The notes under the pieces: generated by a model | What the model was told of the DNA's origin: nothing | Database searches by the model: none | The model's input: only the letters and a program-made list of their open reading frames with translations | From: an uncultured Hyphomicrobiaceae bacterium | GTDB lineage: Bacteria; Pseudomonadota; Alphaproteobacteria; Rhizobiales; CAMYJA01 | Reading direction: 5' to 3' | Assembly: GCA_947258705.1 (NCBI GenBank) | Contig: CAMYJA010000004.1 | Location: 62,001-126,000, forward strand | DNA length: 64,000 nucleotides | Shown here: piece after piece, positions 1 through 64,000 of the stretch | Layout of the letters: every line of letters begins with the position of its first letter | How positions within the stretch are numbered: the first letter of the stretch is position 1 | Translations under genes and position numbers: made by a program

Positions 1-335
1 GCCTGACATTGGGGGCGTTGGCGGAGCTTGAACAGGCATTCGGCGATGAGGACATGCTGGCGCTGGCGCACAGGTTCGAGGAGGGGAGGTTGAGCGCCAA
101 TGACGCGATAAGGGTGATCGCGGCCGGTCTGCGAGGGGGCGGTCTGGATTGTTCGGATGAGGATGTCCGGGGGATGACCGCGGAAAACGGGGCTGTCGGT
201 TATGTCGATATCGTCGCGCGTCTCTTGAATGCGACATTCGGCGTCACGCAGCAAGACGATCCCGTAGGCGGGGAGAAAAAAGGGGGCGGAAATAAAGTGC
301 CGGGAAAGCCAGCGAAAGCCACGATGACGGCCTGA
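1..335 (+). CDS. GTA tail assembly chaperone g10 (5' end outside window)
   Basis: This is the 3' part of a gene transfer agent gp10-family protein (PF11836 type), the tail assembly chaperone that coats the tape measure during tail building. The reading frame is already open at base 3 and the visible text begins LTLGALAELEQAFG, which is internal to this family, so the true start lies upstream; the TTG at 9 is probably not a start. The helical body (LALAHRFEEGRLSANDAIRV) is followed by a Gly/Lys-rich tail from about base 270. The in-frame stop is TGA 333-335. Just before it, bases 302-308 read G GGA AAG in phase, the slippery heptamer of the lambda gpG/gpGT frameshift, so two products (g10 and a longer -1 fusion) are expected. 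Family assignment is strong because six following genes keep the canonical GTA order. Confidence 0.85.
   Translation, partial: LTLGALAELEQAFGDEDMLALAHRFEEGRLSANDAIRVIAAGLRGGGLDCSDEDVRGMTAENGAVGYVDIVARLLNATFGVTQQDDPVGGEKKGGGNKVPGKPAKATMTA
302..308 (+). other. Lambda-type -1 frameshift slippery heptamer in GTA g10
   Basis: The g10 codons here are CCG GGA AAG CCA, giving the heptamer G_GGA_AAG at 302-308. A simultaneous -1 slip re-pairs GGA to GGG and AAG to AAA, and translation then continues from base 308 in the frame that runs to TAA 539-541. Both the heptamer and its phase match the known lambda tail-chaperone site. Frameshifting itself is inferred. Confidence 0.75.
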
Positions 336-541
336 CGGATGGCGCCTTTCCCTGGGAGGAGGCGATGGCGGCCGGGCTCGGCGTATTGAATCTGGCCCCA
401 CGCGATTTCTGGTCAATGACCCCGATTGAGCTCGATGCGGCATTGCGCGGCGCTTTTGGCGGAGAATTAACCGGAACGCATCCCGACCGTGCGGCACTTG
501 ACGGTCTTATTCACGACTATCCAGATATCGAGGGGAGCTAA
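308..541 (+). CDS. GTA tail chaperone extension g10.1, reached by -1 frameshift
   Basis: A 77-codon stretch in the -1 frame relative to g10. It contains GAFPWEEAMAAGLGVLNL, then APRDFWSMTPIELDAALRG, the signature of the short second tail chaperone of GTAs and related phages (Phage_TAC_6/TIGR02216 type, equivalent to Rhodobacter g10.1). The ATG at 365 has a purine-rich SD-like stretch (354-362), so a 58-residue free form is possible. However, the conserved Phe-Pro-Trp-Glu-Glu-Ala lies upstream of that ATG, and between the TAA at 293-295 and base 365 this frame has no ATG, GTG or TTG. Production as a C-terminal extension of g10 through the 302-308 slip therefore explains the conserved residues better. 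It ends one base before the tape measure ATG. Confidence 0.7.
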   Translation, partial: ASESHDDGLTDGAFPWEEAMAAGLGVLNLAPRDFWSMTPIELDAALRGAFGGELTGTHPDRAALDGLIHDYPDIEGS

Positions 542-1129
542 ATGACAGATTTTAACCAGGACGGCGATATTGAAGTCCGCGTCAAGGCGGATACGTCGGA
601 ATTTGAACGGCAGATGCGAAGAGCGGGCGATCTGGGTCAGAAATTCGGACGGCAGATGACGCGTTCTTTTGCGCAAATAGCATTTGAGGGAAAGAAAATA
701 AGCGATGTTTTGAAGTCGCTTGCGATTCAACTTTCGAAAATGGTCCTGAAGGCTGCGTTCAAGCCGCTGGAACAGGCCATCGGCTCCGGTTTTTCTCAAT
801 TGTTCGGTTCGATCGCCGGATCGTTCGGGGGCGGCGGGGCAGGAGGCGGCAGGTTAGTGCCTTTTGCTTCGGGAGGCGTGATTAATTCTCCCATAGCTTT
901 TCCGCTCGGCCGACGTTCCACCGGCATTGCCGGAGAAAGCGGCCCGGAGGCGATCGTACCGCTGGCGCGCGGGGCCGATGGCCGGCTGGGCGTGCGGTCC
1001 CAGGGGGGTGCCGGGACCCAAATAATTTTCAATGTAACCGCGACGGATGCGGAAAGCTTTGCCCGCTCCAAGTCGCAGATTTCGGCAATGCTCTACCGAG
1101 CTGTTTCCAGTGGCCAACGGAATTTGTAA
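542..1129 (+). CDS. GTA tail tape measure protein (g11)
   Basis: 195 residues, short as expected for the short-tailed GTA particle. The N-terminal half (EVRVKADTSEFERQMRRAGD onward) is amphipathic helix and sets tail length. A Gly-rich linker (about residues 98-110) leads to the tape-measure C-terminal motif FASGGVI...GIAGESGPEAIVPLARG (about 112-150), which is shared with lambda-family tape measures and conserved across GTAs. The start ATG follows the chaperone stop directly (TAA 539-541, ATG 542) with GAGGGGAGC upstream as ribosome site. Its position after the chaperone pair and before the distal tail gene is canonical. Confidence 0.85.
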   Translation: MTDFNQDGDIEVRVKADTSEFERQMRRAGDLGQKFGRQMTRSFAQIAFEGKKISDVLKSLAIQLSKMVLKAAFKPLEQAIGSGFSQLFGSIAGSFGGGGAGGGRLVPFASGGVINSPIAFPLGRRSTGIAGESGPEAIVPLARGADGRLGVRSQGGAGTQIIFNVTATDAESFARSKSQISAMLYRAVSSGQRNL

Positions 1130-1132
1130 GAA

Positions 1133-1771
1133 ATGGCATTTCACGAAATCAGATTTCCGACTTCCATTTCACGAGGGGCACTGGTCAGTCCCGAGCGCAA
1201 GACGGATATCGTCGTGCTCGGTTCGGGGTTTGAGGAGCGCAACAGCCGGTGGGCGGATTCCCGCAGAGCCTTTAATGCGGGATATGGCGTCAAGACGCTC
1301 AAGGAGCTTTATGACGTGGTATCTTTTTTTGAGGAGAGGCGTGGCCGGCTACACGGTTTCCGTTGGAAGGACCCTCTTGATTTCAAATCCTGCGCGCCAG
1401 GCGAGCAGATCTCCGATCAGGATCAGGTAATCGGCGTGGGGGACGGTGTGCAGGCCGATTTCAACCTCCAAAAAACCTATGGGGAGAGTTATTCACCCTG
1501 GTTGAGGGAGATTAAAAAGCCGGTATCGGGATCCGTTCTGGTCGCGCTGGATGGCGTCTCCAAGTCAGAATCCCAGGATTACAACGTGGATTTCAATTCA
1601 GGCATCGTGTCGTTTCTGTCAGGGCAAATTCCGGCCAATGGCGCGTCGGTGACGGCGGGTTTCGAGTTCGATGTACCGGTGCGCTTCGATAGCGACAAGC
1701 TTGAGATCAATCTCGCCAATTTCGAAAGCGGCGCCATTCCCGACATTCCGCTGGTGGAAATATTGTTATGA
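1133..1771 (+). CDS. GTA distal tail protein (DUF2460, g12)
   Basis: 212 residues of the DUF2460 family, the distal tail (Dit-like) ring joining the tail tube to the baseplate. Family landmarks are an early FPTSISRGALVSPERKTDIV, the run GSGFEERNSRWADSRRAFNAGYGVK (about residues 31-55), EERRGRLHGFRWKDPLDFKS (about 68-87), and a C-terminal VPVRFDSDKLEINLANFESG followed by IPDIPLVEIL. The start ATG lies three bases after the tape measure stop. The stop overlaps the next start as ATGA, indicating translational coupling. Confidence 0.9.
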   Translation: MAFHEIRFPTSISRGALVSPERKTDIVVLGSGFEERNSRWADSRRAFNAGYGVKTLKELYDVVSFFEERRGRLHGFRWKDPLDFKSCAPGEQISDQDQVIGVGDGVQADFNLQKTYGESYSPWLREIKKPVSGSVLVALDGVSKSESQDYNVDFNSGIVSFLSGQIPANGASVTAGFEFDVPVRFDSDKLEINLANFESGAIPDIPLVEILL

Positions 1772-2661
1772 AGGTTTTGCCGCCTGGTATGCAGGAGCAT
1801 CTCGATTCGGGGGGCACCACGCTTTGCTGGTGCTGGAGGCTGACGCGGCCGGACGGGCTGATACTCGGTTTTTCGGATCATGACAGGCCGCTTAGTTTCG
1901 AAGGCACCATATTTGAGGCATTTACCGGTTTTACGGCAAGCGAGATCAAGGATTCGGTGGGGCTGAATGTCGACGATCTCGATGTGGCGGGCGCGCTCAG
2001 ATCCCAATCGCTGAATGAAGATGATCTCGCCTCCGGAAATTTTGACGATGCCCGGGTCGAGATTTTCCGGGTGAACTGGCAGGATGTTTCCCAACGGGTG
2101 TTGATGCGGACCGGGAGCCTGGGGGAGATTAAACGGAACGGAACGGCGTTTACGGCCGAGATCAGAGGATTGTCCCATTATCTGCAGCAACCGAAGGGGC
2201 GGCTTATTCAATATGGCTGCGACGCGGATCTTGGAGATGGGCGTTGCGGCATCGATCTCGACGATCCGGCGTTTAAGGGGACGGGTGCCGTTACAACCGG
2301 CGAGGGGCGCAGAATAGCTATTGTGTCCGGGATCGAAGCATTTTCCTCCCAATGGTTTACGCGCGGTCTTTTGCGCTGGACAAACGGCGCCAATAACGGG
2401 CAATCGGCAGAGGTGAAGCGGCACATGAATACCGGGGGAGAGGTGCGCCTGGAGCTGTGGCAGAATGCGGCATTCGACATTCAGGCAGGGGACGGATTTT
2501 CGGTTACGGCGGGATGCGACAAGCAATTAGCGACCTGCCGCGACCGGTTCGCGAATGTGCTGAATTTCAGAGGTTTCCCCCATATTCCGGGCAATGATTT
2601 CGTCACGTCTTACCCGAACAGCGGCGACCCGGACAATGACGGCGGAAGCCGACTGAGCTGA
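1768..2661 (+). CDS. GTA tail hub protein (DUF2163, g13)
   Basis: 297 residues matching the DUF2163 / phage baseplate hub family. It begins MKVLPPGMQEHLDSGGTTLC, with WCWRLTRPDGLILGFSDHD next (the standard GTA hub opening). Four cysteines occur in two pairs, YGCDADLGDGRCGIDL and AGCDKQLATCRDRF. In the related lambda gpL a cysteine cluster holds an iron-sulfur centre, so Fe-S binding here is a reasonable inference, not seen. The C-terminal FRGFPHIPGNDF is typical. The start overlaps the g12 stop and the stop overlaps the next start (TGATG). Confidence 0.9.
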   Translation: MKVLPPGMQEHLDSGGTTLCWCWRLTRPDGLILGFSDHDRPLSFEGTIFEAFTGFTASEIKDSVGLNVDDLDVAGALRSQSLNEDDLASGNFDDARVEIFRVNWQDVSQRVLMRTGSLGEIKRNGTAFTAEIRGLSHYLQQPKGRLIQYGCDADLGDGRCGIDLDDPAFKGTGAVTTGEGRRIAIVSGIEAFSSQWFTRGLLRWTNGANNGQSAEVKRHMNTGGEVRLELWQNAAFDIQAGDGFSVTAGCDKQLATCRDRFANVLNFRGFPHIPGNDFVTSYPNSGDPDNDGGSRLS

Positions 2662-3104
2662 TGCGGGAGCACGAAAAGCATTCAAGGGCGCGGGTGATAT
2701 CGATTGCACGGAGCTGGATCGGCACGCCTTATCACCACCAGGAAAGCGTCAAGGGCGCCGGCTGCGACTGTCTCGGGCTGGTGCGCGGCGTATATCGCGA
2801 GCTTTACGGATTTGAAGCGCAGAAGGTGCCGGCCTACAGCCGTGACTGGGCCGAGGCGGGTGGCGTGGAGACTTTGCTCAAAGCGGGACGGGCGCATTTG
2901 CGCGAAACCGATCGCCCGCGTCCAGGCGATATCCTGATATTCCGGTTTCAAAAAAGCGCGCTGGCCAAGCATGCCGCGATTATGGTTGGGGAACGGAGAA
3001 TGATTCACGCAATAGAGAATGCACCGGTATGCGAGGTTCATATCGGCCGCTGGTGGTGGCGTCATATTGCGGGATGTTTTCAATTTCCGGGATGTAGCGA
3101 CTGA
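2661..3104 (+). CDS. GTA NlpC/P60 cell-wall peptidase (g14)
   Basis: 147 residues of the NlpC/P60 fold (TIGR02219 phage type), a cysteine peptidase cutting peptidoglycan stem peptides so that the GTA particle can deliver DNA. The nucleophile is Cys37 in GCDCLGLVRGVYRELYG, the general-base His is His104 in LAKHAAIMVG, and His116 (RMIHAIEN) is the probable third polar residue. The substrate-site opening IARSWIGTPYHHQ is typical. The gene is coupled on both sides by TGATG overlaps. Confidence 0.92.
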   Translation: MREHEKHSRARVISIARSWIGTPYHHQESVKGAGCDCLGLVRGVYRELYGFEAQKVPAYSRDWAEAGGVETLLKAGRAHLRETDRPRPGDILIFRFQKSALAKHAAIMVGERRMIHAIENAPVCEVHIGRWWWRHIAGCFQFPGCSD

Positions 3105-6100
3105 TGGCGACGCTTGTGTTGAGTGCGGCGGGCGCTGCGGTCGGGGGTGCCGTTCTGCCTGCGGGGATCAGTGTGTTGGGCACGACGATCGCTGGCGCCA
3201 CCATTGGATCCCAGATCGGCGCGCTGGCGGGTTCATATGTGGATCAGGCGCTTTTCGGCGCCTCGGGTCAGGGGCGCGTCATGGAGGGTCCGCGCCTGTC
3301 GGACATCAGGGTGACGTCTTCGACAGAAGGAGCGGGGCTGCCAAGGATTTACGGGCGGGCGCGACTGGCAGGGCAGATCATCTGGGCGACGAATTTCGAC
3401 GAAGACATCATCCGCACCCAGGAAGGGGGCGGCGGCAAGGGTGTCGGGGGATCGGGCGGTGGTTCGACGACAGCGACCCGCATCGAATACCGTTATTTCG
3501 GTAATTTCGCCGTGGCGCTTTCGGAAGGGGAAATTTCGCAGATCGGACGGGTCTGGGCGGACGGGAAGGAGCTTAATCTTTCCGAATATAATTACCGGGT
3601 CCATACGGGACGCGAGGATCAGCTTCCAGACAGCCTTATTGAAGCGGTCGAGGGGACCGGCAATGCGCCGGGGTTTCGCGGAACCGCCTATATCGTGTTC
3701 GAGCGCATGCCGCTCAAGCGTTTCGGCAACCGGATTCCTCAGTTGTCGTTCGAGCTGGTCCGGGCGATCGACGAATTTGAGGGTGGCATACGGGCGGTCA
3801 ACATGCTGCCGGGAAGCGGCGAGTTCGTTTACGGCACCGATACTGTTTTACGGGATGCCGGCAACGGTATCGTCGAGGCGGAGAACGTTCATACGCGGCA
3901 GGGAGGAACCGACTGGACGGTATCCGTCGATCAGCTTGAAGACGTTCTTCCCAATACCGCATCGGTGTCGCTGATTGTCAGCTGGTTCGGAACCGATCTC
4001 AGGGTAGGGCAATGCGATCTCCTGCCGGGAGTGGAGATAGCCGACAAGGTGACGACGCCTTATGCATGGGAGGTGGCGGGTGTTGGACGCAGCAATGCCC
4101 ATGTGGTGAGCCTGGATGAGGGCCGGCCTGCTTTTGGCGGCACACCGGCTGACGCGTCTGTTCTTTCCGCGATCGCGGACCTCAAGGCGCGGCAAAAGAA
4201 AATCACATTTTATCCCTTCGTATTGATGGACATACCGACGGGCAATTCGCTGGCCGATCCATATACGGGGGCGGGATCGCAACCGGCCTATCCCTGGCGG
4301 GGGAGGATTAACGTCGATCCGGCCCCGGGCCAGACGGGCAGCCCCGATCAAACGGCAGCCGCGGGCACTCAGCTCGACGCTTTTCTGGGGCAGGCCCAGG
4401 TGAGCGATTTTTCGATCAGTGCGGGCAAGGTGGTCTATACGGGACCGGTCGAATGGTCCTACCGGCGCATGATATTGCACTATGCCCATCTATGCCTCGC
4501 GGCGGGGGGTGTCGATGCGTTTATTCTGGGTTCGGAACTGCGTGGACTGACGCAGATCAGGCACGGTCAGTCGAGTTATCCGTTCGTGAACGCGCTCGAG
4601 GCGCTCGCGGCGGACGTCAAATCCATTTTGGGCGCGCAGACCAAGGTGACCTATGCGGCGGACTGGTCGGAATATTTCGGGCATCAACCGTCCGATGGCA
4701 GCGGTGACGTCCATTTCCACCTCGACAGCCTGTGGGCATCGCCCAATATTGACGCGGTCGGCATCGATGTTTACTGGCCGCTCGCCGACTGGCGGGACGG
4801 AAGCGATCATGCGGACTTTTTGTCGGGTGTGGCGGCCGTTCACGATCTCGGATATCTGAAGGGTAACATTGCCGGGGGCGAGGGATTCGACTGGTACTAC
4901 AAGTCGAGCGCGGACCGGGATTTGCAGGTGCGGACGCCGATTACAGACGGCAACGGCAAGCCATGGGTGTTCCGTTTCAAGGACATAAAAGGCTGGTGGG
5001 AAAATGCGCATTACGACCGGCCCGGCGGGATCGAGTCGGCGACGCCGACCGCGTGGACCGCGCAAAGCAAGCCGATCTGGTTTACCGAAATCGGCTGTCC
5101 GGCGGTCGACAAGGGGGCCAATCAGCCAAATGTCTTCGTCGATCCGAAAAGTTCCGAGACAAGTCTGCCCTATTATTCGGAAGGGCATCGGGACGACCTT
5201 ATCCAGAGGCGCTATCTCCAGGCCGTATTGGAATATTACGATGTCGCGCATGGCGAATATGTAGCGGGATCCAATCCGGTCTCGAGCGTTTACGGCGCGC
5301 CGATGGTCGATCTCGACAATGTCTATTGCTATGCCTGGGATGCACGGCCCTATCCGGCTTTTCCTTCCGATATTTCAAGCTGGGGGGATGCGGATAACTG
5401 GAGGTCGGGACATTGGCTGACCGGGCGGGCCGCGAGCGCGCCTTTGGCGCAGACCATTGCCGCGGTACTCGACGAGTACGGATTTCAGGATTATGACGTC
5501 GGATCGCTGAACGGGGTGATGTCGGGATTCGTCATAGACCGCATCATGTCGGCAAGAGAGGCATTGCAGCCGCTTGAACTTGCGCATTTTCTCGACAGCT
5601 TCGAGAGCGAGGGTGTTATCCGGTTCAGGCACCGCGGCGCCAATCCAGCGGTGGCGACGATCAGCGCCGACGATATGGCGGAAGAGCGGGGCGGCGCGCA
5701 GAACTTCTCTCTCAGCCGCGGTCAGGAAACCGAACTACCGGCGCATGCGAAGATCACTTATATCTCCGCGCAGGGCGCCTATCGGCAGTCGGTGGCGGAA
5801 TCGCGGCGGCTGGCCGGCAAGAGCGGCCGGGTCGCAACAGCGCAATTGCCGATCGTATTCGAGCATGCACAGGCCCAGGCGCTGGCGGATTCATGGTTGT
5901 TCGACGCGTGGTCGGCGCGGGAGGCTGCTGAATTTTCCCTGCCGCCGAGCCGTCTCGCCATTGAGCCCTCGGACAGTGTCGTTGCCGAGTTTGACGGACG
6001 GGAATTCCTGCTGCGCATTACCGAAATCGGAGAAAATATCAGGCGGGATGTCCGCGGGCTCAGTATCAGCCCGCATGTTTTCGACGTGAACGATGCGGCG

Positions 6101-7066
6101 GACCGCTCGCTCCGGGTTCCGAGCGCCGTCTTTTATGGCGTGCCTGACGTGGCTTTTATGGATCTGCCGCTACTGAGCGGCAACGAGAGTGAAGTCGCGG
6201 GATATGTGGCGGCCTTTCAGGCGCCATGGCCGGGGGGCGTGGCGTTTTACCGATCACCGGAAACGACCGGGTATCAGTTGAATGTTCTCGCCGAAGTACC
6301 GGCCATCATGGGCCAGACGATGACGGATCTTAATGAGCATCCTTCGGGCCGTTGGGATTATGGTTCAAAGCTGACCGTAACGCTGGGCTCGGGGCTGCTG
6401 TCATCGGAAACGGATGCGCAGATATTTCAGGGGCGCAATCTGGCGGCTCTCGAGAATTCGGATGGGGAATTTGAGGTCATTCAGTTTCGCGACGTGACGC
6501 TGATCGATGAAAATGTATACGAACTCAGCACATTGCTACGCGGCCAGGGGGGCACCGAAGGCGCGATGCGGATGCCGCTTGCGGCGGGTGCGCGATTTAT
6601 TCTCCTCGATGGGGCCGTCAGACAGGTGGACATGTCGCTCGACGACGTGGCACGGCCGTTTAACTGGACCTTCGGTCCGGGCAACCGGGATATCGGCGAT
6701 CCGGCGTTCGGGACGTTGACGCGGAGTTTTAATGGAATGGGGCTGAGGCCATTGAGCCCGGTTCATGTAACCGGTGAACGGTCCGGCAATGATCTGGAAA
6801 TAAACTGGATCAGGCGCACGCGGATCGGCGGTGACGGCTGGGAGCAGAGCGAGGTACCTTTGGGTGAAGAAACCGAGCTTTACGAAGTCGATATTCTGGA
6901 CGGCATCAACGTTAAACGCACGCTCAACGCCAGCACAGCTCAAGTGTCCTATGGCGAGGCCGAACAGGTCGCCGATTGGGGCAGCGTTCAGGCAGGCTAC
7001 GAGGTGGCGGTTTATCAGATCAGCGGGACGGTCGGGCGCGGTGCAGCAGGCCGGGCGCTGGTTTGA
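3104..7066 (+). CDS. GTA megatron, receptor-binding/host specificity protein (g15)
   Basis: 1320 residues, the largest GTA protein, forming the tail tip that contacts the recipient. The N-terminus is a Gly/Ala-rich hydrophobic segment (SAAGAAVGGAVLPAGISVLG). About residues 430-740 are the GTA TIM-barrel-like domain (VDAFILGSELRGLTQIRHG, VTYAADWSEYFGH, NIDAVGIDVYWPLADWRDG, KPIWFTEIGCPAVDKGANQP). The tail-fibre phage_tail_3-type domain follows (LNGVMSGFVIDRIMSAREAL, PLELAHFLDSFESEG), then a C-terminal beta region with DVTLIDENVYELSTLLRGQG and FNWTFGPGNRDIGDP. Length and domain order match RcGTA g15. It ends eight bases before the next ATG. Confidence 0.93.
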   Translation: MATLVLSAAGAAVGGAVLPAGISVLGTTIAGATIGSQIGALAGSYVDQALFGASGQGRVMEGPRLSDIRVTSSTEGAGLPRIYGRARLAGQIIWATNFDEDIIRTQEGGGGKGVGGSGGGSTTATRIEYRYFGNFAVALSEGEISQIGRVWADGKELNLSEYNYRVHTGREDQLPDSLIEAVEGTGNAPGFRGTAYIVFERMPLKRFGNRIPQLSFELVRAIDEFEGGIRAVNMLPGSGEFVYGTDTVLRDAGNGIVEAENVHTRQGGTDWTVSVDQLEDVLPNTASVSLIVSWFGTDLRVGQCDLLPGVEIADKVTTPYAWEVAGVGRSNAHVVSLDEGRPAFGGTPADASVLSAIADLKARQKKITFYPFVLMDIPTGNSLADPYTGAGSQPAYPWRGRINVDPAPGQTGSPDQTAAAGTQLDAFLGQAQVSDFSISAGKVVYTGPVEWSYRRMILHYAHLCLAAGGVDAFILGSELRGLTQIRHGQSSYPFVNALEALAADVKSILGAQTKVTYAADWSEYFGHQPSDGSGDVHFHLDSLWASPNIDAVGIDVYWPLADWRDGSDHADFLSGVAAVHDLGYLKGNIAGGEGFDWYYKSSADRDLQVRTPITDGNGKPWVFRFKDIKGWWENAHYDRPGGIESATPTAWTAQSKPIWFTEIGCPAVDKGANQPNVFVDPKSSETSLPYYSEGHRDDLIQRRYLQAVLEYYDVAHGEYVAGSNPVSSVYGAPMVDLDNVYCYAWDARPYPAFPSDISSWGDADNWRSGHWLTGRAASAPLAQTIAAVLDEYGFQDYDVGSLNGVMSGFVIDRIMSAREALQPLELAHFLDSFESEGVIRFRHRGANPAVATISADDMAEERGGAQNFSLSRGQETELPAHAKITYISAQGAYRQSVAESRRLAGKSGRVATAQLPIVFEHAQAQALADSWLFDAWSAREAAEFSLPPSRLAIEPSDSVVAEFDGREFLLRITEIGENIRRDVRGLSISPHVFDVNDAADRSLRVPSAVFYGVPDVAFMDLPLLSGNESEVAGYVAAFQAPWPGGVAFYRSPETTGYQLNVLAEVPAIMGQTMTDLNEHPSGRWDYGSKLTVTLGSGLLSSETDAQIFQGRNLAALENSDGEFEVIQFRDVTLIDENVYELSTLLRGQGGTEGAMRMPLAAGARFILLDGAVRQVDMSLDDVARPFNWTFGPGNRDIGDPAFGTLTRSFNGMGLRPLSPVHVTGERSGNDLEINWIRRTRIGGDGWEQSEVPLGEETELYEVDILDGINVKRTLNASTAQVSYGEAEQVADWGSVQAGYEVAVYQISGTVGRGAAGRALV

Positions 7067-7094
7067 GCAATTCATGAAAATCGGGAGATTGAAT

Positions 7095-8369
7095 GTGACC
7101 AATCCGAGCTGGCTGGATCTGGCCTGGCGCGATGTCGGTATCAGGGAAGTTGACGGCACGCCCGGAAACCCGGATGTCATGCGCTATTACAAAGACGTTG
7201 GGGCCGATTGGGTCAAGGATGACGATGTTGCGTGGTGCGCGGCCTTTGCCGGGTCGTGTCTCGAGCGTGCGGGCCTGACGAGTACGCGGTCCCTTATGGC
7301 GCGGTCCTATCTCAAATGGGGACAAAAAATCAGCCGGCCCAGAATGGGCGCCGTCGCCGTTCTGAGGCGGGGTAAAAACAAGAACCTCGGACATGTCGGT
7401 TTTTATGTCGGGGAGAACGGGCGCTCGGTTTTTTTGCTCGGCGGCAATCAAAGCGACAGCGTCAGTATCGGCTCTTACGCCAAATCGCGACTGCTTGGGT
7501 ATCGCTGGCCGGGGAACGCCCCGGCAGCGCGGATAAGATCGACCATAGAACGGTTCGATCATGCGCTTGAGCATGTTCTGGAGTTTGAGGGCGGCTGGAC
7601 GGACGATCCACAGGATCCCGGGGGGCCGACAAATAAGGGAATAACGCTCCAGGTCTACGCGGAGAGCAACGGCGTCAAGATTACGCGTGTAAACCGCAAG
7701 CGGCTGATGCGCGGCCTGCGCCGCATCGACGATGATTTCGTCAGGGAGATATATCTCGAGCGCTACTGGAAAAAGGCGCGTTGCCCGGAACTCCACCCCT
7801 CGCTTGCGTTCATTCATTTCGACGCGGCTGTCAATCACGGGCCTGGGCGGGCGGTGCGTATGCTGCAGCGCGCGGTGGGAACGGAGGTGGATGGCGAGAT
7901 AGGCCCGCTCACTCTTCGCGCCGCGCATACGGGCAACGTGGCACAGGCGGTACGGGAATACGGGCGGATCCGGGACCGGTTTTACCGCTCGCTTTCTCAT
8001 TTTCCGCGCTTCGGGCGTGGCTGGCTCCGGCGTCTTCGCGCCGCGGTCTCCAGGGCGCTCGTTCTTGCGGGCAATCATTCCATTGAAAATCGACGAAAGG
8101 AAAAGACGACCATGACAAATGAACCGAAATGGTGGGGGCAATCGATGACGATTTGGGGCGCGATCGTGACCGCGCTGACGACAGTTGTGCCGGTTGTCGG
8201 GCCGCTTCTGGGCTATGACATCTCGGCTGAGATGGTGGCGCAGTTCGGCGAGCAGATCGCGCGCTTTATCCAGGTCACTGGCGGGATTGTCGGTACGATC
8301 ATGACGGTGTTCGGCCGCCTCAGGACGTCAGCGCCGCTTGAACGGCGCAAGATGAGTTTCGATTTCTAA
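7095..8369 (+). CDS. Endolysin (TIGR02594 + GH108-type muramidase) fused to a holin-like C-terminus
   Basis: 424 residues from GTG 7095, which has GGGAGATT 5-12 bases upstream; an in-frame ATG at 7074 would add seven residues. About residues 1-145 are a TIGR02594/CHAP-like peptidase (WLDLAWRDVGIREVDGTPGN, DDVAWCAAFAGSCLERAGL, LGHVGFYVGE). About 155-325 are a GH108 N-acetylmuramidase (HVLEFEGGWTDDPQDPGGPT, catalytic Glu in FEGG) with a peptidoglycan-binding tail (RAVGTEVDGEIGPLTLRAA). From about residue 340 the frame runs without a stop into two hydrophobic segments (AIVTALTTVVPVVGPLLGY, FIQVTGGIVGTIMTVFG), a holin-like module. An ATG at 8112 has AAGGA ten bases upstream, so the holin part could also be made alone. 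The gene directly follows g15 and likely belongs to GTA release. Confidence 0.8.
   Translation: MTNPSWLDLAWRDVGIREVDGTPGNPDVMRYYKDVGADWVKDDDVAWCAAFAGSCLERAGLTSTRSLMARSYLKWGQKISRPRMGAVAVLRRGKNKNLGHVGFYVGENGRSVFLLGGNQSDSVSIGSYAKSRLLGYRWPGNAPAARIRSTIERFDHALEHVLEFEGGWTDDPQDPGGPTNKGITLQVYAESNGVKITRVNRKRLMRGLRRIDDDFVREIYLERYWKKARCPELHPSLAFIHFDAAVNHGPGRAVRMLQRAVGTEVDGEIGPLTLRAAHTGNVAQAVREYGRIRDRFYRSLSHFPRFGRGWLRRLRAAVSRALVLAGNHSIENRRKEKTTMTNEPKWWGQSMTIWGAIVTALTTVVPVVGPLLGYDISAEMVAQFGEQIARFIQVTGGIVGTIMTVFGRLRTSAPLERRKMSFDF
8112..8369 (+). other. Possible internal start: holin-like small membrane protein
   Basis: The ATG at 8112 (MTNEPKWWGQSMTIWGAIV) lies in frame inside the endolysin gene and carries AAGGA at 8097-8101. 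The 85-residue product would have two membrane segments and a basic tail (GRLRTSAPLERRKM), the usual shape of a small holin. Separate translation is inferred; no stop codon separates it from the endolysin. Confidence 0.5.
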
Positions 8370-8428
8370 GCCGGGTTTTACATCGGTCGTTCATATTTTG
8401 TTCAGAACGGGTCCGCTAAAAGGACCGT

Positions 8429-8752
8429 ATGAAGAACAGATATTTCAAAAATTCACTGCGGACACTGCTTGGGATCATGATCGTCGTGTTCGTATTGTCG
8501 GACCGCGTGGCCATGGGCGCCGCGCCAGTGTGCTTTGACAACTGGGCGACGGCGGCGCGTCATATCGAGCGCGAGGAGCTTGTGGCCGTCAAGGACATAC
8601 GCAGCCTGGCGGACGAGAAGATCAAGGGTGAGCTCATCAGGATCAAGCTCTGTAACGAGGCCGAAGGCTATGCGTACAGGCTCGTGATGGTCACGCCTTC
8701 GGGCCATGTCAAAAAATTTTCGGTCGATGCAAAAAAACCGGTAATAGAATAA
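8429..8752 (+). CDS. Small secreted PepSY-like protein
   Basis: 107 residues. An N-terminal signal peptide (LRTLLGIMIVVFVLSDRVAM, cleavage probably after the MGAAP region) is followed by one small domain whose end, KGELIRIKLCNEAEGYAYRL...GHVKKFSVDAKKPVIE, resembles a PepSY repeat (strand-strand, then V-D-A at the end). Two cysteines (APVCFDNW and IKLCNEA) could form a periplasmic disulfide. It is a single gene followed immediately by a strong terminator. Function unknown; the family call is tentative. Confidence 0.65.
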   Translation: MKNRYFKNSLRTLLGIMIVVFVLSDRVAMGAAPVCFDNWATAARHIEREELVAVKDIRSLADEKIKGELIRIKLCNEAEGYAYRLVMVTPSGHVKKFSVDAKKPVIE

Positions 8753-8764
8753 ATTGCTCCCCCC

Positions 8765-8794
8765 CCCCTCCCTTTACGGGGAGGGGCTTTTTTT
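8765..8794 (+). terminator. Rho-independent terminator after the PepSY-like gene
   Basis: CCCCTCCC (8765-8772), a five-base loop, GGGAGGGG (8779-8786), then C and seven T (8788-8794). Confidence 0.85.
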
Positions 8795-8959
8795 ATGTTC
8801 CGAACCTGTTCTCGCGTCTATGGTTAATGCGCTTGAAGAGGCCTGAATCTTATCAAGTCATTAAGCCTCCGTTTACGCTATTGAAGCGTTATCCCCTTAA
8901 AATCCGCAGCATCTATCCCCACGTCTTCTTCAGTCGCCATAGCAAACAGGATGGTTTTG

Positions 8960-9934
8960 ATGCTCGGTTTTGACATAGCAATTTTCGCATTCGTATTTCT
9001 GGTCGTCGTTTCTTTGTGGTCGACGATCAAGATTGTGCCACAGGGTTTTAACTATACCGTTGAGCGTTTTGGCAAGTACACGCGGGTACTGCGGCCCGGC
9101 CTTCATATTCTGGTGCCGTTCATGGAACGGGTCGCCTACAAGATGAATATGAAGGAGCAGGTGCTCGACATTCCCAGTCAGGAAGTGATTACCCGAGATA
9201 ACGCCATGGTGCGGGTGGACGGCGTTGCCTTTTATCAAATTCTCGATGCTGCGCAATCGGTCTATGAGGTGAACAATCTCGAACATGCCATTGTCAATCT
9301 GACACTGACGAATATCAGGACGGTGATGGGCTCGATGGACCTTGACGACGTGCTCTCGAACCGGGACGAAATCAACGTCAAGCTTCTGCAGGTCGTGGAT
9401 GACGCCACGGACCCGTGGGGCATCAAGGTCACGCGTATCGAAATCAAGGATATCGAACCGCCGCGCGACCTGGTGGATTCCATGGCGCGCCAGATGAAGG
9501 CGGAACGCGAGAAACGCGCACTTATTCTCGAAGCCGAGGGGCAAAGGCAGTCTGAAATCCTCGCTGCCGAAGGTGAAAAACAGGCCGCGGTTCTGGCTGC
9601 CGAAGGACGCCGCGAGGCCGCGTTCAAGGACGCGGAGGCGCGCGAACGCGCGGCGGAAGCCGAGGCCAAGGCAACGGAGATGGTGTCGACCGCGATCGCG
9701 CAAGGCGATATTCAGGCCATCAACTATTTTGTTGCGAACAATTATGTCGATGCATTGAAGTCGCTCGCCTCCGCCGACAACCAGAAGGTATTGATGATGC
9801 CGCTCGAGACGACGGGCATTATCGGGTCATTGGCGGGAATGGCGGAGATTACCAAAGACGCGATAGGCAGAGGGCCCGAGGGCGGCAATGGCCGGGCGCG
9901 TCCGTCAGCCAGAAGCAGCGTGCCAAAGATCTAA
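8960..9934 (+). CDS. SPFH/band 7 membrane protein (QmcA-type stomatin)
   Basis: 324 residues from ATG 8960 (AGGA at 8948-8951; an ATG at 8951 is possible but has no SD). One N-terminal membrane helix (IAIFAFVFLVVVSLW) precedes the SPFH domain, with the family text VPQGFNYTVERFGKYTRVLRPG, MKEQVLDIPSQEVITRDNA and MARQMKAEREKRALILEAEG. The helical coiled-coil tail (about 195-250) is rich in Ala/Glu/Arg. Such proteins scaffold membrane microdomains and proteolysis at the inner membrane. The next gene is NfeD, 41 bases downstream, the usual partner in QmcA/YbbK operons. Confidence 0.9.
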   Translation: MLGFDIAIFAFVFLVVVSLWSTIKIVPQGFNYTVERFGKYTRVLRPGLHILVPFMERVAYKMNMKEQVLDIPSQEVITRDNAMVRVDGVAFYQILDAAQSVYEVNNLEHAIVNLTLTNIRTVMGSMDLDDVLSNRDEINVKLLQVVDDATDPWGIKVTRIEIKDIEPPRDLVDSMARQMKAEREKRALILEAEGQRQSEILAAEGEKQAAVLAAEGRREAAFKDAEARERAAEAEAKATEMVSTAIAQGDIQAINYFVANNYVDALKSLASADNQKVLMMPLETTGIIGSLAGMAEITKDAIGRGPEGGNGRARPSARSSVPKI

Positions 9935-9975
9935 ATGAGGAGCGGTGCCTGTTCGAGGCCGGGAAGGAATAAAAG

Positions 9976-10431
9976 ATGGGTCCACTAACATCATATTTCG
10001 CCGAGTTCGGCGCCTGGAACTGGCTGATATTCGGTGCATTGCTGTTCATTCTCGAAGCTGTGGTTCCCGGTGTCTTTCTCATCTGGTTCGGGGTTGCGGC
10101 CATTGTGACCGGCATTATCGCTTTTGCCGTGGATATCGGCTGGCAGGCGGAGCTTCTCATTTTCATGGTGCTTGCGGTGCTGAGCGTTTTTGCCGGGCTG
10201 AAAATGGCCGGATACGGCCTCAGCGGGGAAGAGCAGAACTCGAATCTCGGTCATCGTGGCGAGCGCTATGTCGGACAGGAATTCATTATCGAGGAACCGA
10301 TCCGCAATGGCCGGGGCAAGGTGCGCCTCGGCGATACGCTGTGGCCGGTCAAGGGCGGGGACGCCGACAAGGGCGCGACCGTCCGGGTGACGGGCGTCGA
10401 TGGCAATGCGCTTGTGGTGGAGGTGGTTTGA
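9976..10431 (+). CDS. NfeD family membrane protein
   Basis: 151 residues. Three to four hydrophobic segments (NWLIFGALLFILEAVVPGVF, FGVAAIVTGIIAFAVDIG, LLIFMVLAVLSVFAGL) are followed by a soluble OB-fold end (RYVGQEFIIEEPIRNGRGKV, LGDTLWPVKG...ATVRVTGVDGNALVVEVV), the typical short NfeD1b layout. ATG 9976 has GGAAGGAA upstream. It is co-transcribed with the SPFH gene and probably forms its membrane complex. Confidence 0.9.
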   Translation: MGPLTSYFAEFGAWNWLIFGALLFILEAVVPGVFLIWFGVAAIVTGIIAFAVDIGWQAELLIFMVLAVLSVFAGLKMAGYGLSGEEQNSNLGHRGERYVGQEFIIEEPIRNGRGKVRLGDTLWPVKGGDADKGATVRVTGVDGNALVVEVV

Positions 10432-10447
10432 CGGCCTGCTCTCCGGC

Positions 10448-11470
10448 TCACGCCACGCCCGACCGAAGCAGATCATGAATATGGACGATGCCGACCGGGC
10501 GGTCGTTCTCGACCACGAACATGGACGTGATATTGCTCGAGTTGATCTGCTCAAGCGCCGATGACGCCAAGGTGTCGGGCGTTACGGTTTTAGGCTTTGG
10601 CGTCATGATGGCGCCGGCGGTGACGTTCAGCAGATCCTCACCCATGTGACGGCGCAAGTCGCCATCGGTGATAATGCCTATGAGCTTCTCCTCGGCATCC
10701 ACTATTCCCAGACAACCGAAACTTTTTTCCGTCATGGTCACAAGCGCGCTGCTCATCATTTCGTCGCCGGACACGAGGGGGAGCCTGTCGCCGCCATGCA
10801 TGATGTCGGATACGAAACGGAGATTGGCGCCCAATTGACCGCCGGGGTGGAAGACCTTGAAATCCTGCTCGGTAAAACCCCTGCTGTTCAGAAGAGCGAT
10901 GGCGAGGCAGTCGCCGATGGCCAGTTGCATGGTCGTCGATGTTGTCGGGGCCAGACCGTGGGGGCAGGCCTCCTGGGCCCTGGGTAGCTGGAGAACGTAT
11001 GTCGCGGCCTTGCCGAGGGCGCTGTCGTCACGGGAGGTAACGGCGATCAGCGGGACCTTGAAGCGGGCGGAATAATTCAGGATGTTGGAGAGCTCAACGG
11101 TCTCGCCCGACCAGGAAAAGGCGATGATGACGTCGTCTCCGGTGATCATGCCGAGATCGCCATGGCTTGCTTCGCTGGGGTGGACGAAAAAGGACGGCGT
11201 GCCGGTCGATGCCAGCGTGGCGGCGAGTTTCTGGCCGATATGGCCGCTTTTTCCGATGCCGGTAACGATGACCCGGCCATTTGAAGACCTGACGAGATCG
11301 ACCGTGCGGGTGAAGGGATCCGCCATCGTCGTCTTCAGCATTTCCGCCAGCATCGCCAGGCCGGCGCTTTCGAGCGAAAGGGTTTCGGACGCGGAGTTCA
11401 GTATTTCGTCTTTGTTAACCGCGAGCGCCTGATCATCCTGGCGACGGCTGGCCGCTGACTGGGGTGTCAT
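10448..11470 (-). CDS. kdsD: KpsF/GutQ arabinose-5-phosphate isomerase
   Basis: 340 residues. The SIS sugar-phosphate isomerase domain is at about 60-190 (VIVTGIGKSGHIGQKLAATL, TPSFFVHPSEASHGDLGMI, IAFSWSGETVELSNIL). Two CBS repeats follow (about 220-335, ending VGIVHIHDLLRSGVA). The enzyme interconverts ribulose-5-phosphate and arabinose-5-phosphate, the first step of Kdo synthesis for lipopolysaccharide. HPGG (KVFHPGGQLGANL) between the domains is family-typical. It is convergent with nfeD, with only 16 bases between stops, and divergent from the porin-like gene, with a perfect palindrome at 11518-11531 between them. Confidence 0.92.
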   Translation of the reverse strand: MTPQSAASRRQDDQALAVNKDEILNSASETLSLESAGLAMLAEMLKTTMADPFTRTVDLVRSSNGRVIVTGIGKSGHIGQKLAATLASTGTPSFFVHPSEASHGDLGMITGDDVIIAFSWSGETVELSNILNYSARFKVPLIAVTSRDDSALGKAATYVLQLPRAQEACPHGLAPTTSTTMQLAIGDCLAIALLNSRGFTEQDFKVFHPGGQLGANLRFVSDIMHGGDRLPLVSGDEMMSSALVTMTEKSFGCLGIVDAEEKLIGIITDGDLRRHMGEDLLNVTAGAIMTPKPKTVTPDTLASSALEQINSSNITSMFVVENDRPVGIVHIHDLLRSGVA

Positions 11471-11517
11471 ATCGTTATCCTTCGACCAATTCCGGTCCTG
11501 TTTTGAATGGTTTCGTT

Positions 11518-11531
11518 CTGTTCCGGAACAG
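11518..11531. promoter_or_regulatory. Perfect 14-bp palindrome between kdsD and the porin gene
   Basis: CTGTTCCGGAACAG is self-complementary over its full length and sits 48 bases upstream of the kdsD start and about 90 upstream of the porin start, a plausible operator for a dimeric repressor. No regulator is assigned. Confidence 0.35.
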
Positions 11532-11619
11532 GGGTAAACCTGTCGTTAACTGAAATAGATTAGCGTCGATCATGAGTGCATGCATGATTTATCAAAATAG
11601 CTAATATAAAGGCACCTCG

Positions 11620-13491
11620 GTGTTTTCTTCCGTTCAAAATTTCAGATGCGCCATTCCCTATATCATCTGGTTGGGCGCTACGTCACTCTTTATGACACAG
11701 AGCGGTGCATCTGTGGCGTTCGGGCAGTCCGTTGGTACTGCCGGGGAGATGACGACGGATCAGGGAAATCAGGACGGGACGGGGATTTCGGAAGCAACCG
11801 GTGGCCGCGGGGAAGAGTTCGACGGATTTCGAAGCAGCCTGGACGATCAGGAATTGCCGGTCCGCAGCATAGCCGCGAGAGATGGCGACGACCGTTCCGG
11901 GGAGCGGGGAGAGGTGTTTGACGACGGCGCCGACAATGACGGATCTTCTCGCGCATCAGACAGCGAAACATATGATCCGCGGGACCGCGGTTTCAGGGGC
12001 GAGACCGGCGCGGCGCGCGTTGAGCAGCCATTGGACGGAGATCTCAATGCGCAATATGAGGCTGCCACACGGCAAAACGAGCAGCCCAGGGATGGTTATC
12101 TAGGCGCCCCACCAGTGCCCCCATCAGGCACCTCGTCAAGGGAAGACCGCGGCGCCAACGATGATTATATTGCCGACAACAATGCTCCGGGGGACAATTC
12201 GACCCCTCCGATCGCTACGGAGGGTCGTTTGGTGCCAGGGGCTGCGGGCGGACCTCTTTTTCGGGGGAATTCGGACGGGGCGCCTGATGGCGTCCTTGAC
12301 GACGGGGAAGGGGCCGCCCTATCGGATCCGGCAGGGGCGCGGGTCAGGGAGCAAGGGCCATATGAGCCGCTCGGCCTGCGGGCGGGCAGCTTTCGCGTCT
12401 ATCCGGAAGTGACCGTTTCAGGTGCCTATATGGATAATGTGCGGCAGACATCGGGGCCGAAGGATGCGGACAGCGCGCTCGAGCTCCGGCCCTCGATCAG
12501 TATCCGGTCGAACTGGAGCAGGCACTCCCTCGAAGGCGATGTCTCGGGGCGGGCAAGTTTTCATAAGGATTTCGGCAGTGAGGACGAGAGGGAAGTTTCC
12601 TCCGTTCTTCGCGGACGGCTCGATGTTACGAGGCGGACGAATATCGAGGCCGAGGCATCTTATTCGCTCGAGCAGCAGTCGCGGGGATCGGCAGATGCAC
12701 CGCAAAACGCAGTCGAAAATCCGGACGTGCATACCAGGCGGGGGGCGGTGGCGCTTAATCACAGGTTTAACAGGTTGCGGCTGCGGCTTCGCGGCGAAAT
12801 CGAAGAGGAAACCTATGATGACGCGGATCTGGCTGGTGGCGCGGTCAGTATCGAATCGGATCAGGACAACCGGGCTGACCGGCTTTCGCTGCGGGCAAGC
12901 TATGAACTCGATCCGGGCCTGAGCGTATTCGCGGACGGGCTGGTTGAGCGGAGCGACTATAAACAGGCGTCGCAAAGCGATGGTATATTCAGGGATTCGG
13001 ATGAGCTGGGATTCCGCGCCGGCATCATCTTCGACAACGGCTCGAAAATTTATGGCGAAGTGGCGGTGGGCTATATCGAACTTCGCCCCGACGACCGCAG
13101 GCTTGACGACATCGACGGGGTAACGTTCGACGCCGATCTGAACTGGCGTCCGAACGGGCTGACAACATTTTCATTGAACGCGTCGACGGAAATTAACGGA
13201 ACGACGGTTGCCGGATCGGCAGGCGCATTGACCCACGCAGCCAATTTCAGAGTGCAGCATGCATTGCTACAGCATTTCATATTAAGCGCCGGATTGGGCT
13301 TTTCTCGTGCCGATTACAAGGGATCGCGCTTGACCGAAAAGACTTTCACGGCGGAGCTCGGGGCGGAATATATTTTCAACCGGGAAGCAGCGCTTGTTGC
13401 GGCCTATGAATTCGAGGCATTCGATTCCAGCGCTCCGGCCAGCGATTACACCAGCAATCAGGTTCGTCTCGGCATGCGCCTCAGAAGGTAA
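11620..13491 (+). CDS. Outer-membrane beta-barrel protein with long acidic N-terminal region (BBP2-like)
   Basis: 623 residues from GTG 11620. A signal peptide (WLGATSLFMTQSGASVAFGQ) is followed by about 220 residues of low-complexity, acidic, Gly/Asp-rich text (for example GDDRSGERGEVFDDGADNDG) that looks disordered. From about residue 258 the sequence becomes an alternating beta pattern with periodic Tyr/Arg/Asp (FRVYPEVTVSGAYMDNVRQT, SIRSNWSRHSLEGDVSGRAS), ending LGMRLRR, like the putative beta-barrel porin 2 family often linked to exopolysaccharide loci. Its job is probably an outer membrane channel or anchor. It is a single gene upstream of galE, which fits a surface-polysaccharide theme, but that is inference. 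Confidence 0.75.
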   Translation: MFSSVQNFRCAIPYIIWLGATSLFMTQSGASVAFGQSVGTAGEMTTDQGNQDGTGISEATGGRGEEFDGFRSSLDDQELPVRSIAARDGDDRSGERGEVFDDGADNDGSSRASDSETYDPRDRGFRGETGAARVEQPLDGDLNAQYEAATRQNEQPRDGYLGAPPVPPSGTSSREDRGANDDYIADNNAPGDNSTPPIATEGRLVPGAAGGPLFRGNSDGAPDGVLDDGEGAALSDPAGARVREQGPYEPLGLRAGSFRVYPEVTVSGAYMDNVRQTSGPKDADSALELRPSISIRSNWSRHSLEGDVSGRASFHKDFGSEDEREVSSVLRGRLDVTRRTNIEAEASYSLEQQSRGSADAPQNAVENPDVHTRRGAVALNHRFNRLRLRLRGEIEEETYDDADLAGGAVSIESDQDNRADRLSLRASYELDPGLSVFADGLVERSDYKQASQSDGIFRDSDELGFRAGIIFDNGSKIYGEVAVGYIELRPDDRRLDDIDGVTFDADLNWRPNGLTTFSLNASTEINGTTVAGSAGALTHAANFRVQHALLQHFILSAGLGFSRADYKGSRLTEKTFTAELGAEYIFNREAALVAAYEFEAFDSSAPASDYTSNQVRLGMRLRR

Positions 13492-13773
13492 GCGCCGTTG
13501 CCTGATGTTCGTTAACCAAACCGTCAGGCTGCCCTACGCAGGTTAATTTCATTAAGGCTAAGATTAGTCTGAACACTACCCAACTGCATCGGTTGAAATG
13601 CCGGAATAGAGATCGGGTACATTATTATTTTACAACCAGTAGTAGTATTGTTGTTAGGTTTTTCTGGCACAATCCTTGAATGGTGCTCGACATATCAATT
13701 GTGATCCTGGAGTATTAGACCGGGTCGTGATAAGTCGCGTTTGTTATTTATCCAAACTTGGAGGTTTTCTGGA

Positions 13774-14766
13774 GTGAGTGTTCTTGTTACCGGAGGAGCC
13801 GGATATATCGGCAGTCACATGGTTCTGGCGCTATTGGACGCTGGAGAGGACGTTGTCGTTCTCGACAACCTCTCAACCGGATACCGATGGGCGGTTCCGG
13901 AGGGGGCGGAACTGATCGTCGGCGATGTTTCCGATCAGCAACTCGTACGGACGGCGATCAGTCAATACTCCGTCGATGCTATCATCCATTTCGCGGGTTC
14001 GATCGTGGTGCCGGAGTCGATCGAGGATCCGATCGGCTATTATCAGAACAACACGGTCAACACGCACGCGCTTATCGAGGCGGCCGTCATGTCGGGTGTT
14101 CGGCATTTCATATTCTCCTCGACCGCCGCGGTATACGGCATGCCTGAGGAAAATCCGGTGCGCGAGGATGCCCGGCTCCAACCCATCTCCCCCTATGGCG
14201 CGTCGAAGCTGATGTCGGAAATGATGCTCAAGGATACAGCGCATGCACATGATCTCGAATATGTGGCGCTGCGTTATTTCAATGTGGCAGGCGCGGATCC
14301 GCAAGGTCGCGCGGGTCAGTCGACGCCGGCCGCGACACATCTCATCAAGGTGGCGAGCCAGACGGCGCTGGGCGAGCGTACGCACATGAATGTTTTCGGG
14401 ACCGATTACACAACAAAAGACGGCACTTGCATCCGCGATTACATTCATGTGATGGACCTGGCGAAGGCTCATCTTCTGGCGCTGCATCACTTGCGGGCGG
14501 GCGGCAAATCCGACGTTTATAATTGCGGCTATGGTCGCGGATTTTCGGTGCTCGAGGTGATCGATGCGGTCAAGAATGTGAGTGGTGTCGATTTTGACGT
14601 GCGTTTTGCGAACCGCAGGGCCGGAGATCCGGCTGCGTTGATTGCATGCGCGGACAAAATCAGGGATCATCTGGGCTGGAGGCCCGAGCATGACGATCTC
14701 ATCGAGATCACCGCCAGCGCGCTCGCCTGGGAAGACAGGATCACGGACTTGCGCGCGGCGAGTTAG
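13774..14766 (+). CDS. galE: UDP-glucose 4-epimerase
   Basis: 330 residues from GTG 13774 (TTGGAGG at 13759-13765 upstream; the reading frame extends further 5' without family similarity). It is an extended short-chain dehydrogenase with the NAD-binding VTGGAGYIGSHMVLALLDAG, a DNLSTGYRWAVP segment and IHFAGSIVVPESIEDPIGYY. The catalytic S/Y-x3-K is seen in FSSTAAVYGMPEE and PISPYGASKLMSE, then LRYFNVAGADPQGRAGQ. It interconverts UDP-glucose and UDP-galactose for surface glycans in the cytosol. The 280 bases upstream are AT-rich and hold its promoter region. Confidence 0.95.
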   Translation: MSVLVTGGAGYIGSHMVLALLDAGEDVVVLDNLSTGYRWAVPEGAELIVGDVSDQQLVRTAISQYSVDAIIHFAGSIVVPESIEDPIGYYQNNTVNTHALIEAAVMSGVRHFIFSSTAAVYGMPEENPVREDARLQPISPYGASKLMSEMMLKDTAHAHDLEYVALRYFNVAGADPQGRAGQSTPAATHLIKVASQTALGERTHMNVFGTDYTTKDGTCIRDYIHVMDLAKAHLLALHHLRAGGKSDVYNCGYGRGFSVLEVIDAVKNVSGVDFDVRFANRRAGDPAALIACADKIRDHLGWRPEHDDLIEITASALAWEDRITDLRAAS

Positions 14767-15011
14767 GCTTCAAGGGCGCGGCCCTGTTTCTCATACCATC
14801 CCCCATCATACCAATCCGGCCTGAGAGAGGTCCGGCGCGGCCCGTTCAGGGCCCCAATTTGATCTCATCTTGAGTATATGTTTCCTCAAATTCCGAGACG
14901 GAATCGCGCTAGGGTTATGCGGTTTTGTGATTTATCCCTCGCGACGCGCGCCATAACGCGCGCTTGGCAGAATGTGGGGTATAGCGGTAATGGACCTGAG
15001 GGAGATGAGTT

Positions 15012-16286
15012 TTGGTTGCCAGACTGTGTGGAATTAAGCTGAGCGCGGGCGTTCAATTCGTGGCGGCCCTCGCCGTTTTTGTTTCGATTTCGTCCGGCCC
15101 GCTTTTGGCGCTGGAAAGCTTTGCCGCGTGGCGCGCCGGCCTGTGGCCCGATGCGCAGGCGATGGGCATCACACGGGCAACATTCGACCGCGAATTGAAG
15201 GGCGTGACCCCGAACAGGTCCCTTCCCGATCTTCTTTTGCCCGGGGCGGACAAGAAAAAGCGCCATGACAAGGGGCAGGCCGAATTCATCAAGACGCCAG
15301 GGCAATATCTCAAGGGCAGTCAACTGAAATTTCTCGCCGCGCGCGGCCGCAAGCTCGATGTGAAATGGCGCAAGGAACTGGTTGCGATCGAGCGGGAATA
15401 CGGCGTGCCGCGCTCGATGATTCTCGCGATCTTCGGCCGGGAGACGGCTTATGGCAGCTATCAGCTCAGACGCGACGCCATCCGGGCGCTGGCGACACAG
15501 GCCTATCTCGGGCGGCGGGCGGATTTTTTTCGCAATGAACTTCTTTTGGCGCTGAAAATATTGCAGGAAGGGCATGTCAGCCGCCGCAAAATGCGCAGCT
15601 CATGGGCGGGCGCGCTGGGGCTGACGCAATTCATGCCATCGGATTTTTACAAACATGCTGTGGATTTCGACGGCGATGGCCGTCGCGATCTCTGGAATTC
15701 GGTGCCCGATGCTTTGGCATCCGCCGCCCAGCAGTTCGTCAACAATGGCTGGCAACGCGGCCGCCGCTGGGGGGATGAGGTGCGGTTGCCGAAGAATTTC
15801 GATTGTACGCTCGAGGGGCCAAACCATATGCGGCCCATCAAGGAGTGGCATGCGCTTGGGCTCCGGTTGAGTTTCGGCAAAAAGTTCGATCCGGCCGGGA
15901 CCGACGATCCGGCTTATGTTTTGTTGCCGGAGGGGATCTACGGCCCCGCCTTTCTTTTGAGCCACAACTTCCTGGTTATCAAGAAATACAATTTTGCCGA
16001 TCTTTATGCGCTTTTTGTCGGGAACCTTGCGGACCGTATAGAGGGTAAAGGGAAAATCGAGCGATCATGGGTGAAGAACCGCCTTTTACGGACCTGGCAA
16101 ATTGTGGAAATGCAGGAACGACTTGCTGCACTCGGGCTTTATGGTGATAAGATCGACGGCAAAGTCGGGACGATCACGCGCAATGCGATCGGCAATTATC
16201 AGAAGTCGAACGGGCTTCGTATCGATTGCTGGCCAGGCAATGCGGTGCTCAAACATATGCGCAAACAGGCGGCAAAAGGGCAGTGA
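15012..16286 (+). CDS. MltB-type lytic murein transglycosylase with peptidoglycan-binding domain
   Basis: 424 residues from TTG 15012 (GGGAGATGAG upstream). A signal peptide (VQFVAALAVFVSISSGPLLA) is followed by the SLT_2 domain at about 35-330 with the catalytic Glu in LAIFGRETAYGSYQLRRDAI. Family text includes MRSSWAGALGLTQFMPSDFY and KHAVDFDGDGRRDLWNSVPD. A PG_binding_1 domain closes the protein (MQERLAALGLYGDKIDGKVG). It cleaves glycan strands to 1,6-anhydro products in the periplasm. A second paralogue starts three bases after its stop, so the two form a tandem duplication and operon. Confidence 0.93.
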   Translation: MVARLCGIKLSAGVQFVAALAVFVSISSGPLLALESFAAWRAGLWPDAQAMGITRATFDRELKGVTPNRSLPDLLLPGADKKKRHDKGQAEFIKTPGQYLKGSQLKFLAARGRKLDVKWRKELVAIEREYGVPRSMILAIFGRETAYGSYQLRRDAIRALATQAYLGRRADFFRNELLLALKILQEGHVSRRKMRSSWAGALGLTQFMPSDFYKHAVDFDGDGRRDLWNSVPDALASAAQQFVNNGWQRGRRWGDEVRLPKNFDCTLEGPNHMRPIKEWHALGLRLSFGKKFDPAGTDDPAYVLLPEGIYGPAFLLSHNFLVIKKYNFADLYALFVGNLADRIEGKGKIERSWVKNRLLRTWQIVEMQERLAALGLYGDKIDGKVGTITRNAIGNYQKSNGLRIDCWPGNAVLKHMRKQAAKGQ

Positions 16287-16288
16287 GA

Positions 16289-17515
16289 ATGAGCAGGGGA
16301 ATACGAGGCTGGATTTTTTCAGGATTGTTCGGCGCGGCTTTGATAGGGGGCGTTTTGATGGTTTCGGCCGAGGGCAACAAGAAGAGCTTTGCCGAACATG
16401 TCGTGGAATTGCGCGCGCTGGCGCTTGCTTCAGGCATTTCCGAAAAGGTTCTCGACGGTGCGTTTGAAGGCATTGAGGAAGATTTTTCGGTCATAGAAAA
16501 GCTAGAAAACCAACCGGAACACACGAACGCGGTATGGGACTATATCAAAAGGGCGGCCTCCGAGGACCGCATTCGGCAAGGCCGCGACAAGCTCGATGCC
16601 TATTCCGGCGTTCTTTCTAAAATCGAGAAGAAATACAATGTCGATCCTGCGGTGCTCGTGGCGATATGGGGGCTCGAATCCTCGTATGGCACCAATATGG
16701 GAACGGACAATGCAATCCGCAGCCTGGCGACGCTGGCGGCGTTTGGCGGCCGGCGTGCGGGTTTTGGCAAAGAGCAATTGATAGCGGCGCTGAAGATCCT
16801 GGAAAATGGCGACGTGACGCCGGAAGGGCTTACCGGATCCTGGGCCGGGGCCATGGGGCATACGCAATTCATCCCAACCACCTATCTGGCGCATGCGGTC
16901 GATTTCGATGGCGACGGGAAACGGAACATCTGGGGCTCGGTGGCCGATGCGCTGGCGTCGACGGCCAATTACCTCAGGGTTTCGGGCTGGCGGCCCGAGA
17001 ATGTCTGGGGTGTCGAGGTTACATTGCCTCCCGATTTCGATTTCAGCGAAGCGGGTTATGGCCAGCGCAAGAAGGTGCAGGAATGGGCCGGGCTCGGGGT
17101 CGATGCCGTCGCCGGCGCGATGCTGCCCGACGGTGATGCGGAAACATCGCTGATATTGCCGGCGGGCGCCAACGGGCCGCGGTTTCTGGTCACACGCAAT
17201 TTCAGAGCCATACTCAGATATAATAATGCAACGGCCTATGCGCTGGCGATCGCACACCTCGCGGACCGGTTGAACGACAAGGGACCGATTGTGCAAGAAT
17301 GGCCGCTCGACGAGAAGCCGCTCGGCCGGTCGGAGCGGGCGGAACTTCAGGGTCTGCTCAACGATGTGGGATTCTCTCCGGGGGGTGTCGATGGTATCAT
17401 CGGATCGGCAACGCGAAAGGCCGTGCGGCAATATCAGCGCTCCAAGCAATTGCCGGTGGATGGATATCCGAGCACGAAATTACTCGATATGCTGCGGCGC
17501 GAGGCCAATTTGTAG
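16289..17515 (+). CDS. Second MltB-type lytic murein transglycosylase
   Basis: 408 residues from ATG 16289, immediately after the first paralogue's TGA (16284-16286). A signal/anchor segment (IFSGLFGAALIGGVLMVSA) precedes the SLT_2 domain with catalytic Glu in VAIWGLESSYGTNMGTDNAI and the text TGSWAGAMGHTQFIPTTYL, AHAVDFDGDGKRNIWGSVAD. The C-terminal PG_binding_1 motif is LQGLLNDVGFSPGGVDGIIG. It shares domain order with the upstream gene, but the two have clearly diverged, so the duplication is old. Confidence 0.93.
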   Translation: MSRGIRGWIFSGLFGAALIGGVLMVSAEGNKKSFAEHVVELRALALASGISEKVLDGAFEGIEEDFSVIEKLENQPEHTNAVWDYIKRAASEDRIRQGRDKLDAYSGVLSKIEKKYNVDPAVLVAIWGLESSYGTNMGTDNAIRSLATLAAFGGRRAGFGKEQLIAALKILENGDVTPEGLTGSWAGAMGHTQFIPTTYLAHAVDFDGDGKRNIWGSVADALASTANYLRVSGWRPENVWGVEVTLPPDFDFSEAGYGQRKKVQEWAGLGVDAVAGAMLPDGDAETSLILPAGANGPRFLVTRNFRAILRYNNATAYALAIAHLADRLNDKGPIVQEWPLDEKPLGRSERAELQGLLNDVGFSPGGVDGIIGSATRKAVRQYQRSKQLPVDGYPSTKLLDMLRREANL

Positions 17516-17657
17516 GCGGGCGCACAAATTTCCTTTTACGATATGGAAAGGTTGAGCAGGCACAAAATTGACGCAGACAAATTTTTTGGGCAGGATTCGA
17601 ATTCGTGGACCGAAATGCGCGCGCCGATGCGGCAGTTGCAGAGATACCAGATTTTTC

Positions 17658-18828
17658 ATGAGACAGAGCATAAACATCGTGGTTTTCGTTTTAGCGTTGG
17701 CACCATTCGCGCTGGCCGGCCCTTCGCGGCGATGCCAGCGTCCGGGTGGTGAAAAAATCGAAATCGGGGTCGGGTTTCGTCCGCAATAAATATTACGACT
17801 GGAACAAGGTCGCGGAGGCGGTCGCAAAGTCGGACAATGTCGATATCGCTGTCGCTATATTCGGCGCCAATGACCGCCAGTCCATACGCTTGAAAAGAAG
17901 GCTTCATGCGGTGGGGTCGCGCGAATGGCGCGCGGAATACGGGCAGCGGATCGACCGCTTCATGAAAACGCTGAAAAGAAAGAAGATAGCCCTTTACTGG
18001 GTCGGCCTGCCGATCATGCGGAGCAGCAGGGCCAATGAAGCGATGCAGATCATCAATCAGATTGTGCGCGAAAAGGCCTATTTGAACGGCGTTAAATTCA
18101 TCGACACCTGGAACGGCTTTACGGATCAGGAAGGCGGCTACAGTGCGTATGGTCCCGATCTGGCAGGCCGCATCCGCAAGTTGCGGGTTGGGGACGGGGT
18201 GCATTTCACCCTGGCCGGCTACCGCAAACTCGCACATTACGTCGAACGGGAGATCAGACGGGATATTTCCGTGGCAAAGGCGGAGCGGAACATCCCGCTG
18301 GCCGGCGACGTGGCGGAGCAGAGGCGCATTGTGCGCAAGAGAGATCTTCAAAGGGTGGCGCCGCGCAAGGCGTCGCTGCCGAAAGCGGCCGGTAAAAACG
18401 CCGCCCAACAGCGCCGGGCCAATGTCAGAAGGCCGCAACGCCGCGTCACGGCACGCGAATACGGGGCCGACAATTCGAAAGTGGTTATCAAACATTCTCC
18501 GACGGGGGGGCGCTCCGAAGAAAAGGTTATCGAGATTAACAGGCCGCCCATACCGCTGGCGGTGGTCAACCATATCCTTAGCCGGGTCTCAAGCCTCAGG
18601 GCATCGAATGTCGGCGAGTCGGTGATCGGTCATATCGATGGCGGATTGATTGCGATGAGTTCGATTACACCGGTCAGCCGACAGGCAGGCGTGGTGGCCA
18701 AGCGCAATATACCGCTGACGCAAACTCCTTATTACCGCGTGCTCGTCAAGGGCGCGGTGCTGCCGTCAAAACCGGGGCGCGCGGATGATTTCAAATGGAT
18801 CGAGCCGCCGCAAAAACCGTCCGGCTGA
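17658..18828 (+). pseudogene. Damaged SGNH-hydrolase-like gene (DUF459 family)
   Basis: The ATG at 17658 opens a good signal peptide (MRQSINIVVFVLALAPFALA), but that frame stops at 17787-17789. The DUF459 domain continues in the +1 frame, open from about 17695, with an alternative GTG at 17746 giving 360 residues: VVKKSKSGSGFVRNKYYDW, VDIAVAIFGANDRQSIRLK (SGNH block with GAND), IALYWVGLPIMRSSR, and DGVHFTLAGYRKLAHYVERE (Asp/His pair). The block I Gly-Asp-Ser nucleophile expected between the signal peptide and VVKKSK is absent in every frame, so a deletion plus frame change removed it. The remainder could still be translated from GTG 17746 as a cytosolic, catalytically dead protein. A Lys/Arg-rich linker sits at about 180-245 of that product. 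Confidence 0.65.
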
Positions 18829-18840
18829 GATGGCTGCCGT

Positions 18841-20259
18841 TCAGCGCGGCAGGTCGGAGGTTCCCATGAGGAATTTGTCGATGGCATGGGCGGCCTGGCG
18901 CCCTTCGCGAATGGCCCAGACAACAAGCGATTGACCGCGCCGCATATCACCGGCCGAGAAAAACTTGTCGCGCGAACTCATGTAATTCAGCTCATCCGCC
19001 CTGACCTCGCCGCGATCGGTAAGTTCAAGGCCGAGGCTGTCGATCATGTTTTCATGGACCGGGTGGACGAAGCCCATGGCGAGGAAGGCAATATCGGCAT
19101 CGATGGTGAATTCGGTTCCCTCGATTTTCTGGAACTTATCGTCGACACGGACGCAATGAAGGTGTTCGAGCTGTCCATTGCTGCCTGAAAACCGCTCGGT
19201 CATTATGGAGAACTGCCTCTCGGCACCTTCCGCCTGGCTCGAGGAGATTCTGAATTTCTGGGGCCAGTGAGGCCAGACCAGCGCCTTGTTTTCATGTTCA
19301 GGCGGCATCGGCATGATTTCGAGCTGGGCGACGCTGATGGCGCCCTGGCGGAATGACGTGCCGATACAGTCCGAACCGGTATCGCCACCACCGATCACGA
19401 CGACCTTCTTGTCGGTTGCGGTGATGGGCCGGACATCGCCAACGGGCTCGCCGGCGTTTTTGCGGTTTTGCTGCGTCAGGAAATCCATGGCGAAATGCAC
19501 ACCGCTCAGGTCCCGACCTTCGACGGGCAAATCCCGCGGCTTTTCAGAACCGCCGCTCAACAGGATCGCGTCGAACTCAGCTTCCAGATCCAGTGCCGAT
19601 TTGTCGACGCCGATATGGGTATTGCAGTGAAATGAAACGCCTTCTTCCTGCATCTGCCCGACGCGCTGGTCGATGAGTTTCTTGTCCATTTTAAAGTCCG
19701 GGATGCCGTAAGCAAGCAGGCCGCCGGGTTTGGCGTGTTTCTCGAAAACATGGACTTCATGACCGGCACGGGCCAATTGCTGTGCGCTGGCGAGCCCCGC
19801 GGGACCGGCGCCGACGATGGCAACGCGCTTGCCGCTCTTGCGGGTGGGCGGCTGCGGCCTGATCCAGCCCTGCTCCCATCCACGATCGACTATGGCGCAT
19901 TCGATGGTCTTGATGGTGACGGGGATATCTTCGAGGTTCAGGGTGCAGGACTCCTCGCAGGGTGCGGGGCATATGCGCCCGGTGAATTCGGGAAAATTAT
20001 TGGTCGAGTGAAGATTGCGGCAGGCTTCCTCCCAGTCCTCGTTATAGACGAGGTCGTTCCAGTCGGGAATCTGGTTGTTGACGGGGCAGCCATTGTGGCA
20101 ATAGGGAATGCCGCAATCCATGCACCGGGCCGCCTGTGAAATCACCTGATCGCCGGACAGGGGGATGACGAATTCATCGAAATGCCGGATGCGATCCGCC
20201 GCAGGCTTGTAGGTGCGATCCTGCCGCTCGATTTCCAGAAATCCAGTTATTTTACCCAT
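18841..20259 (-). CDS. gltD: Glutamate synthase (NADPH) small subunit
   Basis: 472 residues. The N-terminal [4Fe-4S]-type cysteine region reads [20 protein letters not shown] and [14 protein letters not shown]. Next come the FAD site ([20 protein letters not shown]), a [10 protein letters not shown] loop, the NADPH site ([20 protein letters not shown]) and the C-terminal [20 protein letters not shown]. It feeds electrons from NADPH to GltB for making glutamate from glutamine and 2-oxoglutarate. It lies downstream of gltB on the same strand with 154 bases between, and its length is normal. Confidence 0.97.
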
Positions 20260-20413
20260 TGTCTTCCAGAATCCCTCTAGATTTCGGCCAGCATGCCCTT
20301 GACATGACGGCGGCGCGCACGGTTGCGTTCATTGCATGTCCGCGACATGACGGTTCAGGTCCCCGTTCCGTTTTCCGCCGGATAGAGGCGCTCTTGTTGC
20401 AATCTGTCATCTT

Positions 20414-23400
20414 TTATTCACCGGCTTCCGGCAGGCCGATTTCAAGCTCGCCAAGCCCCGTCGTGTCGGCAGCCTGATGGCGCTCCATCTCTTCGAGCGC
20501 GCGGCGGTATTCGACCGGCATGACTTTCACGAATTTCGGCAGATAGGTTTCCCAGTCGTTCAATATTTCCCTGGCTTTTGCGGAATTGGTGTAATGCATG
20601 TGTTTTTCGATCAGCTGTTGCAGGCGCTCGGCATCGAAGCGCGTCATGTCACGCATGACGTCGACCAGGCCGTGGGACTCGAGATCACCGCCCTGATGCG
20701 CACGCTGTTCCATGATGTCCTCTTCCGCCTGTATAGGCTCGAGATCGACCATCGCCATATTGCAGCGCCTTTCGAAATCGCCTTCCATGTCGAGGACATA
20801 GGCGATGCCGCCGGACATGCCGGCTGCGAAATTCCGGCCGGTAGCGCCAAGAACAATGACAATTCCGCCAGTCATGTATTCGCAGCCATGATCGCCAACG
20901 CCTTCGACGACGGCGATCGCACCGGAGTTGCGAACGGCGAAGCGTTCACCGGCGATGCCGCGGAAATAGCATTCGCCGCTGATGGCGCCATAGAGCACCG
21001 TATTGCCGACTATCATGCTTTCTTCGGGTACGATCCCGGTTTCAATCGGGGGGCGGACGATCAGGCGGCCGCCCGAAAGACCTTTGCCGACATAGTCATT
21101 ACCCTCGCCGATAAGGTCGAGTGTCACGCCTGAGGAAACCCAGGCGCCAAAGCTTTGCCCCGACGTTCCGCGCAAAGTGATCCATATGGTGTCTTCCGGC
21201 AGGCCGGCATGTCCATAGAGTTTGGCGATACGGCCGGACAGCATGGCGCCGGTGGTGCGGTCGGTGTTGCTGATCTCCATATCAAGCTTCACCGGCTCAT
21301 TGTTGTCGAGGGCGGGTTTGCACAGCTCGATCAGTTTATTGTCGAGCACCCTGTCGAGGCCGTGATCCTGGCGCCCCGAATTAAAGGTGGCGACTTCAGG
21401 CCCCATATCGGGCTTGTGAAAAAGGCGTTCGAAATTCAGTCCGCTGGCCTTCCAATGGGAAATCGCCTTGTCCTTATCGAGATATTGCGTCTCGCCGATC
21501 ATTTCATCGATGGAGCGCACGCCCATTGCAGCCATCAATTTGCGGGCTTCTTCGGCGACGAAGAAGAAATAGTTGATGACATGTTCCGGCTTGCCGCGAA
21601 AACGCTTTCTCAGAACGGGATCCTGGGTGGCGATGCCGACAGGGCAGGTGTTGAGATGGCATTTGCGCATCATCAAACAGCCCGTTGCGATCAATGGCGC
21701 GGTGGCAAACCCATATTCATCGGCTCCGAGAAGCGCTGCGACAACGACATCGCGGCCGGTACGCAGACCGCCATCGACCTGAACGGAAATGCGGCCCCTC
21801 AGGTCGTTCAGGACAAGTGTCTGGTGGGTTTCAGCCAGGCCGATTTCCCACGGGCCGCCGGCATGTTTGATGGAGGTCAGCGGAGAGGCTCCGGTGCCGC
21901 CGTCGTAACCGGCGATGGTGACATGATCCGCGCGCGCTTTCGAAACGCCGGCAGCGACGGTGCCGACACCAAACTCGGCGCCCAGCTTGACGCTGACATC
22001 AGCCTCGGGATTGGTATTTTTTAGATCGAAAATAAGCTGCGCGAGATCTTCAATCGAGTAGATGTCGTGATGGGGAGGCGGGGAAATCAGCCCGACGCCC
22101 TTGGTCGAATGGCGCACTTTCGCGATGACCGCATCAACCTTATGTCCGGGCAGCTGTCCGCCTTCGCCGGGCTTAGCGCCCTGGACCATTTTAATCTGTA
22201 TCATGTCCGCATTGGCCAGATATTCAGTCGTCACGCCGAAGCGGCCGGAAGCGACCTGCTTGATGGATGAGCGCATGCTGTCGCCATTGGGCATGGGGGT
22301 GTAGCGGTCGGCCTGCTCGCCGCCTTCGCCGGTGTTCGATTTTCCGCCGATGCGGTTCATAGCGATGGCGAGGGTGGTGTGGGCCTCACGGCTGATCGAG
22401 CCGAACGACATGGCGCCGGTCGAGAAACGCTTGACGATTTCGCTGGCCGGCTCCACTTCATCGAGCGGCACCGGCTCAAGGCCCATTTCTTCGGCATCTA
22501 TTATGCGGAACATGCCCCTGACGGTGAGCAGCTTTTCATTCTGCCGATTCACCTGGTCTGCGAAAGCCTGATATTTATCGGGGTCTTCTCCGCGAACGGC
22601 GTGCTGTAGGTCGGCGATGGAATCGGGGGTCCACATATGGGCCTCGCCGCGCAGGCGATAGGCGTATTCGCCACCGACATCGAGCATGGATTTCAGTGTC
22701 GGCGCTTCGCCGAATGCGAGGCGATGACGCTCAATGGCTTCGCCGGCAACTTCGGTCAGTCCGATTCCTTCGATGCCGGAATGAGTGCCGGTGAAATATT
22801 TATCGACGAATTGGTTTTGCAGGCCGATGGCGTCGAAAATCTGGGCTCCGCAATAGGACTGATAGGTGGAGATGCCCATTTTGGACATGACCTTCAATAT
22901 GCCCTTGTCGACAGCCTTGACGTAGCGCTTGGTGGCTTCTTCGAGCGTTATTTCCTCCGCCAGGTCGGTCAGGAGCATTTCAATGGTTTCAAAGGCCAGG
23001 TAAGGGTTTATGGCCTCGGCGCCATATCCGGCGAGCGTGCAGAACTGATGAACCTCGTGCGGTTCGCCGCTTTCGACGACAAGGCCCACGGACGTTCTCA
23101 GCCCCGTTTTAATGAGGTGATGATGGGTTGCCGAAGTGGCGAGAAGCGAGGGGATGGGCACGCGGTCGCGGTTCAGACCCCGGTCCGACAGGATGATGAT
23201 GTTAAAGCCGTCATTGACCGTTTTCTCGGCCTCCCTGCACAGGGCGTCGAGTGCTGTCTGCATGCCGTCTGCGCCTTCGTTCACCGGATAGGTGATGTCC
23301 AGAGTCCGGGTACGGAAGTCGTTGTCGGCGATTTCACCGATGGCACGGATTTTTTCTATGCCCGCATTCGACAATATCGGCTGTCCGGCCTCCAACCGCT

Positions 23401-25111
23401 TCAGGGTTGAATGACCTTTCCGGTCAAGGAGGTTCGGCCGCGGACCTATGAATGTGACCAGCGACATGACCAGCTCTTCACGAATGGGGTCGATCGGCGG
23501 ATTGGTCACCTGGGCGAAGTTCTGCTTGAAATAGGTGTGCAGCAGTTTCGGCTTGTCGGAGAGGGCCGAAATGGGCGTATCGGTGCCCATGGATCCGATC
23601 GGATCCTGGCCGGACTCAGCCATGGGCATCATGAAAAATTTTAAACTCTCCTGGGTGTAGCCGAAGGCCTGCTGGCGGTCGAGCAGGGGAATGTCCGACC
23701 GAGGCGCGCTGGTTTTTGCCTCGGGCAGCTCGCGAAGGAGGATCTGTCCGCGTTCCAGCCACTCGTTATAGGGATGGGCGCCGGACAGGTCGGCCTTGAG
23801 TTCCTCGTCGGAAACGATGCGACCCTTCTCAAGGTCGATGAGCAGCATTTTGCCCGGCTGCAGACGCCATTTCCGGATGATGTTTTCTTCCTTCCAGGGC
23901 AGGACGCCCATTTCGGAGGCGAGAACGGCGACGTCGTCGGAGGTGACGAAATAGCGGGCCGGGCGCAGGCCGTTTCGGTCGAGCGTGGCGCCTATCTGAC
24001 GGCCGTCGGTGAAGGCGACCGCGGCGGGGCCGTCCCATGGCTCCATGAGCGCGGCGTGATATTCGTAGAATGCCCGCCTCTGGTCGTCCATCAGCGGATT
24101 GCCGGCCCAGGCTTCGGGGATCAGCAGCATCATGGCGTGGGCCATGGAATAACCGCCGCGGACCAGAAGCTCGAGGGCGTTATCGAAACAGGCGGAATCG
24201 GACTGACCTTCAGGGATCAGGGGCCAGAGCTTTTTCAGATCGTCGCCGATGATGCCGGACCGCATGGATGCCTGGCGGGCCGCCATCCAGTTGACATTGC
24301 CGCGCACGGTGTTGATTTCACCATTGTGGCAGATCATCCGGAACGGCTGGGAAAGCCCCCAGGTCGGGAATGTGTTGGTGGAAAAACGCTGATGAACAAG
24401 CGCGAGCGCCGACACCATGCGCGGATCCTTGAGGTCACGGAAATAATCGCCGAGCTGGGTGGCGAGCAGCATGCCCTTGTAAAGGAGCGTTCGTGCGGAC
24501 ATGGAGGGAATGTAGAAAAATTCCGAGCCCGGCGGCTGCTCGTTGAGAATGCGCAACTCGATGACGCGGCGGATGATGAAAAGCCTGAGCTCGAACTCAT
24601 CCTCTGTCATGCCGTCGGCGCGTGCGATAAAGACCTGTTCGTGATGGGGCTCGGTCGGTTTGACGGAATAGCCGAGGTCGGCGTTGTCGACGGGTACGTC
24701 GCGCCAGCAAATCACGGATTGACCGTGAGCGGTTATTTCGTCTTCGACGATTTTTTTTATGTGCGCGCGGGCGGTTTCGTCTTTCGGCAGAAAGAGCGGC
24801 GTGACGCTGTAGGCTCCGGCTTCGGGGAGGTCGATATTTTTTTCAACCGCCACGGCGCGAAGGAACGCATCGGGCATCTGGATGAGAATGCCGCAGCCAT
24901 CGCCGGCCTTGGGGTCGGCCCCGACAGCACCTCGGTGTTCAAGGTTGCAGAGAATGCCCAGACCTTTTTCAATGATGTCGTGGCTTTTGCGGTTTTTCAT
25001 CTGAACGACAAAACCGATGCCGCAGGCATCGTGTTCATGTTCAGGCGTATAAAGACCCTGGGCTTCAGGACGTCCTGCAATCGCAACCCGATGGTTCTCA
25101 GAAGAGCTCAA
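20414..25111 (-). CDS. gltB: Glutamate synthase large subunit
   Basis: 1565 residues. A short propeptide precedes Cys30 ([20 protein letters not shown]), the N-terminal nucleophile of the class II glutamine amidotransferase domain (to about 430). The central domain and the FMN/Fe-S synthase domain follow ([60 protein letters not shown] with the 3Fe-4S cysteines). The GXGXG beta-helix domain ends it ([40 protein letters not shown]). It makes two glutamates per glutamine with 2-oxoglutarate. The coding strand is the minus strand; the long plus-strand frame opposite is a shadow. Confidence 0.98.
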
Positions 25112-25773
25112 ACCTTACCTCATCTCATCAATAATCAATCAGGTTCAGACCGATCCCGATCATAATTCAAGCACTGGCCTTGATCATGCGCACTCCGAGA
25201 GGCCGTTTGAAGTGACGGTGTCCCCACAATCATGCCTCGGCGGGTTCCCGCTTGCGGCATTGCAATCGACACTCAATAGAACGGCAAACTCAACGGCTGA
25301 CGATCAAGGCGTTTGCTATGATAAATTCTGCACTTGTCTTTGCGGTCGCATGAGGCCGGGTCGTTTTCAAATTGTACCGCTTTTCGGCCGATATGCGTAC
25401 GCGCCAGAAAAATGCCCGCCTCACGCCAAGTTGGAGCAGGTCATCTCTCCCAGACTATTATTTCCTCACCTAAAGGTCAGCTTTGCTGTCCTATTTATTT
25501 CGGCAAAGTGCCAGATTTTGCCGGTCGAGACAAGTTTTTGTCCGTGAAAATTCATATTTCTATGTTGCCGGTTAACCCGTAAAGCGCCGGAAACCTCGAT
25601 TTTCGTGGGTTGATCGGGCGAATGAGCCCGTATTGCATGTAAATTCCTGCTCACGAACAGGTGAGTGCACTTTTTTGGGCTTATTTGTATACTATCTAGT
25701 GTTGGAGCGTCGGTTTAAACGTTTGTCAGGTCATGCCGACGTCGCACATCAAACCAGTTGATATGAGGATTTT
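25112..25773. other. Gene-free stretch upstream of gltB and the bufferin operon
   Basis: This 662-base divergent spacer holds the gltB and bufA promoter regions. A TATACT at 25688-25693 resembles a -10 element for bufA but no convincing -35 pairs with it. I see no conserved RNA, no protein with recognisable composition and no clear repeat. Frames of 60-110 codons here lack ribosome sites and family features. Confidence 0.5.
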
Positions 25774-26079
25774 ATGGAAAACAGTGTAAAAAAGACTTCT
25801 GCTCTCGTCGTTGCCGGTGCTTTCGCGGCGGCCGCCGGCATGGCAGGTTCTGCCGATACGGCTTCGGCGGCGAAGGAAGGTTTTGAAAAATGCTACGGCA
25901 TTTCCAAGGCCGGTCAGAACGATTGCGCCGCAGCCGGCGGGCAGTCATGCGCCGGCACTTCGACGGTGGATTATGACGGTGAAGCCTGGAAATATGTAAA
26001 GACAGGCACATGCACCGCGATGGAAACACCGAAGGGCAAGGGCAGCCTCGAGGCCATTAAAGCCGAAAAGAAAGGCTAA
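25774..26079 (+). CDS. bufA: Bufferin precursor peptide (DUF2282, BufA-type)
   Basis: 101 residues. A signal peptide ([20 protein letters not shown], cleavage near TASAA) precedes a short mature peptide with four cysteines in the DUF2282 pattern: [44 protein letters not shown]. In characterised bufferins, MNIO enzymes convert such cysteines to thiooxazole-type groups that bind copper, and the peptide is exported to the periplasm. Here the modifying enzyme (DUF692) and its partner (DUF2063) follow directly. A 9-bp hairpin after the stop probably raises precursor over enzyme levels. All four cysteines and the KAGQNDCA box are intact. Confidence 0.92.
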
Positions 26080-26109
26080 GCCAGGCGTTCGCCACAGCGC
26101 GAAGCTTTC

Positions 26110-26131
26110 GGCATCGCCGCCAGGCGATGCC
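26110..26131 (+). promoter_or_regulatory. Intercistronic hairpin between bufA and bufB
   Basis: GGCATCGCC, loop GCCA, GGCGATGCC: a perfect 9-bp stem with a four-base loop and no following T run. It is likely an mRNA-stabilising or partial-termination element giving more precursor than enzyme. Role inferred. Confidence 0.55.
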
Positions 26132-26181
26132 GCACAAGGTCAGGCAAGCCTTTGAACAAGAACCAGCCTTTGGACAATAAA

Positions 26182-27060
26182 ATGACAGATATTTCCAGCT
26201 GGTTGGAAAAACCGATCCCGGCACGCGCCGGGGTCGGTCTCAAGCCTGAGCATTTTGCTGCTATACTCGAGACTTTGCCCGATATCGGCTGGTTCGAGGT
26301 GCACGCTGAAAACTATATGGGTGCCGGCGGTCCGCCGCATCATTATCTCTCCCGGATACGAGAACATTACCCCTTGTCCGTGCACGGTGTCGGATTGTCG
26401 ATCGGCGGCGAGGGCCGGCTCGATACCGATCATCTGGCGCGGGTGAAAAAAGTGGTCGACCGTTACCAGCCCGGATTGTTTTCCGAGCATCTCGCATGGT
26501 CGAGTCATGACGACGTGTTTTACAACGATCTTCTGCCATTGCCTTATAATGAGGAAACTCTTGCCACTGTCGTCGCGCATATCGACCAGGTGCAGGATGC
26601 GATCGGACGGCAGATGCTGCTCGAAAATCCGGCGACCTATGTGGTTTACAAGTCGAGCGATATGGAGGAGGTCGATTTTCTCCGGGAAGTTGTCGCCCGG
26701 ACCGGATGCGGACTTCTCCTCGACGTGAACAATGTGTTCGTTGCCGGGACCAATCACGATTATTCGCCCCAAGCCTATCTGGATGCGTTTCCCATGGAGC
26801 ATGTGGGCGAGATCCATCTGGCGGGGCACGCGGAGAGCGTGGACGATGCCGGCAAAGCGGTTCTTATAGATGCTCATGACCGCGCACTTGTCGATCAGGT
26901 GTGGGCGCTTTTTGAGCGGGTCGTCTCAAAAGGCGTGCGGGTGCCGACGCTGATCGAGTGGGACAATGACGTACCGGAATGGGAGCGGCTTTTCGAGGAA
27001 GCCAAAAAGGCCGACAAAATTCTCGAGGCCGCGCATCGCGATGTCGCCATTGCCGTCTGA
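26182..27060 (+). CDS. bufB: Multinuclear iron oxidase (MNIO, DUF692), bufferin-modifying enzyme
   Basis: 292 residues from ATG 26182; a TTG at 26152 would add ten. It is a TIM-barrel of the DUF692 family: [111 protein letters not shown] and [10 protein letters not shown]. The conserved His, Glu, Asp and Asn of these blocks form the di/tri-iron site in MNIO enzymes. It would oxidise the bufA cysteines in the cytosol before export. It sits between the precursor and the DUF2063 partner, the standard order. Confidence 0.93.
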
Positions 27061-27811
27061 TATGGAAGAATCCTTCGCCAGGTCGCTGCTCGATCAGGAG
27101 GGCGTGGTTCCCGACGGTCTGACGAGCTATTCGGAGCCGGTGCCGCAGACGCGATTCAATATTTACCGGAATAATGTACATGTCAGCCTGATCGACATGA
27201 TGGCTGCGAAATTTCCCGTCGTCCTCAAACTGGTCGGGGAGGAATTTTTCCGTGGACTGGCGCGGGTTTACATTCGCGCCGAGCCACCGAAATCAGCTTT
27301 GACACTGGAATACGGGGCGGGATTTCCAGGCTTTCTCGAAGATTTCGAGCATGTTCAGGATGTGCCCTATCTGGCGGATGTCGCGCGGCTCGAATGGTTG
27401 CGCCTGGAGGCCTATAACGCGGCGGACCGGGAGCCGCTTTCGCCGGAAGAGCTGGCCCTGATCGATCACGACCGGCTTGGCGAGACGCGATTTCAACTTC
27501 ACCCCTCGCTCAGGACCCTGCGCTCCGATTATCCCGTGATGTCGATTTGGGAGGCCAATATGCAGGATGGGGACCTCTCGGAGATCGATATGGCGGGCGG
27601 CGGCGAAGAGGTGCTGATTGTGCGCCCGGGACTCGATGTCGAAATTTTGAAGATGCCTTCAGCGAGTTGTGATTTTGTCCGCGACCTCGGCTCTGGTATA
27701 TCTCTTCATGAAGCCAATGCGCGGGCACTGGACGCCAATGAAGGATTTGATCTGCAACTTGTCCTCAGCGGCCTGATACGGTGCGGCGTGTTTACCGGCT
27801 TCTCGAACTAG
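27041..27811 (+). CDS. bufC: DUF2063 bufferin partner protein (BufC-type, putative DNA-binding fold)
   Basis: 256 residues from ATG 27041, overlapping bufB by 20 bases; ATG 27062 is an alternative. The N-terminal DUF2063 domain is visible as [24 protein letters not shown] (about residues 38-61), [13 protein letters not shown] and [20 protein letters not shown] (about 112-131). The C-terminal half ([20 protein letters not shown]) matches the HvfC/BufC layout. Proteins of this family bind the MNIO enzyme and present the precursor peptide; the DNA-binding label in databases is historical. Translational coupling to bufB fits a complex. Confidence 0.88.
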
Positions 27812-27849
27812 TTGTTTCAGGACCAATATTTTAAGGGGACGGGCGCCGC

Positions 27850-28287
27850 ATGGTTAAACTCATTACATTTTTTGTCAGATTATTCGAAAAGATTCCAGAC
27901 GATCTGATTGCGATCATGGCACGTTTCGCCGTTGGGCTGGTGTTCTTCAAGGCGGGGCTCACCAAGATCGAGGGTTTCGCGCTCAAGCCAAGCACGTTTT
28001 TTCTGTTTGAAAGCGAATATACGGTGCCGTTGCTGCCGCCGGTCGTGGCCGCTTATCTGGGCACGATATCGGAGCTGCTTCTGCCAATCGCCCTATGGGT
28101 CGGATTTGGCGCGCGCTTCGCCGCACTGGCCTTGCTGGTGATGACGGCGGTCATTCAGATTTTCAACTATCCGAACGCTTACGGCATTCATGCACTCTGG
28201 AGCGTCGCGCTTTTGTATATTCTGATCAAGGGCCCCGGGCTTCTGTCAATCGATCATTTGTTGCGCAAAAAATACATGTCCAACTGA
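27850..28287 (+). CDS. DoxX-family membrane protein of the bufferin operon
   Basis: 145 residues with four membrane segments (LIAIMARFAVGLVFFKAGLT, LLPPVVAAYLGTISELLLPI, FGARFAALALLVMTAVIQIF, HALWSVALLYILIKGPGLLS) and the DoxX opening. Bufferin and related MNIO operons often end with a DoxX protein of unknown exact role, possibly redox coupling at the inner membrane. The start is 38 bases after bufC. Confidence 0.9.
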   Translation: MVKLITFFVRLFEKIPDDLIAIMARFAVGLVFFKAGLTKIEGFALKPSTFFLFESEYTVPLLPPVVAAYLGTISELLLPIALWVGFGARFAALALLVMTAVIQIFNYPNAYGIHALWSVALLYILIKGPGLLSIDHLLRKKYMSN

Positions 28288-28305
28288 TGACAGCTTGAGC
28301 GGCCA

Positions 28306-30246
28306 GTGGTGAAGGAAATTGCGCCTTACGGCTTCTGGCCGTCGGGGATCAGCGCCGGTCTCGTCGCCGGTCAGTCGGTGCGTTTCGGATTCCTGCAAAG
28401 CTCGGGCGACTGGATTTACTGGACCGAGTCGCGTCCGGAAGAAGCCGGACGGGCGGTCCTCATGCGCGGCCGGCCGGGGCATGAACCGCAGGAACTTCTG
28501 GCAGCACCCTACTCCGCGCGCTCGAAGGTGCACGAATATGGCGGCGGGGAATTTCTGGTGGCGGGCGACCGCGTTTTTTTCAGCAATGACGCCGATCAGG
28601 ACGTCTACACTTTTCGCATCGATCAGGCGGCCGGGGCGGATACCATCGAGGCGCCCGAGCGCCTGACGGCCGCGCCCGACATGCGGTTTGCCGATTTTGC
28701 CCATGATCCCGCTCATGACCGCCTGATCGCCGTTTGCGAGCGGGCGAGGGACGGCAGCGGGGACGGGGACCATCAATATCCGGAAAATATGATTGTTTCG
28801 ATCGGGCTCGAAGGGGACCGGTTCGGCCATGTGGAAGTGCTTGTGAGGGGACGTGATTTTTACGCCTGTCCGCGTGTCCGGCAGGACGGAACGATGATTT
28901 GCTGGGTCGCGTGGGATCTGCCCGATATGCCGTGGGAGCAGGCGTCGCTTCATGTGGGCGGTCTTGGCGACGATGGTTTGGCAGGTGCCCCGGAACGAAT
29001 TGCGGGCGGTGACGGGGTTTCGGTGTTTCAGCCGGAATGGTCGCGCAAGGGAGATCTCCTCTTTATTTCCGATGCCAGCGGCTGGGGCAATCTATACAAA
29101 TGGGATGGCGCAAAGGTCGAACGGGTGGTGTCCATGGAGGCCGAATGCGGGCGCCCTCACTGGGTGTTCGGGATGCGGTCTTATGCAGAATCCCAATCCG
29201 GCAATCTGGGGATTGCGGCGCTTGAGGAGGGTGAGGTTCGTTTCATGGTGCTTGATCGCGCGGGGGGCGTAACCACGCCCCGGGCGATTGAAACCGGCTT
29301 TACGTCCATCGAGAACGTCAATCCCACCAAAGACGGATTTGTCGCGCAGGTGACAACCGCCGAAATGCCAGCCGCGATCGCCGTATTCGACGGTCCGGGC
29401 GGCGCAACGGAGATTATCAGGCAATCGGCGGATGTTGCGCTCGAGGGGGCAGACATATCGGTCGCGAAGGTGATCGGTTTCGAGGGGGACGGCGGCGACC
29501 TTGTCTATGGGCAATATTACCCGCCGGCAAGTAAGGACTGGTCGGGACCGGACGGCGAATTGCCGCCGGTCATCGTCATGGTTCACGGCGGCCCCTCGGG
29601 CATGGCTCAGCGCGGCTTTCAATGGAAGGTGCAATATTGGACAAATCGCGGTTTTGGCGTGTTCGATCTGGATTATTCGGGCAGTACGGGATATGGGCGG
29701 GCTTACCGCAAGCGCCTCGACGGGCAATGGGGGGTGCGGGACGTCGCCGATGTGGTTGCCGCGGGGCGCTATCTTGCCGGTGCGGGGCTGGCCGATCCCG
29801 GCCGCCTGCTCGTGTCGGGCGGAAGTGCCGGCGGTTACGGGGTGCTCATGGCGCTGGCGGCTGCGGACCTCTTTGCCGCGGGGGCATGTTATTACGGTAT
29901 TTCGGATCTCGTCCAGCTGCTCAAATTCACCCATAAATTCGAGGGCGGCTATCTTTTCGGGCTGACGGGAACCGGCCCGGACGATTTCGAAACGGTCCTC
30001 AGGGCGCGTTCGCCGCTCAGCCATATCGACAGGATGACCAGCCCGCTGATTGTTTTTCAGGGGCTTGACGACAAGGTGGTGCCGCCGGAGCAATCGCGCA
30101 TGATCGTGGACGGGCTCAAGGCACGCGGGGTCGCGGTCGAATATCATGAATTCGAAGGCGAGGGGCACGGGTTTCGAAAAGGCGCGACAATCAAGGCCGC
30201 GCTCGAGGCCGAGGCGGCGTTTTACCGGCGCGTGTTTGAGGGGTGA
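28306..30246 (+). CDS. S9 family prolyl oligopeptidase-type peptidase
   Basis: 646 residues from GTG 28306, 18 bases after the DoxX stop. A beta-propeller (about 1-390; repeated blocks such as YSARSKVHEYGGGEFLVAGD and FQPEWSRKGDLLFISDASGW) precedes the alpha/beta-hydrolase domain. PVIVMVHGGPSGMAQRGFQW holds the oxyanion loop, Ser507 lies in VSGGSAGGYGVLMALAA, an Asp near 588 in GLDDKVVPPEQS, and a His near 620 in GEGHGFRKG. It is a cytosolic dipeptidyl/oligopeptidase-like enzyme; no signal peptide. It may be co-transcribed with the bufferin operon, but a functional link is not implied. Confidence 0.93.
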   Translation: MVKEIAPYGFWPSGISAGLVAGQSVRFGFLQSSGDWIYWTESRPEEAGRAVLMRGRPGHEPQELLAAPYSARSKVHEYGGGEFLVAGDRVFFSNDADQDVYTFRIDQAAGADTIEAPERLTAAPDMRFADFAHDPAHDRLIAVCERARDGSGDGDHQYPENMIVSIGLEGDRFGHVEVLVRGRDFYACPRVRQDGTMICWVAWDLPDMPWEQASLHVGGLGDDGLAGAPERIAGGDGVSVFQPEWSRKGDLLFISDASGWGNLYKWDGAKVERVVSMEAECGRPHWVFGMRSYAESQSGNLGIAALEEGEVRFMVLDRAGGVTTPRAIETGFTSIENVNPTKDGFVAQVTTAEMPAAIAVFDGPGGATEIIRQSADVALEGADISVAKVIGFEGDGGDLVYGQYYPPASKDWSGPDGELPPVIVMVHGGPSGMAQRGFQWKVQYWTNRGFGVFDLDYSGSTGYGRAYRKRLDGQWGVRDVADVVAAGRYLAGAGLADPGRLLVSGGSAGGYGVLMALAAADLFAAGACYYGISDLVQLLKFTHKFEGGYLFGLTGTGPDDFETVLRARSPLSHIDRMTSPLIVFQGLDDKVVPPEQSRMIVDGLKARGVAVEYHEFEGEGHGFRKGATIKAALEAEAAFYRRVFEG

Positions 30247-30297
30247 GAGGAATTAGCTGGAATGGACTTAGGGCGTTGCCCTGGAACAGTTAGTGAT

Positions 30298-31083
30298 TCA
30301 ATATCTAGTCTTTTGACCCCATTTTTCTGATACCCATTGTTGTGTCTGTGGAGGGAAAATTCCCTGTCGACGGTAGATAGTATTCAAAAAATTCCATCTG
30401 ATGTATTGGGCGTTTTTAGAAAACTTAATGCGAACCAGAAGAAAAGGTATAATGGAAACAATTGCCGAGACCCAAATAAAGGCAGCTAGTGTAAATATTC
30501 CAATTACGGAATTAATACCATTCTCTTGAACTACACTAAAACCGATGGGAAATGTTACCCACGCAATGGCTATAAAGAGAAGAGCGATTGGAATGTTTAA
30601 TATCAGCGCTAATATACCGCCATAGTAACTATAGAACGGACCGGATAAGAAAAAACGGTGTGGAACGATTATACCCAAAAACCAAGCATTTAGACCATGA
30701 TAGGGGATTGTCAACGCCTCTGCATTGTCAAATTTGAAGAGTTTGATTGAGGTTATGCGGACAAATGTTTCAAGAATGAAGAGATTGATAAAAAAGAGCA
30801 GCGAGGCTCCCACAGTAAACATTATAGCAAAATTGACGTATGCGACCGGAATATTGAGAGAAAGAAACGAAATTTGTAAATTCATAGATGAATCATTGGA
30901 TGCAAGCCATAGGACTCCTACAACCGCGACAATAAGATTCTTTACAGCCAAAACTAGGGACTTTTCACGCTGATTCAAAAGGCGTTCGAAGATTTGTTCT
31001 TTGGAAAGCACGTGTTTCCAAACACGAATAGCCCTGTAAAATTCGTGCCCAGCGACATCAATTGCAGTAAAATTCTTCTTCAT
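30298..31083 (-). CDS. AT-rich orphan multi-pass membrane protein
   Basis: 261 residues, not recognised. Hydrophobic segments: KNLIVAVVGVLWLAS, VAYVNFAIMFTVGASLLFFI, YGGILALILNIPIALLFIAI and IGIFTLAAFIWVSAIVSIIP, with a basic N-terminal cytosolic part containing KHVLSKEQIFERLLNQREKS. Base composition and codon use (many AAA, ATT, TTA) are far more AT-rich than any neighbour, and the drop extends through about 30.3-31.2 kb. This suggests recent transfer. No mobility gene accompanies it. Confidence 0.7.
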   Translation of the reverse strand: MKKNFTAIDVAGHEFYRAIRVWKHVLSKEQIFERLLNQREKSLVLAVKNLIVAVVGVLWLASNDSSMNLQISFLSLNIPVAYVNFAIMFTVGASLLFFINLFILETFVRITSIKLFKFDNAEALTIPYHGLNAWFLGIIVPHRFFLSGPFYSYYGGILALILNIPIALLFIAIAWVTFPIGFSVVQENGINSVIGIFTLAAFIWVSAIVSIIPFLLVRIKFSKNAQYIRWNFLNTIYRRQGIFPPQTQQWVSEKWGQKTRY

Positions 31084-31704
31084 AATCCTCCATTTGTAAC
31101 TGTGATTCGTCTGTATTGATTAGATGTGATTAATTTTGCACAGTATTTTACCAGTCTGTTTCATCTCTGATAATCAATAATCGAGTGTATTGTTTGGTTG
31201 GGGAACATCTTGTCTTCGCCGATGGCCGGATGGTTTCCTGCCTCATTCGCTTGCCCATCACCGACGGGACGCAGGAATGACGGTGGAGATAAGGGAGCGG
31301 GCTTCAGAATATGCAAGCCGTCATATCCCCCATCGACGTCATGACCGCGGCGGCGGCCATCCATGTCACTTTGCCAGAGAGCCGACGTCGAGAGTTGTTT
31401 GAGACCGGTCATCAGGGCGATGGTTGCTTAGGCACCCGCCTGCGCGGGTGAGACGGAGGAGGGAGGAGAGTGCGTTGTTAAATTTTCGAAAGGCCCATGA
31501 ATTGATAGCGATCTGGGTCCCGGCCTGCGCCGGGATAAAGGGGAGAATGATGCGGGCGCAAAAGCTCAAACTCATGGTGAGGAGCGAGCCTTGCGAGCGT
31601 CTCGAACCATAGGCGGTAGGGTGAACGGTTGGAGATTACCGCTTCATCCTTCGAGACGACGCTTCGCGTTCCTCAGGATGAGGGCAAATTTATAAATTGA
31701 GTGT
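31084..31704. other. Gene-free stretch with alphaproteobacterial palindromic repeats
   Basis: No credible gene. It starts as AT-rich flank of the orphan gene, then holds several dispersed repeat remnants: a CACCCGCCTGCGCGGGTGAGACGG hairpin type near 31432, a GTCCCGGCCTGCGCCGGGAT hairpin near 31517, and a large inverted repeat at 31571-31683. Confidence 0.6.
31571..31683. repeat. Large imperfect inverted repeat (CTCAT...GAGGA type)
   Basis: The left arm (about 31571-31611) begins CTCATGGTGAGGAGCGAGCC and ends GCGTCTCGAACCAT. The right arm (about 31643-31683) is its imperfect reverse complement (CATCCTTCGAGACGACGCTT ... CCTCAGGATGAG). This resembles the intergenic repeat family dispersed in many Hyphomicrobiales genomes. 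Confidence 0.7.
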
Positions 31705-31732
31705 TAAAAGGGCGGCTCAAATGAGCCGCCCT
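31705..31732 (-). terminator. Rho-independent terminator of hsp20
   Basis: AAGGGCGGCTCA, two-base loop, TGAGCCGCCCTT: a perfect 12-bp stem at about 31708-31732. Read on the minus strand it runs into TTTTAA, 28 bases after the hsp20 stop. Confidence 0.8.
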
Positions 31733-31760
31733 TCGCCGTTCGGATTTAGGTTGGGCGAGG

Positions 31761-32216
31761 CTAGACGGTTGCCGTCCGGTCCTCGATCGCCTTTGGTTCG
31801 CCGATGTCGATCTTGCGCGGTTTCATTTTTTCGGGGAGTTCGCGCACGAGGTCGATATGCAGCATGCCGTCCTTCAGGTCGGCGCCCTTGATCTCGACAT
31901 GATCGGCGAGCTGGAAACGGCGCTCGAAGGAGCGGGCGGCGATGCCGCGGTGGAGATAGGCCTTCTCTTCCTTTTCGGATGCCTTCTCGCCGCTGACGGT
32001 GAGCGTGTTCTCCTTGACCTCGATATTGAGGTCGTCGTTGCCGAAACCGGCCACGGCCATGGAGATACGGTATTCGTTGTCGCCCAGACGTTCGATATTG
32101 TAGGGCGGATAGGTCGAGGCATCGGTCTCGAATCCCGAGACGGAATCGAGCATCGAGGCAAGGCGGTCAAAACCGACGGTTGTTCTGTAAAGGGGACTTA
32201 GGTCAAAACGTGTCAT
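31761..32216 (-). CDS. Small heat shock protein Hsp20 (IbpA-like)
   Basis: 151 residues. An N-terminal MTRFDLSPLYRTTVGFDRLA is typical of the alphaproteobacterial IbpA/HspA group. The alpha-crystallin domain spans about 30-130 (PPYNIERLGDNEYRISMAVA, NDDLNIEVKENTLTVSGEKA, YLHRGIAARSFERRFQLADH, GMLHIDLVRELPE). It is an ATP-independent holdase in the cytosol. A GGAGGA ribosome site lies just upstream. A sigma-32-like promoter lies about 115-150 bases upstream, leaving a structured leader of roughly 110 bases. Confidence 0.95.
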   Translation of the reverse strand: MTRFDLSPLYRTTVGFDRLASMLDSVSGFETDASTYPPYNIERLGDNEYRISMAVAGFGNDDLNIEVKENTLTVSGEKASEKEEKAYLHRGIAARSFERRFQLADHVEIKGADLKDGMLHIDLVRELPEKMKPRKIDIGEPKAIEDRTATV

Positions 32217-32333
32217 TACACATCCTCCTGTGAAGCGATATGAATCTACTGCCCACCATAGAGCCGAGGCCTGAGGCCGGGCTGATGTGGCCGGGCGTTG
32301 CGTCGTGCACCCGATAAGTGGCGTGCACGGCCT

Positions 32334-32363
32334 ATATATTGGTGGTCCGAGAGACGTTTCAAG
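32334..32363 (-). promoter_or_regulatory. Heat-shock (RpoH-type) promoter of hsp20
   Basis: On the minus strand CTTGAAA (32363-32357) is the -35 element and CACCAATAT (about 32344-32336) resembles the sigma-32 -10 CCCCATNT, separated by about 12 bases. An inverted repeat GAGACG/CGTCTC (32351-32356 and 32374-32379) flanks the -35, and the leader holds a CGTGCAC/GTGCACG hairpin. Confidence 0.6.
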
Positions 32364-32488
32364 GGGTGAAATCCGTCTCTTGGACGCGAAACATGAACGG
32401 GAGATGAACGGATCCGTTAGCTGCGGTTCAGCTTAAAACCCACATAATCGCAGGAGAGCGGGTTAAGACGTTTATGGGAGGATTTATT

Positions 32489-32995
32489 ATGAAAAATCAA
32501 CTATTTACCGTGGCCGCTCTGGGGTTTGGCCTGGTTGTCAATTGTTTGCCGTCTCATGCGGGCGATCCTTATTTTCCAGCCGATCCGGGACCAAGATACC
32601 AGTATGACGACCGCGAGGGCTATGGCGGCTCCGGATCATTGAAGGATGCGCCCTTCTATACCGAGCGTCATGCCAAACGAAACAACCATGCCCGGTATTA
32701 TGGCGAACAGGCAAATTACTGTCTGCCGCGGCAGCATATTCGCAGAAAGTTGAGAAATGCGGGATATTACGACATCAGGCGGAAAAAAGTGCGCCCCCAC
32801 ATCATCAAATTTCATGCATGGCACGATGATGGCTGTCTCTACCGCATTCATGTCGACAGGTGCAGCGGCGCGGTCGTGCGCTCGAGAGTTCTGAGCCGTG
32901 GCGGTGCGCCCCGGTCTTATGCACAACCCTATGGGGGGCGCTATCAAAATGGCTATGGGCGACGACCCTATAGGCGCGACTACCGGTATTACTGA
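32489..32995 (+). CDS. Secreted Arg/Tyr-rich protein of unknown function
   Basis: 168 residues from ATG 32489, chosen because GGGAGG (32476-32481) lies seven bases upstream; the in-frame ATG at 32474 would bury that site. A signal peptide (QLFTVAALGFGLVVNCLPSH) precedes a mature chain with a small conserved-looking core: NYCLPRQHIRRKLRNAGYYD and KFHAWHDDGCLYRIHVDRCS. This core is shaped like the PepSY-like domains of short alphaproteobacterial secreted proteins, with three cysteines. The C-terminus is a basic Tyr/Arg/Gly tail (YGRRPYRRDYRYY). Not assigned. Confidence 0.7.
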   Translation: MKNQLFTVAALGFGLVVNCLPSHAGDPYFPADPGPRYQYDDREGYGGSGSLKDAPFYTERHAKRNNHARYYGEQANYCLPRQHIRRKLRNAGYYDIRRKKVRPHIIKFHAWHDDGCLYRIHVDRCSGAVVRSRVLSRGGAPRSYAQPYGGRYQNGYGRRPYRRDYRYY

Positions 32996-33164
32996 TTAAG
33001 GACGAAACATCCCGACTGCGCCTGTATCCGCTCGATATTCCATGATATCAACATGGAATCACCATGGAATCATGTTTACTGCATGATCGACATGCGAGGT
33101 TGTGCCCCGCGGGCTTCGCGGCGGCGGGGGAACAGCGCATTTTCTTGGTCGGGAGACGGGTCAC

Positions 33165-34130
33165 ATGGAGCTTTTAACAGGCATCGCGCGAAATCCCATT
33201 CCGGGGGGCGCCAAGGCGGGAATTTTCAAGGGTTATGATGGCGCGCCGCTGCGCTATTCGATCTGGAATGAAACGGCCGGCCCGAGGAGGGGGACTGTTT
33301 GCGTCTTCACCGGGCGGACGGAATACATCGAAAAATATTTTGAAGTGGTCACCGATCTGCGCCGGCGCGGTTTTACTGTGGCGATCATGGACTGGCGCGG
33401 TCAGGGAGGTTCGGCCCGAGCGCTTAAAGACAAGCGCAAGGCGCATGTCCGGAGCTTCGAGGAATACGACCAGGATCTCGTGCGCTTCATGAAAGATGTG
33501 GTGCTGCCGGATTGCGTGCCGCCTTTTTATGCGCTCGCACACTCCATGGGCGGCAATGTATTATTGCGGAATGCGACCAGGAAAGGATTGTGGTTCGACC
33601 GTATCGTGCTGACCGCGCCAATGATCCGGTTCGCGCCCGAGTCGCTGCCCTATTCATTCTACATGTCGCGGCTGTATTCGGAAGCCGCGCATCTTTTCGG
33701 GATGGGACGGAACTATGTTCCAGGCGCCGAGGATGATGAGTGGCACAATCCGCCCTTTGAAGGCAATGTGCTCACTTCCGACCGGGAACGATATGAAAGG
33801 AACCGGAGGATTGTCGAGGCAGCGCCAGACCTTGCTCTGGGGGCGCCGACCTTTTCATGGTTTCGCGCCGCCAGCCGGTCGGTCAAAATGGTCAGCGACT
33901 CTGATTATCCACCCAGGATCGGCGTGCCTATTCTTATGTTCGCAGCGGCGGACGACAAGGTGGTCTCGACCCGGGCCATAGAGGACTTCGCACTCAAGCT
34001 CAAGGTCGGAACCCATGTGGTCATTCCCTATGCCCGGCACGAAATTCTGCAGGAACGCGACGAGCTCAGGCAATTGTTCTGGGCCACGTTCGATGCCTAT
34101 ATCATGGGTAATGTGCAGGATGTCGCGTAA
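33165..34130 (+). CDS. Alpha/beta hydrolase, lysophospholipase-like (S33 serine aminopeptidase fold)
   Basis: 321 residues from ATG 33165 (GGGAGACGGG upstream). It is similar to PldB/monoglyceride lipase enzymes: GTVCVFTGRTEYIEKYFEVV, FTVAIMDWRGQGGSARALKD, and the nucleophile elbow AHSMGGNVLL with Ser near residue 127. The Asp is probably in MFAAADDKVVSTRAI and the His in IPYARHEILQERDELR. No signal peptide. It likely cleaves lysophospholipids or short acyl esters. Monocistronic and convergent with hisN. Confidence 0.92.
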   Translation: MELLTGIARNPIPGGAKAGIFKGYDGAPLRYSIWNETAGPRRGTVCVFTGRTEYIEKYFEVVTDLRRRGFTVAIMDWRGQGGSARALKDKRKAHVRSFEEYDQDLVRFMKDVVLPDCVPPFYALAHSMGGNVLLRNATRKGLWFDRIVLTAPMIRFAPESLPYSFYMSRLYSEAAHLFGMGRNYVPGAEDDEWHNPPFEGNVLTSDRERYERNRRIVEAAPDLALGAPTFSWFRAASRSVKMVSDSDYPPRIGVPILMFAAADDKVVSTRAIEDFALKLKVGTHVVIPYARHEILQERDELRQLFWATFDAYIMGNVQDVA

Positions 34131-34154
34131 CGCCGGGCGCGGGGCGTATTTCAT

Positions 34155-34958
34155 CTAGCCGCTTAAAACACGCAACAGCCGGTCATGAAGCGCCGGGTCG
34201 CCGCTCGCCAGTATATTGCCGCCAATGGCGGCATCGCCGCCCGTCCAGGTGGTGACGATACCGCCCGCACGTTCGACCAGCGGTATAAGCGCCACGATGT
34301 CGAAGGGCTTGAGGTCGGTTTCCATGACAAGATCGCAGCGGCCGGCGGCCAGCATGCAATAGGCATAACAATCGCCGCCATATCTGTTGAGGCGGGTTTG
34401 TTGCGCGAGGCTATTGAATTTATCTATCGCGTAGCCGGATCCGAACAATCCGGGATCTGTCGTGGCCAGAACGGCATCTTCCAGACGGCTGCATTTTCTC
34501 GTCGTCAGAATGCGATCACCTTCCGGGCCGGTGTAACGGGTTTCTGTTTCGGTGGACCAGTAGCGCTCGCCCGTAAAGGGCTGGCTCATCATTCCCATGA
34601 TCGGGCTGCCGGATTTTTTCAATCCGATCAGCGTGCCCCAGATCGGGATGCCCATGATGAACGAGCGCGTACCGTCTATGGGATCGACGCACCAGGTGTA
34701 TTCCGCATCGCGGTCATGATTTTCAAATTCCTCGCCTTCAAAATCATGGTCCGGCCAGTGTTCGGCCACCATGTCGCGCATAATCCGCTCGGCGGCGCGA
34801 TCGGCCTCCGTCACCGGATCAAAACCGGCTTCCGTGTCCTTGTTATCGATGTCGATGGGTTGGCGGAACAGGGGCAGCGTCTGCCCGGCGGATGCATCCG
34901 CGAGCCGGTGGGCGAAATCCAGAAGTTGATCAAAATCGGGGGAAGTGTTCTCAGGCAA
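34155..34958 (-). CDS. hisN: Inositol monophosphatase-family histidinol-phosphatase
   Basis: 267 residues. Metal-site motifs of the IMPase family are complete: FEGEEFENHD, WCVDPIDGTRSFIMGIPIWG, and the C-terminal GDCYAYCMLAAGRCDLVMET with FDIVALIPLVERAGGIVTTW. The length and the text around PVTEADRAAERIMRDMVAEH fit the alphaproteobacterial HisN group that dephosphorylates L-histidinol phosphate, although another phosphomonoester substrate cannot be excluded. Cytosolic. Convergent with the hydrolase gene, 24 bases apart. Confidence 0.85.
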   Translation of the reverse strand: MPENTSPDFDQLLDFAHRLADASAGQTLPLFRQPIDIDNKDTEAGFDPVTEADRAAERIMRDMVAEHWPDHDFEGEEFENHDRDAEYTWCVDPIDGTRSFIMGIPIWGTLIGLKKSGSPIMGMMSQPFTGERYWSTETETRYTGPEGDRILTTRKCSRLEDAVLATTDPGLFGSGYAIDKFNSLAQQTRLNRYGGDCYAYCMLAAGRCDLVMETDLKPFDIVALIPLVERAGGIVTTWTGGDAAIGGNILASGDPALHDRLLRVLSG

Positions 34959-35084
34959 AGTTGTTTCCAGTAATGAATGAGTATGAAACGCTGATCAGAT
35001 ATTGCCGTTGAGCATTCAGATAGCGATTTTGTTGCTTATTGGTTACATTTGTAATGGATTTTGCAAATGTTGTTGCGGCCCGGC

Positions 35085-35113
35085 TTGAATTGTTCTGATT
35101 CGGCTACCATTAT
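35085..35113 (+). promoter_or_regulatory. Promoter of first MmgR-like sRNA
   Basis: TTGAAT (35085-35090), 17-base spacer, CATTAT (35108-35113). The expected start is near 35120. Confidence 0.55.
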
Positions 35114-35119
35114 CGTTAA

Positions 35120-35227
35120 TGCGAATCAATCGGCTTTTGGCGGTTGGTTTGTCGCCCTCCTTGGGCGTTTCCTCCCTAAACTTGGGCCGTTGGATTTTCC
35201 TGGCGGCCCTTTTTTTGTCGAACCCGC
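35120..35227 (+). ncRNA. MmgR/ar8-like small RNA, copy 1
   Basis: About 105 bases. The core holds a CGCCC-TCCTT-GGGCG hairpin (35153-35167), then the ten-base motif TTTCCTCCCT (35168-35177) in a single-stranded position. A terminator follows: GGGCCG (35183-35188), loop, CGGCCC (35214-35219), seven T. The layout (hairpin, UUUCCUCCCU, terminator) is that of the rhizobial MmgR/ar8 sRNA family as I recall it, which controls polyhydroxybutyrate storage in Sinorhizobium. The 41-base core is repeated exactly in copy 2, 259 bases downstream, each copy having its own promoter and terminator. Boundaries are inferred from the promoter. Confidence 0.6.
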
Positions 35228-35349
35228 CGACAAGACATATTTTCCAGGGTCCCCGGCAGCGCGACTGGCACTGAAATAGCACATTGTTGCGGTTTGACCA
35301 CTGCGTCATATGGTTCCCCCACAGCTCATTAGAATGGTTATTATTCCGG

Positions 35350-35379
35350 TTGACTTTTGTGCACCGCACACACTATATT
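35350..35379 (+). promoter_or_regulatory. Promoter of second MmgR-like sRNA
   Basis: TTGACT (35350-35355), 18-base spacer, TATATT (35374-35379). This is a stronger match to the housekeeping consensus than copy 1. Confidence 0.6.
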
Positions 35380-35385
35380 GCACTG

Positions 35386-35498
35386 CGGTACGGAATTGAG
35401 TTCCGTTCCGTCGCCCTCCTTGGGCGTTTCCTCCCTAAACTTGGGCCGTTCGCTCGGGCCAGTCCTTGACAGGTCACTATGCGAACGGCCTCTTTTTT
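35386..35498 (+). ncRNA. MmgR/ar8-like small RNA, copy 2
   Basis: About 110 bases, with the same core as copy 1 from GTCGCCCTCC (35410) to GGGCCGTT (35450), including TTTCCTCCCT at 35427-35436. The terminator is different and stronger: GGCCGTTCGC (35444-35453) pairs perfectly with GCGAACGGCC (35481-35490), followed by TCTTTTTT. Only the core is conserved between the copies; promoters, 5' ends and terminator loops have diverged. This argues for selection on the hairpin plus UUUCCUCCCU element. Confidence 0.62.
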
Positions 35499-36124
35499 CG
35501 CCTGATGTTTGGTTTTCCTTACGGAAAACTGTTTTGCCTCACGGTTTTTTCCGCTTACGGCTATTTGTTTTGCCTCACGTGCTGCTCGCCGTTACACGGC
35601 GGCACTCCGGCGGGGCGGCGCAACGCGCCGGGGACCCTTGGTCCCTTGTCGCAGAAAATAGCTATATTTTTTGCTCCTGTTTTGCCTCACGCGCTGCTCG
35701 CCGTTACACGGCGGCACTCCGGCGGGGCGGGCCTAAGGCCCGGTATTTACAACTGAGGTTTTGTTCGGCTGACCCGACATGTTTATGCGGTGAGGTTGGT
35801 GATAGCCTAGAGGCGGGGCTGCCTCGGGCTCTGTATTCGCTCGCGGGTATTAGTTTTTGTCTCACGTGCTGCTCGCCGTTACACGACGGCACTCCGGCGG
35901 GGCGGGCCTAAGGCCCGAGGCGCAAGCGCCATTGTTGACTACTGAGGTTGTTACCCGGCTGAACCGATATGCTTATGCGGTGATGTCGGTGATAGCCTAG
36001 CGGCGAGACTGCCTCAGGGTTTGTTATCGCTCACGTGGCGAGAATAACAATTCCGTCTTGCCCATGCAGGGAACTCGTTCCTGGGCATCCAAGCAAGTTT
36101 TTTGGGCACTCCAGATTTGCAGCG
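35499..36124. repeat. Repeat-rich intergenic stretch 1 (modules A, B and C)
   Basis: No gene. It holds three copies of module A (TTGCCTCACG.GCTGCTCGCC onward, with CACTCCGGCGGGGCGG) at about 35570-35620, 35681-35735 and 35856-35912. It also holds two copies of an 80-base module B at about 35751-35832 and 35938-36017, and one copy of module C (TCCGTCTTGCCCATG ... CACTCCAGATTTGCAGCGTC) at about 36052-36126. The last abuts and overwrites the end of the N-formylglutamate amidohydrolase gene. Confidence 0.75.
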
Positions 36125-36901
36125 TCACGCAAACCGAGGGTTGTCTGGGTCCCGGCCTTCGCCGGGCAGGGCATGGATGTTTCGATCGGGACGGCCGTGT
36201 TGCTCGGTTATATAGCCGCCGGCATAGGGGCGGTTGAGCGCCACCTTGAACCCGAGCGAACGGAAGGCGTCGACGACCAGATGCGTAAAATCGGACGCGC
36301 ATGCGGCGTCAAAGCGGTTTCCTATCACAATATCGGCGTTGATGTTTTCCCTGTTGAGATGGGATGATGACGGCATGGAATGACAGTCGATGAGCAGTGC
36401 CAGGCCGAATTTATCGCGGGCCCGGCCGGTAAGCTCCGTCAGTTTCCGATGATAGGGCTCATGGTAGTCATGGATCCGGCCGATTGCCTCAACCATGGTC
36501 AGCGGCCCTCTGTATATGGCGCTGCCGTCGGCGGTAATGCGCGGCAGGGTGCCCAGGCCGCCCTTTACGCGCAGACTTTTCGCATTGGCATATTTCGGCA
36601 GGGGCGGCTTGATGAGCTTGGGGTCAAGCTCGAACGGTTCACGGTTTGCATCAATATAGGCGCGCGGAAACCCGGCGCAGATCAGCGGCGCTCCATGATC
36701 GGCAACATGGGCGAATAATTCATCGACGTAACAATCCTCCAGGCTGCGCAGCTTCTGAATTTTCAAGGGTGACCGTGCGGTCAGGTCGCCCGGGTAGTCG
36801 CGGCCGGAATGCGGGGAGGAGAACACCAGAGGGGTGCGCAGCGTCCCCGGCTCAATGACCGTGTAGGGCAGCTCGATCCTGTCGACTATTCGTGCGGTCA
36901 T
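36125..36901 (-). CDS. N-formylglutamate amidohydrolase-like protein with overwritten C-terminus
   Basis: 258 residues. Family motifs are intact: LVFSSPHSGRDYPGDL (about 25-40), DCYVDELFAHVADHGAPLIC, FPRAYIDANREPFELDPKLI and LALLIDCHSMPSS. The C-terminal AGGYITEQHGRPDRNIHAL then breaks into PGEGRDPDNPRFA, which is encoded by a GGGTCCCGGCCTTCGCCGGG-type intergenic repeat. Relatives continue after HAL with QIEI-type helix text for some 30-40 residues, so the end has been replaced. The enzyme would release formate from N-formylglutamate; whether the trimmed form works is unknown. Neighbourhood with cpdR (divergent) is conserved in alphaproteobacteria. Confidence 0.85.
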   Translation of the reverse strand: MTARIVDRIELPYTVIEPGTLRTPLVFSSPHSGRDYPGDLTARSPLKIQKLRSLEDCYVDELFAHVADHGAPLICAGFPRAYIDANREPFELDPKLIKPPLPKYANAKSLRVKGGLGTLPRITADGSAIYRGPLTMVEAIGRIHDYHEPYHRKLTELTGRARDKFGLALLIDCHSMPSSSHLNRENINADIVIGNRFDAACASDFTHLVVDAFRSLGFKVALNRPYAGGYITEQHGRPDRNIHALPGEGRDPDNPRFA

Positions 36902-37337
36902 CTTATCTGAATTCTATCGCTGTTCGATTTGCGGTCCGGTCTCAGGCAGCAGTGGCGGGAATTTCCCTGCGCCCGCTGTCGGGGGAGAGGCTAGCTTGCC
37001 GGAGGGTGTTCGCACAACATAAATAGGCGTTGGTGCACATTTTTGGCTTGATCATATGCGGTCAGGCTGGCAGGAGGGCAGGCAGTTACGGGGATAACAG
37101 GGTGGGTTTTACAACACACGGATTTGAAAAATGGGGAATTAGCATCTAATATCCCTGACCTGGCGGGACCGGCCGGTAGCCTATGGCGGCGGGACCGGGT
37201 GGGGGCCGTTAGCAATGTTCAACAATTTTACTTGTCGTTTACCCAAATCACGACAAGATCGCGTGGAATCATTCTGGGTGACCATTGACTATTGAAAGCA
37301 CACATAAAGAGCCATGTCGATTACGCAAATCAGACCG
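36902..37337. other. Gene-free stretch upstream of cpdR
   Basis: No gene seen. The main structure is a perfect inverted repeat CTTGTCGT (37231-37238) / ACGACAAG (37250-37257), about 80 bases before the cpdR start, in a locally AT-rich patch. It could be an operator or a hairpin in the leader. The rest shows no recognisable RNA. Confidence 0.45.
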
Positions 37338-37700
37338 ATGATGCAGAAAATCCTTCTCGCAGAAGATGATGACACACTGCGCCGCTTTCTCGTCATGGCA
37401 CTGGAGAAGGCAGGCTATTCGGTGGTTTCTTTCGGCAATGGCGAGGATGCGCATAAGAGGCTCATGGAGGAGCCTTTTACACTGTTGCTGACAGATATCG
37501 TAATGCCGGAGATGGACGGAATTGAACTTGCGCGCCGCGCCTCGGATCTCGATCCCGAAATCAAGATCATGTTCATTACCGGATTTGCCGCAGTGACGCT
37601 CAATTCCGCCGAAAATACGCCCAAAGACGCGAAGGTGCTCTCAAAACCCTTCCATTTGCGCGATCTGGTCGATGAGGTCGACCGGCTTCTGGCAGCCTGA
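37338..37700 (+). CDS. cpdR: Single-domain response regulator CpdR
   Basis: 120 residues from ATG 37338 (the next codon is also ATG). It is a stand-alone receiver domain: acidic pocket AEDDDTLRRFLV, phospho-acceptor Asp53 in LLTDIVMPEMDGIELARRA, Thr in KIMFITGFAAV, Lys in KVLSKPFHLRDLVDEVDRL. The text is very close to Caulobacter CpdR, the CckA/ChpT-controlled adaptor that, when unphosphorylated, directs substrates to ClpXP to drive the cell cycle. The tail ends Leu-Ala-Ala, as expected for a protein itself subject to ClpXP. Monocistronic. Confidence 0.93.
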   Translation: MMQKILLAEDDDTLRRFLVMALEKAGYSVVSFGNGEDAHKRLMEEPFTLLLTDIVMPEMDGIELARRASDLDPEIKIMFITGFAAVTLNSAENTPKDAKVLSKPFHLRDLVDEVDRLLAA

Positions 37701-38595
37701 ACAGAATTATTTTCGCTAACTTTTTTTTCGCTCACGGCCATATCTGCGCCTTAGGCGCGGGGCCTCCGCGGGGGCGGGCCCAAGGCCCGGTATCGACTAC
37801 AGCGGTTTTGTTCGGCTCAACCTATATGTTCATACGGCACGGTTGGTGATGGCTTCGAGGCGAGACTGCTTCGGGCGCTCCGTTCTAATTTTTTTGCCTC
37901 GCGTTTTTTTGCTTACGGCCATATCTGCGCCTTAGGCGCGGGGCCTCCGCGGGGGCGGGCCCAAGGCCCGGTATCGACTACAGCGGTTTTGTTCGGTTCA
38001 ACCTATATGTTCATACGGCACGGTTGGTGATGGCTTCGAGGCGAGACTGCTTCGGGGGTACGGTCCGCACATGGAAAGAAAAATAATTCCGTCTTGCCCA
38101 TGAAGATGGGCATCCAAGCAAGTTTTTTGGACACTCCAGATTTGCAGCGTCGCGTACGCTGATGGTCGCATGGATTCCCGCCTTCGCGGGAAAGACGAGG
38201 AGTGGAGAGTGCCTCGGGATTTGTTTTGCCTCACGTTCTGCTCGCCGTTACACGGCGGCACTTTTTTATTTGCATGCCTCCGACATGACGGCGGGGGCGG
38301 GCCCAAGGCCCGGTATTGACTACGGCGGTTATACCCGGCTGAGACGATTTGTTCATGCGGCATGGGCAATGGTGTTCGAGAGGCGCGACTGCCTCAAGAT
38401 TTTTTCCGCTCCGTTCTAATTTTTTTGCCTCGCGTTTTTTTAACCGTGCTCGCCAGAAACTAATTTTCGGCTCCACACTAAGTGTGCGGGCTGATCTAGA
38501 GGCCCGGTATTGACCAGAAACCATCGCCTCCTCAATCAATGTTTCGGGATTCTGGTATGGCGGAATCCGTGCTTCCATTTCGTCGTCTAGCGAGG
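37701..38595. repeat. Repeat-rich intergenic stretch 2, with a 181-base tandem unit
   Basis: No gene. Two almost identical copies of a block starting GGCCATATCTGCGCCTTAGG lie at 37736 and 37917 (period 181); over about 140 bases I see one difference (GGCTC/GGTTC). Each contains module B (about 37798-37873 and 37978-38056). A third module B lies at about 38326-38396, module A at about 38224-38264, module C at about 38088-38158 and a GGATTCCCGCCTTCGCGGGAA palindrome near 38171. A CTCCGTTCTAATTTTTTTGC segment is shared by 37879 and 38410. Confidence 0.8.
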
Positions 38596-40443
38596 CTAGA
38601 GGTCGAGGCCGGAAATTGTTTCGATGGTGGGCACGCCGTCCGCCGTCCAGCCTCTGAGTTCATAATATTCGGGCAGCATCTTGTCGATACCGCTTACGAG
38701 ACCTTTGGCCGGACCGGTTTTTGCCGCTTCCTTGACCAGGCGTTCAGGCAATCTGTCGTCGGCGCCGGTGAGGCCGGCCGCGAGATTGAAATTTCGTTCA
38801 AGGTTCCAGATACGCGTGCCTGTCTTCTGCAGCCGGTCTACGGTCCACTCGCTTTCCAGGTCGGCATTGATCTGGGGCGCGATATCGTTGAGCGTCCAGG
38901 CAAAGGTGGTGAAGATGCAAAGCCCGGTTGAGTCGACCGCCGCCGTGGCATCCTGAAACGCCATGAGAAGCCCGGCCTTGCCGTCCGTCACGAGGGGATC
39001 GGTTTTTTCCGGGACACCGAGAATTTCAGACGAAACGGTGTAGCCACGGAGGTGACACGCGCCGCGATTGGACGTGGCATAACCCAGGCCCATGCCCTGT
39101 ATGCCGCGTGGATCATAGGCCGGGAACTCCTGACCTTTAACGGTCATGGAGAGTTCAGGGCGTCCGTATTTTTCGCATAACCGCGCCGAACCCTGTCCGA
39201 GGTCGGCACCGAACCCTTCGGCTTTTCCAACAAGCTCCGTCGCCTTGACCAAAGCTTCGGCATCGCCAAAATTCATCTGCAGGCCGCCGGTGATCTCGTC
39301 GTTGAGGATGCCTTCTTCATAGAGTTCCATGGCGGCGGCAATCGTCGCGCCCAGGGAAATGGGATCGAGGCCCTGTTCGTTACAGACGAAATTCGCAAAT
39401 GTAAGCGCTTCGAGATCATTGACCCCCGTCGCGCATCCAAGCGCCCAGGCCGCCTCGTATTCCAGACCGCCGGATGCATGATGATATTCGGGCCGGTTTT
39501 GAACCGTGAAGTGATTTTCGTCGATTTTGGAAATGCGACCGCAGGCGATGGTGCAGCCGAAGCAGGCGGCATTTGCCAGAAGATTCGGCTTACCGTCGGT
39601 CTTTCTGGGCTCAGCCATGGCCTCGGCGGAAATGTCCCCGGCCCCTTCAAACTGGACGTCGCGGCTGTTTCTGGTCGGCATGGCGCCCGATTCATTGATG
39701 ACGTTCATCAGAACCTGGGTGCCGAAAGCCGGCAGTCCCTCACCGGTCACGGCGTTTTCGGCCAAAACGGCCTTGGCGGCATTGGTGGTTTCGAAAAATG
39801 CCGGGACGTCGTGAACATTGACGCTGCCGGTGCCGCGGACCGCCACGGCCTTGAGGTTTTTCGAGCCCATCACGGCGCCGACGCCCGAGCGTCCCGCCGC
39901 ACGGTGCTGATCGTTGACGATGGCGGCAAAAAGGACACCGTTCTCGCCTGAAACACCGATCGTGGCGACATGCATCATGGGATCCTGATGCCGGGCCTTG
40001 ATGGCTTCGTCGGTGTGCCATACCGATGTGCCCCAGAGATCACCGGCGTCATGGAGTTCGGCATTGCCGTCGATTACGGAAAGATAGACCGGGATTTCGG
40101 ACCGGCCTTCGAAAATGATCATGTCCCAGCCGGCGAATTTCATTTCCGCTCCGAAAAAGCCACCCGAATTGGAGCAGGCGATCGCACCCGTGAGCGGGCC
40201 CTTGGTGACCACGGAATAGCGCCCGCCGGTGGAGGCGCATGTACCGGTCAAGGGACCGGTGGTCATGATTAGCTTGTTTTCAGGACCGAGCGGATCGCAT
40301 TTGGGATTGATTTCCTCGGCCAGATATTTCGTGGCCAGACCGCGCTGGCCGAGATATTTCTCCGCCCATTCCATGTTGAGAGGTTCCGGGGCGCAGGTTC
40401 CTTCCGTCAAATCTACGCGGAGAATTTTTCCGGTCCACGACAT
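38596..40443 (-). CDS. Tungsten-type aldehyde ferredoxin oxidoreductase
   Basis: 615 residues, full length for the AOR family. N-terminal pterin-binding text: GKILRVDLTEGTCAPEPLNM, YLGQRGLATKYLAEEI, GPLTGTCASTGGRYSVVTKG, SNSGGFFGAEMKFAGWDMII. The [4Fe-4S] cysteines are CFGCTIAC near 290-297, plus a Cys near 507 in DSTGLCIFTTF. AOR oxidises aldehydes to acids with ferredoxin as acceptor, using a tungsto-bispterin. The ferredoxin subunit gene lies 19 bases upstream. Unlike the bacterial AorABC operon, no FAD subunit or pterin gene follows; downstream is only repeat DNA. Confidence 0.92.
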   Translation of the reverse strand: MSWTGKILRVDLTEGTCAPEPLNMEWAEKYLGQRGLATKYLAEEINPKCDPLGPENKLIMTTGPLTGTCASTGGRYSVVTKGPLTGAIACSNSGGFFGAEMKFAGWDMIIFEGRSEIPVYLSVIDGNAELHDAGDLWGTSVWHTDEAIKARHQDPMMHVATIGVSGENGVLFAAIVNDQHRAAGRSGVGAVMGSKNLKAVAVRGTGSVNVHDVPAFFETTNAAKAVLAENAVTGEGLPAFGTQVLMNVINESGAMPTRNSRDVQFEGAGDISAEAMAEPRKTDGKPNLLANAACFGCTIACGRISKIDENHFTVQNRPEYHHASGGLEYEAAWALGCATGVNDLEALTFANFVCNEQGLDPISLGATIAAAMELYEEGILNDEITGGLQMNFGDAEALVKATELVGKAEGFGADLGQGSARLCEKYGRPELSMTVKGQEFPAYDPRGIQGMGLGYATSNRGACHLRGYTVSSEILGVPEKTDPLVTDGKAGLLMAFQDATAAVDSTGLCIFTTFAWTLNDIAPQINADLESEWTVDRLQKTGTRIWNLERNFNLAAGLTGADDRLPERLVKEAAKTGPAKGLVSGIDKMLPEYYELRGWTADGVPTIETISGLDL

Positions 40444-40462
40444 GGTTCAATCCTCCCTTGTT

Positions 40463-40939
40463 CTAATGGGCTGTCTGGGTGCCGGGATCGGTTTTACTCG
40501 CCCATTTTTCCATCTTTTCAAAACCGGACTGTTCGGCGTCCGAGAAGACAATTGCGCTCGTCGGGCAGGCTTTGGCACAGGCCGGATCACCGCCGCAGAG
40601 GTCGCATTTGATGACCTTGCCGGTTGCCGCGTTGTAATTCACAGTACCGAAGGGGCAGGCAATGGTGCAGACCTTGCAGCCGACGCAGAGATTTTCGTGA
40701 ACGTTTTTGACGCCATTGGCATCGGTTGTAATGGCGTTGACGGGGCAGGCCTGTTCACACCAGGCCTCGTCGCACTGCGTGCATGTATAGGGGACGTATC
40801 GCGCATCATGATGGAAATCGAACACGCGAATGCGCGATTTGGAAATGTTGAAAGAGCCTTCTTTTTCAAATGAACATGCGAGTTCGCATTGTTTGCATCC
40901 GGTGCATTTACCCGGATCAATGATCAGAGCCTTTTGCAT
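40463..40939 (-). CDS. Ferredoxin-like electron-transfer subunit (four 4Fe-4S clusters) for AOR
   Basis: 158 residues from ATG 40939 (GGGAGG six bases upstream; in-frame starts further 5' lack a site). Cysteine clusters are CTGCKQCELACSF, CTQCDEAWCEQACPV, CVGCKVCTIACPF and CDLCGGDPACAKACP, the pattern of DMSO-reductase-type and AorA-type subunits that pass electrons from the catalytic subunit. Cytosolic, no signal. It forms an operon with the AOR gene. Confidence 0.9.
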   Translation of the reverse strand: MQKALIIDPGKCTGCKQCELACSFEKEGSFNISKSRIRVFDFHHDARYVPYTCTQCDEAWCEQACPVNAITTDANGVKNVHENLCVGCKVCTIACPFGTVNYNAATGKVIKCDLCGGDPACAKACPTSAIVFSDAEQSGFEKMEKWASKTDPGTQTAH

Positions 40940-41031
40940 TACCAACCTCCCTATCCTGGGTGCATGGTACCACACAAAACCGGACCGGAGTTATGACAAT
41001 AGATTGAGATGCCGGTTTTGACTGGATGCAG

Positions 41032-42096
41032 CTAGATCCAGCCGGAAAGTTCACGGCGGACAATGGACTCGAGGAGAGCGATGCTGTCATCGGAGTCATT
41101 GAGGCAGGGAATGACGTTGAAATTCTCGCCGCCATTGTCTTCAAATATTTCCCGGGCCTCGTCGCCGAGTTCTTCCAGGGTTTCTATGCAATCGGCTGAA
41201 AATCCGGGCGCCAATACGAGCATGTTCCGGGTGCCGGTGCGGGCAAGCGCCTCGATCGTTTCGTCGGTGTAGGGGCGCAGCCATTCGGCCGGGCCGAACC
41301 GCGACTGGAAGGTGCATCGCACCTTGTCGCCCAGAGCACCGAGACGCGCCTTCAGGAGGTCGGTCGTCCGGTAGCATTGCTTCTGATAGGGATCGCCCTT
41401 TTCAACATAGGTTTTCGGCAGACCGTGATAGGAACAGAGAATGATTTCCGGCGTCCAGTCGATCGATGCGAGATGGTTTTCTATGGATTTGGCGAGAGCG
41501 TCGATATAGACCGGGTCGTCATGATAGTTAGGAACGGTGCGAATGGCCGGCTGGTTGCGCATATGTTTCAGCGCGAGAAAGGCCTTGTCGTTGACAGTGG
41601 CGGTGGTGGTGGCGCTGTATTGCGGGTAAAGCGGAAAGAGAAGAATGCGGTCGCAACCCAGGTCGGTCAGCGACTTTATTTTTGAGGCGATCGAAGGCTG
41701 GCCATAGCGCATGGCCCAGTCGACGATGACCCGGTCGGAGAGACCCTCCAGAGTCTGATTGAGCCTTTTAAACTGATTCCGGGTAATTGTGCGCAAGGGG
41801 GATTCGTCGCGCTCCTCATTCCAGACCGAGCGATAGGCCTTGCCAGCCTTGGTCGGACGGACGGTCAGGATGATGCCGTTGAGGATCGGCCACCAGATGA
41901 GTTTGGGCGTTTCGATGACGCGCGGATCGGATAAAAATTCTTTCAGGTAGCGGCGCACCGAGAAATAGTCGGTGCCGTCCGGGGTGCCGAGATTGACAAT
42001 GAGAACGCCGATGCGGGCGGGCGGTGCGTCCGTATCCGGCATGGGATCGCCGATCCCGGGAAGATCGTCATTATCGGCTGTTTTTATCGATGTCAT
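41032..42096 (-). CDS. hemH: Ferrochelatase
   Basis: 354 residues. Class I ferrochelatase text: IGVLIVNLGTPDGTDYFSVR, YLKEFLSDPRVIE, VDWAMRYGQPSIASKIKSL, LFPLYPQYSATTTATVNDKA, ILCSYHGLPKTYVEKGDPY (the catalytic His in SYHG) and VLAPGFSADCIETLEELGDE (the Glu pair). It inserts Fe(II) into protoporphyrin IX at the inner membrane face. Length is normal. Monocistronic, on the minus strand. Confidence 0.96.
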   Translation of the reverse strand: MTSIKTADNDDLPGIGDPMPDTDAPPARIGVLIVNLGTPDGTDYFSVRRYLKEFLSDPRVIETPKLIWWPILNGIILTVRPTKAGKAYRSVWNEERDESPLRTITRNQFKRLNQTLEGLSDRVIVDWAMRYGQPSIASKIKSLTDLGCDRILLFPLYPQYSATTTATVNDKAFLALKHMRNQPAIRTVPNYHDDPVYIDALAKSIENHLASIDWTPEIILCSYHGLPKTYVEKGDPYQKQCYRTTDLLKARLGALGDKVRCTFQSRFGPAEWLRPYTDETIEALARTGTRNMLVLAPGFSADCIETLEELGDEAREIFEDNGGENFNVIPCLNDSDDSIALLESIVRRELSGWI

Positions 42097-42225
42097 GGCG
42101 TCTTTTTACTCGAATGTTTCGGCAGCTATTGTCAGTGGTCTTATGGTCATGAAACTGGAGACAGGACACAATTGTGGATTGTCTGTCAAGGTTTGGCGTT
42201 TTGAGGAAAAGCGGGAATGACCGGC

Positions 42226-42789
42226 TCAGGCATTTGGGATGGATTTCGCCGTTGGATCGTTCGATGTCTGGCCGAACGAAAGGGCGTAACCGATCGATGC
42301 GGCCACAAGGGCCTGCCAGGGCACAAACAAGACGAGAAAATTTTCGTCGCCGCTGTTATATGGGTATACGACCAGAATGCCGGCAAAGGCACCGGCCGCG
42401 ACGACCAATAGCCATGCTGGAATGCGCCGCAATGCCTCAAGGGCGATCGCGCCGGCCGATAATGTGCCCGCCGCTCCGACGGCTCCCGCCGCGATGCCGC
42501 CAATAGCGGCATCGAAATCTGCTTCTGTGACGAAAATGAAGGTCTTGTAGGCTGCGATCCAAGCGAGGAGGGTTATGGGTACCGCAATGAGCGCCACCGG
42601 CAAAAGGGCCCGTCCCCACCGGAACAGGCCGAAGGCGATGACCGGACCGAAGAGCAGCCCCTGCTGGACGTTGACGCCCAGAATTTCCATGCCGTCCATA
42701 TATGGCAGCTCATAGCTGCTCAGAGTGCCCGACAGGACACCGAGAGCGGCCATCCAGATGGCGGGTTGTGGGAGGGAGGCGAGGGCCAT
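42226..42789 (-). CDS. Unknown membrane protein paired with the heavy-metal exporter
   Basis: About 187 residues from ATG 42789 (MALASLPQPAIWMAALGVLS; an in-frame ATG at 42810 adds seven). Roughly six hydrophobic segments, for example GLLFGPVIAFGLFRWG, LLPVALIAVPITLLAWIAAY, GIAAGAVGAAGTLSAGAIAL and LLVVAAGAFAGILVVYPY. Not recognised. It follows the exporter gene with a short gap on the same strand, so probably the same transcript. The segment SIGYALSFGQTS ends the last helix. Confidence 0.65.
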   Translation of the reverse strand: MALASLPQPAIWMAALGVLSGTLSSYELPYMDGMEILGVNVQQGLLFGPVIAFGLFRWGRALLPVALIAVPITLLAWIAAYKTFIFVTEADFDAAIGGIAAGAVGAAGTLSAGAIALEALRRIPAWLLVVAAGAFAGILVVYPYNSGDENFLVLFVPWQALVAASIGYALSFGQTSNDPTAKSIPNA

Positions 42790-42831
42790 TCTTCGCGTTT
42801 CCTGGCGCAAGGACAGATTGGGGCGACGCGC

Positions 42832-44046
42832 TTATTCGAACATGAAGTAATAGCTGTAGGCAATGATCAATGCGGGGACCGCGCTATAGGCGGTTGCCAT
42901 TATGGCGGCGCGCGGCGCAAGGGCGAGCGCGGGGAAGAGCGCATCGCCATCATTCGAAATGGCGTTGCCCAATTGCGCCGAGAGCGGGATCGTGCCGGAG
43001 AGGTATAGCGTGGTGGTGATGATTTGCGGACCGCAACCGGGAATGAAACCGACCAGGATGGCGACAAGCGGGACGAATGGCGCCCAGACCTTGAACCAGT
43101 CGTTAATTCCGGTACCGGCGAAGTGGACGGCCAGCTCGAAAGTCAGGAATCCGACCACGACCCAGCTGGTGACAAAATTGGTGTCCTTGATCACGCGTTT
43201 GACAATGTCGACACGCTCCACTTCTTCGGCGGGAATGTCGATATGTGCGTTTTCCCGGCTGGACCAGGCCCACATGAGCAGACACAGAGCGCCGCCGATG
43301 ACGCCAAGCCAGTGTGTCGGCTGAATGTTTGAAAGCGGACCGAACAGAGCGTCCGTATCGAGCTGCATGGCGACGCCAAGACCGATGAACGCCGCCGGGA
43401 CGACGAGCATGAACCAGGCGTTTGCGGTGAAATGAAAAAGACTTCCGTCAGAGCCGGATCCCGAAGCGCCGTTTGCGGCACCATCCTCCGACGCGCAGCC
43501 GGGGTCGGTGCTTGTCTTGGGACGCATGAAACCGGGCTCATGGAAATAGTCGACCAGCCAGCCGGAAAGGGTTCCGACCACCAGTCCCGTGGCCATCATC
43601 ATCAGGCCGGTTGCCGGTTCGCGGGCGATCAGCAGAAATGCGGCATCGCCCATGGTGGCGATGAGAACGGCGACGACGCCGCCGAAGGAGACATATCCAC
43701 GGGTGTAATTGGTCACAACGATGATCGCGCCGCCGCAGCCGGGCAGAGCGCCCAGGACCGCCGAGATCGGCGATTGCAGGTGCTTTGAACGCGCCATCAC
43801 CTTGGCGATGTCGAAACCGAAAGCCCGCTCAAATGTGTAGACGAGACCCAGCGTGGCGGCGACGAAGACGGTCACCTGCAGATAGGCGTCGGAAATCGAC
43901 TGGAAAACGATGGCGCGGAGTTCCGGCGACAGTACCGCGACGGATGCCAGGACGAGAATAAGAAGCAGACGCGATCCATTGGCGGGCCATGCAAATTCCG
44001 CCCAAACGCGCGCCTGACGACCGACTTTGATTGCTATTTCAGTCAT
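42832..44046 (-). CDS. Putative heavy-metal/manganese exporter (ArsP_2-like, 10 or more TM)
   Basis: 404 residues, with two homologous halves each carrying a Pro-Gly-Cys-Gly membrane motif: VLGALPGCGGAIIVVTNYTR (about 97-116) and LVGFIPGCGPQIITTTLYLS (about 337-356). A cytosolic loop at about 185-215 (TSTDPGCASEDGAANGASGS) separates them. This matches the putative 10TM heavy-metal exporter family (PF11449), often annotated as manganese transporter. The repeated PGCG followed by G-D-A text (IATMGDAAFLLIA, ISNDGDALFPALALA) suggests an inverted-repeat transporter. A Fur/Mur-like box lies about 150 bases upstream of its start. Confidence 0.75.
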   Translation of the reverse strand: MTEIAIKVGRQARVWAEFAWPANGSRLLLILVLASVAVLSPELRAIVFQSISDAYLQVTVFVAATLGLVYTFERAFGFDIAKVMARSKHLQSPISAVLGALPGCGGAIIVVTNYTRGYVSFGGVVAVLIATMGDAAFLLIAREPATGLMMMATGLVVGTLSGWLVDYFHEPGFMRPKTSTDPGCASEDGAANGASGSGSDGSLFHFTANAWFMLVVPAAFIGLGVAMQLDTDALFGPLSNIQPTHWLGVIGGALCLLMWAWSSRENAHIDIPAEEVERVDIVKRVIKDTNFVTSWVVVGFLTFELAVHFAGTGINDWFKVWAPFVPLVAILVGFIPGCGPQIITTTLYLSGTIPLSAQLGNAISNDGDALFPALALAPRAAIMATAYSAVPALIIAYSYYFMFE

Positions 44047-44191
44047 TAAATCCCGTTCTGCCTTTTATTACAGATCTGCCTTTAAATGCAGTTCTGCCCC
44101 GCCTCGCGGACGCCGCCCCAGGGGCGCGGCAGATAGCTGCATGCAGCCTGTCCTTCGCGAGGTTGTATATTTCTCATAGATATATAATGCT

Positions 44192-44220
44192 ATTAAGAAT
44201 GACTTGCAATTAGAATTATT
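44192..44220 (-). promoter_or_regulatory. Fur/Mur-like metal-regulator box upstream of the exporter
   Basis: Read on the minus strand the site contains AATTGCAAGTCATTCTTAAT, resembling the TGCAA-TCATTC core of proteobacterial Fur/Mur boxes. It is set in AT-rich DNA between the exporter and thiE. Regulator inferred from motif shape only. Confidence 0.4.
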
Positions 44221-44265
44221 CTATTTTTGTGGATTTTTATTAGTGCGCTGATTTGTTTGCCGCGC

Positions 44266-44880
44266 TCAACGCACAGGCCGCTCATTCACTACCTTGAGCC
44301 ATTCATGAATGCGGTTTTCCGGATCCGGATGGGTGATGAAATCCGTGACCACGGCGAGGCTGTCCGCGCCTGCCGCGAGGACGTCTCGGGCACGCTCGAC
44401 CGTCAGGCCGCCGATGGCCACAAGCGGACAGTCGATTTTCGATTTCCATTCGCCAATGCGGTCGAGCCCCTGTGGCGACCATTTCATCTTCTTGAGTTTG
44501 GTCTCGAAAATGGGGCCGAGGGCGATATAGTCGGCATCCGCCCGCAGGGCGGTTTCAAGTTCCGCGTGGTCATGTGAGCTCACGCCCAGTGCGATATCAG
44601 CGCGCCTGATAGCCTTGAGATCGGCTTCGGCCAAATCTTCCTGGCCGAGATGGATGCAAGCCGCGCCATAGTCGATCGCCTGCCGCCAGTAGTCATTGAC
44701 GATCAGCTGGCAGTCGAAATCCTGCACGGCGCTTACGGCCTCCCTGATCTGGCGGTCTCGTTCGTCCCCGGGCAGACCCTTGATGCGCAATTGAACGGTT
44801 TTTACGCCCAACGGGAGGATGCGTTTCAGCCATTGGAGGTCGGGAACGATGGGATAAAAGCGGGCAATTTTCATAGTCAT
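44266..44880 (-). CDS. thiE: Thiamine-phosphate synthase
   Basis: 204 residues. The thiamine monophosphate synthase TIM barrel shows IARFYPIVPDLQWLKRILPL, VKTVQLRIKGLPGDERDRQI, CQLIVNDYWRQAIDYGAACI, HLGQEDL, LGVSSHDHAELETALRADAD, YIALGPIFETKLKKM and CPLVAIGGLTVERARDVLAA. It joins the thiazole and pyrimidine moieties to thiamine phosphate. It starts five bases after the thiG stop, the last gene of the thiO-S-G-E operon. Confidence 0.94.
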   Translation of the reverse strand: MTMKIARFYPIVPDLQWLKRILPLGVKTVQLRIKGLPGDERDRQIREAVSAVQDFDCQLIVNDYWRQAIDYGAACIHLGQEDLAEADLKAIRRADIALGVSSHDHAELETALRADADYIALGPIFETKLKKMKWSPQGLDRIGEWKSKIDCPLVAIGGLTVERARDVLAAGADSLAVVTDFITHPDPENRIHEWLKVVNERPVR

Positions 44881-44885
44881 GGAAT

Positions 44886-45695
44886 TCAGGTGAAGGGCGT
44901 GCCGGCGATGGGTGTAGACGGCGCCGCCATGTCGCGTGGCTCCATGAGGCCGGCGACATGGGCATTGCGTCCGGCGTCGATGGCGAGCGCGAAAGCTTTC
45001 GCCATGGTGACCGGATCATGGGCCTTCGCGACCGCGGTGTTGAGCAATATGGCGTCGTAGCCGAATTCCATCGCCAGGGCCGCGTGGGAGGGCGCGCCGA
45101 TGCCGGCATCGATGATCAGTGGAATATCTGGGAAATAGGCCCGCAGCGTTTTAAGGGCTTCGGGATTACGCAGGCCCTGACCTGTTCCAATCGGAGCCCC
45201 CCAGGGCATGAGAACCTCGCAGCCAGCCTCGATCAGCTTTTCCGCGATGGAGAGATCTTCCGTCATATAGGGCAGTACCTTGAAGCCGTCGCGCAGCAAT
45301 ACGCGGGCAGCGCCCAACAGGCCGAGAAGATCGGGCTGGAGGGTATCATTGTTGGCGATGACTTCGAGCTTGATCCAGGGCGTGTCAAAGAGTTCGCGCG
45401 CCATTTCCGCCGTCGCGACCGCTTCCTTGACTGAGTTGCAACCGGCCGTGTTGGGAAGCAATCTGACATCGAGCGAGCCGATCAGGTCGATGAATTTCCT
45501 ACCCTCCTTTTGCCGCGCGTTTTCGCGCCGGAGAGATATGGTGACGATTTCCGTCCGGGAGGCTTTTACCGCGTCGCACAGAATTTTCGGCGAGGGGTAC
45601 TGGGCCGTGCCGAGAAGCAGCCGCGAGTGGAATTCCTCGCCGTAGAGTTTAAGCGGCGTTTCCTTTCGGACGGGTGCTGGATCAATAATGTTCAT
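44886..45695 (-). CDS. thiG: Thiazole synthase
   Basis: 269 residues. ThiG landmarks: [60 protein letters not shown] (the Schiff-base Lys), [20 protein letters not shown] and [20 protein letters not shown]. It makes the thiazole phosphate from deoxyxylulose 5-phosphate, dehydroglycine and the ThiS thiocarboxylate. The 39 bases between thiS and thiG hold its ribosome site. Confidence 0.96.
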
Positions 45696-45734
45696 TCGAT
45701 TTTGTTACTACAGTTTTGCGGAGCGCGCGCCGGG

Positions 45735-45932
45735 TCAGCCGCCCTCGCGGGGGGTGAGGATTTCTATCTTGTCGCCATCTCGAAGCAAGTGGGCATGACG
45801 TCCGTCCTCGGGTACGAACATACCGTTGAGCGCCGTCGCGACCTTGCTGTCTCCGAGTTCGAGCAATTGACACAGCTCGGCGAGATTTTCCGCCTCGGTG
45901 TGGTGCGCCTCGCCATTCAGTTCAATTTTCAA
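45735..45932 (-). CDS. thiS: Sulfur carrier protein ThiS
   Basis: 65 residues of ubiquitin-like fold, opening MKIELNGEAHHTEAENLAEL and ending with the required Gly-Gly (EILTPREGG), which is adenylated and thiocarboxylated. Its start overlaps the thiO stop by 11 bases, showing translational coupling. Confidence 0.95.
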   Translation of the reverse strand: MKIELNGEAHHTEAENLAELCQLLELGDSKVATALNGMFVPEDGRHAHLLRDGDKIEILTPREGG

Positions 45933-46935
45933 TCATCAACTCCGATGTTTGCCTACCTGTTTCAATATAGTGCCTTGTCAGCTCAGCCAAAACGGGGGCG
46001 AGCAGAAAACCGTGCCTGAAAAGACCGTTAATATAGATGTGGCGCTGATTGTGTAGCACTATTTTAGGTATGTTGTCGGGAAAGGCGGGACGGATGCCGG
46101 TGCTGAATTCGCATAATTCGGCCTCGCCAAAGCCCGGGTGAAGGGCATAGGCCATGGCGAGGAGGTCAAGGGCTGAGCGCAACGTCACATTCGCGGGGTC
46201 CGCGCTTTCGATGACGGTGGCGCCAATCATATAGGTGTGCCCGCCCCAGGGGACGACATAGAACGGGACGCGCGGATGGAGCAGGCGGACCGGACGCGAC
46301 AGATTGATATCCCTGGATTTTATGACCGCCATTTCGCCGCGGACGCCGCGGAGTTCGGGCAGCTGTTCGTGCGCGCCCATGCCGGTGCAATCGATGAGGT
46401 AATCATCGGCGTCATCGCTTAATGCCTGTGTCGATGGATCGTCGACACCGAAGCGCATTCGAACACCAGCCTGTTCGGCCATGCGCAACAAGTCCTGCAT
46501 GGTCTTGCGTGGCGGGAGATGGGCTTCGCTTTCATAGAACAAGGCGCTTTGAAACCTGTTCGCCAGATCGGGTTCGAGGTTTTCGATTTCCCCGGCTTCG
46601 AGCCAGCGATGGCCGTCCGTCCGTTTGGCGAAATGTTTGAGTTCGCTCAGATCCCGCGCCGGGGCGAGCACGAGCGTGCCGTTGATTTTCAGGCCGGGAA
46701 AACTTTTCTTCCAGATCGGGATGGCCTCAAGCCCGAGTTTTCCGACAATGGGCTCGGCGGATTCGGATTCGCAAAAAGGGGCAAGCATGGCGCCGGCGAA
46801 CCAGCTCGAAGCCTCATCGAAAGGTTCGGCCGATTTTTCGACGAGCGATACATGGTGCCCGGCACGGGCGAGGGTGAGGGCCTGCCAGAGACCGGTGATG
46901 CCGGCGCCGAGGATGGTGATATTTTTTGAGGTCAA
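45922..46935 (-). CDS. thiO: Glycine oxidase ThiO
   Basis: 337 residues, a D-amino acid oxidase-type flavoprotein: N-terminal FAD motif ITILGAGITGLWQALTLARA, EKSAEPFDEASSWFAGAML, LRGVRGEMAVIKSRD, VPFYVVPWGGHTYMIGATVI and the C-terminal IYINGLFRHGFLLAPVLAEL. It supplies dehydroglycine for ThiG, the aerobic route. First gene of thiO-S-G-E; only 25 bases separate its start from ggt and no TPP riboswitch is seen there. Confidence 0.92.
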   Translation of the reverse strand: MTSKNITILGAGITGLWQALTLARAGHHVSLVEKSAEPFDEASSWFAGAMLAPFCESESAEPIVGKLGLEAIPIWKKSFPGLKINGTLVLAPARDLSELKHFAKRTDGHRWLEAGEIENLEPDLANRFQSALFYESEAHLPPRKTMQDLLRMAEQAGVRMRFGVDDPSTQALSDDADDYLIDCTGMGAHEQLPELRGVRGEMAVIKSRDINLSRPVRLLHPRVPFYVVPWGGHTYMIGATVIESADPANVTLRSALDLLAMAYALHPGFGEAELCEFSTGIRPAFPDNIPKIVLHNQRHIYINGLFRHGFLLAPVLAELTRHYIETGRQTSELMIEN

Positions 46936-46960
46936 TTTCGATACTCACTCGTGCGCGGGA

Positions 46961-48799
46961 TCAGTCGCCCAATGCGCGGCCTTCACGCCGGGGATCGGCG
47001 CCGCCTTCAATGACACCGTTTTTGAGAATGATAATATGGGCGCCGCTGGTCATGGGTCCTGAGCGGATTTTATGCCCGCGGGCCTCGAGATATTTGCGGG
47101 TTCGTTCGTAAAAGGCGCTCCGGTTAAAGGCGCTCCCGGCGACATTCGCGGACGCAGGCGCACTTTGACCGGACTCGATTTCAAAGGGGCCGTTGCGGCT
47201 GCCGAAATTCGGCCAGGCGGCGGCTTCGGCGGCGTTGGCGTTCCAGTCGATATGGGCGATGATCGATTTTATCACATAGAGAATAATACGCGAGCCGCCC
47301 GGCGAGCCCAAAATCATTCGCAGCTCGCCATCGGGCGCAAAAATCATGGTTGGTGCCATCGAGCTGCGCGGACGCTTGAGGGGCTCGATGCGATTGGCGA
47401 TGGGCCGGCCGCTCCGGTCCTTGGGACGGAACGAAAAATCCGTCATTTCGTTGTTGAGAAGAAAACCGCGCACCATGAACCCAGATCCGAAGGCGGATTC
47501 GATGGTCGAGGTCATAGCGACGGCATTGCCCTGCCGATCGACTATGGAGATATGGCTTGTGCCCTTGTTCTCGATGGTTGCATCGCGGCCGAAACGGCCC
47601 TTGGCGACCTCGGGGGGCGTGCCGGGTTGCGCCTTCGGTGTGGATTTTGCGAGATCAATCAGCTTCGCCCGGTTATTGAGGTAGTCGGGATCCAGCAAGC
47701 CTTCGGGAACGGGCACGAAATCCGGGTCGGCGCTGTAGCGGGCGCGGTCGGCATAGGCGAGCTTTTCGGCCTCGGCAATAATGTGCAGGGCGGCCGGATT
47801 CATGGGGTCACGGCCGAGGTCGAATTTTTCGACGAGTTTCAAGGTCTGGGCGACGGTGTGACCGCCGGAAGAGGGGGGACCCATGCCGCATATTTTATAG
47901 CTGCGGTAGGCGGTGCAGACTGGCGGACGCGGCATCGCCTGATAGGATTTCACATCTTCAGCGGTCATGCCGTCTATGGCCTGGCCGCTCTTCGCAACCG
48001 CCGCCTGCAACGCGCCGACCATGTCTCTGGCGATGCCGCCTTGATAGAAAGCATCGGCGCCACGCGCTGCGACGTGACGAAGCGTGTCGGCGAATTCGGG
48101 GTTTTTCAAAACATGACCGACGGGCCAGGGCTTGTTGCCGGCATTGAAAAAATACTCTTTTGCCCGGGGGGAAAATTTACGCGCCCAGCGACCGCCGAGT
48201 AGCTTGTGAAGACGGGGGCTGACTTTAAATCCCTGTTCGGCCAGGCGGATGGCCGGGGCGAAAAGGTCTTTCCACGGTAGTTGGCCATGGGATTTGTGGG
48301 CCATCTCCAGGGCGCGCAGGAGTCCGGGCACGGCGACGCTCTGCGGGCTTGCGACTGTCTTGAAAAAACGCTGCGGTGCGCCGCCGGGCGTCAGGAACAG
48401 GTCAGGTTTTGCGGCTTTCGGCGCGCGTTCCCTGCCGTCATATGTTTTGAGCTCGGATTGCGCCTTGTCCCAATGGAGGATAAACGCACCGCCGCCAATG
48501 CCCGATGATTGCGGTTCGACCAGATTAAGGACCAGTTGGGTGGCGATGGCCGCATCGATGGCGCTGCCGCCCATTCGCAATATTTCGCGCCCGGCCCGGG
48601 CCGCGTAAGGATTGGCGGCAACCACCATGTGCCTTTTGGCGCGGACAATGTTTTTCGCTTCAAATCCACTGGCTGCTTCAGGATTGGCCCGGCCGGCTTC
48701 AATGTCCTCACCGGCTTTTTGCGCCAGTGCGCTCATCGGCCCCGCAAGCGCCAACAGCCCGGCCAGGACGATTGCCGTCATCTGCTTGTGTCGTTCCAT
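46961..48799 (-). CDS. ggt: Gamma-glutamyltranspeptidase
   Basis: 612 residues from ATG 48799, with a signal peptide (MTAIVLAGLLALAGPMSALA); in-frame ATGs at 48781 and 48826 are alternatives. It is an N-terminal nucleophile hydrolase precursor: the autocleavage Thr lies in IENKGTSHISIVDRQGNAVA. Large-subunit text is MVVAANPYAARAGREILRMG, AIDAAIATQLVLNLVEPQSS and GIGGGAFILHWD. Small-subunit text is FGSGFMVRGFLLNNEMTDFS and APTMIFAPDGELRMILGSPG. It cleaves gamma-glutamyl bonds of glutathione in the periplasm. It ends just before thiO and could share its transcript. Confidence 0.94.
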   Translation of the reverse strand: MERHKQMTAIVLAGLLALAGPMSALAQKAGEDIEAGRANPEAASGFEAKNIVRAKRHMVVAANPYAARAGREILRMGGSAIDAAIATQLVLNLVEPQSSGIGGGAFILHWDKAQSELKTYDGRERAPKAAKPDLFLTPGGAPQRFFKTVASPQSVAVPGLLRALEMAHKSHGQLPWKDLFAPAIRLAEQGFKVSPRLHKLLGGRWARKFSPRAKEYFFNAGNKPWPVGHVLKNPEFADTLRHVAARGADAFYQGGIARDMVGALQAAVAKSGQAIDGMTAEDVKSYQAMPRPPVCTAYRSYKICGMGPPSSGGHTVAQTLKLVEKFDLGRDPMNPAALHIIAEAEKLAYADRARYSADPDFVPVPEGLLDPDYLNNRAKLIDLAKSTPKAQPGTPPEVAKGRFGRDATIENKGTSHISIVDRQGNAVAMTSTIESAFGSGFMVRGFLLNNEMTDFSFRPKDRSGRPIANRIEPLKRPRSSMAPTMIFAPDGELRMILGSPGGSRIILYVIKSIIAHIDWNANAAEAAAWPNFGSRNGPFEIESGQSAPASANVAGSAFNRSAFYERTRKYLEARGHKIRSGPMTSGAHIIILKNGVIEGGADPRREGRALGD

Positions 48800-49409
48800 A
48801 TCCTGTCTAAAGCATGTTTTCGGCACTAATGGAAATCAGTGAAAAGCGGTTGTTTGCCTCACGTGCTTTTTCCCGCACAGCGCAGGTGTCGGTGCGTCAT
48901 ATTAAGCGCCGGGTTGTGGACCAGGGATGAAGTGTTTCAAACCGGAACGGCGCTTCGCGCATTCGCTATTTGTCGCTCTCTGGCATAAGGTACTGAAATT
49001 GACTGAAATTTTTTAAATCAAGCGGCCCGAAAATTTGAGCGCCGCCGAAATCGGGCGAAAATGTGGCATATTTCCCACAAGCGTTTACAAATTATCAACG
49101 ATAAACGGCAATCATTGGTTTTTATCGGGCCGATGGGTTGCAACCGAATCTATGCAACGGCACAATCCCCCTGTTCGGTGATTTGTACGGGTGACATTCC
49201 GCTACTTGGTGGCACCTTTGCATGTTTGTTACGGGTCGTGCGAAGCGCGGTTAATGCCAGGAATGATACCCGGATTGATTTTCACATCATTCATTGTGTG
49301 GCGTTAACCAGCGAAACCTCAACAAAGCGAGGACGCGGCTTTGGCTGGATTTTGCGAATGCAAGTTCAGCCGTCCTGACATTGTAGAGACTAAGAAAAAA
49401 TAGGAGTGA
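48800..49409. other. Gene-free stretch between ggt and the YkuD gene
   Basis: No supported gene; the 105-codon frame at 49061-49378 has no ribosome site and no family features. It contains GTTTGCCTCACGTGCTTTTT at 48850-48869, a partial module A repeat 50 bases upstream of ggt, and an AT-rich run with ACTGAAATTGACTGAAATTT near 48993. It probably holds the ggt and YkuD promoters. Confidence 0.5.
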
Positions 49410-49985
49410 GTGATGAATTGCCGTAACCTGATCCGCCATTTGATGGTCATCATGGCTGTTACGCTAGGTTTTACAACGTTTCAACCGGTGGAAGCATCGG
49501 CGCAGGGCTTCTTCTTCGGGGGCGGCAGCAGTCGTTCAGTGGTGGGCTTTTCAAAGCGCCACTCACCGCGCCAAATCATCGTGAGCTTCGGTGATCGGCG
49601 CCTTTATTACGTAACGCGCCGCGGCGAGGCGATCAGCTATCCCATTGCCATTCCCAAGGGCTCGGCGCGCTGGGCCGGCGTTCACAGGATTACATCGAAG
49701 CGGGTTAACCCGAGCTGGGTACCCACACCTACGATGCGCCGCGAAAATCCGCGCCTTCCGAGTTACGTGCCGGGCGGGCATCCGCGCAATCCATTGGGCG
49801 TGCGCGCGCTCTATATCGGCTCCACGATGTATCGTATTCACGGCACCGATGCACCATGGCAGATCGGCGACGCCGTATCTTCCGGCTGCATCCGTATGTA
49901 TAACAATCATGTCATCGACCTTTACCGGCGGGTGCCCGTCGGCACCAAGGTCACTGTGACCTGGAAGCGCTACAAGAGCTACTAG
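49410..49985 (+). CDS. Periplasmic L,D-transpeptidase (YkuD)
   Basis: 191 residues. ATG 49412 has TAGGAGTGAG upstream and is paired with an adjacent ATG. A signal peptide (MVIMAVTLGFTTFQPVEASA) leads to the YkuD domain: RQIIVSFGDRRLYYVTRRGE, YPIAIPKGSARWAGVHRITS, YVPGGHPRNPLGVRALYIGS. The catalytic motif is YRIHGTDAPWQIGDAVSSGCIRM, with His and Cys in place. It makes 3-3 peptidoglycan crosslinks or attaches proteins. Its stop codon lies inside the first unit of a 14-bp tandem repeat. Confidence 0.95.
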   Translation: MMNCRNLIRHLMVIMAVTLGFTTFQPVEASAQGFFFGGGSSRSVVGFSKRHSPRQIIVSFGDRRLYYVTRRGEAISYPIAIPKGSARWAGVHRITSKRVNPSWVPTPTMRRENPRLPSYVPGGHPRNPLGVRALYIGSTMYRIHGTDAPWQIGDAVSSGCIRMYNNHVIDLYRRVPVGTKVTVTWKRYKSY

Positions 49986-50047
49986 CAGCGAGCTACTAGC
50001 AGCGAGTTACTAGCAGCGAGCTATTTATAGCGAGCTATTGATAGCGA
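49978..50047. repeat. Five 14-bp tandem units, each a small palindrome
   Basis: Units at 49978, 49992, 50006, 50020 and 50034: GCTACTAGCAGCGA twice, GTTACTAGCAGCGA, GCTATTTATAGCGA, GCTATTGATAGCGA. Each GCTA..TAGC half is self-complementary, and units 4 and 5 keep a palindrome with a longer stem, a compensatory-looking change. The first unit contains the YkuD stop. Confidence 0.85.
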
Positions 50048-50070
50048 TCAGTCATTAGACTTTCCGGAAA

Positions 50071-50100
50071 GACCGCATCCCAGAGGTGCGGTCTTTTTTT
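50071..50100 (+). terminator. Rho-independent terminator after the YkuD gene
   Basis: GACCGCA, TCCCAGAGG loop, TGCGGTC, then seven T (50094-50100). Module A repeat text (GCCTCACGCG) begins immediately at the end of the T run. Confidence 0.9.
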
Positions 50101-50262
50101 GCCTCACGCGCATTGGCTGCTGCGCAGCCGCACTCCGGCGGGGCGGGCCCACGGCCCGGAGCACGCTTGTGCTCAGTCGGTGCTGGCGGAGGAATGGCGG
50201 CACCTCCGTATTTGCCTCACGCGCATTGGCTGCACCGCCAACCGCACTCCGGCGGGGCTGGT
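50101..50262. repeat. Module A repeats with variant hairpins
   Basis: Two module A copies, at 50095-50160 and 50213-50262, both TTTGCCTCACGCGCATTGGC onward with CGCACTCCGGCGGGG. The inner hairpin differs: GGCTGCTGCGCAGCC in the first, GGCTGCACCGCCAACC in the second. They lie before the thioredoxin-fold gene. Confidence 0.7.
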
Positions 50263-50372
50263 GTTGTCGCGACCGACCTCGTGATTAACCAGTATCCGAT
50301 CGCGAGGTTTTTTCATTGGGCGGCTCCGGTTTACAATTGCGGAAGTGCAAGTGCGATCGGGTTGGAGTATCC

Positions 50373-50765
50373 ATGCGTTTTCCAAAAAGAGTTTTCCTGT
50401 CGGCGGTGCTGGGAATGAGCATCATGTTTCCACAACTCGCGGCGTCGGCTTCGGCATCGACCGGGCAATCTCGGCCGGGGCTCGAGATCGTCGTCTTCGA
50501 AATCGCGGACTGCGCTTATTGCGACGTGTTCAGGAACCGCGTTGCGCAGGCTTACAAACAGACGGATTTTTACGCGCGCGCACCTCTGCGTTTCGTCGAT
50601 CTGGAAAGTCAGGGCACTGCAGGCATGCCGCTGCGGAGCGCGGTTTCGAATGCACCAACCATCGTCGTGCTTTACCGGGGCCGCGAAATCGAAAGGATCG
50701 AGGGCGTGCCGGACGCCAGGCTTTTCTTCAAATTCGTCTCGCGCCTGCTGGAGATTTACGGGTAG
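50373..50765 (+). CDS. Periplasmic thioredoxin-fold protein
   Basis: 130 residues from ATG 50373 (TTGGAG upstream; an upstream ATG has none). A signal peptide (VFLSAVLGMSIMFPQLAASA) precedes a thioredoxin-like domain with the redox pair CAYC in LEIVVFEIADCAYCDVFRN and the cis-Pro region VSNAPTIVVLYRGREIERIE. Related to SoxW/DsbE-like small thioredoxins; substrate unknown. Monocistronic by spacing. Confidence 0.82.
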   Translation: MRFPKRVFLSAVLGMSIMFPQLAASASASTGQSRPGLEIVVFEIADCAYCDVFRNRVAQAYKQTDFYARAPLRFVDLESQGTAGMPLRSAVSNAPTIVVLYRGREIERIEGVPDARLFFKFVSRLLEIYG

Positions 50766-50915
50766 GGTCGAGGACTGCCCCTCAATTATCCCTCTGTTGA
50801 TTGGTAATTAATCAAAGCCGTGTAGACTTCTCTAAAGGCGGGATAACGGGATCCTGCCGGGGAAAAACATGTCCGCTCAACGCTCGCGGGTAGTTTCGGA
50901 TATGGATCGGCTTCG

Positions 50916-51923
50916 ATGAGTATATTTCTCACACTTTTCACATACTGGATTGTGCCGGTTCTGTTTTTGGGCGCGTGTTTGATTTTTCTGCTCCGGCGAA
51001 GGTGGAACTGGAGGCGTGCGGGGCTTTACGGGTTATCCGCATTCGTATCGTTTTTGCTCTTGGGGGCCTATTCCATACTCCAATCGAGAAGTTCAACCGC
51101 GGGCATCGGATTTTTATTTTTGCCGATCATGGCGCTCGTGCCGGGCGGTTTGGGATTTTTACTGGGGAAAATTCATACCGACTATCTGGAACGGCGGCGT
51201 GAAGACAGCCCGGCATGGATGCACCGCATTGCCATGATCGTGCTGTCCGTTCTGATCGCCGCGCCGTTTATCTGGCAGGCGAAAGCGCTCAACGATACGG
51301 TTGCAAAAAACAAGGCGCGCGATATCGAGCATGCGCGGCAAAGTGAGATCATAAAAAAGAACTATAAGGAGCTTGCGGCGTTACTCGCTCAAAATCCGGG
51401 GCGCGAGGCGGAAGTTCTGCGGCAAAAAATGCGCGCGGCCAAAGACCGGACCGAACTCCTGCCCATTGCGGACAACAGGTTTGCAACCCCTGAGATGCTG
51501 GAAGAGCTAAGCCGTTCAAATGTATTGGGAGTGGTTTTGACGGTGGTGAGAAACAGGAATACATCCGTGAACACCCTGGAACGGGTCTACAAAACCCATA
51601 CCTATCCGTTCTATTTTTATGTGGCGCTCTCCGCAAATCCGAAGACGCCGGACTATATTCTTCGCGAATTATATGAAAACCGCCATAAGAATGGGGGTAT
51701 TGCCCTCAGGATGGCGAAGAATCCGAAACTGCCGAAGGACCTCATGGACAGGCTCACAGATGAGCCCAATAAATATGTGTTGAGGAATATTCTCGATAGG
51801 CCCGATACCACCTGCACGCAGGTGGCGCGGGTCATCGAGACGATCGGGCGGCTCGAAGACCGTAATTCCGGCTGGTTGATGGACAAGGCGGAAAAAAAGG
51901 CAAGAAGCTGCATCCAGCCCTAG
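50916..51923 (+). CDS. Membrane protein with LRV-like helical repeats
   Basis: 335 residues. Four N-terminal hydrophobic segments (FLTLFTYWIVPVLFLGACLI, LYGLSAFVSFLLLGAYSILQ, GIGFLFLPIMALVPGGLGFL, IAMIVLSVLIAAPFIWQAKA), a charged helix (about 130-175), then helical repeats of the form N-P/x-T-P-x-x-L-x-x-L: ADNRFATPEMLEELSRSNVL, SANPKTPDYILRELYENRHK, AKNPKLPKDLMDRLTDEPNK. This resembles leucine-rich repeat variant (LRV/HEAT-like) folds, likely a protein-binding platform facing the cytosol. Function not known. Confidence 0.7.
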   Translation: MSIFLTLFTYWIVPVLFLGACLIFLLRRRWNWRRAGLYGLSAFVSFLLLGAYSILQSRSSTAGIGFLFLPIMALVPGGLGFLLGKIHTDYLERRREDSPAWMHRIAMIVLSVLIAAPFIWQAKALNDTVAKNKARDIEHARQSEIIKKNYKELAALLAQNPGREAEVLRQKMRAAKDRTELLPIADNRFATPEMLEELSRSNVLGVVLTVVRNRNTSVNTLERVYKTHTYPFYFYVALSANPKTPDYILRELYENRHKNGGIALRMAKNPKLPKDLMDRLTDEPNKYVLRNILDRPDTTCTQVARVIETIGRLEDRNSGWLMDKAEKKARSCIQP

Positions 51924-52365
51924 GGCGCGCGACCGGACACTCGGTTCAATGCTTCGTCTATACAGCGATCCTCAATAATGCGGTCTTTCGGTATTCCCCA
52001 GATCCTCTATACAACCAGCCTCGTCTTGCCCATGCAGATGGGATTTAGATCACTTCGCCGAAAGGGTGACATCTCGATAGATCTGACACCGCTCACCCGG
52101 ACGATGTTTGTCTGGGCACCCACCTTCGTGGGTGAGACGGAGTGTTGCGGAGGGAATGAGTATTGATTGCAGAGTGTGGGCGAGCTGTGATGATTCTGGG
52201 TCCCGGCCTCTTTCGTTTGCCTGCCTCCGACAGGGCGCCGGGATGACGGAGGGTGAGTATCTCAGTGCTCGTCCAACCTGGTGAGCGCAATATGCGCGCA
52301 ATTGCACCCCCATTGAATGCCATCTATAGTATGCCCGCATTGAATTTTCTGAAAGGACGGATGCC
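51924..52365. other. Gene-free stretch with palindromic repeat remnants
   Basis: No gene. It holds a GGGCACCCACCTTCGTGGGT palindrome near 52114, a GGGTCCCGGCCTCTTTCG half-palindrome near 52197 and a TCTTGCCCATGCAGATGGGA segment near 52024 related to module C. The dctP promoter must lie at its 3' end. Confidence 0.5.
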
Positions 52366-53457
52366 ATGGATCGCCGCTCATTTCTCAAGACATCCGGCGC
52401 CGGTGCGGCGACGGCCGCTGCCACATCGCAACTGCCTGCGCCCGCCATCGCCGGGGGCGTGAAGCATCTGAAGATGGTGACGTCATGGCCCAAGGGTTTT
52501 CCGGGCCTCGGCACGGCGGCGGAGCGTTTTGCGGAACGCTTCGAGAAAGCCACCGACGGGCGCTACAAGATTTCTCTTTATGGCGGCGGCGAGCTGGTTT
52601 CCCCACTCAAATGTCTCGACGCGGTTCAGCAGGGGACGGCCGATTTCTATCATTCCGGCGATTATTATTATCAGGGGAAATCGAAAGGCTATAATTTTTT
52701 CTCGGGCGTTCCGTTCGGATTCCGCGCCGATGAAATGGATGCGTGGATCCATTATGGCGGCGGCCAGAAACTCTGGGACGAGCTCTCGGGGCAATTCGGC
52801 GTGAAGCCCTTCCTGTGCGGCAATACAGGCTCGCAAATGGGCGGGTGGTTCAGGAAGCCCGTGAACAGCCTCGAGGATTTCAAGGGAATTAAAATGCGCA
52901 TGCCGGGACTTGGCGGCGATGTCATTCGTGCGCTCGGAGGTACGCCGGTGACCCTGGCCGGGGCGGACATTCTACCGGCGCTGCAGGCCGGAACGATCGA
53001 TGCGGCGGAATGGGTCGGGCCTTATAACGATCTGGCGTTCGGGTTCTACAAGGTGACGAAGCATTATTATTTTCCCGGTTTTCATGAACCGGGAACGGCG
53101 CTGACGCTCGGTGTCGGGCGGGCAATATGGGACAAGATGAGCCCAACTGATCAGGCGATCCTCGAGGGCTGCACGATTGCGGAGAATAATTTCACCCTGG
53201 CCGAATTCAACGCCAATAACGCGCTGGCGCTGGAAACATTGATCAAGCGGCACAAGGTTCAGCTGCACGAGTTTTCAGACGAGGTCTTCAAGGGTTTTGG
53301 GGCGGCGGCGAAATCGGTCATTGCGGATGCCGCCTCATCCGATCCGCTGACAATGAAAATTTATCAGAGCTTCCTCAATTTTCAGAAAATCGCCGTCAGC
53401 TGGTCGGAGCGATCAGATCAATCCTATATGCGCAAACGCTCGCTGAGCCTGGGTTAG
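52366..53457 (+). CDS. dctP: TRAP transporter substrate-binding protein (2-oxoacid TakP type)
   Basis: 363 residues. A Tat signal is clear (MDRRSFLKTSGAGAATAAAT, RR motif). The DctP fold shows VTSWPKGFPGLGTAAERFAE, GGGELVSPLKCLDAVQQGTA, FHSGDYYYQGKS-like text and GGTPVTLAGADILPALQAGT. The block IDAAEWVGPYNDLAFGFYKV then YYFPGFHEPGTALTLGV is that of the TakP subgroup that binds 2-oxo acids as salt complexes. It delivers substrate to the DctQ/DctM permease encoded directly downstream. Confidence 0.9.
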   Translation: MDRRSFLKTSGAGAATAAATSQLPAPAIAGGVKHLKMVTSWPKGFPGLGTAAERFAERFEKATDGRYKISLYGGGELVSPLKCLDAVQQGTADFYHSGDYYYQGKSKGYNFFSGVPFGFRADEMDAWIHYGGGQKLWDELSGQFGVKPFLCGNTGSQMGGWFRKPVNSLEDFKGIKMRMPGLGGDVIRALGGTPVTLAGADILPALQAGTIDAAEWVGPYNDLAFGFYKVTKHYYFPGFHEPGTALTLGVGRAIWDKMSPTDQAILEGCTIAENNFTLAEFNANNALALETLIKRHKVQLHEFSDEVFKGFGAAAKSVIADAASSDPLTMKIYQSFLNFQKIAVSWSERSDQSYMRKRSLSLG

Positions 53458-53500
53458 GGCATTCCGCGCCTTTTGGCACTGATGAAAGCGGGGGACGGTC

Positions 53501-54136
53501 TTGAATAGCGGCGGCACCGGTAATGGCAGCATTTTGAAGAACACGGCATTTTCTCTGGCGCGCTCCATCGACCGGATGAACGATGCGGTCGGCCGGTGGG
53601 CGGCATGGCTGGCGCTGGCGATGGTGCTGGTGCAATTCGCCATAGTCATCGCGCGGTATGTTTTTCATATTGGCAATACGGCGGCGCAGGAATCCATCTG
53701 GTATATGCACGGGCTGATTTTCATGCTCGGGGCCGGATATACGCTTCTTTACGACGGGCATGTGCGTGTCGATGTTTTTTACCGCGAGATTGGCGCGCGT
53801 AAAAAAGCCATGATCGACGCGCTGGGTGTTCTCTTGTTCCTCCTGCCGCTCTGCGCCCTTACCATCCGCCTGAGCTGGAGCTATGTGCTGGATGCCTGGT
53901 ATAATTTCAGCAGCGGCAGATGGGTGCTCGAGGGATCGACCGAGGTATCGGGCCTGCCGCTCATTTTTCTCCTGAAAACGGCGATTCCGGTTTTTGCGAT
54001 CCTGCTCGGCCTTCAGGGTGTCTCGATGCTGATCAAGGCGCTGGCCTATCTGGGCGGCGTTACGGACGCTTATGGCGGCCCCGGTGGCGATGCATCCTCA
54101 AGCGGGTCCGTCCAAGCTTCTCGATCCGGAAATTAG
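53501..54136 (+). CDS. dctQ: TRAP transporter small permease
   Basis: 211 residues from TTG 53501 (GGGGGACGG upstream). Four membrane segments: WAAWLALAMVLVQFAIVIAR, WYMHGLIFMLGAGYTLLYDG, IDALGVLLFLLPLCALTIRL, LIFLLKTAIPVFAILLGLQG. It contains YDGHVRVDVFYREIGARKKA, the standard DctQ loop. Inner membrane partner of DctM. Confidence 0.92.
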   Translation: MNSGGTGNGSILKNTAFSLARSIDRMNDAVGRWAAWLALAMVLVQFAIVIARYVFHIGNTAAQESIWYMHGLIFMLGAGYTLLYDGHVRVDVFYREIGARKKAMIDALGVLLFLLPLCALTIRLSWSYVLDAWYNFSSGRWVLEGSTEVSGLPLIFLLKTAIPVFAILLGLQGVSMLIKALAYLGGVTDAYGGPGGDASSSGSVQASRSGN

Positions 54137-54150
54137 GGGCGGGGGAGGTC

Positions 54151-55860
54151 ATGGATCCGAGCGTTCTCGTCCTGCCGGAAACTCTGTGCCTGTTGATGGT
54201 GCTTTCTGTTTGCGGATGTCTTCTTCTCGGTTTTCCGGTGGCGTTCACGCTTGCCGGCGTGTCGATGCTGTTCGCCTATATCGGCACTTTCTTCGGCGTA
54301 TTCGATCTTTCGTTTCTGACAGCGTTTCCACAGCGGATTTTTGCCGTGATGACGCGGGAGGTGCTGGTCGCTGTGCCGCTGTTCGTCTTCATGGGGGTGA
54401 TGCTGGAGCGCTCGAAAGTCGCCGAGGAGCTTCTCGACAATATGGCGCGGGCCTTCGGATCGGTGCCTGGCGGCCTGGCATTTTCAGTGAGCATTGTCGG
54501 CATGTTGCTGGCGGCGTCGACCGGCATCGTCGGCGCCACAGTCGTCACCATGGGGCTTTTATCGCTGCCGACCATGTTGCGCCGGGGTTACGACAAGGGA
54601 TTTGCATGCGGCTCGATTGCCGCCTCGGGCACGCTCGGTCAGATCATTCCTCCCTCCATCGTGCTCGTACTGCTCGGCGACCAGCTCTCGGCGGCGTATC
54701 AGAAAGCACAGTTCGACATGAAGATCTTTGCGCCGGATACGGTGTCGGTGAACGATCTGTTCGCGGGGGCGCTTCTGCCCGGACTGATGCTGGTGGGGCT
54801 TTATCTCCTCTATCAGGGGATATACGCGGTTGTCCGGCCCGAAGGCACGCCGGCCGTGCCGCGCGACAAGCTGGCGCAGGAGGGTTCGGGATCGTTATGG
54901 CCGGATCTCGTTACCTCCCTGTTTGCGCCGCTTATCCTCATCATCGCCGTATTGGGATCGATTCTGGCCGGGCTTGCGTCGCCTTCGGAAGCGGCGGGGG
55001 TGGGCGCCATCGGCTCGCTCATGCTGGCGGGCCACCGTCTGGGACGGCGTCTCGGACGGCGTCCTGATGGGAGTAGCGACGGACATAGAGACGGGTGCAA
55101 GGATGCGCGGCACCGACGGACCATCATGACGGGCTTTTTCGCGCTCATTGCCCTGCTCGCTCTCGGGTCATTTTTCGATTTGCGAATTCAGCGGTCCCGG
55201 ATCGGCGCCATGGACTGGGCGATGATCTCATTGGCAATATTGCTGGCGGCGGTTCTCGCGCGGGGCGTTTTCGCGGCCGTGCGCTCGACATATTCGGCCT
55301 GTGACAAAACGGATCATGCGGGCACCACAGGGCGCGTGTCCGTTCTCGAGGATGTCGGGCGGCAGACGCTGAATATAACGACAATGGTGTTTGTCATCCT
55401 GATCGGGGCGAGCATGTTCAGCCTGGTTTTCCGGGGCTATCAGGGGGATGTCTATATCGAGCGCTTTTTAAGCGATCTCGGCGGCGGAACGATGGGGGCT
55501 GTACTCCTGGTCATGGCGGTGATGTTCGTGCTCGGATTTTTTCTCGACTTTCTCGAGATCATCTTCATCGTCGTGCCGATCGTTGCGCCTGTTCTTTTGC
55601 AAATGGACTTTGGCGGCGAGCCGATGAGCCCCGTCTGGCTCGGAGTGATGATGGGCATCAACCTTCAGGCATCGTTTTTGACACCGCCCTTCGGCTTTGC
55701 GCTGTTTTATCTCAGAGGCGTCGCGCCGAATACGGTGCGGACCATGGACATTTACCGCGGCGTGCTGCCCTTTGTCGCCATTCAGATCCTGGCGCTCTTT
55801 TTGTTGTGGACTTTCCCTGCCATCGCGACCTGGCTGCCAAACCGGATTTACGGTGGGTGA
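54151..55860 (+). CDS. dctM: TRAP transporter large permease
   Basis: 569 residues from ATG 54151 (GGGGGAGG upstream; the open frame extends 5' inside dctQ without family text). DctM signature regions: PVAFTLAGVSMLFAYIG, AVPLFVFMGVMLERSKVAEE, MLLAASTGIVGATVVTMGLL, GSIAASGTLGQIIPPSIVLV and LDFLEIIFIVVPIVAPVLLQ. Around residues 290-420 an insertion of cytosolic and membrane text (RLGRRLGRRPDGSSDGHRDG) makes it longer than the common 430-residue form, as in the mannitol/chloroaromatic type. It moves the substrate with Na+. Confidence 0.93.
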   Translation: MDPSVLVLPETLCLLMVLSVCGCLLLGFPVAFTLAGVSMLFAYIGTFFGVFDLSFLTAFPQRIFAVMTREVLVAVPLFVFMGVMLERSKVAEELLDNMARAFGSVPGGLAFSVSIVGMLLAASTGIVGATVVTMGLLSLPTMLRRGYDKGFACGSIAASGTLGQIIPPSIVLVLLGDQLSAAYQKAQFDMKIFAPDTVSVNDLFAGALLPGLMLVGLYLLYQGIYAVVRPEGTPAVPRDKLAQEGSGSLWPDLVTSLFAPLILIIAVLGSILAGLASPSEAAGVGAIGSLMLAGHRLGRRLGRRPDGSSDGHRDGCKDARHRRTIMTGFFALIALLALGSFFDLRIQRSRIGAMDWAMISLAILLAAVLARGVFAAVRSTYSACDKTDHAGTTGRVSVLEDVGRQTLNITTMVFVILIGASMFSLVFRGYQGDVYIERFLSDLGGGTMGAVLLVMAVMFVLGFFLDFLEIIFIVVPIVAPVLLQMDFGGEPMSPVWLGVMMGINLQASFLTPPFGFALFYLRGVAPNTVRTMDIYRGVLPFVAIQILALFLLWTFPAIATWLPNRIYGG

Positions 55861-55975
55861 AGGGACGCTTTTCGGCAATTCGCGGTTATCACTAACCCGC
55901 TCCCCCTTTTTGTCGTTAAACAAAGCGTGAACCGGCCCTTCTCCCGGGCGTTGGGCCGCACTATCTTGTAACTAT

Positions 55976-58900
55976 ATGGATTTGGGATATGTCTGGGCAG
56001 ATTCCGAGATTAGCGCTAGGCTGGCCCACATGCTCGACCGCAGTTCCGACAATCCGAACGCCGTTTCTCTCAGGGATAAATTCGATCTCTCAAAGCCGCG
56101 TGTGCTGCTTACGGGCGCGCAGGCCGTGGTGCGGCTTGCCCTCATGCAATACGAGCGGGACCAGCTGGCCGGACATAATACTGCAGGCTATGTGACCGGA
56201 TACCGCGGTTCGCCCATCGCCGGGCTCGAGAGCCAGTTTGCGCGGGCGAAAGACCTGACGGACAAGGCGAATATTCTGTTTCATCCGGAAGTGAATGAAG
56301 ACCTCGCGGCGACCGCCCTTTGGGGCGCGCAACAGGCGGAACTTCGCGGAGAGGGAAAATATGACGGTGTTTTCGGCATCTGGTACGGCAAGGGGCCGGG
56401 TGTCGACCGGTCGGGCGACGCCTTCCGCCACGCCAATCATGCCGGAACTTCCTGCCTGGGTGGCGTGCTGGCGCTGATGGGAGACGATCACACCTGCGAA
56501 TCCTCCACCTCCGCGCATCAGAGCGAGTTCGCATTCGTCGATGCGATGATCCCCATACTCAATCCCTGCAACGTGCAGGAAATACTGGATTTCGGACTTA
56601 TCGGGATTGCCATGTCGCGCTTTTCGGGCGCGTGGGTCGGCGTTAAATGCGTGAAGGACAATATGGAATCGACCGGTAATGCGGACGGCCGGATCGACCG
56701 CGTACAAATCAGCACGCCTGAGGATTTCGAGATGCCGGAAGGCGGTCTGAACATACGCCTGCACGACACGGCGCTTGAGAAGGAAGCGCGGCTTCACGAT
56801 TACAAGCGCGACGCGATATTGGCCTTCGCGCGGGCGAACGGGATCGACCGTCAAGTCTGGCAGAGTGCCAAAGGGAGCCGGATTGGCATCATATCGACCG
56901 GTAAAAGCTATCTCGATGTTTTGCAGGCGCTGGAAAATCTGGGCATCGACGAAGCGCGGGCGAAAGATCTCGGGATTTGTCTTTACAAAGTCGGCCTGGT
57001 CTGGCCGCTGGAGCCCGTGGGCCTTGCGGAATTCGTCGAAGGGCTCGATCTGGTCATGGTGGTGGAAGAGAAGCGATCGCTTATCGAGACGCAGATCAAG
57101 GAGCAGCTTTACGGGGAAGCGGGCGCGCCTCAAGTGGTCGGCAAGAAGGACGAGGCGGGCAATGTCCTGTTCGCCGCGAAAGGCGCACTTGATCCCCTCG
57201 ATATTTCCCTGGCAATCGGCGGGCGGATTTTGAGCCTTACCGACGACAGGGAAATAAAAGCCCGGCTTGCCAAGCTCAATCCGCTGCGCGCGCGGCTGTT
57301 GCGTGGTGAGGAAATCGCCGTCCGCGTGCCCTATTTTTGCGCGGGGTGCCCGCATAATTCCTCGACGACGGTGCCATCGGGATCACGGGCCTATGCGGGA
57401 ATCGGTTGCCATTACATGGTTCAGTGGATGGACCGCGATACGGAGGGTTTTACCCAAATGGGCGCCGAGGGCGCCAACTGGATCGGCGAAGCGCCTTTTT
57501 CAAAACGAAAACATGTCTTTCAGAACATCGGCGATGGAACCTATATCCATTCGGGAATACTGCCGATCAGGGCGGCGATTGCAGCGGGCACCAATGTGAC
57601 CTTCAAGGTTCTTTACAACGATGCGGTTGCGATGACCGGCGGGCAGGCGCTGGATGGCGGCCTGAGCGTTGCGGACATGGCCAGGCAACTGGCGGCCGAG
57701 GGCGTCAATAAGCTGGCCATTGTTTCGGACAAGCCGGAGCCGTATGAGGTCATGGCGGGACTGCCGCCGGGCACGGAGATTTACGGCCGCGACCGGCTGG
57801 ATCATGTGCAGAGGGAATTGTCGCATATTCCCGGCGTGACGGCTCTTATTTATGAGCAGACATGCGCCGCGGAGCTGCGGCGGCGGCGGAAACGCGGAAG
57901 TTCTCCCGATCCGGCCAAAAGAATTTTCATCAACAAGGCGGTCTGCGAAGGCTGCGGCGATTGCGGCGTACAGTCGAACTGCGTTGCGATTGTACCGGTG
58001 TCGACCGAGCATGGCCGCAAACGAGAGATCGACCAGACGGCCTGTAACAAGGATTATTCCTGTCTCGACGGTTTCTGCCCGAGTTTTGTGACCGTCCATG
58101 GCGGTACACTGAAGCGCGATGCCGGGCTCGGGCAGAACGAAAAAATCCTGGACGTGATTGCCGAGATCCCGGAGCCGGAATTGCCGGCACTCGATGTGCC
58201 CTATTCGGTCATTGTCAATGGCGTCGGCGGGACGGGTGTCGTGACGGTCAGCGCCATTCTCGGTCAGGCGGCGCATATCGAAAGTCTGGGATTCGGTTCT
58301 ATCGACATGACCGGCCTGGCGCAAAAAGGCGGTGCGGTCGCCTGTCATCTGAGATTTGGCCGGAGTGCCGGCGATATACATGCGATACGGGTGGGCGTGG
58401 CGGGTGCCGATCTCATTATCGGCGGCGACATTATTGTTTCCGGATCACACAAAATCCTTGAAACAATCCATCCCGGATCGACCAGGCTCGTGGTGAACGA
58501 CCACCCGGTCATGACGGGCGACTTTACCCGTGCGCCTGATTTAAGCCTGCCCATGGGGGCGCTCCGGAACGCTATTGAGGAAAGTGCCGGGGCTGCGCAG
58601 GTGGATTTTATCGACGCGCATTTTGCGACCGGAAAACTATTCGGCTCAACCATTCATGCGAATATGTTTCTCATGGGATTTGCCTATCAGGCAGGATGTA
58701 TTCCCCTCCGTCTGCAATCGATCGAGGATGCCATACGCATTAACGGCGTGGAGGTGGAGACCAATCTGAAGGCGTTTCGGTTCGGGCGACTGGCGGCGCA
58801 TGACCGGACATCGCTGGCGCGCCTGATCGGTTCCGGCGAAGAGGGAGGGGATGTGCCGGGAGAGGCCGATACGCTCAAAGAAATTGTCGAGCGGAACGCG

Positions 58901-59548
58901 GCGTTTCTCACCGAATATCAAGACGAGAATCTGGCCGACCGGTACGAACGCAAACTCGCTTCAGTCGCGGATATGGAGCAGCGGCGCGCGCCCGGTCATG
59001 ACGGGTTTGCGGTCGAGGTTGCGAAAAGCTATTTCAAATTGTTGAGCTACAAGGACGAATATGAGGTGGCGCGGCTATTTTCAAACGGTGCGTTCGAAAC
59101 TGCGCTCGAGGAGCAATTCGATGGGCCGTACCGTCTTGAATTTCATCTGGCGCCGCCATTGCTCGCGCGCCGCCACCCCGATAGCGGGCTCCCCCTCAAG
59201 CGCCGGTTCGGGGCCTGGATGATGCCGGTCTTCCGCAGGCTCGCCAAACTCAAGACCCTGCGTGGTTCCCGTTTCGATATTTTCGCCTATTCGAAAGAAC
59301 GGAAAATGGATGTACAGCTCATAACAGACTTTGAAAACATGCTGGACATGGTCGTTCCGCGCCTGTCGCCGTCAAATCACGGGCAAGCGGTCGAACTCGC
59401 GCGATTGGCGCAAAAAATACGCGGTTTCGGGCATGTCAGAATGGAGGCTGTGAGGCGTTCGAAGGCGAGGGAACGGGAGCTTCTCGATGGCTTTCGCGAA
59501 AATCTCGATGCCTTTTCCGAAAACAAGGGGTCGCCCGAAGCGGCCTGA
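55976..59548 (+). CDS. Indolepyruvate ferredoxin oxidoreductase, fused alpha/beta
   Basis: 1190 residues as read from 55976; the ATG at 56030 (MLDRSSDNPNAVSLRDKFDL) is a likely alternative start. Domains: pyrimidine-binding alpha region (VRLALMQYERDQLAGHNTAG, YVTGYRGSPIAGLESQFARA), FCAGCPHNSSTTVPSG near 455, TPP-binding GDGTYIHSGILPIRAAIAAG and VLYNDAVAMTGGQALDGG. A cysteine cluster lies near 655-700 (CEGCGDCGVQSNC, CNKDYSCLDGFC), then the gamma domain VIVNGVGGTGVVTVSAILGQ. It oxidatively decarboxylates aryl pyruvates to acyl-CoA in the cytosol. It sits 115 bases after the 2-oxoacid TRAP operon. Confidence 0.93.
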   Translation: MDLGYVWADSEISARLAHMLDRSSDNPNAVSLRDKFDLSKPRVLLTGAQAVVRLALMQYERDQLAGHNTAGYVTGYRGSPIAGLESQFARAKDLTDKANILFHPEVNEDLAATALWGAQQAELRGEGKYDGVFGIWYGKGPGVDRSGDAFRHANHAGTSCLGGVLALMGDDHTCESSTSAHQSEFAFVDAMIPILNPCNVQEILDFGLIGIAMSRFSGAWVGVKCVKDNMESTGNADGRIDRVQISTPEDFEMPEGGLNIRLHDTALEKEARLHDYKRDAILAFARANGIDRQVWQSAKGSRIGIISTGKSYLDVLQALENLGIDEARAKDLGICLYKVGLVWPLEPVGLAEFVEGLDLVMVVEEKRSLIETQIKEQLYGEAGAPQVVGKKDEAGNVLFAAKGALDPLDISLAIGGRILSLTDDREIKARLAKLNPLRARLLRGEEIAVRVPYFCAGCPHNSSTTVPSGSRAYAGIGCHYMVQWMDRDTEGFTQMGAEGANWIGEAPFSKRKHVFQNIGDGTYIHSGILPIRAAIAAGTNVTFKVLYNDAVAMTGGQALDGGLSVADMARQLAAEGVNKLAIVSDKPEPYEVMAGLPPGTEIYGRDRLDHVQRELSHIPGVTALIYEQTCAAELRRRRKRGSSPDPAKRIFINKAVCEGCGDCGVQSNCVAIVPVSTEHGRKREIDQTACNKDYSCLDGFCPSFVTVHGGTLKRDAGLGQNEKILDVIAEIPEPELPALDVPYSVIVNGVGGTGVVTVSAILGQAAHIESLGFGSIDMTGLAQKGGAVACHLRFGRSAGDIHAIRVGVAGADLIIGGDIIVSGSHKILETIHPGSTRLVVNDHPVMTGDFTRAPDLSLPMGALRNAIEESAGAAQVDFIDAHFATGKLFGSTIHANMFLMGFAYQAGCIPLRLQSIEDAIRINGVEVETNLKAFRFGRLAAHDRTSLARLIGSGEEGGDVPGEADTLKEIVERNAAFLTEYQDENLADRYERKLASVADMEQRRAPGHDGFAVEVAKSYFKLLSYKDEYEVARLFSNGAFETALEEQFDGPYRLEFHLAPPLLARRHPDSGLPLKRRFGAWMMPVFRRLAKLKTLRGSRFDIFAYSKERKMDVQLITDFENMLDMVVPRLSPSNHGQAVELARLAQKIRGFGHVRMEAVRRSKARERELLDGFRENLDAFSENKGSPEAA

Positions 59549-59632
59549 CCGGCGGCATTCGAACATGCTCTGATATTCGCCTGCAACACGCAATTCCGCC
59601 CTGTTTTCAGGGATTTTGAAGCGGGCAGGGCG

Positions 59633-60382
59633 CTATTGGTTCAAGCGTTGGCGCAGCCAGGTCACCAATTGCTTCTGACATCCACGCCGGTGCAGGGTTC
59701 GCAGAATATCATCGCCACCCAGCATGGCGCGCTCGACCATGCGGAAGTTGACCGTGCGTTCGGTCCGATCGGTTAAAAGAAAACCGTAACTGCTTTTGTC
59801 CGTGGGATGCAGCCGGTCCGGCCAAAGCGCCGTCTTTTGTCCCTCGCCCCATGAGACCGTAACGGATTTGTCCGATGCGGTATGCCTCAATGTCATCTTG
59901 TTCTGGGTGAGATTGCGAGGGCGCAATAATATGAGCTGTTCGCCTTCGGCAAAGCAGAAGGTGCCGGTTGTTTCGGCCGGTATCGACGTCCAGGAAAACT
60001 CAGGCGGGCGCATCGCCGAGGGACGGCCGACGCGGCGCACGGCGGCAAATCCCGAATCGTCCTTCCTGTTGTTCTTGACGACATCGACAAGCCGCTTGAA
60101 AAGACCGGCGTCCGATTTTTCACCTTTCGAGATTTTCGACAAATTGCCGTCAAAGGGGCCCTTGAGCGTCTTCGTCGCTCCGGAGGGCAGAATGAGCTGG
60201 ACCGATTTTCCGGCTGGAATTTTCAGCCGGGAATTGTCCTTGAGTATCTGACCGGATTTAAGCCCTGGCGCGCCCGATGAGAGAATTATGATATCCGCAT
60301 AAGCGTGGGTAACAACCAGAAGGTTGAGCGCCAATGCTCCCAACAATGCGTAAATTGAAGATTTCACATGATTTGGCCTCAT
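59633..60382 (-). CDS. Secreted FecR/DUF-type protein partnering a CHASE2 protein
   Basis: 249 residues. A signal peptide (IYALLGALALNLLVVTHAYA) precedes a small beta domain DIIILSSGAPGLKSGQILKD, SVQLILPSGATKTLKGPFDG that is shaped like FecR-type proteins. A C-terminal region has a conserved look (FCFAEGEQLILLRPRNLTQN, RAMLGGDDILRTLHRRGCQK). Function unknown; it follows the CHASE2 gene by 21 bases, so they form an operon and may act together in the periplasm. Confidence 0.65.
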   Translation of the reverse strand: MRPNHVKSSIYALLGALALNLLVVTHAYADIIILSSGAPGLKSGQILKDNSRLKIPAGKSVQLILPSGATKTLKGPFDGNLSKISKGEKSDAGLFKRLVDVVKNNRKDDSGFAAVRRVGRPSAMRPPEFSWTSIPAETTGTFCFAEGEQLILLRPRNLTQNKMTLRHTASDKSVTVSWGEGQKTALWPDRLHPTDKSSYGFLLTDRTERTVNFRMVERAMLGGDDILRTLHRRGCQKQLVTWLRQRLNQ

Positions 60383-60403
60383 CGTGGTTCTCCTTCAAAT
60401 TGA

Positions 60404-61576
60404 CTATGCCTGCAGCGCCTTTTTGCCTGCCGTTCCGAGATAATAGCCGCCGCTGATCCCGAGCACCCAGGCAATAAAGGGCGTTGTGAAGGGGAGAATA
60501 ATCCGGAATTGTGAAAAGACGAAGAAATCGGCGGCAATCAATATGAAAGTGGCGGCGAGCCCGGCGAGGAAGTCGAAACGCTTGAGACGGAAACGCCATC
60601 CAAGGATGACGCCGATCAAAGCGATGGCAATCAGTATGGGCCATTCATAGGCTTTTTCCAGATGATGGATACGGCGTCCGTCGAGTATCTGGGCGAGGAT
60701 ATGGGCATGGACCTGAATACCGATCATATTTTCGCCTTCGGATTTTTTCAGCGGGGTGGCATGCCGGTCGGCGTCCTGGAAATCAGCGCCGATGAGGACG
60801 AGCTTGTCCTTGAGCTTTGCCGCCAGCGTTTTGGCAACCGGGCTTTCCGGGTTTGCCGAAAACCTCGTGATGGCATGGGCCGGGATTTTTAAAAAAGTGT
60901 CCGAACCGTCCTTCGGAGCCCTGAGCCAGGCGATGCGGTCCGGCGATTTTAACAGATCGGCGTCGACGGCCTGGGCGATGCGTCCGGCAAAGCTTACGGG
61001 GTATGTTTTACCCGGATGGGGAGGCGATGTGTATCTGATGACATTGTCGGCGTCGCGCCGGACATTGAGATATCCGATTTTTCGTCCTGTGGATTGCAGA
61101 AATTCTGTCTGGAACTTACGCTGCCTGTCATTGAGGTTTACGCGCTCATCAAGCGCGCCGAGGATGATTTCTGCCTGAGCGGATTCCAGGGCGACCTTCA
61201 GGCTCCGGTCCTTGTCCGTCTCGGTCGGCTGATCGAAAATGATATCAAGAGCGATGGCTTTGGCCCCTGATTGATCGGCGAAATTGACAAGCTGAGCCAG
61301 CAGGCCGCGGTGAATTGGCGAACGATAGGGGTAGCTGCTCAACGTATCCTCGGAGATCGTGATGATGGCGATTTGCGGGTACTGGCTTTTTTTCTGGTCG
61401 GAAAAAAGCGCCGTGCGCCAATCCGCCGTCCAGTGCTCCATCTGCAGAAGGGCCGGCGCGATGCGGGGGATGAAAAAGAGGCCGGCGGCGACCACCCCGA
61501 CATATAACAGTCCAAGGAACAGCCGCAAAACCGGGAAGCTCTGCTGTCGTTCGATGGCCGGTTTGCGCTCACTCAT
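60404..61576 (-). CDS. CHASE2 sensor protein without output domain
   Basis: 390 residues from ATG 61576 (GGGGGGAAACAAT upstream). An N-terminal membrane helix (LRLFLGLLYVGVVAAGLFF) leads to an extracytoplasmic CHASE2 domain at about 40-290 (IAIITISEDTLSSYPYRSPI, AKAIALDIIFDQPTETDKDR, KDKLVLIGADFQDADRHATP, GIQVHAHILAQILDGRRIHH). Three membrane helices close it (WPILIAIALIGVILGWRF, FLAGLAATFILIAADFFVF, PFIAWVLGISGGYYLGTA). The usual kinase, cyclase or GGDEF output is missing, so signalling must pass through a partner. Confidence 0.85.
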   Translation of the reverse strand: MSERKPAIERQQSFPVLRLFLGLLYVGVVAAGLFFIPRIAPALLQMEHWTADWRTALFSDQKKSQYPQIAIITISEDTLSSYPYRSPIHRGLLAQLVNFADQSGAKAIALDIIFDQPTETDKDRSLKVALESAQAEIILGALDERVNLNDRQRKFQTEFLQSTGRKIGYLNVRRDADNVIRYTSPPHPGKTYPVSFAGRIAQAVDADLLKSPDRIAWLRAPKDGSDTFLKIPAHAITRFSANPESPVAKTLAAKLKDKLVLIGADFQDADRHATPLKKSEGENMIGIQVHAHILAQILDGRRIHHLEKAYEWPILIAIALIGVILGWRFRLKRFDFLAGLAATFILIAADFFVFSQFRIILPFTTPFIAWVLGISGGYYLGTAGKKALQA

Positions 61577-61913
61577 ATTGTTTCCCCCCAATATAGCTCG
61601 GATCCGGAGCAGACTAGAACATGATCATAGGCCGTGTGAACATGTTCCGGTTCATTTTGTCCGCCTCACATGAGCGGCACCCGTGCGTTGATATTGCGGT
61701 TTTATTTTCCCCGCACTTTCAAATAACAATTAAAAGTTGTGTATTAGTAATAACAACTACTATAAATAGTGGTTAAAACAGTGCATAGTTTTGACGTTCA
61801 CAGCGTGATCATCACTTTTACGGGTCGTGAGCCACAGGCCGACATCTTTTGTTCTTGAGGTTGCCGGCTTCCTGCCTCCCCCTCCGGCAGGACGGTTTTT
61901 GCGGGGAAACCAA
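61577..61913. other. Gene-free AT-rich stretch between the CHASE2 and receiver-like genes
   Basis: A 337-base divergent spacer. It includes an AT-rich core (61720-61780) with short inverted pieces AAAAGTTGT/ACAACT, and a GCCTCCCCCTCCGGCAGGAC segment near 61874. No gene or known RNA seen; probably promoters for both flanking genes. Confidence 0.45.
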
Positions 61914-62525
61914 ATGACCAATGATTGTATGACATGTTCTGAATATCTTGTGCGGCGACATGTGATGACTGTTGCGCGGTATTTCATGCCGGACTCCAGC
62001 CGGGCGCTTATCGCCACACATGATGCGGGGCTCGGCGGGTCCATCCAGGCACTTCTTCGTGTGGTCTTCGGGTATCGCCCTGATGTCCGGGTTGTGAGCA
62101 CGATGGGGCAGCTGCTGGATGGGCTTGCCGATCGCTCCTTCGATTTGGCCATCATGGACGATCATATTTTTACGGGTCGCGGTATTGGGAACCCTCCCCT
62201 GGATTGGACGGTCGGCCTTGAGAGCCGCGCCATCATCATTTCCCGATCGCACCGATCGGCGGCCTTTTCAGGATATAAAGGTTTGAGCGTGGTGGATGTC
62301 ATCCATCCCGACCGGCTCGACAGTGTCCGGCTTTCGGAGGCCTATATCCGTGCCTGCACTTTTGCCGCGCTTGACGCGCGCGGAGGCGAGGTCGAGAGAA
62401 AGGGAGCGGAGGGAAATGCCAGCCGGTTGAAGGAGGGCGGGATCGCGATGAGGCATGGCTCCGCACCGGGGCCGTCAAGGCGGACTGGAGAGCGCAAAAA
62501 AGCGATGGAAAAAATGACGGACTAG
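61914..62525 (+). CDS. Receiver-domain-like protein
   Basis: 203 residues from ATG 61914 (GGGGAAACCAA upstream). The middle (about 29-147) looks like a degenerate response-regulator receiver: SRALIATHDAGLGGSIQALL, DVRVVSTMGQLLDGLADRSF, DLAIMDDHIF (candidate phospho-Asp), RAIIISRSHRSAAFSGYKGL (Ser/Thr position), VVDVIHPDRLDSVRLSEAYI. The acidic pair before the phospho-Asp is not conserved and the Lys of receivers is not clear. The basic tail (SAPGPSRRTGERKKAMEKM) is uncharacterised. Confidence 0.55.
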   Translation: MTNDCMTCSEYLVRRHVMTVARYFMPDSSRALIATHDAGLGGSIQALLRVVFGYRPDVRVVSTMGQLLDGLADRSFDLAIMDDHIFTGRGIGNPPLDWTVGLESRAIIISRSHRSAAFSGYKGLSVVDVIHPDRLDSVRLSEAYIRACTFAALDARGGEVERKGAEGNASRLKEGGIAMRHGSAPGPSRRTGERKKAMEKMTD

Positions 62526-62536
62526 AAATCAAAGCG

Positions 62537-63226
62537 CTATCCGCGGCGTTGGCTTGCCAGTTTCTCGATATCACCGGCAGAGAAACTACCGGCTTCGATG
62601 ATCTTTCTGGCGGCTTCGAAATCCTTGCGATTGAATTTCGTCCTCACCGGAATGCTGGGGTCGGGGCCGATGGTCCTGGTGCGGAATTTACAGATCTTTT
62701 TTTCTTCCTCCGTCAGCCCCATGGATTCGGGTTTATATTTGCCTTCGCATATGTTTCGTCTGCTGACCGATTTCCATTTTGGACCGAACTGGATGACGGC
62801 GTAGTACATGACATTGGCTTTCGATTTGGAGACGCCGCTGGTGATCATGGCGTCGTAAAAAACGCGGTGAACCTGTTTGGCGGGGCGGACGCGTGTTTCA
62901 CAGAAGAAGTCGTGAACGACAGAGGCATCGCGGTAGAGGCCCGTGAAGGGGGAGCCGACCACCGACCAGAGGTATTTCGGTATGGAAGCGCCATTGATTT
63001 CGGTTTTTTCCGGCACGCCCCAGCGGACATTGTTGGGATCGACATATTCGAAGGCTTTTGCAACCTCCATATTGCGGCCGCCGGGCAGGCTTCTGAGGAG
63101 TATTTCGCCATTGTACCGACCGGCTGCCTGGGATTTGTTCAGCATCGTCGTCAATGCCAGATTATCGGAATTCGCACATCCGGCGAGAAGCAATGCCAAT
63201 GATATTAAGATAAAGCCTGATTTCAT
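62537..63226 (-). CDS. DUF1353 lipoprotein
   Basis: 229 residues from ATG 63226. A lipobox is clear (ISLALLLAGCANSDNLALTT, Cys acylated). The DUF1353 domain includes FEYVDPNNVRWGVPEKTEIN, GASIPKYLWSVVGSPFTGLY, RDASVVHDFFCETRVRPAKQ and RVFYDAMITSGVSKSKANVM. The HDFFC and YRDA text is typical and is shared with phage-associated relatives, but function is unknown. Membrane-anchored, probably outer membrane. The region C-terminal of the domain (about 160-229) is charged. Confidence 0.8.
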   Translation of the reverse strand: MKSGFILISLALLLAGCANSDNLALTTMLNKSQAAGRYNGEILLRSLPGGRNMEVAKAFEYVDPNNVRWGVPEKTEINGASIPKYLWSVVGSPFTGLYRDASVVHDFFCETRVRPAKQVHRVFYDAMITSGVSKSKANVMYYAVIQFGPKWKSVSRRNICEGKYKPESMGLTEEEKKICKFRTRTIGPDPSIPVRTKFNRKDFEAARKIIEAGSFSAGDIEKLASQRRG

Positions 63227-63364
63227 GACGCAAGCCCACATTGTCCAATCGATGAGCTGGATAATTTAACGCAAAGCGCGTTTTAAGTAAGGCACTGATG
63301 CGCAGATTTGCAAAATGTTTTGCCGGGTGGTGTGCGCACACAACAATGCAAGGTATGGTGTTTG

Positions 63365-64000
63365 TCAGTTTCTCGGCTGACTGAAGCGGCGTTGTTTGCT
63401 TTTTTTCTTCAATGTGCGTGTACCGGGGCGGCCGCCCGACGAACGCGCAGCCTTGGAACGGCCAGTTCCGGATTTGGTTCCGGGATTCTGGCCGAATTTT
63501 CCGGCGGCCTGTTCAACAGCGCTTTGTCGCGCCAACGGATCGTTGGCCAAAAGCAGTTCGGTATCTCTCAAACGCTTGATTTCGTCCCTCAACCGCGCCG
63601 CGTCCTCGAATTCAAGATCGGCAGCAGCAGACTTCATGCGCTTTTCCATATCCGCGATCACGGCTTCGAGATTATGACCGACGAGCGGCGTCTGGTCGTC
63701 TTCGGAAAATCCGATGTCCACGGTCACGCGGTCATTTTCGTCAGCACTTTTAATGATGTCATGAATGGATTTCTTGATGCTTTGAGGTGTGATGCCGTGG
63801 GTCTTGTTATAGGCCAATTGCTTCTTTTTGCGCCGCTCGGTCTCTGCCATGGCGCGCTCCATGGATCCGGTTATTTTATCGGCATAAAGTATGACCCGCC
63901 CCTCGACATTGCGGGCGGCCCGGCCGATGGTCTGGACAAGCGACGTTTCGGAACGGAGGAAGCCTTCCTTGTCCGCATCCAGAATGGCGACCAGCGCGCA
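63365..64000 (-). CDS. uvrB: Excinuclease ABC subunit B (C-terminal part; 5' end outside window)
   Basis: The frame is open through 64000 with [20 protein letters not shown], then [20 protein letters not shown] (helicase motif VI region). The UvrB tail [20 protein letters not shown] and the UVR domain follow (about [20 protein letters not shown]), ending in a long basic Lys/Arg/Ser/Gly tail ([20 protein letters not shown]). UvrB loads on damaged DNA with UvrA and recruits UvrC. No SOS box can be judged because the promoter is off the window. Confidence 0.97.

Follow-up and report, generated by a model that had tools for sequence, protein, structure and literature searches.

The window, a 64,000-nucleotide stretch of DNA from an uncultured Hyphomicrobiaceae bacterium (assembly GCA_947258705.1, contig CAMYJA010000004.1, positions 62,001 to 126,000 of the forward strand), begins inside the gene g10. 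With the upstream contig included, it carries GTA head-tail genes in RcGTA order: terminase, portal, protease, capsid, adaptors, g9, g10, g10.1, g11 (a short tape measure) and g12-g15. The pair g10/g10.1 sits between the genes of the major tail protein (g9), whose product matches the RcGTA tail tube protein Rcc01691 in the PDB (E 7e-50), and of the tape measure protein, and the neighboring g9 and g11-g15 are intact. The cluster is of the RcGTA type of gene transfer agent (GTA), and g10 and g10.1 are its two tail chaperones. Its nearest named relatives belong to the Hyphomicrobiales (Hyphomicrobium, Methyloceanibacter and others), and the source genome is the sole member of its family in the genome collection.

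The features of the locus are collected in Table 1. In addition to the domain match given there, g10.1 passes the TIGR02216 model (“rcc01693 family”) with 57.1 bits against a cut-off of 56.1, and its AlphaFold model (pLDDT 80) predicts a first helix that begins at the Trp of a conserved Phe-Pro-Trp motif (FPW). Foldseek searches with the g10 and g10.1 models gave no meaningful matches in the PDB, and only weak chaperone-annotated matches among viral models (E 0.056). Just 3′ of g15, at 6831-8369, lies a single long ORF that has CHAP-like, GH108 and peptidoglycan-binding matches and whose C-terminal part is hydrophobic, which would place lysis functions directly after the GTA cluster.

Table 1. 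Features of the g10/g10.1 junction and its surroundings (window coordinates unless stated)
Feature	Position	Strand	Basis or remark
g10, 5′ start	outside the window		TTG at L002:9919 or ATG at about L002:9940
g10, 3′ part (gpG-like tail assembly chaperone 1; GTA-gp10)	1..335	+	PF11836 Phage_TAC_11, 108.7 bits, E 1.6e-31
-1 open frame	296..541	+	TAA 293-295 upstream, TAA 539-541 downstream; g10.1 extension of 79 residues from the heptamer
-1 slippery heptamer G_GGA_AAG, in g10 phase	302..308	+	sequence
CTGA: -1-frame CTG (332-334) overlapping the g10 stop TGA (333-335)	332..335	+	sequence
g10.1 domain (gpT-like chaperone 2), FPWEEAM...IHDYP	347..526	+	PF09550 Phage_TAC_6, 57.4 bits, E 1.9e-15
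ATG, first canonical -1-frame start codon	365..367	+	within the first helix of the g10.1 domain
g11, short tape measure protein	542..1129	+	NF058675 RcGTA_tape, 165.8 bits (below the cut-off of 220); PHROG tape measure matches

A reading made from the sequence alone had proposed that an exact lambda-type -1 frameshift signal joins g10 to the second chaperone domain. We checked the base positions and the phase of this signal in the sequence and found them correct. Read in frame 3, g10 runs to its stop as ...GTG CCG GGA AAG CCA GCG AAA GCC ACG ATG ACG GCC TGA, and a slip by one base on the heptamer would place the codons GGG (302-304) and AAA (305-307) in a frame that indeed stays open until the downstream TAA, is closed on its 5′ side by a TAA, and holds no ATG, GTG or TTG before the ATG at 365. 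The predicted fusion would read ...VPGK and then ASESHDDGLTDGAFPWEE. The heptamer is also identical to the gpG/gpGT site of lambda, as we found GGGAAAG in gene G of J02459 in the same phase. The CTG that overlaps the g10 stop was missed in the sequence-only reading. A search for nested RNA stems downstream of the heptamer found no notable one (309-379, z +1.1); stimulatory structures are frequent in chaperone frameshifts and are not required. Given 11 possible in-phase positions, the chance of any X_XXY_YYZ heptamer at this locus ranges from 13% (base composition) to 27% (synonymous recoding), and that of GGGAAAG specifically is 1-8%. Since such a chance is not negligible, the single locus proves little, and the significance has to come from relatives.

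We aligned g10/g10.1 junctions across alphaproteobacterial GTAs, as the sequence-only reading had suggested, using 232 genome loci and 76 phage or IMG/VR loci. Genomes were drawn from the order and the class, from Rhodobacteraceae found with RcGTA g9, and from named genomes. Viral-contig relatives of g10 numbered 80 with an alignment as query; a single query found no close ones. Of the 232 non-redundant genome pairs, 205 place g10.1 in the -1 frame and 22 in the +1 frame, while in 5 it follows a stop in the frame of g10; no surveyed locus holds both chaperone domains permanently in a single ORF. A -1 frame is by itself no evidence of a slip, because an ATGA-type overlap also yields it. For every -1 locus we therefore recorded whether g10.1 has a usable ATG, GTG or TTG and whether an X_XXY_YYZ heptamer stands in phase among the final 75 nt of g10, inside the open -1 frame.

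The results show that in-phase heptamers are tied to loci whose g10.1 lacks a start codon: a heptamer is present in 90/102 start-less -1 pairs, compared with 27/103 start-bearing ones (Fisher 2.4e-20; 205 non-redundant pairs), and the association holds without Rhodobacteraceae (Fisher 2.2e-14). When the last 22 codons of g10 were shuffled 400 times, a mean of 23.5 of the 102 start-less loci, and at most 37, carried a heptamer, against the 90 observed. Among the start-less members of the first 120 loci, 81 heptamers are in phase, and the two remaining phases account for 9 between them; 14 of these 81 in-phase cases are a TTTCCCT at the start of the domain, which we did not count as sites because coding for Phe-Pro creates it. 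Relatedness was addressed in two ways. Taking one locus per family (49 families, from the first 120 loci) gave a median p of 4e-5 and a worst value of 0.009. Independent pairs on a g9+g10+g10.1 tree ran in the predicted direction by 8.6 vs 0.8 and 9.4 vs 0.7, with median p of 0.022 and 0.012 and ranges reaching 0.5 and 0.3 (overall 0.0005-0.5 over pairings), so that the association modestly survives pair tests that respect relatedness. Applying the same rules unchanged to 72 further IMG/VR loci, many of which are 14-16 kb long and hence probably GTAs, gave 43/45 for start-less against 12/27 for start-bearing loci (p 1.3e-6).

GGGAAAG itself occurs in phase at the same junction in 14 other relatives; it stays the same in families whose flanking sequences differ widely, and in three families the g10 stop follows it directly (PGK*). 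The description of the signal as exactly lambda-type holds for the window, but not as a general rule, GGGAAAG being one of several heptamers in relatives, along with AAACCCT/C and CCCTTTC/G/T. Start-less loci with a heptamer show extra RNA folding just downstream compared with control windows (mean z -0.72; paired p 2e-6). Whether CCCTTT is under selection could not be read from the choice between TTT and TTC in FPW, because TTT is preferred in all classes of loci.

Some loci depart from the simple division. At least 13 of the 27 loci scored as having both a heptamer and a start have the heptamer followed directly by TGA, so that the TTG “start” uses the last T of the heptamer (typically AAACCCT + TGA); their sisters keep the heptamer with TAG, or have AAACCCC with TGA, and then lack the TTG. 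An arrangement of this type, AAACCCTTGA, is seen in L200, L215, L222, L225, L247 and L250 (Nitratireductor, Mesorhizobium, Phyllobacterium and others), where A_AAC_CCT and then the g10 stop create a TTGA start-stop overlap. Conversely, 12 start-less loci have no standard heptamer. Four of these, L038, L042, L102 and L176, carry C_CCT_TCC in place of CCCTTTC, possibly a relaxed slippery site. L015, L024, L039 and L077 lack both a heptamer and a canonical start but show a CTGA overlap, making them candidates for a CTG restart or an unrecognized signal.

If FPW is translated, the sole alternatives to the heptamer in the window are a restart at the CTG or another, unseen non-AUG start. Ribosomes terminating at the g10 TGA could restart by coupling at the overlapping CTG, making a separate g10.1 that still contains FPW and leaving the heptamer a coincidence. 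This CTGA does occupy the place of the ATGA, GTGA or TTGA starts of relatives, and four relatives have it with no heptamer. However, CTG is a very poor start codon, its Shine-Dalgarno match here is weak (3 bases), and most relatives with GGGAAAG have a TAA or TAG stop and no CTG at this place. Moreover, where a start-less locus has its TGA stop at this place, the definition of start-less rules out A, G and T before the TGA and leaves only C, and a CTG restart leaves the link between heptamers and start-less loci unexplained; we hence consider this explanation improbable.

Translation might instead begin at the internal ATG at 365, which has a 5-base Shine-Dalgarno match and whose Met, in many +19 loci, is overlapped by the g10 TGA as TGATG. 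The product would be a short, N-terminally truncated free g10.1, with FPW left untranslated. Yet, as had been pointed out from the sequence alone, the conserved FPW precedes this ATG, and in the 51 start-less loci with a g10 stop before the domain its Trp is kept in 50/51 and its Pro in 47/51, while the codons 5′ of it are far more variable. The Met itself is Ile, Leu or Phe in 14/51, start-less loci have no stronger Shine-Dalgarno match before it than start-bearing ones do, and both domain models (PF09550 and TIGR02216), like the predicted first helix, begin at FPW. Conservation of FPW, replacement of the internal Met and the start of the helix at the Trp together imply that ribosomes must arrive from upstream. 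An ATG 365 start is thus very unlikely as the source of g10.1, though it could give a minor second product here. The pair might also be decayed or mis-assembled and g10.1 unexpressed, as the missing start codon would allow, and GTA clusters do decay in some lineages. But both domains score well, their frames and the neighboring tail genes are intact, and the same start-less -1 arrangement recurs in >130 non-redundant loci, a recurrence that largely refutes decay and makes it an exceedingly remote explanation.

Based on these comparisons, a -1 frameshift joining g10 to g10.1 is the best explanation of the locus, with a probability that we put at about 0.87; the relatives support the proposed fusion, the slip itself being deduced from sequence. 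We infer that most ribosomes would translate g10 to its TGA, yielding the short chaperone, while a minority would slip one base back on G_GGA_AAG, the P-site codon GGA re-pairing as GGG and the A-site codon AAG as AAA. Slipped ribosomes would then read the -1 frame to position 541 and produce a g10-g10.1 fusion, the equivalent of lambda gpGT. If the roles are as in lambda, the g10 part would coat the tape measure protein and the less abundant fusion would recruit the major tail protein via its g10.1 domain, so that the proportion of the two products would depend on how often ribosomes slip. G_GGA_AAG was reported to be highly shift-prone in E. coli, and lambda shifts at a low level, with a gpG:gpGT ratio of about 30:1 (PMC5009743); another study measured 6-7% for two chaperone genes of the HK97-related cluster (PMC3711429).

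The sequence-only reading had named homologues with a normal start codon in the same gene arrangement as a refutation of frameshifting, and many relatives do have them, among these the Rhodobacteraceae nearest to RcGTA. Such homologues do not refute it, because most lack the heptamer and use the other of two modes. In these nearest Rhodobacteraceae (g9 identity 82-92%; L143-L172, L114, L115), unlike in the window, g10.1 has an ATG, GTG or TTG, mostly in an ATGA or GTGA overlap with the g10 stop, and a heptamer is present in 0/24 of the -1-frame loci closest to RcGTA; R. capsulatus itself, sought by 100% g9 identity, lies outside the sampled genomes. Start codons without a heptamer in the RcGTA clade would explain why the GTA literature is silent on frameshifting. 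It seems reasonably likely that GTA chaperones are supplied in two largely exclusive ways, by -1 fusion or from a separate start mostly overlapping the g10 stop, that lineages switched between them many times, and that the RcGTA clade lost the frameshift, which would make covalent fusion dispensable and GTAs a source of natural before-and-after pairs.

The locus would thus represent a known type of mechanism, the lambda-like chaperone frameshift, in a new class of element, and gene transfer agents would join the users of programmed frameshifting. The sequence-only reading knew of no description of frameshifting in a GTA, and we likewise found none in the openly searchable literature, an earlier mention in subscription papers being possible. 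The finding bears on annotation, which splits such products or truncates them at an internal Met, and indicates that the way in which the best-studied GTA supplies its chaperones is not typical of Hyphomicrobiales. Related elements with and without the chaperone fusion offer many natural pairs for testing why tailed phages keep the frameshift fusion.

Compared with known systems, the locus is homologous to the RcGTA pair g10/g10.1 (rcc01692/rcc01693) and has the same gene order; PMC11409702 names g10 and g10.5 tail chaperones 1 and 2, frameshifting going unmentioned. With the lambda-type chaperone frameshift it shares an in-phase heptamer near the end of the first gene, a second domain in an open -1 frame without its own canonical start, a place between the major tail protein and tape measure genes, and conservation of the signal in relatives. 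The distance from GGGAAAG to the stop is 15 nt (5 codons) in lambda gene G (J02459 10109-10115) and 24 nt (8 codons) in g10 here. The protein families differ from gpG/gpGT, being PF11836 and PF09550 here, the tape measure protein has 195 aa versus 853 in lambda, and, unlike lambda, this element is expected to be passed on with the chromosome and to carry host DNA in its particles. Metagenomic and cultured phages with PF11836-type chaperones (MW202777, MW202613 and OP947159) resemble the GTA pairs in having the second chaperone in the -1 frame, with an in-phase GGGAAAC or CCCTTTA, but they are full phages or contigs of phages with only 28-41% sequence identity. Their deposited annotations give two separate CDS, and for the GGGAAAC pairs of MW202777 and OP947159 (L255, L257) a frameshift product is likely missing from the records. 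Taken together, these very few phage records (L255-L257) suggest that the frameshift was already present in the phage from which the GTAs descend.
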